DNA from: Opitutales bacterium
Lineage (GTDB): Bacteria; Verrucomicrobiota; Verrucomicrobiia; Opitutales; Oceanipulchritudinaceae
Assembly: GCA_020831525.1 (NCBI GenBank)
Contig: JAFIGH010000059.1
Coordinates: 1-32,258 of the forward strand
Length of the DNA: 32,258 nucleotides
Direction: 5' to 3'
Shown: positions 1 to 32,258 of the stretch, piece after piece
Layout of the letters: each line of letters starts with the position of its first letter
Numbering within the stretch: the stretch's first letter is position 1
Notes under the pieces: model-generated
The model's input: only the letters and a program-made list of their open reading frames with translations
The model's database searches: none
Told to the model about the DNA's origin: nothing
Position numbers and translations under genes: made by a program

Positions 1-99
1 TTGTGCTAACTCTCTCACCCCTGCACTCTTGAATCTCTCTTTTCATAGGCGGTGCGCCCAAGGGGTGGGGCATCAAGCAACCGTGCAGGCCGATCTGAT

Positions 100-118
100 T
101 CGGTTTACATTACACTAA
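100..118. promoter_or_regulatory. operator-like imperfect palindrome upstream of first beta-helix gene
   Basis: The site reads TCGGTTTA-CAT-TACACTAA. It has the same 8-3-8 layout as the perfect palindrome TTAGTTTA-TCT-TAAACTAA at 13620-13638 and matches 13 of its 16 arm bases. It lies 72 bp before the ATG at 190, a normal place for an operator. A LacI-family regulator, two of which are encoded in the window, is a plausible binder. That assignment is inference. Confidence 0.45.
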
Positions 119-189
119 TCGGCCTTTCGAGCGCATTGACGGGCGCGGAGAAGGGGTGGAGTTTAGGGTTGATGTTGGAGATACCCTCG

Positions 190-3100
190 ATGTTACCCCG
201 TTTGCGATTTCTTCTTCTCTTTGTCGTGTCGTGCGCCCTAACGGCTGGCGCGGTGGCGATGACGGGGGCTCGCGAGCACATCCGTTACCCGGCGGGCGGC
301 GGGTTTGTTATTGATGTGACGCAGGCGCCGTTCAACGCTGACCCGACGGGTGAGGCGGACAGCTCGGCGGCGATCATGGCGGCCTCGCTCCATGCGCGCA
401 CTTGGCCGGTGGGGGTGCCGATGTTTGTTTATTTTCCGAACGGGCGCTACCGCATTGAGGAGCCGGTGGTTCTGGAGGAACGCACGCCGGGGGGACAGTA
501 CATCATGATGCAGGGCGAAAGCCGTGAGGGCGTGACGCTTTTTGTTCCGGACAATACACCGGCCTTTGCCAATGGGGGGACACCGCGACCGGTCGTCAGC
601 TACTTTGAAGGCGATTGGACGAACAACGGCTTCCTCAACACATTTGAAAACTTCACGGTGGAAGTGGGTGCAGGCAACCCTGGTGCCGTGGCCGTGCGCT
701 TTCAGGGGAACAACGTGACGCGCATGAGCAACGTGACCATTCGTTCGCTCGATCCGGCGGGGGTAGGCGCGGTCGGGCTCGATATTTCCACAAACATTTC
801 CGCTCCGGCCATTGTCGAGAACGTGCGCATCGAAGGCTTCGAGATCGGCGTGAAAACGGACAGCCCCACAACGTCGGTGTATTCATGGGTTCTGAAGGAC
901 ATGGAACTCATCGGCCAGCGGTCGGCGGGGATTCGCCTCTACCGGCGTCCGCTCACGATCTACAACCTTTACAGCGAGAACACCGTGCCGGTGCTCAACA
1001 GTGTTTTCCGCGACGGCAATATCGTCATCATGAACGCGGATCTGCGTACACCGGAGGGGGAGACGGCAGACGGGCCGGCGCTCATCACGACGGGAGATTT
1101 CATTTACCTGCGCCACGTCACGCAGGAAGGCTACGCGTATTTGCTCGACGACAACGGAACCGTGGTCGAGAGCACCGGCGTGGACGGTTCCTTCCGCAAC
1201 GGACCGGCCTACAAGGTGTGGGAGGATGCGCCGGAGGATTTTCTTTGGCTTGATGAACCGGAGTTTCCGGAGGTGGAGTGGGATGCTCCGGAGGATTGGT
1301 TGGTACTCGATCCGGCCGGGCGCAGCGACCACACCGAATACCTGCGTGAAGCGATGGAGTCCGGCGCGGAGACGATCTTTCTCAAGCCCGGACCTTTCAC
1401 GGTGAGCGACACGATCCGCATCGGTCCGTCGGTGAAGCGTATCGCGAGTAACTACGCACAGATCAATCTGACCTTTCCGCTCACGGGCAGCGGCAAGCCG
1501 GTCTTCGAACTCGGTGTGAGCGATCACCCGGCTGTCATTATCGAGCAGATCTGGGGCAACTGGCAGCAGAACCTGCGCGAGTATTTCATCCACAACCGCT
1601 CCAATGCGGACCTGATCCTGAAGGATATCTTCTGGATTTCGGGTGGCGTCTATCGCAACGACCCGTCGACCGGGCGGCTCTTCGTCTACAACGTGTGCAA
1701 CGTTCCCGGCGGGCAGCAGTTTCGCCCGGACCTCGCGAGCTGGGTAATCCACGACCAGCAGTCTTGGGCCTTCCAGTTCAACCCCGAGATGGCCTTGCCC
1801 ATGCTCGTCATGAGCGGGGGCGACTTCTGGATGTTCGGGGCGAAATTCGGCGAGAAGCAGGGCCCGATGATCTACGCCTACGACCAGGCACGCTTTGAAC
1901 TCCTCGGCGGCGTCATGAACGTGAGCCACGGGGAGGAGCTTGAGCCCTTCGATACGGCCATCTTTGTCGTCGAGGATGCGCAGATCACTGTGTCCGCGCT
2001 GGAGCGGGCGGTGGAAGTCAACGGGCCCCCGAACTGGAATTTCCGTCACCGTTTTATCAGCGATGAATACCGCGAGGGCGAACGCCGCCGCCTGCCGACA
2101 ACGGATCCGATGGTGGTGCACCGCGACACCCTGAGCCGGGCGGGGCCGGGGGCCGCCGGGGCGCTCATGCCCCTATACACGAGCCGTTATGCCGACGATC
2201 CGGCGAGTTCCGCACCGGATGTATCCGTTTTCCACACACGTGTGGGCGATCTTCAGGACGGTGCTCTCCTTTTGGCCGAGGTCGAAGGCAACGGTCCCGG
2301 GGTTCCCTCCGTGCACTGGTCCCGTGTGAGCGGTCCGGGCGAGGTGGCCTTCGACGATCCGGCCGCGCCCTCCGCACGCGCTCATTTCAGCCGGGTAGGG
2401 GATTACGAACTCGGTGTGCGCGTGCGCAACGGGCTGCACGAGACTTTCGAGGTGTTCCCCCTTACCGTGACCTTGGGCGAAAGCGTTGTCCTTCAGCCCA
2501 TGCGCGGGCAGTTCCGCCGCATCGACGACCGCGCCCCGCGTAACGGTCAGGGCAACGCCGCTATCGAGGCCCTTCTCCTGCGCACGGGTGACGAGGCGGC
2601 GAGCGGACAAGCGCAGGACACGGAAGTGCGTATCCACATGGAATTGGACATATACCGCCTGCGCGGGGCGGAAGACGCTATCCGTGCGGCCCAATTTGAG
2701 GTCACGCCGCGCGCCCTCGTCAATCCGCTCGATGTGGATGTGTATCATGTGCGCGGTCCGGCGTTTGGCGTCGTCAATGCACAGGATTTCGCCCGTGCCG
2801 CGAAACCGGTCGCGACAGCGGATGCGGATGTCTTCACGCTCGACCAAACCCACGCTTTCGATGTGGCCGAGCCCCTCCGCCTGAGCATTGGGAACGAAGA
2901 GACATTTCTCGGGCTGCAACTGCGTTCCATCCCCAACGACGACGGCGAAAACAACTACGTAGAGTGGTATTCGCCCGATGCGACGGTGTCGCAAGGACAC
3001 CGCCCGGCGCTCGTTGTGGAAGGCGCGACAACGGGCCTCTCCTTCTGGGACGGCTTTGTTGGCTATGCCGCGGATGAAGTCTATCACCCCGACCTCGGCC

Positions 3101-3339
3101 GCTACACGCTCCTAGCGGGCGACTGGGCATGGTCGGCGGACCTCGGCCGCTATTTTCATGTGCCGACGGGAACGCTCGCGAGCGCGTGGATGTGGACGGA
3201 GGGCTTCGGATGGCTTTGGACCCGCCGCGACCTCTATCCATGGTTCTACGCAAACGATTCCGACACCTGGCTCTATGCTCACGGAAGCGGCAACACCTCT
3301 AACTTTTATGATACCTCCTCCGGCGAGTGGCTTCCGTGA
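190..3339 (+). CDS. secreted double beta-helix (pectate-lyase-3/GH55-like) protein with PKD-like, DNRLRE-like and W-rich C-terminal modules
   Basis: Large exported protein of 1049 residues, probably a polysaccharide-active or polysaccharide-binding surface protein. Residues 1-24 form a signal peptide (MLPRLRF then LLLFVVSCALTAGA). A first right-handed beta-helix begins with YPAGGG, FNADPTGEADSSAA and VYFPNGRYRI (about 30-365), typical of the Pectate_lyase_3 family. A second helix-like half runs about 370-650. Two tandem helices are the layout of GH55 enzymes, but I cannot identify catalytic residues. A PKD/Ig-like domain (VHWSRVSGPGEVAF) spans about 678-762, then a DNRLRE/CBM96-like beta-sandwich about 766-950, then a Trp/Tyr-rich tail about 952-1049. 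The ATG at 190 has GGAG nine bases upstream; an in-frame ATG at 172 is also possible. It is a paralogue of the protein at 15864. Confidence 0.8.
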   Translation: MLPRLRFLLLFVVSCALTAGAVAMTGAREHIRYPAGGGFVIDVTQAPFNADPTGEADSSAAIMAASLHARTWPVGVPMFVYFPNGRYRIEEPVVLEERTPGGQYIMMQGESREGVTLFVPDNTPAFANGGTPRPVVSYFEGDWTNNGFLNTFENFTVEVGAGNPGAVAVRFQGNNVTRMSNVTIRSLDPAGVGAVGLDISTNISAPAIVENVRIEGFEIGVKTDSPTTSVYSWVLKDMELIGQRSAGIRLYRRPLTIYNLYSENTVPVLNSVFRDGNIVIMNADLRTPEGETADGPALITTGDFIYLRHVTQEGYAYLLDDNGTVVESTGVDGSFRNGPAYKVWEDAPEDFLWLDEPEFPEVEWDAPEDWLVLDPAGRSDHTEYLREAMESGAETIFLKPGPFTVSDTIRIGPSVKRIASNYAQINLTFPLTGSGKPVFELGVSDHPAVIIEQIWGNWQQNLREYFIHNRSNADLILKDIFWISGGVYRNDPSTGRLFVYNVCNVPGGQQFRPDLASWVIHDQQSWAFQFNPEMALPMLVMSGGDFWMFGAKFGEKQGPMIYAYDQARFELLGGVMNVSHGEELEPFDTAIFVVEDAQITVSALERAVEVNGPPNWNFRHRFISDEYREGERRRLPTTDPMVVHRDTLSRAGPGAAGALMPLYTSRYADDPASSAPDVSVFHTRVGDLQDGALLLAEVEGNGPGVPSVHWSRVSGPGEVAFDDPAAPSARAHFSRVGDYELGVRVRNGLHETFEVFPLTVTLGESVVLQPMRGQFRRIDDRAPRNGQGNAAIEALLLRTGDEAASGQAQDTEVRIHMELDIYRLRGAEDAIRAAQFEVTPRALVNPLDVDVYHVRGPAFGVVNAQDFARAAKPVATADADVFTLDQTHAFDVAEPLRLSIGNEETFLGLQLRSIPNDDGENNYVEWYSPDATVSQGHRPALVVEGATTGLSFWDGFVGYAADEVYHPDLGRYTLLAGDWAWSADLGRYFHVPTGTLASAWMWTEGFGWLWTRRDLYPWFYANDSDTWLYAHGSGNTSNFYDTSSGEWLP

Positions 3340-3376
3340 GCCCGCAAAACCGATACCTCAATACTTAGTCGCCTAC

Positions 3377-5938
3377 ATGTTGCAGATGATTCCATTGAAC
3401 TCTCTTTCACGACGCCTTCATGGCGGGGCCATTACCGTCGCCACGACCGCTTTTCTCCTCTGCGGTGCCCTGCATGCTCAGGTGGATGATGACGATGTCT
3501 ATGTACTCGATCCGTTTACGGTCTCGGGGGGCGAAGTGCGCGGTTATCAAGTGCGCAACACACTCTCGGCCACCCGCTTCAATGCCATCATCCGCGAAGT
3601 TCCACTGACGATCACCTCCCTCACGCGGGAGTTTCTGGAGGATACCTATTCGCTCACTCTTGAAGACTCCGTGCGCTTCACCGCCGGCGTCACTCAAGGG
3701 GCTTCCAGCACCGCCGAGGAAACGGGCGGTTTCTACATTCGCGGCTTGCGCACGCTTCGCTCCAAGCGCAACGGAATCAACCAGCTCTACAGCCAGGACA
3801 TGACCAACGTCGAGCGGGTCGAGGTCGTGAAGGGACCGATGTCCCTTCTCTACGGCCAGGTGGAGCCGGGCGGGATCGTCAACTACCTCACGATGCGCCC
3901 GCTTGAAGAGTTCCGCACGGATGTGCAACTCACGTGGGGCAGCTACGATCACTACCGTGCGCAGATCAACCACACCGGCCCCCTCTACGCGGGGCGCGAC
4001 GACAGTCGGCACCAGGTCCTTTACCGGTTTGACGCTTCCTACAAGCGCGACGGAGGCTGGCGCGAGAACACCGAGGACGAGCGCTCCTTCTGGTCGGGGC
4101 TCCTTCAATACAAACCGTTCCGACGCACGACGGTCACCGTGCAATGGGACTACCTCAATCAAAACTCTTTCAATACATCGCCGCTTCCCGAGTACAACAC
4201 ACAGTGGCGTGAGATCTTCGAGGATCTGGTGGGGGGCTTCACCGAACCGGTGCAGAACCTCGGGGTGCGCGTCCTCGCCGGGCAGGACCCGCGCGACAGC
4301 TATACGCTGAATCCGCCCGTGACCTTTACCGACGCGGGCACAGGGCAGCCGTATGAGTTCTATTCCGCCTCGTCGCAGGGCAACCGCTTTTGGGACAGCT
4401 ACGCCGAGTTCTGGGGCCGCCGCAACAACTTCGTGCCGGCCAACGCCTTCAACAATGTTGACCAGCACACGGTCTCGCTCGAGGTGCGGCAGCAACTCGG
4501 TGAAGCGTGGGCTTCGCGCCTCTATGTTGTGCACCACAACATCGTGCGGCGCTCGGCATGGGGCGATATTTGGGCGCTCGGCCTTTCCGGCGACAAGGCC
4601 GCGGGCTATTCATGGAACCACTTCAAGCGGCGTAATTTTGATTTCACCGGGCAACTTGAGATCACCGGACGGTGGAACCTTGGCCATGTCGAGAACCAGA
4701 CGTTTATCGGCCTTGAACATATGAATGACAACTTCCGCGGTTCCGTGGCGACGGGCGGCGGAAGCAATATCGTCAATCCGGAAATCGCCGATGCGGTGGC
4801 GGACGATCCCTTCAATCCGATCACCGGTTCGACGTTCCTCGTCCCCGGTCGCTTTGAGATCGATCTCAACCGCCCCCTTGAGCCGCAGAACTTCCAGGAC
4901 CGCAAGAACTACTCCGCCTTTATCTCCAACCTCAGCCGCTTTCTCGATGACCGGCTGCTCATTCTCGCGGGTATTCGCTACGACAAAGAGGAATCCCAGC
5001 GTGTGGAGCGCCCCGGCCTACCGCTGAACACCTCGGAGGAAACGACGATCCAGTTGGGCACGTCTTATCGCCTCAACGAGCAGATCAATCTCTACGCCTC
5101 CTACAGCGAGTCCTTCCGCCCACAAAATGGGTTTGTCAACCGTATCAAGTCCGACAGCGCAATCGCAGCCGAGCTGGAAAGACCACCGGGCGAGCGCGTC
5201 TTCACCGATCCGGACCCGCTTAGGCCGATCAGCGGTACGGGATATGAGGTGGGCGCGAAATTCGACCTCTTTGACGACCGCCTCTCCGGATCGTTCGCGT
5301 TCTTCCGCGTCGAACTGAGCGGCGTGCCCAAGTCCTTCTCCTTCGCTGTGCCCGGCGCTTTCGACGACAGCGGCAACCAGCAGACCGCGATTGTCGGCAA
5401 CCAGAACAACGGGCGCCGTGTGGAAGGTTTTGAAACCGAGTTGTTTTTCCGTCCGACGGACAACTGGCAGTGGGTCTTCACCTACGCCTTCCTCGATTCG
5501 GTCGAGATTCTCAACCAGAATGTCGTCGAAATCCGCGAGGGCAACGCTGTTCCGACGAACATACCTTCCATCTCCGTGCCTGAGCACCAGATCGGCCTCT
5601 GGACCAAATACACATTCGGCGACGGTCGCCTTGACGGGCTTTCCATCGGGGGCGGATTCAATTGGTTGGACAAGCGTTACGGTGCTTTCCAACTCCGCAC
5701 GGAGAATCCGGCCGCGGCCAGCTTTGTCGGAACGGACGACGCCGTGGAAAAGCAGATTCTTCTGGGCTCGCAGATTCTCTTTGACGGGATGATCGCCTAT
5801 ACCTTCCGCAGCCGCGACCGGTTTGAGCACACCATCCAGCTCAACGGCCGCAATCTTGCCAACCGCAGGTACGTCCATCCGGGCGGCATGCCCCAGGACC
5901 CGCGCATCGTCTACCTCACCATCAAGAGCCGCTTCTAA
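3377..5938 (+). CDS. TonB-dependent outer-membrane receptor
   Basis: Outer-membrane receptor of 853 residues for TonB/ExbBD-energised import, here probably of oligosaccharides. After a signal peptide (TVATTAFLLCGALHA) comes DDDDVYVLDPFTVSGG, a Verrucomicrobiota-style TonB-box region. The plug domain (about 45-170) contains FYIRGLRT and VERVEVVKGPMSLLYGQVEPGGIVNY. A 22-strand-type barrel follows and ends in IKSRF, with the terminal Phe used as an outer-membrane assembly signal. There is no N-terminal carboxypeptidase-like or secretin domain, so it is the simpler receptor type and not a classic SusC. The start at 3377 (or the in-frame ATG at 3386) was chosen because it places the signal peptide correctly. 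The gene lies 37 bp after the beta-helix gene and 37 bp before the next one, so the group is probably co-transcribed. The substrate is not shown by the sequence. Confidence 0.92.
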   Translation: MLQMIPLNSLSRRLHGGAITVATTAFLLCGALHAQVDDDDVYVLDPFTVSGGEVRGYQVRNTLSATRFNAIIREVPLTITSLTREFLEDTYSLTLEDSVRFTAGVTQGASSTAEETGGFYIRGLRTLRSKRNGINQLYSQDMTNVERVEVVKGPMSLLYGQVEPGGIVNYLTMRPLEEFRTDVQLTWGSYDHYRAQINHTGPLYAGRDDSRHQVLYRFDASYKRDGGWRENTEDERSFWSGLLQYKPFRRTTVTVQWDYLNQNSFNTSPLPEYNTQWREIFEDLVGGFTEPVQNLGVRVLAGQDPRDSYTLNPPVTFTDAGTGQPYEFYSASSQGNRFWDSYAEFWGRRNNFVPANAFNNVDQHTVSLEVRQQLGEAWASRLYVVHHNIVRRSAWGDIWALGLSGDKAAGYSWNHFKRRNFDFTGQLEITGRWNLGHVENQTFIGLEHMNDNFRGSVATGGGSNIVNPEIADAVADDPFNPITGSTFLVPGRFEIDLNRPLEPQNFQDRKNYSAFISNLSRFLDDRLLILAGIRYDKEESQRVERPGLPLNTSEETTIQLGTSYRLNEQINLYASYSESFRPQNGFVNRIKSDSAIAAELERPPGERVFTDPDPLRPISGTGYEVGAKFDLFDDRLSGSFAFFRVELSGVPKSFSFAVPGAFDDSGNQQTAIVGNQNNGRRVEGFETELFFRPTDNWQWVFTYAFLDSVEILNQNVVEIREGNAVPTNIPSISVPEHQIGLWTKYTFGDGRLDGLSIGGGFNWLDKRYGAFQLRTENPAAASFVGTDDAVEKQILLGSQILFDGMIAYTFRSRDRFEHTIQLNGRNLANRRYVHPGGMPQDPRIVYLTIKSRF

Positions 5939-5975
5939 CAACTCCCTTCATCACGAACACCAACCCATTGATACA

Positions 5976-6929
5976 ATGAAATATCCGACATGTCTACTTG
6001 CCCTCAGTTTATTGACCGCATCGACAGCCTCCGCCGAGGAGGTTGTCCGCATCCATCCGGCGTTCGACTCCGGACGGGTGGCCACGAATGACCTGTCCAC
6101 GACGGACTTCCAGCAGTGGTCTAACGGCACCGGTTCCTCCCGCGCCAATAACGTCGGCTGGAACGAAAGCCGCGGCATTTGGTATAGCTTCATCCGCTTC
6201 TCCGGTCGGCGGCAGGAAGGCACAGAGTGGTTCGGTCTCGAACTCTCCGAGTGGTTCGAGCGTCTCGATGCCGCGGGTTCCATCACCCTCCGCGGCGATG
6301 TCAACTGGCTGGAGATCAATCCGGACTTTCCCGGAGAGGCGGGGGTTGACGTCTCCGTGTGGCTCATCCCGGGGATGGACATCGCCGAGGGGAGCTTGCC
6401 CGGCTTTGGCAACACCTGGCCGTGGAACTACGCCAACCGCATCAAGGTCGAAACGATTCTTGTCGAGGATATGATTCCCCTGAGGGCCAGTTGGGACGAT
6501 GCCGAATTCGATCCCGTCGATACACGGGACAAGATGGAGTATCACCTCCAAATCGATCTCACCGGCGCCGTGAAGAGCGCCATTGCCGACGGGTTGATGT
6601 CGGCGTCGACTCCGTGGGGAATTGTTTTCTTCCCCGAGGAGATGGAGGACCAACTCGATGTGCCGAACAACCCGCAGTGGATCGACCGGCGCCAGACGGT
6701 CCTTCACGGAGGCTTCTGGGAAATCGTTTTCGAGGAGGGTGACGATCCGCCGCCGGTAACTTGGGCCGGGTTTGCGATTGAGGAGAGCGGATGGGTCGAT
6801 ACCGGCGCGTTTCTGGGCTGGGTGTATCCCCTCGGAAACTATGTTTTTGTCTCTGATATTGAAGGCTGGATGTTTTTGCCCGAGACCCATGTCGACGCCG
6901 ACGGGGCGTGGGCGTTTCCCATCCGCTGA
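5976..6929 (+). CDS. exported DNRLRE-like protein, tandem paralogue 1, with Opitutales-type C-terminal module
   Basis: Protein of 317 residues with a signal peptide (CLLALSLLTASTASA) followed by EEVVRIHPAFDSGR. The body (about 22-255) looks like an all-beta DNRLRE/CBM96-type domain: an N-terminal strand set, WYSFIRFSG, and a late helix-strand element HLQIDLTGAVKSAI...TPWGIVFFP that resembles the 'WDVTSLV..W..G..NYGLLI' signature of that family. The last 55 residues (WAGFAIEESGWVDTG...GAWAFPIR) are nearly the same as those of the next gene and related in style to the tail of the 190-3339 protein. It sits directly behind the TonB receptor and 24 bp before its paralogue. Carbohydrate binding at the surface is likely but not proven; no catalytic motif is visible. 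Confidence 0.8.
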   Translation: MKYPTCLLALSLLTASTASAEEVVRIHPAFDSGRVATNDLSTTDFQQWSNGTGSSRANNVGWNESRGIWYSFIRFSGRRQEGTEWFGLELSEWFERLDAAGSITLRGDVNWLEINPDFPGEAGVDVSVWLIPGMDIAEGSLPGFGNTWPWNYANRIKVETILVEDMIPLRASWDDAEFDPVDTRDKMEYHLQIDLTGAVKSAIADGLMSASTPWGIVFFPEEMEDQLDVPNNPQWIDRRQTVLHGGFWEIVFEEGDDPPPVTWAGFAIEESGWVDTGAFLGWVYPLGNYVFVSDIEGWMFLPETHVDADGAWAFPIR

Positions 6930-6953
6930 TTGCCGCACCTTGTACCGCCAAGC

Positions 6954-7928
6954 ATGAAATCCATTAAAGCACTCCTTCTTTTATCCTTCGGCGCGGCCTC
7001 CGTCTTGACGCTCGCGGCAGAGGAAGTCATTCAAATCCACCCGCGTTTTGACTCCGGTCGCCTGCGCACAAACACCCTGCTTGACGGGCAGAGTTTCAAC
7101 CAATGGACTAACGGCACGGGATTCAACTGGGCCAATAACGTCGGCGTGAATCCGCAGGGTATCTGGTATAGTTTCATCCGCTTTGCCGGTCCGCGCGCAG
7201 AGGGCGATACGCTCTTCGGTGCGGAACTCGCCGATCTTCATGGCATGCTCGATGCCGCCGGCAGTGTAACGCTCCGCGGTGACGTGCTCTGGCACGAGCG
7301 CGACGCGGACTTTCCGGTCGATCCCGGTGTGACCGTTTCGGTCTGGCTCGTGCCGGGCATGACGATTCCGGAAGGACAGTTCCCGACTTTTGCCAACACA
7401 TGGCCGTGGAACTATCCGGACTCTGTGAAAGTCACGAGCTTTGCTCCGGAAGAAACGACCCCCTTGCGCGCGAATTTTAATGCCGCCGAGGCGGATCCGG
7501 TCACAGAACGTTCCCAGATGGCCTACAACCTGAGAATCGACCTCACGGCGGCTATCCATGCTGCGATTGATGCGGGCACGATGACGGCGACGACGCCATG
7601 GGGCATCGTTTTCTTCCCCGAATCGATGGAAGATCAGCGTGATGTGGCGAACAATCCGGCTTGGCTCACCCGCGAGGGGACGGTTCTTTCGGGCGCGTAT
7701 TGGGAGGTGGTCATTCAAGAGGGCGATCCGGGCGACCCGGTTGATCCCGATCCGGATACCTGGGCCGGATTCGAAATCGAGGAGTCGGGTTGGGTCGATA
7801 CGGGCGACTTCCTTGGCTGGATTCATCCCATGGGCGATTTTGTATATGTCCTTTCGCTCGAAGGCTGGATGTATTTGCCTGCCGCGCATGTGGAAACCGA
7901 CGGAGCGTGGGCCTTTGTCATTCGATGA
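6954..7928 (+). CDS. exported DNRLRE-like protein, tandem paralogue 2
   Basis: Protein of 324 residues, clearly a tandem duplicate of the upstream gene. They share EEVIQIHPRFDSGR, WTNGTGFNWANNVG, IWYSFIRFAGPR, TPWGIVFFPESMEDQ and the closing module WAGFEIEESGWVDTG...GAWAFVIR. The signal peptide is ALLLLSFGAASVLTLAA. A short PGDPVDPDPD linker joins the beta domain to the C-terminal module, which supports the module being a separate unit. An in-frame TTG at 6930 would extend the N-terminus, but ATG 6954 gives the better signal peptide. The function is probably binding or display of polysaccharide at the cell surface, inferred from fold style and position. Confidence 0.8.
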   Translation: MKSIKALLLLSFGAASVLTLAAEEVIQIHPRFDSGRLRTNTLLDGQSFNQWTNGTGFNWANNVGVNPQGIWYSFIRFAGPRAEGDTLFGAELADLHGMLDAAGSVTLRGDVLWHERDADFPVDPGVTVSVWLVPGMTIPEGQFPTFANTWPWNYPDSVKVTSFAPEETTPLRANFNAAEADPVTERSQMAYNLRIDLTAAIHAAIDAGTMTATTPWGIVFFPESMEDQRDVANNPAWLTREGTVLSGAYWEVVIQEGDPGDPVDPDPDTWAGFEIEESGWVDTGDFLGWIHPMGDFVYVLSLEGWMYLPAAHVETDGAWAFVIR

Positions 7929-7964
7929 GAAAATTCTGGCGCGACATCCGCATCCGGTTGGGCG

Positions 7965-8002
7965 GAGACCCCCTTCGTGGTCCGCGCATCCGGCGGTCTC
8001 CT
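7965..8002 (+). other. long-loop inverted repeat between paralogue 2 and GH43
   Basis: GGAGACC at 7965-7971 and GGTCTCC at 7996-8002 are perfect 7-bp arms around a 24-base loop. No T-run follows, so it is a poor intrinsic terminator. It may be a processing hairpin separating the exported-protein genes from GH43, or it may have no function. Confidence 0.3.
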
Positions 8003-8036
8003 TAACGCTTCCTGATGGCACTCAAGCACCCACTCT

Positions 8037-9635
8037 GTGGCTGAAACTCCTGTAGTCGACGAAAAGGCAGTTGCCCGGGATGGCACTGTGGTAAGGCCGG
8101 ATGGTGAGACCGGGCAACGGTTCTTCACCAATCCGGTGCTTCCCGGCTTTCATCCGGATCCATCCATCTGCCGGGTGGGAGAGGACTATTACCTCGCGGT
8201 CAGCTCGTTCGAGTATTTTCCCGGTGTTCCGCTCTTCCATAGTCGTGATTTGGTACACTGGCGGTCGATCAGCCATGCCCTCACGCGGCGCTCGCAGTTG
8301 GATTTGGCCGGAAGGCCCTGCTCCCAGGGCATCTTTGCGCCGACGCTGCGTCAGCATGCCGGCCGCTTCTACCTGATCACGACCGATGTCGGCGGCACGG
8401 GTAATTTCTTTGTCACGGCGGAGGACCCCTCCGGTCCGTGGTCGGAACCCGTGTTTGTGGACCGGGGTTGCTTCGACCCCTCACTCTTCTTCGACGACGA
8501 CGGGCGTGTCTACTACACGCGCCGTGAATGCGGCGTGATCGTGCAGGCGGAGATCGACCTTGGCACCGGGAGGCTCCGGCATCCCGTCCGGCGCATCGCC
8601 GGTCCCTTTGCTTCGTCGGACGCGGAAGGTCCTCACCTCTACAAGATCAACGGCTGGTACTACCTTGTGTGCGCCGAGGGCGGAACGGGCTACGGGCACA
8701 TGGTCACGGTCGGGCGCAGCCGCTCGCCCTGGGGACCATTCGCCGGCTGCCCGTGGAACCCCATCCTTACCCACCGGCATCTGGTTCCCCATGCCATCCG
8801 CTACACCGGCCACGGTGATCTTGTCGAGGCATTCGACGGATCATGGTGGATGGTCTTTCTCGGCACCCGGCACAACCCGAAATTCGGATACAATTTTCAT
8901 GTTATGGGGCGGGAGACTTTTCTCGCCCCCGTGGAATGGCGCGACGGCTGGCCCGTGGTCAACGGCGGGAATCCCGTCGAGTTGCAGATGCGGGCGCCCT
9001 CGCTTCCGCCGCACCCGTGGCCGGAGCCGCCCGACCGCGAGCAATTCCGCGACGGTTCGTTCGGACCCGAATGGACTTTCCTGCGTACTCCGCCGCGGGA
9101 CGGAGCGGTGTGCTTTGTCCCCTCCGGCGGACTCATTCTGCAGGGCACCGCCGAAAATCTTGATGCCGCGGGTTCGCCCGCTTTCGTTGGGCGACGGCAG
9201 ACAGACCACCACTTTTGCGCGCGCACACAGGTGTGTTTTGCTCCCGATGCACCCGGCGAGGAAGCCGGCCTCACGATCCTCCAGAGTAACCAATTTCACA
9301 TCGAAATCTGCCTCCGGCGTGAGGCCGACGGTCTATGGCTGGTCACGCGCCGCCGCCTCCTCGACCTTTCCGTGGAGACCACGCGCAAACGGTGGCCTGC
9401 GGAGGAGGCCGTCCTCGGCGTCAGAGGCGATTATTCTTCCTACACCTTTCTTGCCGGAACCGATGAAGGCGCTCTCGCCGTCGTCGACCGGTGCCCCCTG
9501 CGTTTCCTCTCCACCGAACTGGCCACCGGATGGACGGGCGTCGTCCTCGGCCCCTATGCCACCGGCAACGGCCGCGCCTGCGTTGCGCCCGCCACATTTC
9601 CGTGGTTCGAATACCGCGGTAACGACGCTTTGTAA
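8037..9635 (+). CDS. glycoside hydrolase family 43 (beta-xylosidase / alpha-L-arabinofuranosidase type)
   Basis: Inverting exo-glycosidase of 532 residues that releases xylose or arabinose from oligosaccharides. The five-bladed propeller (about 30-330) shows the GH43 triad: base Asp41 in NPVLPGFHPDPSI, pKa-modulating Asp147 in CFDPSLFFDDDG and general acid Glu197 in DAEGPHLYK. TGHGDLVEA contains the metal-near His. Residues about 345-530 form the C-terminal beta-sandwich common in the XynB-like subfamilies. There is no signal peptide, so it acts in the cytoplasm on imported oligosaccharides. The start is the GTG at 8037; a stop lies in frame at 8013-8015 and no ATG is near. The exact substrate (xylo- or arabino-) cannot be told from sequence alone. 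It lies 108 bp after the exported paralogue and 48 bp before a LacI gene. Confidence 0.92.
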   Translation: MAETPVVDEKAVARDGTVVRPDGETGQRFFTNPVLPGFHPDPSICRVGEDYYLAVSSFEYFPGVPLFHSRDLVHWRSISHALTRRSQLDLAGRPCSQGIFAPTLRQHAGRFYLITTDVGGTGNFFVTAEDPSGPWSEPVFVDRGCFDPSLFFDDDGRVYYTRRECGVIVQAEIDLGTGRLRHPVRRIAGPFASSDAEGPHLYKINGWYYLVCAEGGTGYGHMVTVGRSRSPWGPFAGCPWNPILTHRHLVPHAIRYTGHGDLVEAFDGSWWMVFLGTRHNPKFGYNFHVMGRETFLAPVEWRDGWPVVNGGNPVELQMRAPSLPPHPWPEPPDREQFRDGSFGPEWTFLRTPPRDGAVCFVPSGGLILQGTAENLDAAGSPAFVGRRQTDHHFCARTQVCFAPDAPGEEAGLTILQSNQFHIEICLRREADGLWLVTRRRLLDLSVETTRKRWPAEEAVLGVRGDYSSYTFLAGTDEGALAVVDRCPLRFLSTELATGWTGVVLGPYATGNGRACVAPATFPWFEYRGNDAL

Positions 9636-9640
9636 TCGCT

Positions 9641-9662
9641 TTCGGCTCGCCGGAGAGCCGAA
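9641..9662 (+). other. hairpin between GH43 and LacI genes
   Basis: TTCGGCTC-GCCGGA-GAGCCGAA is a perfect 8-bp stem with a 6-base loop, starting five bases after the GH43 stop. No T-tract follows, so it is either an attenuating/processing hairpin or an operator for the LacI gene that starts at 9684. Confidence 0.4.
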
Positions 9663-9683
9663 TCGGTGTAACGTATTCATCCA

Positions 9684-10760
9684 ATGGCAAAAACCCGCGT
9701 CTCGCTTGTCGATATCGCCCGCAAAACGGGCTACTCGGTTATGACCGTATCCTATGCCCTGCGCAACCACCCGAAGATCCGGGAAAGCACACGGGCCCTG
9801 ATCCATGCGGCGGCCGAGGAGTTGGGTTATGTGCCCGACCCGGACCTCGTCAAACTCATGAGCCGCATCCGCATGAGCCAGAAGATCGAGACGCGCTCAT
9901 TCGTCGCGGTGCTGGACCTGTTTGAGGACCGCAAGGCGTTTACAGCCGATCCCTACACAAACGCGATGATCTCCGCCTGTGAGGAGCGGCTGGGCAAACT
10001 GGGTTATCAGCTCAGCCGGTTCCGGATCTTCGAGCCGCGATTGAGTCCGCGCCGGATCTCGTCCATCCTTGTATCCCGCGGGATTGAGGGTGTCATCCTC
10101 CCGCCCTTTCCGACGGAATTGAAGAACTTTGAAATGGATTGGAACGCGGTTGCGCTCATCTGTACGGAGGAGCGCTTTCATGAGCCCGAGCTAAACAAGG
10201 TAATCCCGCACCACTACAGCAATATGATCCGGGTGCTTACACATGTATGGGAAATGGGCTATCGTCGGCCTGGTTTGGCTTCCTGCAAGAACAGTCTCGG
10301 GCGGGACAATTTCGCATGGTTTGGAGCTTATTATTCTTTTCTTGCGGACCGGATGGGCAGTTCTTGGCTGCCGCCGCTTCCGGTTGCCAATGATCCCGCG
10401 GAGATGGTGCGCTGGTACAATGAGTTCAAACCGGATGTCATCATCGTGACGGAGGACTGGCTGATCGAGGCTTTCCAGAAGGAAAGCGGACTGCGCATCC
10501 CGGAGGATGTCGGGGCGGTCTCGGCGTCGGCCGACTTCGGAAGCCTTAGTGGAATCGTGCAGGGTGCGGAAGTCATCGGTTCCGCGGCGGCTGACATCCT
10601 CACCGCCCACATCATCCGCAATGAACGCGGCGTTCCCGAAAATCCCAAAACGATGATGATCGAGGGCACATGGATCGACCGCGGGACGGCGGGCGAAGCC
10701 GCTCCTGAAGAGGGCACAACCCGCAAGCGCGCACAGAAAAAGGCCCGGCGCCCGGCCTAG
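9684..10760 (+). CDS. LacI-family transcriptional regulator
   Basis: Regulator of 358 residues. The N-terminal helix-turn-helix and hinge (about 5-56) read VSLVDIARKTGYSVMTVSYALRNHP then RALIHAAAEELGYVPD, the standard LacI pattern. The remainder is a periplasmic-binding-protein-like sensor domain (about 65-335) ending in a basic tail (TRKRAQKKARRP). It belongs to the divergent Opitutales subgroup with GIEGVILPPFP and a C-terminal AADILTAHIIRNERGVPENPKTMMIEGTW block, shared with the second LacI protein at 18522. It probably controls the upstream TonB receptor/GH43 genes or the operator-like sites at 100 and 13620. The effector is unknown. Confidence 0.93.
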   Translation: MAKTRVSLVDIARKTGYSVMTVSYALRNHPKIRESTRALIHAAAEELGYVPDPDLVKLMSRIRMSQKIETRSFVAVLDLFEDRKAFTADPYTNAMISACEERLGKLGYQLSRFRIFEPRLSPRRISSILVSRGIEGVILPPFPTELKNFEMDWNAVALICTEERFHEPELNKVIPHHYSNMIRVLTHVWEMGYRRPGLASCKNSLGRDNFAWFGAYYSFLADRMGSSWLPPLPVANDPAEMVRWYNEFKPDVIIVTEDWLIEAFQKESGLRIPEDVGAVSASADFGSLSGIVQGAEVIGSAAADILTAHIIRNERGVPENPKTMMIEGTWIDRGTAGEAAPEEGTTRKRAQKKARRPA

Positions 10761-10995
10761 CGGGCGGGTGCGAATGCGCTCGACCTTGTGGATACGCCGG
10801 TCACGGTTTCGTGGAAAGGCGGCGGAATCACTCGCGCCATTTGATGCCTCACCCTTGGCCATAAGGGCTCGGATGGCGAACGCGAGTTCGCAGCGGATGC
10901 CTACGCGTGATGCCCGATGGCGGATGCGGCTTGACGAAACCAACCAGTTGAACAGTCTAGCGGTTCTGAAAGGGCCGCCGACTGAAGGGAAGCCT

Positions 10996-11157
10996 ATCCA
11001 GATCGGCGCCGTTGCGGCCAAGACGGAGCTTTCCAAGCTGCTGCGGCAGACGCCGGCGGGCAAGCGCTTTATCAATGCCCAAGCGATCAAGGCCGACGCC
11101 ATCGCTTTGACCGACGATGTGCGTTGGCGGAACTATCCGGTCAAGGTCGACTTTTGA
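10996..11157 (+). pseudogene. remnant resembling a Phd-type antitoxin fused to the C-terminus of a PIN-domain toxin
   Basis: The open frame contains IQIGAVAAKTELSKLLRQ, which resembles the start of Phd/YefM antitoxins ('..V..AKTHLSRLL..V..GE'). It then passes directly into NAQAIKADAIALTDD and RNYPVKVDF, which resembles the end of VapC/PIN toxins ('IAQA...L.LVT.D..F..YPV'). An internal deletion joining the two genes near 11056-11070 would explain this. There is no start codon at the antitoxin-like beginning; the frame is open upstream to an ATG at 10768, but residues from there look like noise. The stop ends one base before the convergent AraC gene. Both similarities are short, so the reading is tentative. 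The 235 bases before it hold nothing I recognise. Confidence 0.45.
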
Positions 11158-12060
11158 TCAGTTGGTTTCCTTGACGCCCGCCCGCACGCTAGCGCGCGGG
11201 CCGGAGCCGTAGGCCTGGCGATAGACTTTGTAGAACTGTGCGTAGCTTCCGAATCCGGCGGCGTAGACGGCCTCCGTCACGGTCGGTCGGTCGGGTCGGG
11301 CCATGGCCTCCCAGAAGCGGCCGAGACGGAGGGCGTTGCGGTATTGGCTGAGGGGCTGTCCCATCTGGCGCGCGAAGAGCCGGCTGAGGTAGGCGGGGCT
11401 CACACCACAGGCGCGGGCGAGGGTAGGGAGATCTACCGGATCGGCCTCGGCGGCGAGGTGCGCGAGTGCCCGCCGCACGCACGGGTGCAGGGCAACCGGT
11501 CGGCTCAGTACGCGGCCGCTTTCCCGTGATCGCCAGCTCAGGAGCAGGAGGTGGTGCAGGCCGGCGTTGAGACCGTCGGGGTCGGCGTGGCGATAGACAA
11601 AATTCGATTGGTAGCCGTAGCCAGCCTCACGGTTGAGGATGTCGGGATCGAGCGAACCTTCCATGAGGGCGTCCATCGTCTTCTTCATGAGATCGTAGGA
11701 CTCCGGCTCGAGGACGGTGTTGAGCACACCGTCCGGATGGCTCTGTCGTTTTAAACCCGCGTAAGCCGAGCCCCGGCAGGATCGCCTGATGAGGGCGGGC
11801 TTGAAGACGGCCACGTAGTAGCGTGCGTCCGGCGTGCGGTCGACAAGCTGGTGTTCCTGCGCCGGAAAAAACCAGAGGAGCGTGCGTTGTCCGAAGGTGT
11901 AGCGACGGCCGTCGGCCACGTAAGTGATGGTTCCCTGCACAACAAGGTTTATCTCCAGCTCCACATGGTGGTGGGGTCGCAATACCGGAGGATTGCGCAC
12001 GGACTCGGCGAGAAAGAGAAAGCCGTCGTAGCCGGGACTCAGTTTCAGGTTTTCCAGCAT
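11158..12060 (-). CDS. AraC-family transcriptional regulator (cupin sensor plus HTH_18)
   Basis: Regulator of 300 residues. The N-terminal cupin-like sensor (about 20-110) carries HHHVELEINLVVQG and FPAQEHQLV, typical of AraC proteins that bind sugars or small metabolites. The C-terminal pair of helix-turn-helix motifs (about 195-295) is seen in LPTLARACGVSPAYLSRLFA and VTEAVYAAGFGSYAQFYKVY followed by YGSGPRA. The frame is open upstream far into the neighbouring gene on the other strand, but MLENLKLSPG at 12060 is the only start that gives a normal AraC length. It is divergent from the UroD-family gene with 165 bp between them, so it most likely controls that gene and itself. Confidence 0.9.
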   Translation of the reverse strand: MLENLKLSPGYDGFLFLAESVRNPPVLRPHHHVELEINLVVQGTITYVADGRRYTFGQRTLLWFFPAQEHQLVDRTPDARYYVAVFKPALIRRSCRGSAYAGLKRQSHPDGVLNTVLEPESYDLMKKTMDALMEGSLDPDILNREAGYGYQSNFVYRHADPDGLNAGLHHLLLLSWRSRESGRVLSRPVALHPCVRRALAHLAAEADPVDLPTLARACGVSPAYLSRLFARQMGQPLSQYRNALRLGRFWEAMARPDRPTVTEAVYAAGFGSYAQFYKVYRQAYGSGPRASVRAGVKETN

Positions 12061-12225
12061 CTGAGCAAAATATGAAAAGAAGCGGACAATCCGCAAGAAG
12101 ACAAAAGGAGGTTGAAGTGTTAAGATTTGCTTATCCAGCGTAACTTCCGAAAAAGCAAGACTGTTGCGTCTCGCTTTCCCGGGGAGTGCGTAAAGCAGAA
12201 CCCGAACGCACCAAAGGAAAACATC
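12061..12225. promoter_or_regulatory. divergent promoter region between araC-type gene and UroD-family gene
   Basis: This 165-bp region must hold both promoters. It contains a 5-3-5 inverted repeat GCGGA-CAA-TCCGC at 12082-12094, close to the AraC start. AAAGGA precedes the UroD-family ATG by six bases and is a good ribosome binding site. No clear -35/-10 pair stands out. Confidence 0.5.
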
Positions 12226-13488
12226 ATGAATAGCAAAGAACGTGTCCATGCCGCCGTCGGTCACCGCGAACCGGATCGGCTGCCGATGGATTTCGGCAGT
12301 TCCTTTATCACCGGCGTCCATTGCAGTGTGGTCGAGGGGCTTCGGCGGCATTATGGATTGGAGCCGCGGCCTGTCCGCGTCTGCGAGCCCTACCAAATGC
12401 TCGGGGAGATCGAAGATGACCTCCTCGACGCCATGGGACTGGACGTGCGGCCGATTCTTCCTCAGCGCACGATATTCGGGTTCCCGAATGAGAACTGGAA
12501 GCCGTGGAAAACCCCATGGGGCCAAGAGGTTCTGGTTTCCGAACACTTTCAAGTCACGACCGGCGCCGGCGGCGACACCTACATCTATCCCAAGGGCGAC
12601 AGGAGCGCGCCGGCCAGTGGTCACATGCCGAGGACCGGCTACTTTTTCGACACAATCGAGCGCAAGGATGCGGATTTCAACGAGGACAATCTCCGCGTGG
12701 AGGACAATCTCGAGGAGTTCGGACTCATGGAGGAGGCGGAAGCGGCTTATTGGAAAGCCGAGGCGGAGCGCTGCCGCGGTTGCGGGCATGCCATCAGCGT
12801 ACACCTCAACGGCACCTGCCTCGGCGACATTGCCCTTGTTCCCGCACCCTTCCTCAAGTACCCGAAGGGAGTACGCGGCGTGGCCGACTGGTACATGACG
12901 GTGGCGAGCGAGCCGGATTTTGTCATGGAACTCTTCGACCGTCAGACCGACATCGCGCTGCAGAACATGGCCCGCCTCCACGACATCGCGGGCGACGTGA
13001 TCGACATTGTGGTCGTCTGCGGCACCGACTTCGGCACCCAGGCATCGCTTTTCTGCGGCGTGCCGTCGGTGCGTGAAATCTGGCTGCCGCGCTACAAGAA
13101 AATCAACGACTGGATCCACGCCAACACGGACTGGCGCACATTCAAGCACTCCTGCGGGGCTGTCGAGCCCTTGATTGAGACGTTCATTGATTCGGGCTTC
13201 GATATTCTCAACCCGGTGCAGTGCTCTGCCGCCGGGATGGATCCGCGCCTCCTCAAAGAAGAGTACGGCGACCGCATCACTTTCTGGGGCGGCGGCATAA
13301 ACACTCAGGAGACCTTGCCTTTTGGCACGCCCGCGCAGGTGCGCAAGGAGGTTCTTCAGCGGTGCGAAATCTTCGCTCCGGGCGGCGGGTTTGTCTTCAA
13401 CGCCATCCACAACGTGCAGGCGCTTTCCCCGATAGAGAATGTCGTTGCCATGATAGAAGCCGTCCACGAGTTCAACGGCACGAGGTGA
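12226..13488 (+). CDS. uroporphyrinogen decarboxylase (UroD/MtaA/CmuA) superfamily protein
   Basis: TIM-barrel protein of 420 residues in the superfamily that includes haem-pathway UroD and corrinoid-dependent methyltransferases. N-terminal MNSKERVHAAVGHREPDRLPMDFG and C-terminal WGGGINTQETLPFGTPAQVRKEV and GGGFVFNAIHNVQ are typical of the non-haem subgroup abundant in Verrucomicrobiota sugar-degradation loci. FKHSCG gives His308-x-Cys310, the first two zinc ligands of MtaA-type methyltransferases; Cys333 (VQCSAAGMD) could be a third but is spaced differently from MtaA. The UroD N-terminal porphyrin-binding pattern is absent, so haem synthesis is unlikely. It is divergent from an AraC regulator, which suggests substrate induction. 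One possible role is methyl transfer or O-demethylation of a methylated sugar or aromatic group. No corrinoid protein or reductive activase is encoded here, so the function stays open. Confidence 0.85.
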   Translation: MNSKERVHAAVGHREPDRLPMDFGSSFITGVHCSVVEGLRRHYGLEPRPVRVCEPYQMLGEIEDDLLDAMGLDVRPILPQRTIFGFPNENWKPWKTPWGQEVLVSEHFQVTTGAGGDTYIYPKGDRSAPASGHMPRTGYFFDTIERKDADFNEDNLRVEDNLEEFGLMEEAEAAYWKAEAERCRGCGHAISVHLNGTCLGDIALVPAPFLKYPKGVRGVADWYMTVASEPDFVMELFDRQTDIALQNMARLHDIAGDVIDIVVVCGTDFGTQASLFCGVPSVREIWLPRYKKINDWIHANTDWRTFKHSCGAVEPLIETFIDSGFDILNPVQCSAAGMDPRLLKEEYGDRITFWGGGINTQETLPFGTPAQVRKEVLQRCEIFAPGGGFVFNAIHNVQALSPIENVVAMIEAVHEFNGTR

Positions 13489-13619
13489 TCCGGTCCGGCG
13501 GGCTTTAGTCAGTCGACGGGGGCACGGCGGTTCGGTGGTCATTGCCGGGTGTTGTCCGGGATCGATGTTCTGCGGCAAGCGGGGCCCGAATGGTTGGTTT
13601 TGCGTTATCTTTTGCGCGG

Positions 13620-13638
13620 TTAGTTTATCTTAAACTAA
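13620..13638. promoter_or_regulatory. perfect 19-bp palindromic operator-like site
   Basis: TTAGTTTA-TCT-TAAACTAA has perfect 8-bp arms around a 3-base centre. It is AT-rich in a GC-rich region and lies 135 bp upstream of the PEP-CTERM gene, just before a candidate promoter. A related copy lies at 100-118. The size and symmetry fit a dimeric LacI- or GntR-type regulator. Confidence 0.6.
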
Positions 13639-13655
13639 ATGCCCGGTGCGCCGCC

Positions 13656-13684
13656 TTGACCGGGTGGACGCGGCAGGGTGTGAT
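13656..13684 (+). promoter_or_regulatory. candidate sigma-70 type promoter for the PEP-CTERM gene
   Basis: TTGACC (13656-13661) and TGTGAT (13679-13684) are separated by 17 bases, matching the -35 and -10 boxes at 5/6 and 4/6. The palindrome at 13620-13638 lies directly upstream. A GCTCCGG/CCGGAGC hairpin (13698-13719) falls in the predicted leader. Confidence 0.35.
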
Positions 13685-13772
13685 CTTTATCGCCGTTGCT
13701 CCGGCATTTGTCCCGGAGCCGGATATCAGAATCCAATAACAATAATCAAAAGCACTGAAACTCCAGGAACCC

Positions 13773-14576
13773 ATGAGAAATATAAAATCACTCCTTGTCA
13801 CCGCCCTTGCCTTGGGCACGGCGGCCTCGCTCACCGGACAGGTCATCAACCTTCCGCTCAACCCAGGCGCATCCGGGCGCATTATGTCAAACAATGGTCC
13901 TGAACACCTTGGGGGTGGCAATATTTCCGGCGTTGAGAACCTCAACGATACGGGAGATGCCATTGTCGGTGACAACCCAGGAAACAACTTCAACTTCTCC
14001 CTCATCATCGGTTTCGACACGACGGCCGCCTTTCGGACCGCTGTCGCCGGCGGTGCCCCGGTGATTTTCAGCGGTATGAGCCTCTTCGGTGTGGACGACG
14101 GCTTTGGCGGCGTGGACGTTAAGTCGACCGGCAATGTCGATTGGGCTCCGATTTCCGCGAGCGTGAACGCCGTTGGCAGCGCAACGGACGCGCCCTACGG
14201 CGATAGCAACAACTTCCGTCGTCATGCCGCCTTCAACCTGGGCGATGGCGCGAGTGCAGCGGACAACTACGCCGTAGCCGGCCCCTTGGTCTTCGCGGGC
14301 AATCCGTATGCCGAGAGCACCTCCTTCTCCGTGGATATGACGAGTGTTTTCGCCGGCCTTCCTCTGTCGGATGACAACAGCCGGGTAATGATCGGCATCA
14401 GTGCATGGACGCCGGACCTCTCCGCTATCCTGAGCGCCAACAGTATAGGCGACCGCGTCGCCTTTGTCGGCAGCTCGATGGAACTCACAGCCATCCCCGA
14501 GCCCTCCACCTACGCCGCCATCTTCGGCCTGTTTGCGATCGCCGGTGTGATGCTTCGACGCCGCCTGCGCCGCTAA
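13773..14576 (+). CDS. PEP-CTERM sorting-domain exported protein
   Basis: Exported protein of 267 residues. A signal peptide (SLLVTALALGTAASLTGQ) is followed by a beta-rich body starting INLPLNPGASG. The C-terminus has the tripartite PEP-CTERM signal: AIPEPSTYAA, a hydrophobic stretch (IFGLFAIAGVML) and basic RRRLRR. This signal is handled by an exosortase-type membrane enzyme, placing the mature protein at the envelope or in the extracellular matrix. The body is not a family I recognise. It is probably transcribed alone, with a palindrome and promoter candidate upstream and a strong terminator 21 bases downstream. Confidence 0.9.
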   Translation: MRNIKSLLVTALALGTAASLTGQVINLPLNPGASGRIMSNNGPEHLGGGNISGVENLNDTGDAIVGDNPGNNFNFSLIIGFDTTAAFRTAVAGGAPVIFSGMSLFGVDDGFGGVDVKSTGNVDWAPISASVNAVGSATDAPYGDSNNFRRHAAFNLGDGASAADNYAVAGPLVFAGNPYAESTSFSVDMTSVFAGLPLSDDNSRVMIGISAWTPDLSAILSANSIGDRVAFVGSSMELTAIPEPSTYAAIFGLFAIAGVMLRRRLRR

Positions 14577-14597
14577 GGACGCAGTCCGCATTTTCCG

Positions 14598-14636
14598 GGG
14601 GTCGGCGTCCGCCTGTATGGATGCCGACCCCTTTTT
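14598..14636 (+). terminator. strong rho-independent terminator
   Basis: GGGGTCGGCGTCC (14598-14610) pairs with GGATGCCGACCCC (14619-14631) to give a 13-bp stem with one G-U pair and an 8-base loop. TTTTT follows at once. It ends the PEP-CTERM transcript and implies that the next gene needs its own promoter or read-through. Confidence 0.92.
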
Positions 14637-14674
14637 CCCACTCCCGCCGACAACACCCTCATACATCCCCGCCC

Positions 14675-15763
14675 ATGAAAACTCCTTCCCTTTTCATTTT
14701 TTCGGCTCTTGCCCTTTCGCCGCTGCACGGTGAATCGCTCGATCTCCCCGCGACCTTTGACACCACCATTGATTTCTGGAACGGCGTCGTGAACTCCGAC
14801 CAGTCCGCCAACAAACAGATGTGGGCGGGCAACTCGGGAAGCGCGCCCAATGCCTCCGAGGAAATCTACCGACGCTTCTTTGAGCGCTTTGGTCCGGTAG
14901 TGAAATTCGACCTCTCCGAAGTCACGCCCGAGATGGTGAACGATCCGGGCTTCTCCGCGACCCTTGATGTCATGGCCCACGGCTTCGCCGCTGACCGCAA
15001 TGTTTTCATCGGCAACGGGGCGACGACACCGCCCGAGTTTGCCCACCACGAAGGCGACGGGATCACCAATCTGGTCGTGCACGCGCTCCTCACGGAAGGC
15101 GCCAATTCCCTCAACCGCTGGCTCGCCAACTCGACATCCGGAAGCCTTCTGAACTGGGACGGTTCTGTGCCGACAAACTTCGCCCTCGCCACGGCCGATG
15201 CGGGGAACTTCCGCGCGGGCAATTACGAGGCCGCGCCGCGCGCCATGACCACCTTTGTGCACGGCTGGAACCAAGATCCGCCGCCGGAGGGTGCCACCCG
15301 GCCCAACCTCTACGGGGAACTCACCTGGGATATCACCAGCCTCGTGCGCGACTGGGTGAACGGCGACCTGCCCAACTACGGACTTCTCATTGCCACGGAC
15401 CCGGAAACGAGCTACGGCGAACAGATCAACATGCTCACGATGGAGACAGACGACCGCCCGGACTCCGGCATTTCGCAACCCGGCGATGCCACCCCCATGC
15501 TCCGTCTGCGTATCGACGAACTCATCGAGGTGGTCGCTCCCGAACGCGTCACAGCGTTGCGGCAGGATGATGGGCTCAGCCTTAGCTTTCCATCCGTTTC
15601 CGGACTTACCTACCGCTTGCAGCAGTCGGCCACGCTTGCACCCGATTCATGGAACAACACCGGCGCTTCCGTCTCCGGCACGGGTGCGTTGATCGAGATG
15701 ATGGCCACGCTTCCAGGCAATGGTGAGCGGCTCTTCTACCGGATCGCCGTGGACGCAGACTGA
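14675..15763 (+). CDS. secreted DNRLRE (CBM96-like) domain protein
   Basis: Exported protein of 362 residues. A short signal peptide (LFIFSALALSPLHG) precedes a DNRLRE-type beta-sandwich (about 20-290). The diagnostic end of that domain is seen in LTWDITSLVRDWVNGDLPNYGLLI, matching the family's 'W.VT.LV..W..G...N.G.LL' signature. The last part (about 297-362; TYRLQQSATLAPDSWNNTG ... GERLFYRIAVD) is a small beta module common at the ends of Verrucomicrobiota secreted proteins. Some DNRLRE domains (CBM96) bind acidic polysaccharides such as alginate, so glycan binding is likely. No catalytic residues are apparent. The gene lies 38 bp after the terminator and 100 bp before the second beta-helix gene. 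Confidence 0.82.
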   Translation: MKTPSLFIFSALALSPLHGESLDLPATFDTTIDFWNGVVNSDQSANKQMWAGNSGSAPNASEEIYRRFFERFGPVVKFDLSEVTPEMVNDPGFSATLDVMAHGFAADRNVFIGNGATTPPEFAHHEGDGITNLVVHALLTEGANSLNRWLANSTSGSLLNWDGSVPTNFALATADAGNFRAGNYEAAPRAMTTFVHGWNQDPPPEGATRPNLYGELTWDITSLVRDWVNGDLPNYGLLIATDPETSYGEQINMLTMETDDRPDSGISQPGDATPMLRLRIDELIEVVAPERVTALRQDDGLSLSFPSVSGLTYRLQQSATLAPDSWNNTGASVSGTGALIEMMATLPGNGERLFYRIAVDAD

Positions 15764-15863
15764 TTCACGCTTCCCCTGGTTTGGAATTCCACAAGCGGTT
15801 GGCATTAGGTCGACCGTATCGAATGAGAGCGAACGCTTCATCCTCAACTTGATTCCCTTTGCC

Positions 15864-18302
15864 ATGAACCGTTCCGCTGTCCTCCTTGCCTTCGTTTTTC
15901 TTCTTCCCGCCTTCTCATTGACGGCGGGGGTCCGCTACCCGGCGGGCGTGGTCATCGATGTGACGGCGGCTCCGTATTTTGCCGACCCCACGGGCACCGC
16001 CGACAACCGCGCCATTCTCCAGCAGGTGCTCGACGATCATCCCGGGAGCATGCTCGAGCGGCCCATCATTTACTTCCCCGACGGGACGTACCGGCTCTCC
16101 GGCGGGCTCGTCGTTGATACGCACAACCAGCCCGACGGGGGTTCGGGCCGGGGCGTGGTCTTTCAGGGGCAAAGCCGGGACGGCACGATCCTTCAGCTCG
16201 ACGACGATGCGGCGGGTTTCGGCGATCCGGCCGAGCCGCAGGTGTTCATCGATTTCAACGAGGCCAATGACGTCGGGGGATGGCAGTATGTCGCCTTTCA
16301 GACGCACCTGAAGGATCTCACGATTGACGTGGGCGCGGGCAATGCCGGGGCCATCGGACTGGATTTTTGCGCCAATAATGTCGGCGGCCTCCGCCATGTG
16401 CGCGTGCGCTCCAGCGACCCCGAAAGGGCAGGGCGGTATGGCATTCTCCTCAGCGCCATTCCCGGTCCCCAGCTCTTCAAGCACGTCGAAGTCATTGGCT
16501 TTGACTGGGCCCTGCGCACGGAAAACGATCCCCATTACGCCACGACGATCGAGGACCTGGTCATCCGTGAGGCCCGCGAAGGCGGCATCTTCAACCGCCG
16601 TCACAGCTTTGCCATCCACCGCCTGCGCACGGAAAATCTCGGCGGACCGGCTCTGCGCAACGACCACGCCGATGCCTTTGTCGTCCTCATCGACGCGCAG
16701 ATCATGGAGGGTCCGGGTACGGGCGCGGCGCTCTTCAACAACGGCTTTCTCTACGTGCGCAACGTCGTCACCGAAGGCTACGCGGGCGTCATCGACGACC
16801 GCGCGGTCGGTCTCATCGCCCAGGCCAACATGAGCGAATGGCATTACGGCACCGCCGAAGGACTTTTTGATACGAACGTTCGCCACAGCCTTCGCCTGCC
16901 CATTGCCGACGCCCCGGAACCCCCCCGTGACGATCCGGTCGACTGGGTCAATGTCGTCGACTTCGGGGCCACGCCCGGAGACGATTTCAACAACGATGCC
17001 CTCGGCGTTCAGGCCGCCATCGACTCCATGGCTCCCGGCGGGGTCAATGCCGGTAAACGCACGCTCTACTTTCATCCCTGCCTCTACCGCTTCGATACTG
17101 GCGTGGTCATTTCCGAACACGTCGAGCGCATCGTCGGCTGCTTTGCCTCCATCCTTCCGCGCCAAGCCGCCATTCAAACCCAGCCTGTCTGGCGCATTGT
17201 CGACGGCGACCGCCTTCTCATTATCGAGCAACTGACCGGCCACCCCGGCGGACCCCTCCGCGCCACGCCCTTCATCCGCAACGAGAGCAACCGCGACCTC
17301 GTGTTGCGCGACGTCCTCGTCCTCGCCGGCCAGACCTACGTGAACACCGGCGCCGGCCGCCTCTTCATGGAGAACGTGGGCGGCACGAGCAGCCGCTACT
17401 GGTCGAACGAGCCGCAGCCGCTGCCCGAAGCGATTCCACAGTTCGACTTCGGAGGGCAAACGGTCTGGGCGCGCCAGCTCAACACCGAGCAGAAGGACCT
17501 CAAGGTTCGCAACGATGGCGGCGATCTCTGGATCCTCGGCATCAAAAACGAGGAAGACGGCACCTACGTGCAGACCCTCAATGGCGGGCGCACGGAAATC
17601 CTCGGGGGAACGGCCATGCCCCTCGACGTGGATGATTTCGATTCGCCCGGATTTGAGATCATCGATGCCTCCATGAGCATCATCATTGCCGGACACATGG
17701 GCTGGGCGCGGGATCATTACGAAATCCTCGTGCGGGAAACCCGTGACGGGGAGACCCGCGACCTCATGGGCGTCGATGTCGTCCACAAACGGACTTACGC
17801 GAACAGCGCGGGGCTTCGTCCGCCTGTTTTGGCGCTCTACCGCGGCAGCGTTCTTTCCGAGGCCGAACACTGGCGTCGCACCCATTTCGGCACCACCGCA
17901 AACGCCGGGGACGCCGCCGACCGGGCCGACCCCGACAATGACGGCCTTGCCAATCGCCTCGAACGTGCCCTCGGGGGCCAGCCCCTCCAGCCCGGCAGCG
18001 GCCAGCGTCCCGAGTTCGACACCATCGCACTCAATGGAAGCGTCTACCCAACCCTCTCCTTTCGGCGTCTCGTTGGCGGAACGGACCAACCGGGTGCACT
18101 CTATGAAGCCGAGGGACTCCGGTATAGTGTCGAGCACAGCGATGATTTGGCAGCGTGGACCTCTGGCGCCGCCGCCGTGGTCTTGCACGAAACGCCCTTC
18201 GATGAGGGCGACGGCATGGAGTCCGTGACGGTCCGTGGCCTCCGCGCCATCGAGCCGGATATCCCCGCTTTTCTTCGGCTCATGATCGAAGACGCGCCCT
18301 GA
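15864..18302 (+). CDS. secreted double beta-helix (pectate-lyase-3/GH55-like) protein
   Basis: Exported protein of 812 residues, paralogous to the 190-3339 product. The signal peptide is AVLLAFVFLLPAFSLTA. The first helix (about 21-350) begins VRYPAGVVIDVTAAPYFADP and YFPDGTYRLSGG. The second (about 361-660) begins WVNVVDFGATPGDDFNNDA and LYFHPCLYRF, a second Pectate_lyase_3 entry motif. This two-helix layout matches GH55. A calcium-binding-like DPDNDGLANRLERAL (about 688-702) links to a C-terminal beta module of about 105 residues. The PKD and DNRLRE parts of the paralogue are missing, so the tails have been swapped during evolution. Polysaccharide cleavage or binding is likely; catalytic residues are not assigned. 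Confidence 0.82.
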   Translation: MNRSAVLLAFVFLLPAFSLTAGVRYPAGVVIDVTAAPYFADPTGTADNRAILQQVLDDHPGSMLERPIIYFPDGTYRLSGGLVVDTHNQPDGGSGRGVVFQGQSRDGTILQLDDDAAGFGDPAEPQVFIDFNEANDVGGWQYVAFQTHLKDLTIDVGAGNAGAIGLDFCANNVGGLRHVRVRSSDPERAGRYGILLSAIPGPQLFKHVEVIGFDWALRTENDPHYATTIEDLVIREAREGGIFNRRHSFAIHRLRTENLGGPALRNDHADAFVVLIDAQIMEGPGTGAALFNNGFLYVRNVVTEGYAGVIDDRAVGLIAQANMSEWHYGTAEGLFDTNVRHSLRLPIADAPEPPRDDPVDWVNVVDFGATPGDDFNNDALGVQAAIDSMAPGGVNAGKRTLYFHPCLYRFDTGVVISEHVERIVGCFASILPRQAAIQTQPVWRIVDGDRLLIIEQLTGHPGGPLRATPFIRNESNRDLVLRDVLVLAGQTYVNTGAGRLFMENVGGTSSRYWSNEPQPLPEAIPQFDFGGQTVWARQLNTEQKDLKVRNDGGDLWILGIKNEEDGTYVQTLNGGRTEILGGTAMPLDVDDFDSPGFEIIDASMSIIIAGHMGWARDHYEILVRETRDGETRDLMGVDVVHKRTYANSAGLRPPVLALYRGSVLSEAEHWRRTHFGTTANAGDAADRADPDNDGLANRLERALGGQPLQPGSGQRPEFDTIALNGSVYPTLSFRRLVGGTDQPGALYEAEGLRYSVEHSDDLAAWTSGAAAVVLHETPFDEGDGMESVTVRGLRAIEPDIPAFLRLMIEDAP

Positions 18303-18355
18303 GCCCCCGGCTGGAAAGCCCCGTCGGCCAACCCCGGATGCCGGTGGCGGTGCAC

Positions 18356-18450
18356 GCTTCGCCTAACGAAGCACGGGTTTTGCCTCCGTCCATCTCCGCT
18401 TCGTATTCGTCGAACCCGTGCCCTTTCCGCCACGGACAAGAATGTCCGTG
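18356..18450. repeat. hairpin-dense intergenic element (three successive inverted repeats)
   Basis: Three perfect inverted repeats are packed into 95 bp: GCTTCG/CGAAGC (18356-18361 and 18367-18372), GCACGGGTT/AACCCGTGC (18371-18379 and 18413-18421) and CACGGACA/TGTCCGTG (18431-18438 and 18443-18450, loop AGAA). The region lies between convergent genes. The first hairpin may also serve as a terminator for the beta-helix gene. The set looks like a dispersed REP/MITE-type element; a second copy is not present in this window. Confidence 0.55.
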
Positions 18451-18521
18451 CTCCGTTTGAAACCGCGCACCTGCCCCGTCCACCATGGACAGGTTCCGGC
18501 TCGCACACAGCGAGGCCCCGC

Positions 18522-19553
18522 CTACACGGTCCGCCCGTCCTGCCAATAGCCCGTGATGCTCATGTGCTTGGGGTTGGCGGGCGGGCCGTATTCGTTGCGC
18601 AGAATGTGGGCGGCGAGGAGGTCCACCGCCGCCGAGCCCAGCTCCCGCGCCCCCACGTTGACGCCCGCCATGGGCGAGTTCTCTTCCGCGATGGCGAGGT
18701 GGGTGAGGGCGACGTCGCGCGGAACCCGCAGGCCCAGCTCCCGGAGCCAGTCCGCAACTTGGAAAAAGGTCGTGAGGATGGCCTCCGGTCGATGGCGTTC
18801 ATACCATTTGCGGAACCGTTCGAGGCATTCCGCCCTGCGCGGTTCGACATGGAGGTCCGTCAGCGGGGGCAGGCGGTCGCGTGTATTCAACCGGCGCTGC
18901 TGGTAGAGGTACCCGCCTTCATGCAGGCCGCGCCCCTGCACCGCCATGTAGCGGTTCTCGCAAAAACCGATCCGTTGGCGGCCCGTGGCCAGCAGATGGT
19001 CGAAGGCAATCCGCACGTTCTCAAAGGCATTCGGCCGCACCGTATGGATGGGCTTGCCGCCGGCGGAGTTGCCGAGGCTCACCGCCGCCCAGTGCGGCGA
19101 AGCTGTGAGTTCCGGGCCGTAGTAGTGGATGTTGGGGACGATGATGCCGCGGATGCCCCGCGCGCGGAGGATGCGCTCCACTGTCTCCATCCGCGCTCCA
19201 TGCGTCTCGATGTCCGTGGCGAGCGGGAATCCTTGCGCCGCCGCCCGCGCCCGCGCGCCTTCCAGATAGGGCCGCACCCACGGAAAGTAGCCCGCCGCGT
19301 GGTGCTCCGGCGTCGCCGTCAGCCACGCAAGGTTGCACGCGGGCGCTTCTCCCGTGCGCCGCCGGATGTGCGCGGCATACGCGCTCACGAGCGGATTCGC
19401 CGCGTAACCCAGCTCCCGCCCCTTCGCCAGAACCCGCTCCCGCGTCGCCGCCGCCACCCGCGGATCGTTCCGCAGCACCCGCGACACCGTTATGTGCGAA
19501 ACCCCCGCCGCCGCCGCCACTTCCCGCATGTTCGCCGCGCCCACTTTTGCCAT
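18522..19553 (-). CDS. LacI-family transcriptional regulator
   Basis: Regulator of 343 residues. The DNA-binding head (about 8-55) reads MREVAAAAGVSHITVSRVLRNDPRV then VLAKGRELGYAANP, a typical LacI HTH plus hinge. The sensor domain (about 65-330) belongs to the same divergent subgroup as the protein at 9684 (GIRGIIVPNIHYYG; VDLLAAHILRNEYGPPANPKHMSITGYW). It is divergent from the PEP-CTERM array, with 107 bp between the start codons, and convergent with the beta-helix gene. It probably regulates itself and a nearby sugar gene set. The ligand is unknown. Confidence 0.93.
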   Translation of the reverse strand: MAKVGAANMREVAAAAGVSHITVSRVLRNDPRVAAATRERVLAKGRELGYAANPLVSAYAAHIRRRTGEAPACNLAWLTATPEHHAAGYFPWVRPYLEGARARAAAQGFPLATDIETHGARMETVERILRARGIRGIIVPNIHYYGPELTASPHWAAVSLGNSAGGKPIHTVRPNAFENVRIAFDHLLATGRQRIGFCENRYMAVQGRGLHEGGYLYQQRRLNTRDRLPPLTDLHVEPRRAECLERFRKWYERHRPEAILTTFFQVADWLRELGLRVPRDVALTHLAIAEENSPMAGVNVGARELGSAAVDLLAAHILRNEYGPPANPKHMSITGYWQDGRTV

Positions 19554-19555
19554 GA

Positions 19556-19566
19556 CACATGGAACA
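19556..19566. promoter_or_regulatory. CACATGGAACA block, copy 1, upstream of PEP-CTERM copy 1
   Basis: CACATGGAACA lies 105 bp before the ATG at 19661. The identical 11-mer lies 96 bp before the next paralogue (20641-20651), and CACATGGAAC lies 62 bp before aguA (27760-27769). It may be a shared control site or simply a part of the duplicated upstream region. Confidence 0.3.
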
Positions 19567-19660
19567 CAATGCGTGGGTTGAAGGTCAAGGTAAAGTGCCG
19601 TCTGCTCGCCCCGACAATGTGGGTTCTCTCCACGCCCAACTTCTTCAACCCAAATCCATC

Positions 19661-20497
19661 ATGAATAAAACGCTCCTCTCATTCTTCGCGGGCTGCTGCC
19701 TGTTGGCTACGGCCAACGCGACCATTATCGCTAGCTTCGGCGGCAGTGGAATGGTCTCCGAAAATCAAGGTCTCGGCGGCAATCCTACTCCCGATTATTC
19801 CGATGCGATTAGCCCGGCCAGCGGCTACACCGGTCAAACCTTCTACGGTGGTGTTGTCCCGACGAATACGACGGTGGATAGCTGGTTCATCTCGAATAGT
19901 GTCGCCCGGGGCGGTGTTGGTATGCCTGCGCTGGACTGGATATCGGCAGAGACCGGTTCAACCACGGACGGCGCCGGAACAAAATTCCACCGTGGCGTGG
20001 TTTTGTTTCAGCAAAGCGACTTTCTTAACTACTCCACCAACCCGGGCGGTGTCACGATGGACGACACCAGCTCGATGCAAGTCGCCGTTCAACGTAGCTC
20101 GGGGAACCCCAGCCGTTTCGGATTTGTTGTGCAAACATCTGAGAGTGACTTTTACGTGGGTGGGATCACGACATATGATCAATTCTCTGGTACCGGTTTC
20201 GATCCGAACTTCACGAACGGACATTTTCTCAGTATTTCAGACCCAACGTCACTTGATTGGTTTGCATTGAACACGACCACCCACCAGCAAGGCGCTTCCG
20301 CTACGGTGGATTTCTCCAGCATCATCGGAGTCGGTGTTTGGTTTGAAAACGAGCGTGCTTCCAATTCCGCGGCTGGACTCGGCTGGCACATGACCGGAAT
20401 TGAAATCACCGCCATCCCCGAGCCCACGACCTACGCCGCTCTCTTCGGTTTGCTCGCCATCGGCTTTGTCCTTGTGCGCCGACGTGTGCGGGCCTGA
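19661..20497 (+). CDS. PEP-CTERM exported protein, tandem copy 1
   Basis: Exported protein of 278 residues. The signal peptide (LLSFFAGCCLLATANA) is followed by TIIASFGGSGMVSENQGLGG, a region shared with copy 2 (STLVVGYSGTGYVSANQPLGG). Further shared blocks are SGYTGQTFYGG, GVVLFQQSDF, SGNPSRFGFVV and GVGVWFENERA. The tail AIPEPTTYAALFGLLAIGFVLVRRRVRA is a canonical PEP-CTERM signal. Overall similarity to copy 2 is moderate, but the last 27 residues and the DNA beyond the stop are almost identical. The function of this lectin-like beta body is not recognised. It is divergent from the LacI gene, which may control it. Confidence 0.9.
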   Translation: MNKTLLSFFAGCCLLATANATIIASFGGSGMVSENQGLGGNPTPDYSDAISPASGYTGQTFYGGVVPTNTTVDSWFISNSVARGGVGMPALDWISAETGSTTDGAGTKFHRGVVLFQQSDFLNYSTNPGGVTMDDTSSMQVAVQRSSGNPSRFGFVVQTSESDFYVGGITTYDQFSGTGFDPNFTNGHFLSISDPTSLDWFALNTTTHQQGASATVDFSSIIGVGVWFENERASNSAAGLGWHMTGIEITAIPEPTTYAALFGLLAIGFVLVRRRVRA

Positions 20498-20530
20498 TCT
20501 TTTGAATACGTTTAGGGGGTTATGGTTTAC

Positions 20531-20568
20531 CCCCGGCCGGGCAGGGGTGCCCGGCCGGGGCTTTTTTT
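20531..20568 (+). terminator. strong rho-independent terminator after PEP-CTERM copy 1
   Basis: CCCCGGCCGGGC (20531-20542) and GCCCGGCCGGGG (20549-20560) form a perfect 12-bp GC stem with loop AGGGGT, followed by C and seven T. It lies 33 bp after the stop codon. Confidence 0.95.
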
Positions 20569-20640
20569 ACGTCTCTCCGCCCGGAAGCCCGTGGACAAGG
20601 CGGGCACCGTCCAAGCCGTTCATGCCGTCTATGCTCATGG

Positions 20641-20651
20641 CACATGGAACA
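20641..20651. promoter_or_regulatory. CACATGGAACA block, copy 2, upstream of PEP-CTERM copy 2
   Basis: The same 11-mer as at 19556-19566, 96 bp before ATG 20737. Retention at the same distance while the surrounding sequence has diverged hints at a function. Confidence 0.3.
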
Positions 20652-20736
20652 TCTCTGTTCTCTTGAGTGCGCGGGCCGGTCTGCTTGGCTCTTACGGTTA
20701 CTGCATGTTTCACCCAAAACCCGGAATCCAGAATCA

Positions 20737-21567
20737 ATGAATACCAAGACCTCTCTCTTCGCGGCAGCGGGCCTCGGCCTGCTTGTTTCGCTTCAAGCCT
20801 CGACGCTTGTCGTCGGGTACAGCGGCACCGGCTATGTTTCGGCGAACCAACCCCTCGGGGGCGCGGGCACGGCCTTCGACAGCGGGGTGCCGATTTCGCC
20901 TGCGGCGGGCTACACCGGCCCGACCTTCTACGGCGCGGTGGCGACGAGCGATTCCTCGGCCGCGCCCATTTCCGATTGGGCGATCTTTAATGATCTCTTC
21001 TTCGCAAACATTCCCCTGACGAGCGACTGGATCGGAATTGCCACGGGATCGACCATGGCCGGCGCAGACAAACACCACTATGGATTGGTGTTTTTCAAGC
21101 AGGAGGATTTCTCGGATTTCAGCACGCTTCCCGGCGGTGTGAGATTGAGCGCGGATACGAAACTGTCGTTCCGCGTTCGCCGCACGGGGGGCAATCCGTC
21201 TTTCGTTCGCTTTGTCATTGAAACCGATGCGGGTTTCTTTGCGAGCAGCTCGACCGAACTGTCTTCAGGCCAAGCCAACGGCGTGGAGCTGGTCGCCCTG
21301 GCCGATCCGACTTCGACCAATTGGTTCACCTATGATCCGGCGACGTCGATATCAGTCGTTGGGGGCGCGTCGAATCCTGACCTCACAAACGTGATTGGTA
21401 TGGGCATTTGGTTTGACAATGTCCGCGCGGGCAGCGCGATGAGCGGCATGGGTTTCTATGTCACCGATATCCAGCTGACCGCCATTCCCGAGCCCTCGAC
21501 CTACGCGGCGCTCTTCGGTTTGCTCGCCATTGGCTTTGTCCTTGTGCGTCGGCGCGTGTGGGCCTGA
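20737..21567 (+). CDS. PEP-CTERM exported protein, tandem copy 2
   Basis: Exported protein of 276 residues with signal peptide LFAAAGLGLLVSLQAS and mature start TLVVGYSGTGYVSANQPLGG. Shared blocks with copy 1 include GYTGPTFYGA, GLVFFKQEDF, GGNPSFVRFVIET and GMGIWFDNVRAG. The tail AIPEPSTYAALFGLLAIGFVLVRRRVWA is a PEP-CTERM signal. Its first 30 codons and its leader are nearly identical to the truncated third copy at 22026. Its last 27 codons and downstream terminator are nearly identical to those of copy 1. The middle is divergent. It probably sits at the cell envelope; its role is unknown. Confidence 0.9.
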   Translation: MNTKTSLFAAAGLGLLVSLQASTLVVGYSGTGYVSANQPLGGAGTAFDSGVPISPAAGYTGPTFYGAVATSDSSAAPISDWAIFNDLFFANIPLTSDWIGIATGSTMAGADKHHYGLVFFKQEDFSDFSTLPGGVRLSADTKLSFRVRRTGGNPSFVRFVIETDAGFFASSSTELSSGQANGVELVALADPTSTNWFTYDPATSISVVGGASNPDLTNVIGMGIWFDNVRAGSAMSGMGFYVTDIQLTAIPEPSTYAALFGLLAIGFVLVRRRVWA

Positions 21568-21601
21568 TTTTTTGAATACGTTTGGGAGGGTATGGTTTAC
21601 C

Positions 21602-21638
21602 CCCGGCCAGGCAGGGTGCCCGGTCGGGTTTTCTTTTT
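21602..21638 (+). terminator. decayed duplicate of the copy 1 terminator
   Basis: CCCGGCCAGGC (21602-21612) and GCCCGGTCGGG (21618-21628) pair with one A-C mismatch and one G-U pair, followed by TTTTCTTTTT. It is the duplicated form of the 20531 terminator and still looks functional. The DNA from the stop codon to here matches copy 1 closely, including GAATACGTTT and TATGGTTTACCCCCGGCC. Confidence 0.8.
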
Positions 21639-21683
21639 AAGCCTCCTCCGTTCGGAAGCGCGTCGAAAGGCCCGATGGTAGTA

Positions 21684-22029
21684 ATGAAAAACTTGTTTTT
21701 ATTCTACACAATATCCATTGTTCTGCAGTGGATCTCTTTCTGGAGGTTTTTTGGGCATGAGAATCATGGCGGGAGAATCTTCGGAGTCGTGCTTGTAGCT
21801 TCTACATTGCTGTCTGCGGTCTTAGCTTTTTTCGTATCGAGAAACTTGCATGGGAAAAGCATTAGAAACTTTTTTTTATTCCTTACCGCATGTTGCGTTA
21901 TTAATGAGTCCGATAATATTTCTCTTGCTGCTTGCGGATAAGAAACGAATGGGAAATTCGAAATTTGAACGATATACGTTGGGTAGAAAGAAAGTTTCCA
22001 CCCAAAATCCCGGAAACCAGAATCAATGA
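21684..22029 (+). pseudogene. AT-rich small membrane protein gene with a frameshift at a T8 run
   Basis: Starting at ATG 21684 (or 21675), the frame encodes hydrophobic segments FLFYTISIVLQWISFW and IFGVVLVASTLLSAVLAFFV, then reaches a run of eight T at 21870-21877. Reading on in frame gives a short meaningless end (stop at 21939-21941). Dropping one T gives a third hydrophobic segment, VALLMSPIIFLLLL, and a basic cytoplasmic tail ADKKRMGNSKFERYTLGRK, stopping at 22027-22029. A real three-helix membrane protein of about 114 residues is therefore likely. The cause could be mutation, sequencing error or slippage at the homopolymer. Base use is far more AT-rich than its neighbours, so it is probably acquired. 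Its last codons are made of the leader of the third PEP-CTERM copy. Confidence 0.6.
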
Positions 22030-22136
22030 ACACCAAGACCTTTCTTTTCGCGGCAGCGGGCCTCGGCGTGTTGGTTGCCCTTCAAGCCTCGACCCTTGTC
22101 GTCGGGTACGGCGGCGTCGGCTCCGTAATCACCTGA
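22026..22136 (+). pseudogene. truncated third PEP-CTERM copy (signal peptide only)
   Basis: The frame MNTKTFLFAAAGLGVLVALQ followed by ASTLVVGYGGVG matches copy 2 codon for codon in most places and then stops after SVIT. Only the signal peptide and about ten mature residues remain; the body and PEP-CTERM tail are gone. The 30-base leader before its ATG also matches copy 2. The stop is 14 bases before the CE15 start, so the deletion has brought the esterase gene directly behind this leader. Confidence 0.85.
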
Positions 22137-22150
22137 AAACGCCCTTCCGA

Positions 22151-23443
22151 ATGCGCCGTCGCCATACATTTCAGAGAATCCTTCTGCTCTTGCTTCCGTT
22201 CATCGCCACGGCTCAACTGCAAAAGATGGAACCGACCCGACACGAGGAATCGCAGGTGCCGGCCTATACCTTGCCGGACCCGCTGGTAATGGAGGACGGC
22301 ACGCCCGTGGCCGAAGCCGGGCAGTGGTCGGCCCGCCGCGCGGAGCTGCTGGAGATCCTCTCCGCCCGCCAATACGGGTTTGCGCCCCCGGTCCCGGTCA
22401 GCGTGAAAGGGAAAGTCGTGTCCGAGGACAGCGACGCTCTGGACGGTGCGGCGACAATGAAGCAGGTGGAGGTCGTCCTCACGCACGGTGACAAGTCCCG
22501 CACCCTCGGGCTGCTTTTGTTTCTTCCGAATGCGGCCGCGCAGCCCGTCCCGGCGTTTGTCGGACTGAATTTCTTCGGCAACCACACCTCGCACGCCGAT
22601 CCCCGTATCCGCCTGCACGGAAATTGGTCGCCCAACAACGAGGCCCTGCGCGTGACCGATAACCGGGCCACGGAGGATTCGCGCGGGTTGCGCGCCCACC
22701 GTTGGCCGGCGGAGGAAATCATCGCGCGCGGTTACGCCCTCGCCACTGTCTATGCTGGCGATGTCGACCCCGACCACGAAGACGGCTGCAAAGACGGCGT
22801 GCACGGGCTTTTCGGCGAAACGGACCACACCGCGCCCCCGGAGGAGCGCTGGGGCACCATCGCCGCATGGTCATGGGGCCTGTCGCGAATTCTGGACTAC
22901 ATGGAGGAAAGCGAGCCCGCCGTCGACGGTGCCCGCGTCATCGCCCTCGGCCATTCCCGCATGGGCAAGGCGGCCCTCTGGGCGGGTGCCACCGACACCC
23001 GTTTCGCCGCCACCATTTCGAATAATTCCGGCTGCGTCGGCGCCGCCCTGCACCGCCGCCGTTTCGGCGAGCGCCTCGTCGACATCAACACCAACTTCCC
23101 CCACTGGCTCAACGACCGGTCGAAGTCATTCAACGAGCGGGAGTCCGACCTTCCTTTTGATCAGCACCAACTCCTCGCCCTCATCGCCCCGCGCCCGCTC
23201 TATGTCGCCAGTGCGGCAGAGGATCTCTGGGCCGATCCCAAAGGCGAGTTCCTCGCGCTGCTCCATGCCGAACCGGTTTGGCAACTGCTCGGGATTCGTT
23301 CCGATCTGCCGCGGGAGATGCCCGATGTCGGCGGTTCCCTTACCGGCCCCTTGGGCTACCACATCCGTCCGGGCAAGCACGACCTCCTCTCCGAGGACTG
23401 GGTCCGTTTTCTCGACTTCACCGACCGGATGGCAGGATCATGA
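22151..23443 (+). CDS. CE15 glucuronoyl esterase
   Basis: Exported alpha/beta hydrolase of 430 residues that cleaves ester bonds between lignin alcohols and 4-O-methylglucuronate side chains of xylan. The N-terminus RILLLLLPFIATAQ is a signal peptide. Nucleophile Ser269 lies in GHSRMGKAALWAGATD; the catalytic His410 lies in GKHDLLSEDW; SAAEDLWADPKGEF holds Glu357/Asp358. From memory, the characterised Opitutus terrae CE15 has Ser and His 141 residues apart, the same spacing as here. The position after the nucleophile that is Glu in many members (SNESG) is Asn292 here (SNNSG), so Asp358 is the likelier catalytic acid. The stop overlaps the next start as ATGA, indicating coupling with the alpha/beta hydrolase. 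The start at 22151 gives the signal peptide. Confidence 0.92.
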   Translation: MRRRHTFQRILLLLLPFIATAQLQKMEPTRHEESQVPAYTLPDPLVMEDGTPVAEAGQWSARRAELLEILSARQYGFAPPVPVSVKGKVVSEDSDALDGAATMKQVEVVLTHGDKSRTLGLLLFLPNAAAQPVPAFVGLNFFGNHTSHADPRIRLHGNWSPNNEALRVTDNRATEDSRGLRAHRWPAEEIIARGYALATVYAGDVDPDHEDGCKDGVHGLFGETDHTAPPEERWGTIAAWSWGLSRILDYMEESEPAVDGARVIALGHSRMGKAALWAGATDTRFAATISNNSGCVGAALHRRRFGERLVDINTNFPHWLNDRSKSFNERESDLPFDQHQLLALIAPRPLYVASAAEDLWADPKGEFLALLHAEPVWQLLGIRSDLPREMPDVGGSLTGPLGYHIRPGKHDLLSEDWVRFLDFTDRMAGS

Positions 23444-25044
23444 AACCGGAAGCAAAGCCGCCGTTCCAGTTCCCATGGCCGCCGACCCCATGGGTGCCGG
23501 AATATGATGTCGAGGATGCAGCTGTCGTCCGGGAAGACCGGGCGGAAAACTTTTCGGAGGAGGCACGCCTCGTCTTTAGCGATTGGCTGGGACGACCGGT
23601 ATCGCTCTTTGCGCGTCGGAGTTATCCGGAGGTTGAGGCCAACGGCGCGGCGGTGCTGCATATTGTGGGCGGGGCGCAGACGATACATCCGGGTGATTTG
23701 GCTGTGTGGACGGACGAAGGCTATGCAGCGGCCAGCTTCGACTGGCAGATCGACGGAGTGGGGGGACGTCCTCCCGAGCGCACGAGTCGCTTTCCGGCGG
23801 GCGTTGTGGCGCAGTTTTCGGCCACGCCCTCACTCGCCGCCGCAATGCTTCCGGTGGCGGTGCAGGCCGCCTCCGTTTGCTTGCATTGGCTGGCGCGTTG
23901 TCCGGGGGTTGATGGGGGGCGACTCGGCGTCACGGGCATCAGCTGGGGTGGGTATTTGGCATGGTTGCTCGCGGCATACGATGATCGCGTTCGCGCGTTG
24001 GTGCCTGCGTTTGCTTGCGGCGGACTCTTCGCGGAAGGGCGTACCGTCGCCGCGCACGCCCCGGAGGTGCGGGCCTACTGGGAACGGTGTTGGGAACCCG
24101 CCGCGCTGGGTCCGCGTATCGAGGCGCCCGTGTGCTACCTGAACGGCACGAACGATTTTTTCGGCGATACGCTCGTTGCGGAATCCCTCCTTGCGTCCCT
24201 GCGTGTTCCGTTCGCGCGCCACTACGCACCGAATGTGGATCACTCGTTGACGGCATCGCAGACTTTGTTGGCCAAAGCATGGATGCGGCGTTACCTTCTT
24301 GACGGGCCGACCCTGCCTGAGGCGCCGTGCCTTTCCGCGGACGGTGTGCTCCTTGAGAATGAGAATGGAGTAGCTGGCCGGACGGACTGGTGGGCGGAAG
24401 TGGAGGGCCCGTCCATGTGCCGTTGCTGGCTCCGCGGCGCACCGCCCCGTGACCGCCGGGTTCTTGCCTTTGCCAGTGAGGTTCAAGCAAACGGTTTGGG
24501 AGTGAGCAGTCCGATTCAAGTTATCGAATCAGTTACTGAAATGCCCCCCGGAACAAACCCGAAGCAAACGAGGAAATTCATTTCGTTCGGCCTCGGCTGG
24601 CGATGGGAACTCGGCGGGGCGCGGCATTTCTCCAACGAGGCCGAAGCCTCCGCCCCCTCCTCGGCGGACCAGCCGTGGGTGGTCGTGCCCGCGCGCCCGA
24701 CGAGCGACGAAGTGATTGCCGTGCTCCTGCACTTTCCTCCGGAGGCGCTCCACGCGCTGGCCGGTGACGCCCGCCTGATCCTCGGCTGGTCGGGCCGTCC
24801 ACAAGAGAGTGAGGTGATTATCCAACTACACGAACGGACACGCACGGCGACGGTCCACACGGCGACATGCACATGGCGCGAGGGCGTGATCGGACTCAGT
24901 CTCGGCGGGTTCGAGACCCTTCCTCCGGGCTTCACGTGGTCCGCTGTGGGACGGTTGCAGATCGATGCGCGGCAAGACCGCCGGCCCTTCAGGGTCGGTC
25001 CGCTGCGCCGCGCCGAAGGCCCTTCCGCGACGGGCGGCGGGTAG
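23440..25044 (+). CDS. alpha/beta hydrolase (putative esterase) with C-terminal beta domain
   Basis: Protein of 534 residues without a signal peptide. The alpha/beta-hydrolase core (about 40-300) shows the catalytic triad Ser168 (VTGISWGGYLAW), Asp239 (NGTNDFFGDT) and His268 (NVDHSLTASQ). A C-terminal all-beta domain (about 330-534) resembles the layout of CocE/X-Pro-type or acetyl-xylan-esterase-like hydrolases, though I cannot name the family. It overlaps the CE15 gene by ATGA, so it is translated together with it and probably removes an ester group (acetyl or other) from imported xylan fragments. The substrate is inferred from position only. Confidence 0.82.
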   Translation: MKPEAKPPFQFPWPPTPWVPEYDVEDAAVVREDRAENFSEEARLVFSDWLGRPVSLFARRSYPEVEANGAAVLHIVGGAQTIHPGDLAVWTDEGYAAASFDWQIDGVGGRPPERTSRFPAGVVAQFSATPSLAAAMLPVAVQAASVCLHWLARCPGVDGGRLGVTGISWGGYLAWLLAAYDDRVRALVPAFACGGLFAEGRTVAAHAPEVRAYWERCWEPAALGPRIEAPVCYLNGTNDFFGDTLVAESLLASLRVPFARHYAPNVDHSLTASQTLLAKAWMRRYLLDGPTLPEAPCLSADGVLLENENGVAGRTDWWAEVEGPSMCRCWLRGAPPRDRRVLAFASEVQANGLGVSSPIQVIESVTEMPPGTNPKQTRKFISFGLGWRWELGGARHFSNEAEASAPSSADQPWVVVPARPTSDEVIAVLLHFPPEALHALAGDARLILGWSGRPQESEVIIQLHERTRTATVHTATCTWREGVIGLSLGGFETLPPGFTWSAVGRLQIDARQDRRPFRVGPLRRAEGPSATGGG

Positions 25045-25219
25045 CTGCTCAGCGGCCTTTGGCGAGGGCTTCGATTTTGCGGTTGGCGACGGACACCGGC
25101 AATCCATGGAGTTGTCCCGTGGGTGCAAACGTGTTTCTTGCTTATTGATGAGGGATTTGGGATCCCGGCATCGACCGCGGCTGGCTGGCGGGCCTGAAGT
25201 CCTTCGAAACCGCTTTACC

Positions 25220-25570
25220 TCAAAAACCCTTTGTCAGGGTGTGAAGAAAGAGCAGGCAATTGACAGCGCCGGGGACGGCTGCCGGGGCCATTTGCATCCA
25301 GATGTCGCGCAGTCGCCACCTGACGAAGATACCCATGACCATGACAAAAGCGAGGCCGACTGAAGCGGTGAGCGTGAGGAGGGGAAAGTAAAGCCCAAGC
25401 CAGAGGCCCATACCCCCGAGAGTTTCCAAGAATCCAGTCCAGGGTCGGAAGGGAGCGAGCCCATAGCGCTCAAACTCCGCTTTCATTCCGCCGAAACAAA
25501 GACAAGCGGTGCCGTAGGCGAGGAAGGCCAGACCAGTGAGCGCTTGTGAAATGTAGATAAATGCTTCCAT
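25220..25570 (-). CDS. small DoxX-like four-helix membrane protein
   Basis: Integral membrane protein of 116 residues with four predicted helices (IYISQALTGLAFLAYGTACL; GFLETLGGMGLWLGLYFPLL; ASVGLAFVMVMGIFV; APAAVPGAVNCLLFL). The GFLETLGGMGLWLGL and FERYGL patterns are typical of DoxX-like proteins, a family with poorly known roles in redox or membrane processes. The start was taken at ATG 25570; an in-frame GTG at 25588 is an alternative. It stands alone in a zone of decayed genes. The 175 bases between it and the hydrolase at 25044 hold no gene, only a possible 30-codon fragment on the - strand ending IEALAKGR. Confidence 0.7.
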   Translation of the reverse strand: MEAFIYISQALTGLAFLAYGTACLCFGGMKAEFERYGLAPFRPWTGFLETLGGMGLWLGLYFPLLTLTASVGLAFVMVMGIFVRWRLRDIWMQMAPAAVPGAVNCLLFLHTLTKGF

Positions 25571-25599
25571 ACGACCGTAAAAGCTCACTCCGGTGATAA

Positions 25600-25764
25600 T
25601 CTATTTGGCTTCCGGTATTGGTAGTCCCGGCAGCGGCGATCATTGCCGTTCTCATGCTTGGAGCGCTTGCAATGCACCTGAAGGTAGGCGACCCGCCGAT
25701 CAAATCGCTGCCGGCGGTTGCCGTGCTGGTTCTGACCGCAGGAATCCTCGTCCTTCATTCATGA
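25600..25764 (+). pseudogene. C-terminal fragment of a second DoxX-like membrane protein
   Basis: From 25621 the + strand reads VVPAAAIIAVLMLGALAMHL, then KVGDPPIKSLPAVAVLVLTA and ends GILVLHS-stop. This matches the third and fourth helices of DoxX-like proteins, including the 'H..VGDP..KSLPA' loop. The frame is closed by TAA at 25597-25599, and the first two helices are absent. It is therefore the tail of a lost gene, lying head-to-head with the intact DoxX-like gene. Confidence 0.65.
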
Positions 25765-25851
25765 ACGGGTAGACGACAAACGGCGTAAAATATTGTACGA
25801 CAATCGCCGAGGATCTCCGCACAGGGGTAGCGGAAGTTGTTGTATGGCGAG

Positions 25852-25867
25852 GGCGCGCGGACGCGCC
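25852..25867 (-). terminator. weak hairpin after the queuosine-mannosyltransferase gene
   Basis: GGCGCG-CGGA-CGCGCC is a perfect 6-bp GC stem placed eight bases beyond the stop codon of the - strand gene. There is no T-run, so termination is uncertain. A 5-3-5 inverted repeat ATTGT-ACG-ACAAT lies nearby at 25792-25804. Confidence 0.35.
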
Positions 25868-25874
25868 GCGGGGC

Positions 25875-26969
25875 TTAGCGAAGCGCAGTGGTCGATTCCA
25901 TCCGCAATCGGTATCTCCGGCCCCACTCATTCCACCCGGGAACGCCTGCCGGGCATGCTTTAGCGGAGACTCCGGCTGTCAGCGAAGCCCGCAGGGCTCT
26001 TTCGAGATCGGCGCTGTCTTTGGCGGCGTCCGTCGCGGAGCCTTCGTAGAAGCGCGCACGGGGTAGGCATTCGGGGTAGGCGAGGCGCTTGGGCACAACT
26101 ACGGTGGCCCCGCTTTGGGCAAGTTCAAGCATGGCGAGTCCTTGAAAGTCGTGGATTGCGGTCGAAACACCGATTGCGGCTTCGCGGATCCACCGTCGGT
26201 AGGTGGCGGCGTCAGCCTCTCCCCAATGGACGATGTGTTTGGCCAATGCCGCCGCATCTTCGGCGAATGCCCCGTTCCTGCCGCCGCCGCATCCCATCAT
26301 GGCCAGCCGGAATGAAACCCCGTCGCGGCTCAGGCGGCGGAGAGCGGCGAGGAAACGTTCCGGTTGTTTGTCCCATTCCCAGCGGTGGTTCCACACGATG
26401 AGCGACGGGTCTTTGGGGGCGTCCCGAAATGTCCGGAACTCATCCGTAAGGGGGACGGGGAGAACATCCGAGCGGGCGGTCATTCGGTTCAAGGGATCCC
26501 CCGGCAGACGCTCCGGAACGCGGTTGAGCAGCGCGGCGGCGCCTTCGAGGAAGGTATCGCGGTTGTAATCGGTGTTAAAGCTGATCCAGTCGGCGCAGAA
26601 GGCGTTCTGCAGGCTCTGGAACTGCCAGCCGACCCGGTGCACTTCGCTCTGTGCGTCGCCGAGTGGATGAGCGAATTGATTTTCGTGGAAATAAACCCAA
26701 AGCGGTGCGGTGCGGAGGGCGGGACAGATGGCTTTGAGTGCCACGACACCGGTCAGGCTTGTGGCGATGACGAGATCGTAGTCGGTGCGGGTGAGATCGG
26801 GGTCGTCCACCAGTGCCCAGAGCCAACCGGAGGCGCGGATGCGCCAGCTGAAGTGCCGCGCTGGTTGGGTCTTGAGCGTCCACTTGACATCGGAAAGTGC
26901 GGTCGTCAGCCCCTCGCACCAATACCGGTGGCTAGCCGAGTGGTAGCCGCTGAGAAGTAGGACGCGCAT
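25875..26969 (-). CDS. tRNA-queuosine alpha-mannosyltransferase-like (DUF3524 family) glycosyltransferase
   Basis: GT-B-fold glycosyltransferase of 364 residues. The N-terminus MRVLLLSGYHSASHRYWCEG with PARHFSWRIRASG is the hallmark of the DUF3524 family, whose animal member QTMAN (GTDC1) adds mannose to queuosine in tRNA-Asp. VYFHENQFAHPLGDAQ and FNTDYNRDTFL are further family motifs. The C-terminal half has SLIVWNHRWEWDKQPERFLAAL and the nucleotide-sugar end AIHDFQGLAMLELAQSGATVVVPKRLAYPE. Bacterial members are assumed to modify tRNA, but this is less well tested. The start at 26969 begins the Rossmann strand; upstream codons belong to the truncated gene it overlaps. It is a cytoplasmic housekeeping-type gene inside a debris zone. 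Confidence 0.88.
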   Translation of the reverse strand: MRVLLLSGYHSASHRYWCEGLTTALSDVKWTLKTQPARHFSWRIRASGWLWALVDDPDLTRTDYDLVIATSLTGVVALKAICPALRTAPLWVYFHENQFAHPLGDAQSEVHRVGWQFQSLQNAFCADWISFNTDYNRDTFLEGAAALLNRVPERLPGDPLNRMTARSDVLPVPLTDEFRTFRDAPKDPSLIVWNHRWEWDKQPERFLAALRRLSRDGVSFRLAMMGCGGGRNGAFAEDAAALAKHIVHWGEADAATYRRWIREAAIGVSTAIHDFQGLAMLELAQSGATVVVPKRLAYPECLPRARFYEGSATDAAKDSADLERALRASLTAGVSAKACPAGVPGWNEWGRRYRLRMESTTALR

Positions 26970-27387
26970 CGCATGGAGTGTCTGCGAAAGCGCATGCCGC
27001 ACTCAAGCAAAAGCGCGATAGGGGATTCTGGGCTTCGTGGAGGTCGAAATCGCTCTCGCCGAGGGGTCCCCGCACGACGCCGGCGGGCTTGCGGCGGAAG
27101 CCCATCTCCTTCTTTGCCCGGAAGGCGCGCCCGTCGCTCATGCCCACGCGGGTATCGATCCCGCCGATACGCGAAACAAAATACTCGATCATGCCGTTGG
27201 TATCGGGGTGGTTGACATCGAAGGGGTAGAGTTCGCCGTCGGTCGGCAAGTCGATGCCAAGGCGCTGCTGCGTGTAGATCACAACGGCGGTAGCGTCGAG
27301 AACGGCTTGTTCGCTCGGGAGGGCGGCGAGCCAGTCAATGGGCGAGTAGGAACCAACGTTGGTGGTGAGGATAGCGGGTTGTGTCAT
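26932..27387 (-). pseudogene. truncated cobalamin-independent methionine synthase (MetE)-like gene
   Basis: The frame starts MTQPAILTTNVGSYSP and continues with DGELYPFDVNHPDTNGMIEYF, RAFRAKKEMGFRRKPAGVV and GPLGESDFDLHEA, which is the N-terminal third of MetE-like methyltransferases of about 350 residues. At about residue 118 the similarity ends, and 33 unrelated codons lead to a stop at 26932. The zinc-binding C-terminal catalytic half is missing. The end overlaps the start of the mannosyltransferase gene, so a deletion probably joined the two. Its ATG overlaps the stop of the upstream gene (ATGA, 27384-27387). Confidence 0.75.
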
Positions 27388-27764
27388 GAGTCGATGATGG
27401 ATTTGTGGTGAAAGACGATCTGCTGATCGGTCTCGCAGGGAACGCCGCCGCACCCCACAGAGGTATTTTGGCGGTTTTTCGCGAGATTGAGGGCATGGCA
27501 TGCCGCCCCCGCGCGGACTTCGGGATCGCTGTGGAGGAGAATCGAAGCCGGTATGTTCACGCGGAAATGAATCTAGGGATAAAGGCGGTCGGTTTCGGAG
27601 AGAGCGACTACCCAGCGCGGCTCCTGCAGAAAACTGAACTCTTCGTGCGGTCGATTGCCTTCGAGGCGGGCGACGGGGATCTCGCGCATTTTCACCGGTC
27701 CTTCAAAGGGCGTTTCCGGCAAAATCCGGGGGCCTGCCGTGGGGCGGCCGAAGCGATGACACAT
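27384..27764 (-). pseudogene. unidentified gene interrupted by an in-frame TAG
   Basis: From ATG 27764 the frame reads MCHRFGRPTAGPRILPETPF, FLQEPRWVVALSETDRLYP and meets TAG at 27573-27575. The same frame then continues for 62 codons (HFRVNIPASILLHSDPEVRA; GCGGVPCETDQQIVFHHKSI) and stops at 27384-27386 as ATGA with the MetE-like start. The exact overlap with the next gene and the coding look on both sides of TAG suggest one gene of about 126 codons broken by a single nonsense change. I do not recognise the family. It could be the tail or a short version of a longer protein. Confidence 0.4.
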
Positions 27765-27769
27765 GGAAC
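27760..27769. promoter_or_regulatory. CACATGGAAC block upstream of aguA
   Basis: CACATGGAAC lies 62 bp before ATG 27822. ATGACACATGGAAC at 27756-27769 is identical to 19552-19565 beside the second LacI gene. It also overlaps the start of the broken - strand gene. A match of this length may occur by chance in a window this size, so the role is uncertain. Confidence 0.25.
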
Positions 27770-27821
27770 CATCGGGGGTGCTTGAGGTTGCGGCGAGCAC
27801 GGTATCGGCTATCCGACGACA

Positions 27822-29960
27822 ATGAGTTTTCAGGAATTTCCGTCCGACGAATCGGGTTACGAGGCCTGGCTGCGTTACCCGCTGGTCGAGGATGCGGGCC
27901 GGCGGGCGGCTATGGCCTCGCTTCGCTGTGTTTCCTGCCGGGTGGACGGTCCCTGTGTGGCGTCCGCGCTGTCGGAGTGGGCGCGGGCCATGGATGGTTT
28001 TCTGGGTGAGACGGCCGCGTTGCTTCCCGGCGGGGAGGATGAGGCGGGGGTGCGCTTTGCCGTCGATACGGTGCTTCAGGAGGAGGGGTACCGGCTCTTT
28101 CACGACGGGAGCCTGAACATTGTCGGGGGATCCGGGCGCGGACTCCTCTACGGAACCTGTGCAGCCTTGCGGGCGCTTTCCCTCGGCACGGATCCGGCTT
28201 CGCTGGAGGAGGAGTCTTCTCCGGCCATCCCGCTGCGCATGCTCAACCACTGGGACAATCCCGTGGAGGACCCGGTCATGGGAAGCATCGAGCGGGTGTG
28301 GGGAGGTAAAACCATTTTCGACTGGACCGACCTTTCGCGGCCCAATCCGCGCTACCGCGATTACGCCCGTATGCTCGCTTCGCTGGGGTTGAACGGTCTC
28401 TGTATCAACAATGTCAATGCGACGCCGGAGATCCTCTCGCCGTCCATGCTGCCGGGCTTGCAGGCACTCGCGGGGATCTTCCGCGCGTGGGGCGTGCGTT
28501 TTTACCTGAGCGTGGATTTCGCCTCGCCGGTGGATTTGGGCGGGCTCCCTACGGCGGATCCGCTGGATGATCGTGTTCTGCAATGGTGGCGGGACAAAGT
28601 GGCGGAGATCTACGCGGCCATTCCCGACTTCGGTGGCTTTGTCGTGAAGGCGGACAGCGAGGGCCGTCCGGGACCGGGCGATTATGGGCGTAGCCATATC
28701 GAAGGCTCGCGCTGCATCGCGCGGGCGCTGGCACCTTTCGGCGGGACACTCTTTTGGCGCGCCTTTGTCTACGGCCGCGATATTTCGAAACGCACGCCGC
28801 ACGAGCGCGCGGCGCAGGACCGCGCCAATCACGCCAGCTACGAGTTCATGCAGCTTGACGGGCAGTTCGACGACAACGTCATCCTACAGATCAAGCGCTC
28901 GGCGACAGACTTTCAGATTTGGGAGCCGCCCCATGCGCTCTTCGGCAAGATGCCGCGTACACGGCTCTGCCTCGAGTTCGACCTTGCCCATGAATACACG
29001 GGATATGACGTTCACCTCGCGTGGGAGGGTCCGTATCTGGCGCACGTGCTGAATTTCGACATGGCCCCGGAGAGCGGGGGAGGGCGGATCGCCGACATTG
29101 TGGCGGGGCGCACCGGTCGAGGCCTGCCCGGCGCCGTCACAGCCGTGGCCAACACGAACAGTGCCCGCAATTGGTTCGGGCACCTGCTCTCGGGGGCGGG
29201 CCTCTACGCCCACGGTCGCCTCGCATGGGATTCCGCTCTGACGCCGGAAACGATCAGTCGCGAATACGCGCACCTGCTTTTCAGGAAAAAGGCTGCCGAA
29301 ACGGTCGCCTCGCTCCTCGACCGATCCTACGACACTTGCGCGCGCTACATGAGCCCGTACGGCCTTGGCTTTCTCTACGAGAATGTGCACCACTTCGATC
29401 CCGATCCATGGAGCAACCGGGCGACGGCGGGCATCACGGAGGACGGTCTCGGTCGCGACCGCACCCAGAAAACCGGAAGCGGGTACACGGCGCTGTTCCC
29501 GCGCGGGCACGCGGACATCTTCGCCGATCCGGCCCGCTGTCCGGCGCGGCACCTGCTCTATTTTCATCACCTTCCGTGGCATCACAGTATGCCCGACGAG
29601 CGCACGCTGATTCAGTCGATCTACGACGGGTGCTACGCAGGTGTGGAGGAGGTGCGGGCCTTCCGCGAAACCTGGCGGGGCTTGCATGGGTTGATCGACC
29701 TCGAACGCTGGGCCCATGTATACGAAAAGCTTGCTCTCCAGGCCGACCACGCCGAACGCTGGCGCGACCTCTTGTGCCGCTTTTTCCTCGAAGTCTCAGG
29801 CGTGCCCGACGAGCACGGACGCTTTGATCACAGCTCGCCGTCGCCTCATGCACGTGTGCGCAGCGGTTTCGGCCAAGCGGTCGAAGATTACCGCGCGCGC
29901 GTCCAGCGCATGCGTGCGCGCATCGGCGCCCGCAGGGACGACGGGGCCGCCTATCTATGA
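27822..29960 (+). CDS. aguA: GH67 alpha-glucuronidase
   Basis: Inverting alpha-glucuronidase of 712 residues that removes (4-O-methyl-)glucuronic acid from the non-reducing end of xylo-oligosaccharides. GH67 motifs are clear: LRMLNHWDNPVEDPVMGSIE (residues about 142-161), FVVKADSEGRPGPGDYGRSH with general acid Glu280, FWRAFVYGRD, QLDGQFDDNVILQIK (346-358) and TDFQIWEPP with Glu368, and LEFDLAHEYTGYDVHL. The opposing base lies in the 340-368 region; I do not assign it exactly. The length fits the family. No signal peptide is present, so it is cytoplasmic. It is followed after 47 bp by a GH36 gene, and together with CE15 it points to glucuronoxylan as the substrate. Confidence 0.96.
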   Translation: MSFQEFPSDESGYEAWLRYPLVEDAGRRAAMASLRCVSCRVDGPCVASALSEWARAMDGFLGETAALLPGGEDEAGVRFAVDTVLQEEGYRLFHDGSLNIVGGSGRGLLYGTCAALRALSLGTDPASLEEESSPAIPLRMLNHWDNPVEDPVMGSIERVWGGKTIFDWTDLSRPNPRYRDYARMLASLGLNGLCINNVNATPEILSPSMLPGLQALAGIFRAWGVRFYLSVDFASPVDLGGLPTADPLDDRVLQWWRDKVAEIYAAIPDFGGFVVKADSEGRPGPGDYGRSHIEGSRCIARALAPFGGTLFWRAFVYGRDISKRTPHERAAQDRANHASYEFMQLDGQFDDNVILQIKRSATDFQIWEPPHALFGKMPRTRLCLEFDLAHEYTGYDVHLAWEGPYLAHVLNFDMAPESGGGRIADIVAGRTGRGLPGAVTAVANTNSARNWFGHLLSGAGLYAHGRLAWDSALTPETISREYAHLLFRKKAAETVASLLDRSYDTCARYMSPYGLGFLYENVHHFDPDPWSNRATAGITEDGLGRDRTQKTGSGYTALFPRGHADIFADPARCPARHLLYFHHLPWHHSMPDERTLIQSIYDGCYAGVEEVRAFRETWRGLHGLIDLERWAHVYEKLALQADHAERWRDLLCRFFLEVSGVPDEHGRFDHSSPSPHARVRSGFGQAVEDYRARVQRMRARIGARRDDGAAYL

Positions 29961-30007
29961 AAATGAAGTTCCCTCGCGCGCCGTTCTATCCCTAGTTTCC
30001 TTGTCCA

Positions 30008-32179
30008 ATGAAACTCTCCTCCGCGCATCCCGTCGCCGACTTCGCCATGGGCGATTTTGTCGCCCGCTACCGCCTCGATGCGGCCACCCGACGCGTGACC
30101 TTCCACCTCCTGCCGTCCACTTGTCTCGACGCCACGGTGGAGGCGAGGGCCTCCGTCGATACCCCCGTCGCGCACACCGGGCAGTCCCGCAAGTGGCCCG
30201 CTGTAATGGCTCGCAAGGCGGACTCGCTCGTGCAAGTGAAACTGCGGGGCGACGGAGCCGGACACGGCTTCGGCCTCGGCCGAACGCTGCGCAACGGTCC
30301 CTCGGTGGAGGCGCTCATCTTCGACCGCCAGGAAGTCGTGCGGAGCGACGGCGGCGAGATGCGCATCGATACGCATCTCGCCGGTCCCGGTTTTGCCGTC
30401 ACCCATCGGCTGACATGGGCTCCGGGCGACCTCGCCATAGTCGTCACCACCGTGCTCCGCAACACCGGAGACAAACCGGTCACCGTGGAGATGCTCTCCA
30501 GTTTCTGCCTCAACGACCTCACCCCATTCGCCCGTGACGACGCCCCCGGGCGCCTGCACGCCCATCGTTTCCGCTCTACTTGGAGTTCCGAAGGCCGCCA
30601 CGAAAACCAACTTCTGGAGGATCTGCACCTCGAACGCTCGTGGGCGGGGCACAGCCACCAGAGCGAACGCTTCGGCCAAGTCGGCACCATGCCAGTGCGC
30701 GGATGGTTTCCCTTCGTCGCCCTCGAAGACAGGGGTGCCGGTGTCTTCTGGGGCGCCCAACTCGCGTGGGCCGGGTCATGGCAGATGGAGATCTACCGCC
30801 GCCATGACGACGTCAATCTCTCGGGGGGTCTCGCCGACCGGGAGTTCGGCCACTGGTGGAAGACCCTTGGCCCCGGCGAATCCCTCGATTCGCCCGCCGC
30901 CCACCTCGCTGTGGCGGCGGGCGATTTGGACGACCTCTGCCACCGGCTCGTTTCCCTGCAGGCCAAGCCCCTCGCCGCGCAGCCCGCGATCGAGCACGAC
31001 CTACCCATATTGTTCAACGAATGGTGTTCCTCATGGGGCAATCCTTCGCACGACTACGTGGTCGAGACGGCACGCCGTCTTGTCGGTTCGGAAGTCAGGA
31101 TCATCGTTATCGACGACGGTTGGGCCGAACGCCCCGGCAACCAGTTCCAGCAAAACGGCGACTGGATTGTCAACCGCCGCGCCTTTCCTGACGGACTCGG
31201 TGCCACCACTGCCGCTTTGCGTGAAGCCGGGTTCCTTACCGGCCTCTGGTTCGAGATGGAAGTGTGCAACCCCGGATCCCGCGCCTACGGGGAACGCACC
31301 GCTCTGCAACTCGCCGCCGACGGCGTCCCGCTTGCGGTGGGTCCCCGGCGGTTTTGGGATTTGCGCCACCCCGGTGCCGTCGCCTACCTCGACGAAAAGG
31401 TGCTCGCGCGCCTACGAGACGACGGCTTTGCGTATTTGAAGGTAGACTACAACGACACCATCGGAGTCGGCTGCGACGGCGCGGAGAGCCCCGGTGAAGG
31501 CCTTCGTCAGCAAGTGCTCGCCACGCAAGCCTACTTCCGTCGCCTGCGCGAGGCACTGCCGGATCTGATCATCGAAAACTGCTCCTCAGGCGGCCACCGC
31601 CTCGAGCCCTCGATGATGGCCCTCTGTGCCATGGGCTCGTTTTCCGACGCCCATGAGACGCTCGAAATCCCCGTTCTCGCGGCCAATCTGCACCGGCTTA
31701 TCCTCCCGCGCCAAAACCAGGTCTGGGCCGTGCTCAACCCCGGCGACTCGCTCCAGCGCCTTACCTACTCACTTGCCGCCACCTTTCTCGGGCGCATGTG
31801 CCTCTCGGGCGACCTCAAGGATTTGTCTTCGGACGCGTGGGATCTCGCTTGCGCCGCTCAGCGTCTCTACCGCCGCTGTGTGCCTGCCTTGCGCGACGGC
31901 CGCAGCCGCCTGCTCCGCGACCTTGGCCCGAGTTTCCGCTACCCGACCGGTTCGCAGGAAGTCGTGCGCACCGCCGCCGACGGAAAGTCCATTGTCATCG
32001 TGGCCCACACCTTTGCGCAGCCCGACGGCCCTACTACCCGCACTGTTCCCCTGCGCGCCGGCGCCGGCTGGCGGCTCACCGGGCGGTTCGGCACACGGGC
32101 GGCCACCCTCGCGGACGACCGTCTCGAACTGGCCCCCGCGCCCGACCTCACCGGCGCGGTATATTTTCTGGAGCGTTAG
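30008..32179 (+). CDS. GH36 alpha-galactosidase
   Basis: Retaining alpha-galactosidase of 723 residues, cytoplasmic (no signal peptide). The N-terminal beta-supersandwich (about 1-320) leads into the TIM barrel. Barrel motifs include LFNEWCSSWGNPSHDYV, IIVIDDGWAERPG, the nucleophile Asp480 in YLKVDYNDTIGVGCDG, ENCSSGGHRLEPSMM and the acid/base Asp547 in FSDAHE. The C-terminal beta domain is about 620-723. It lies 47 bp after aguA in a likely operon. Galactose linked to O-2 of methylglucuronate in some hardwood xylans, or galactosyl groups of mannans, would be suitable substrates; this is inferred from position. Confidence 0.93.
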   Translation: MKLSSAHPVADFAMGDFVARYRLDAATRRVTFHLLPSTCLDATVEARASVDTPVAHTGQSRKWPAVMARKADSLVQVKLRGDGAGHGFGLGRTLRNGPSVEALIFDRQEVVRSDGGEMRIDTHLAGPGFAVTHRLTWAPGDLAIVVTTVLRNTGDKPVTVEMLSSFCLNDLTPFARDDAPGRLHAHRFRSTWSSEGRHENQLLEDLHLERSWAGHSHQSERFGQVGTMPVRGWFPFVALEDRGAGVFWGAQLAWAGSWQMEIYRRHDDVNLSGGLADREFGHWWKTLGPGESLDSPAAHLAVAAGDLDDLCHRLVSLQAKPLAAQPAIEHDLPILFNEWCSSWGNPSHDYVVETARRLVGSEVRIIVIDDGWAERPGNQFQQNGDWIVNRRAFPDGLGATTAALREAGFLTGLWFEMEVCNPGSRAYGERTALQLAADGVPLAVGPRRFWDLRHPGAVAYLDEKVLARLRDDGFAYLKVDYNDTIGVGCDGAESPGEGLRQQVLATQAYFRRLREALPDLIIENCSSGGHRLEPSMMALCAMGSFSDAHETLEIPVLAANLHRLILPRQNQVWAVLNPGDSLQRLTYSLAATFLGRMCLSGDLKDLSSDAWDLACAAQRLYRRCVPALRDGRSRLLRDLGPSFRYPTGSQEVVRTAADGKSIVIVAHTFAQPDGPTTRTVPLRAGAGWRLTGRFGTRAATLADDRLELAPAPDLTGAVYFLER

Positions 32180-32258
32180 GAGACAGCTTGTCGTTTTCAC
32201 AGAAGCCAACATCCCGGGCGCGCCCTGGTGAACCACATGAAATGAAACTTGCGCGAAG

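Follow-up and report, generated by a model that had tools for sequence, protein, structure and literature searches.

At fixed places in the chromosomes of two sister species, PEP-CTERM genes are found that share both ends and differ in their middles. One such place is that of the gene c1 in the window, the whole stretch of 32,258 nucleotides analyzed here (genome G000), and six more emerge from a comparison of G000 with its sister species G010. The replacement of bodies is a pattern in the aligned sequences; the mechanism behind it, and any gain to the cell, we infer from that pattern. The best explanation, which we regard as probable if well short of certain, is homologous recombination at the conserved ends, producing both conversion of tails and replacement of bodies.

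The tandem locus

The window contains two complete PEP-CTERM genes as tandem open reading frames on the forward strand: c1 (19661–20497, 278 aa) and c2 (20737–21567, 276 aa), each encoding a signal peptide, a body and a PEP-CTERM segment. A further PEP-CTERM gene, c0, lies at 13773–14576 (forward strand); its positional counterpart in G010 has a body with no detectable relation to that of c0. PF07589 and TIGR02595 exceed the Pfam and NCBIfam cut-offs in all three. Genome-wide, at least 62 PEP-CTERM genes are over the cut-off (150 of 154 candidates scored), along with four matches to exosortase (PF09721).

Divergent from c1 is a LacI-family regulator (18522–19553, reverse strand; PF00356 and PF13377 above cut-off), and a LacI-family gene also neighbours the locus in G010 (72% DNA identity to G010:C72 over 1079 nt). 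The motif TGRCACATGGAACA occurs twice on the forward strand, upstream of c1 (19553–19566, at the start codon of the LacI gene) and upstream of c2 (20638–20651); these are its only exact matches in the 5.3-Mb genome. It is present at the corresponding sites in G010 too, namely the copy-1 site and upstream of s2 (the c2 ortholog), and is likely a LacI operator. On the other side, a glucuronoyl-esterase-like gene (22151–23443, forward strand; PF22244, E 3.5e-31) follows c2; synteny with G010 stops before it, the chain with L068 ending at 21570. A search for sigma-70 promoters returned one, against 1.0 expected. AlphaFold2, run on c2 with c1 as the sole other aligned row, gave a mean pLDDT of 45, too low a value to support searching for related folds.

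The initial annotation had described three tandem copies with almost identical ends and moderately similar bodies. The contrast between ends and bodies stands. The c1 body (19733–20410) is 37–39% identical to that of c2 at the amino acid level and the bodies are ∼50% identical as DNA, versus 86% over 196 nt for the 3′ block, which opens 9 nt ahead of the PEP codons and reaches 185 nt beyond the point where they begin. This block comprises the PEP-CTERM codons, a spacer and a terminator, at 20405–20598 in c1 (terminator-like stem at 20531–20560) and 21475–21668 in c2 (stem-loop at ∼21602–21628 in the predicted RNA fold). In a sliding window, identity is accordingly non-uniform along the units: ∼0.4–0.7 in the body, 0.9 from ∼20408 and ∼0.7 over the terminator. 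With tails at 86–90%, “almost identical” was too strong.

The likeness of the tails is more than protein conservation, because at residues identical in c1 and c2 the third codon positions agree better in the tail (19 of 26) than in the body (31 of 84; Fisher p = 0.0015); a slightly different cut gives 18 of 25 and 32 of 85 (p = 0.003). The tail codons of c1 and c2 are 0.90 identical, compared with 0.78–0.82 between either of them and either G010 tail. No other place with the block, including spacer and terminator, was found among the 40 of 57 candidate matches scored. The 36 other matches to the tail DNA in this set are each at most 100 bases long and lie over PEP-CTERM codons, which leaves the idea of a dispersed mobile repeat unsupported.

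The array of three proved to be two genes and a remnant, since the third unit is a leader fragment: a 36-aa reading frame (22026–22136) with a ribosome binding site (RBS) and signal peptide only, set in an orphan block (21994–22122, forward strand) that has neither body nor PEP-CTERM and ends 28 nt before the esterase-like gene. The signal peptides of c1, c2 and this fragment are clear in the translations, as judged by eye. The orphan block does share a leader with c2 (RBS and signal-peptide codons, 20707–20833), at 88% over ∼127 nt, again short of near identity. No pair of units is alike at both ends in this way: c1 and c2 share the tail, c2 and the fragment the leader. We take the fragment to be, most likely, a remnant of the proposed recombination of bodies and tails.

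The same locus in the sister species

At the syntenic locus of G010 the ortholog of c2, s2, is present (67% amino acid identity). The gene at the place of c1, s1, has the upstream region and tail of c1 around a body without detectable relation to it; the segments of this locus were not inherited together, as became apparent on checking their inheritance in relatives. An hhalign comparison of a profile of the c1, c2 and s2 bodies with the s1 body gave a probability of 0.1%, and the c1 island yields two weak tblastx matches (E 8e-5), in antisense frames. The 5′ support for the pair comes from upstream, between −150 and −71, where LacI starts; their signal-peptide codons are 71% identical, no better than the 75% between c1 and c2. 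The s1 and s2 tails have no significant excess of identity over their bodies (p = 0.21). Across 10 genomes of the family nothing else matches the s1 body, and the family of the c2 body has no further copy in G000.

Syntenic PEP-CTERM genes in G000 and G010

Body identity in 24 syntenic pairs from G000 and G010 falls into two groups: 17 pairs at 0.63–0.94 and seven, the c1 place and six more, at 0.25–0.36. The pairs were listed by hand from synteny chains, two of them (L124_37/L165_91 and L129_42/L166_92) being placed by little beyond the gene; when pairs were mapped automatically and flanks were required, 15 came out at 0.62 or more, eight below 0.36 and one at 0.43 (L123_4912/L174), which was dropped as a double mapping. 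For L115/L152 the comparison covers the body (identity 0.32, z 4.6). Six of 136 regular-expression matches were dropped as spurious, and the start codons of L130_45, L113_19 and L153_75 were set too far upstream, which affects their leader columns and, slightly, their body lengths. One assembly per species was compared; PEP-CTERM genes of G010 and G009 beyond those listed lie outside the comparison, as do two further G009 genes (C367, C382) and, in G016, four places on C9 and one on C21.

Five of the seven low pairs have no detectable body homology (z −1.3 to 1.9). The other two are weakly homologous: L134/L173 (27% over 227 aa, z 5.5) and L110/L160 (30% over 169 aa, z 15.5); fast divergence therefore contributes. 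Profile tests of the hhalign type gave 0.1% for each of two further swapped pairs, and 86% and 97% for two bodies that have relatives at different loci.

The ends tell a different story. Tail codons in the seven pairs are 0.75–0.91 identical, and the ends are as conserved as those of ordinary orthologs, around variable bodies of ∼157–255 aa that have little or no similarity. In L107/L154, for instance, identity is 79% up to codon 24, DNA similarity is absent for 641/647 nt, and 89% identity then follows for 1.4 kb. In nine of ten low-identity pairs 3′ homology resumes 2–12 nt before the PEP codons, in the tenth 24 nt before. When scored against 396 random pairs, the 5′ ends of all ten exceed the 95th percentile and the 3′ ends of eight do so; L134/L196 (59) and L173/L196 (53) are under the 3′ threshold of 67. 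In c0/L157 and L138/L172, too, the best-scoring 5′ block precedes the start codon.

Islands of at least 400 nt without DNA similarity number eight: six are in PEP genes (19.5 kb), and the remaining 75.6 kb of syntenic DNA contains two, both of which retain protein homology. A search for a high-identity donor of the swapped bodies found none, the longer matches within the first genus being ∼22–48% identical. In a scan of 10 proteins encoded at or close to swapped loci no recombinase was recognized; three of the 10 have no family match.

Tail homogenization in tandem pairs

Of 44 tandem pairs from five genomes, 14, c1/c2 included, have higher synonymous identity in the tail than in the body (nominal p<0.05); the reverse was seen in none. 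Such homogenization is consistent with gene conversion of the tails, as read from synonymous sites. It is reproduced in a second genus, represented by G015 and G016: within the arrays L206 (G015) and L249 (G016) the tails are 78–98% and 80–93% identical, whereas between the two species they are 69–79% identical, bar one 28-nt match. The bodies of these arrays, at 23–48% identity, form one family. Concerted evolution by gene conversion of tandem duplicates makes copies more alike within than between species; tails here are likewise closer within a species, but the effect is confined to the 3′ end and terminator, and the bodies diverge.

Body replacement was not clearly seen in the second genus (none of 18 syntenic G015–G016 rows). 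Of the three rows below 0.36, two are in arrays with ambiguous pairing and one is without conserved ends. This last, L227/L248, the sole low row outside arrays, was rejected as a swap because conservation is lacking at its 3′ end (score 31) and because L247, at another place in G016, is a 65% relative of the L227 body.

The gene L195_1486 of G009 is discordant along its length. Upstream (0.84) and in the 3′ UTR (0.88) it resembles G000 position 1; its body is closer to position 2 (0.68 at the amino acid level) than to position 1 (0.49). Three of the 12 rows with G009 have intermediate body identity (0.45–0.49).

How bodies may be replaced

The initial annotation had proposed gene conversion or cassette-style exchange. 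Leaving aside its premise of three copies, the proposal is supported in part, as to pattern, both at the c1 place with its six counterparts and at the synonymous sites of tails. Neither of the outcomes that it named as refuting, uniform identity along the units or strict vertical inheritance of every segment, was observed. We picture the PEP-CTERM gene of this genus as two conserved end modules, one of promoter, RBS and signal peptide, the other of PEP-CTERM codons, spacer and terminator, around a body. Recombination between PEP-CTERM genes would use the ends as homology, with either of two outcomes: the tails of tandem neighbours would be homogenized, as in c1 and c2, or the body at a fixed chromosomal place would be replaced by one of another family, as at c1, so that sister species come to share ends around unrelated middles. 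Since the products would be exported and sorted by exosortases, the set of surface or matrix proteins would change, here probably in the setting of a LacI-linked region for xylan and glucuronate utilization. The neighbourhood of xylan-degradation genes suggests glycan binding as a property that may be changing.

A tandem duplication followed by differential deletion could give the same arrangement with no cassette entering, and to this we assign a minor but real share of the probability. Each place would descend from a two-gene ancestor; unequal crossing-over between leaders in one species and between tails in the other would leave the same outer ends around different bodies. Tandem arrays that combine near-identical tails with dissimilar bodies do occur in G000, G015 and G016 (in the L106 tandem the tail is 98.7% identical over 224 nt and the leader 79.6% over 383 nt), and the orphan leader is the kind of scar expected. 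However, at no swapped locus, in the stretches compared, does another species carry both bodies side by side, and at the one place compared in three species the body of L196 is unrelated to those of L134 and L173, themselves weakly related.

It is unlikely that no exchange occurred and that the bodies diversified extremely fast between ends held by function. Several observations lean that way: the weak homology in L110/L160 and L134/L173, the single family of bodies in the G015 and G016 arrays, the gapless run of body identities from 0.36 to 0.80 in 15 of the 18 G015–G016 rows, and the lower GC3 of bodies in the low class (0.651, 16 bodies, versus 0.751, 32 bodies). Yet divergence of this kind sits poorly with two separate groups of body identity in G000–G010, with profile tests negative for three swapped pairs and positive for two bodies at other loci, and with homogenized synonymous sites in tails and the discordant body of L195.

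That unrelated PEP-CTERM genes entered the same intergenic site independently in each species is very improbable: such genes are plentiful in each genome, but the ends are orthologous, leader, tail and 3′ UTR aligning with each other and with the syntenic flanks in one chain, at scores mostly beyond those of random pairs. Programmed antigenic variation of the msp2/p44 (p44 being the name paired with Anaplasma msp2), vlsE or pilE type is less probable still; conserved ends around a variable center and a promoter-side fragment recall it, but in place of one expression site with silent donors c1 and c2 each carry a leader, a start and a terminator-like stem of their own, and no store of c2 or s1 bodies was seen in the genomes searched.

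Recombination at the ends, our preferred explanation, would have practical consequences. PEP-CTERM proteins are numerous, little understood exported proteins of environmental bacteria. If exchange of their bodies takes place between fixed ends, orphans among the PEP-CTERM genes would be traceable by address, orthology calls from full-length similarity would mislead, and the ends would provide a simple handle on the turnover of exported proteins in strain collections. Body replacement may be a way to reload the cell surface with new proteins. More tentatively, PEP-CTERM genes might constitute a genome-wide display platform: dozens of fixed addresses, each with promoter/signal-peptide and sorting-tail ends of its own that conversion keeps alike, and with cargo drawn again and again from a common pool of bodies. 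On that view, many PEP-CTERM proteins now classed as gained or lost orphans would sit at old addresses that have received a new body.

Comparison with known systems

The Anaplasma msp2 expression cassette also has a variable center between conserved 5′ and 3′ ends and a source in recombination; in that system a single expression cassette draws on silent pseudogenes in the course of infection (PMC2789410), whereas here many complete genes at many places differ between species, often with bodies that have no detectable homology. Trypanosoma cruzi MASP proteins likewise have conserved flanks and a variable mature center, in a eukaryotic parasite with other machinery (PMC5636173). Segmentally variable genes, in which a variable stretch of 70 aa or longer is set among well-conserved ones (PMC387263), are a class defined by sequence comparison; the genes described here belong to it, but their middle appears to be replaced, beyond being variable.

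No literature was found under both PEP-CTERM and gene conversion; PEP-CTERM with domain shuffling leads, as far as the sources go, to ice-binding proteins. None of the literature matches listed (for broad topics, the best-ranked part) describes body replacement in PEP-CTERM genes. The closest precedent is the PEP-CTERM/exosortase family itself, with its signal peptide, body of low homology, C-terminal PEP-CTERM, many copies per genome and poor orthology even when the species compared are close (Haft et al. 2006, PMC1569441). Of 83 proteins in Nostoc and Anabaena, that study counts 27 pairs as orthologs and 29 proteins as unique, and it ascribes absent orthologs to frequent duplication and loss; the word stem “recombin” is absent from its main text. 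Set against that account, in which poor orthology is already known, several genes here that lack orthologs share place and ends and differ in body: what appears to be new is the replaced body between the same ends at the same address.

Organization of the PEP-CTERM genes

The window, a contig of a 5.3 Mb genome (G000), carries two tandem PEP-CTERM genes, c1 (19661-20497; 278 aa) and c2 (20737-21567; 276 aa), both complete ORFs with a C-terminal PEP-CTERM above the Pfam and NCBIfam cut-offs. The array of three copies described in the initial annotation is not upheld: the third is a 36-residue leader and signal-peptide ORF (22026-22136) that has neither PEP-CTERM nor body (the protein middle between signal peptide and PEP-CTERM). 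Its leader does match that of c2 (88%; 20707-20833 and 21994-22122), short of the near identity claimed, and the pair has no further match in G000 at E 0.01.

A LacI-family gene lies upstream of c1 on the opposite strand, and a glucuronoyl-esterase-like gene starts 28 nt past the copy-3 block. Because the window also contains GH43, GH67, TonB receptor, pectate-lyase-like, melibiase-like and second LacI genes, this stretch resembles a locus for xylan/glucuronate utilisation. Genome-wide, G000 has 62 PEP-CTERM matches over cut-off and four exosortase matches. Between c2 and the orphan leader, a stretch (21660-21993) has a GC content of 0.40 against 0.62 for the window; it holds an 85-aa membrane-protein-like ORF (21684-21941) with no accepted family match, and synteny with the sister species G010 stops just before it.

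Sliding DNA identity between c1 and c2 is, as anticipated, non-uniform: across the body it lies between ∼0.4 and 0.7, climbing to 0.9 at ∼20408. The 3′ block that the two genes share spans −9 to +185 nt relative to the start of the PEP codons; at 86% over 196 nt it bears out the claimed contrast between similar tails and moderately similar bodies, while falling short of the near identity claimed for the tails. A pattern scan finds a terminator-like stem in the c1 block, and in both blocks folding predicts a stem-loop with a U-rich stretch after it. The bodies are distant paralogs (37–39% aa), a family with no other member in G000 at E 0.001. At identical residues, third positions agree in 19/26 tail codons versus 31/84 body codons (p 0.0015), and in 27/28 versus 28/73 in a second tandem pair (L106; L-numbers denote stretches fetched around PEP-CTERM genes). 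Two control ortholog pairs showed no tail/body difference (p 0.36 and 1.0).

A 14-base motif, TGRCACATGGAACA, precedes both genes (19553-19566 and 20638-20651), its only exact copies in the 5.3 Mb. It recurs in G010 upstream of both PEP-CTERM genes and at one further site, and at two sites in G003; none were found in G009, G002, or the second genus (G015, G016). The product of the adjacent LacI gene probably uses it as its operator, which would hold the address under single control regardless of the body carried. The GH67 gene, too, is preceded by the motif, with one mismatch (27757).

The same locus in the sister species

In G010 (contig C72) the order is LacI, s1, s2 and then a neighbour that differs from that in G000, presumably a PilT-like gene. 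Whereas s2 is the ortholog of c2 (67.8% aa over 276), s1 occupies the position of c1 and bears out the expectation that relatives inherit the segments separately. At the LacI start, 80 nt upstream of s1 are 85% identical to the c1 counterpart, and the two tails are 74% identical over 160 nt, terminator included; between the bodies no relation was detected by local alignment (z −0.8) or by profile comparison with a shallow profile (probability 0.1%). Signal-peptide codons are 71% identical, a value that is non-discriminating here. The tails of c1 and c2 are 0.90 identical to each other and 0.78–0.82 to either G010 tail, as tail conversion within the lineage would give.

Apparent body replacement at syntenic positions

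Fetched stretches from G000, G010 and G009 yielded 130 PEP-CTERM genes after six of 136 regex hits were dropped. Among 24 G000–G010 syntenic pairs, hand-listed from alignment chains, body identity falls into two groups: 0.63–0.94 in 17 (two of which, L124_37/L165_91 and L129_42/L166_92, are placed by little beyond the gene itself) and 0.25–0.36 in seven. The latter are c1/s1, c0/L157 (c0 being a further window gene, 13773-14576, forward strand), L107/L154, L124/L164, L138/L172, L134/L173 and L110/L160. Their tail codon identity is 0.75–0.91, versus 0.63–0.93 in the other pairs. Two have weakly homologous bodies: L134/L173 (z 5.5, 27% over 227 aa) and L110/L160 (z 15.5, 30% over 169 aa). A second, automatic mapping that required aligned flanks gave 24 rows, 15 at ≥0.62, eight below 0.36 (the same seven plus L115/L152) and a double mapping at 0.43. 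Rows with G009 fell below 0.36 in 2/7 cases from G000 and 1/5 from G010, and were intermediate (0.45–0.49) in three of the 12. At one place all three species differ: no relation could be detected between the L196 body and L134 or L173, themselves weakly related.

The clearest case is L107/L154: 79% identity to codon 24, then 641/647 nt without DNA similarity, then 89% for 1.4 kb. On the 3′ side, homology resumes 2–12 nt before the PEP codons in nine of ten low-identity pairs and 24 nt before in the tenth. Relative to 396 random pairs, 5′ scores exceed the 95th percentile in 10/10 and 3′ scores in 8/10; in c1/s1, c0/L157 and L138/L172 the best-matching 5′ block precedes the start codon.

G000–G010 chains contain 11 islands that lack DNA similarity over at least 200 nt in each genome. 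Six, every one >400 nt, are in PEP-CTERM genes, over spans of 19.5 kb against 75.6 kb for other sequence; the c0 body, outside its chain, was left out. No homology was detected by tblastx or tblastn for the L107, L124 and L138 islands; that of c1 has two weak tblastx hits in antisense frames, and those of L110 and L134 have weak body homology. The remaining five comprise three with protein homology (two of them >400 nt), one of 209/207 nt and one of 360/1320 nt.

Segments are also discordant at L129/L195, where the upstream region (0.84) and 3′ UTR (0.88) of a G009 gene match position 1 but its body is closer to position 2 (0.68 versus 0.49 aa). Several swapped bodies are related to genes elsewhere, some lacking PEP-CTERM. 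In G010, the body occupying the position of c0 is 32–33% aa identical to two window genes at 5.9–7.9 kb, a tandem pair (5871-6929, 6930-7928) that shares its main domain, lacks PEP-CTERM and has no Pfam match at E up to 0.01; hhalign links the L172 body to the c2 family (86%). GC3 is lower in swapped-class bodies (0.651, n = 16, the L106 pair included) than in the comparison set (0.751, n = 32; p 0.0003). Beside the swapped gene in L138 is a regulator (5055-6266) joining a Peripla_BP_3 domain to an AraC-type HTH.

Tandem tails and the origin of the mosaics

Tail synonymous identity exceeds that of the body in 14 of 44 tandem pairs from five genomes (nominal, uncorrected p<0.05) and the reverse holds in none; the four G010 pairs, s1/s2 included, are not among the 14. 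In the second genus, syntenic arrays of six (L206, 4153-9033) and five (L249, 3576-7616) tandem genes have tails 78–98% and 80–93% identical within the array, versus 69–79% between species (one 28-nt match excepted), and bodies 23–48% identical. Clear body swaps number 0/18 syntenic rows in this genus. The L106 pair (4368-6451, G000) has tails 98.7% identical over 224 nt, leaders 79.6% over 383 nt and bodies ∼30% aa.

Homologous recombination through the conserved ends is the simplest account of these mosaic genes: bodies would be exchanged or lost between the ends, and the tails would carry conversion tracts. The main rival is that tandem arrays undergo unequal crossing-over followed by different deletions, no outside body entering, which would leave the same picture. 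Fast divergence of bodies with no exchange accounts for the two pairs with weak homology, but it leaves unexplained the two separate identity groups, the outcome of the profile comparisons and the pattern at synonymous sites.

Comparison with known systems

Antigen cassettes with conserved ends are described for pathogens (PMC2789410); the silent donors that define them were not seen here. Among the literature matches listed, no description of PEP-CTERM body replacement was found. For two closely related cyanobacteria with 83 PEP-CTERM proteins between them, Haft et al. (PMC1569441) counted 27 pairs of orthologs, classed 29 proteins as unique, and proposed duplication and loss. Our data suggest that some such non-orthologous cases are replaced middles.
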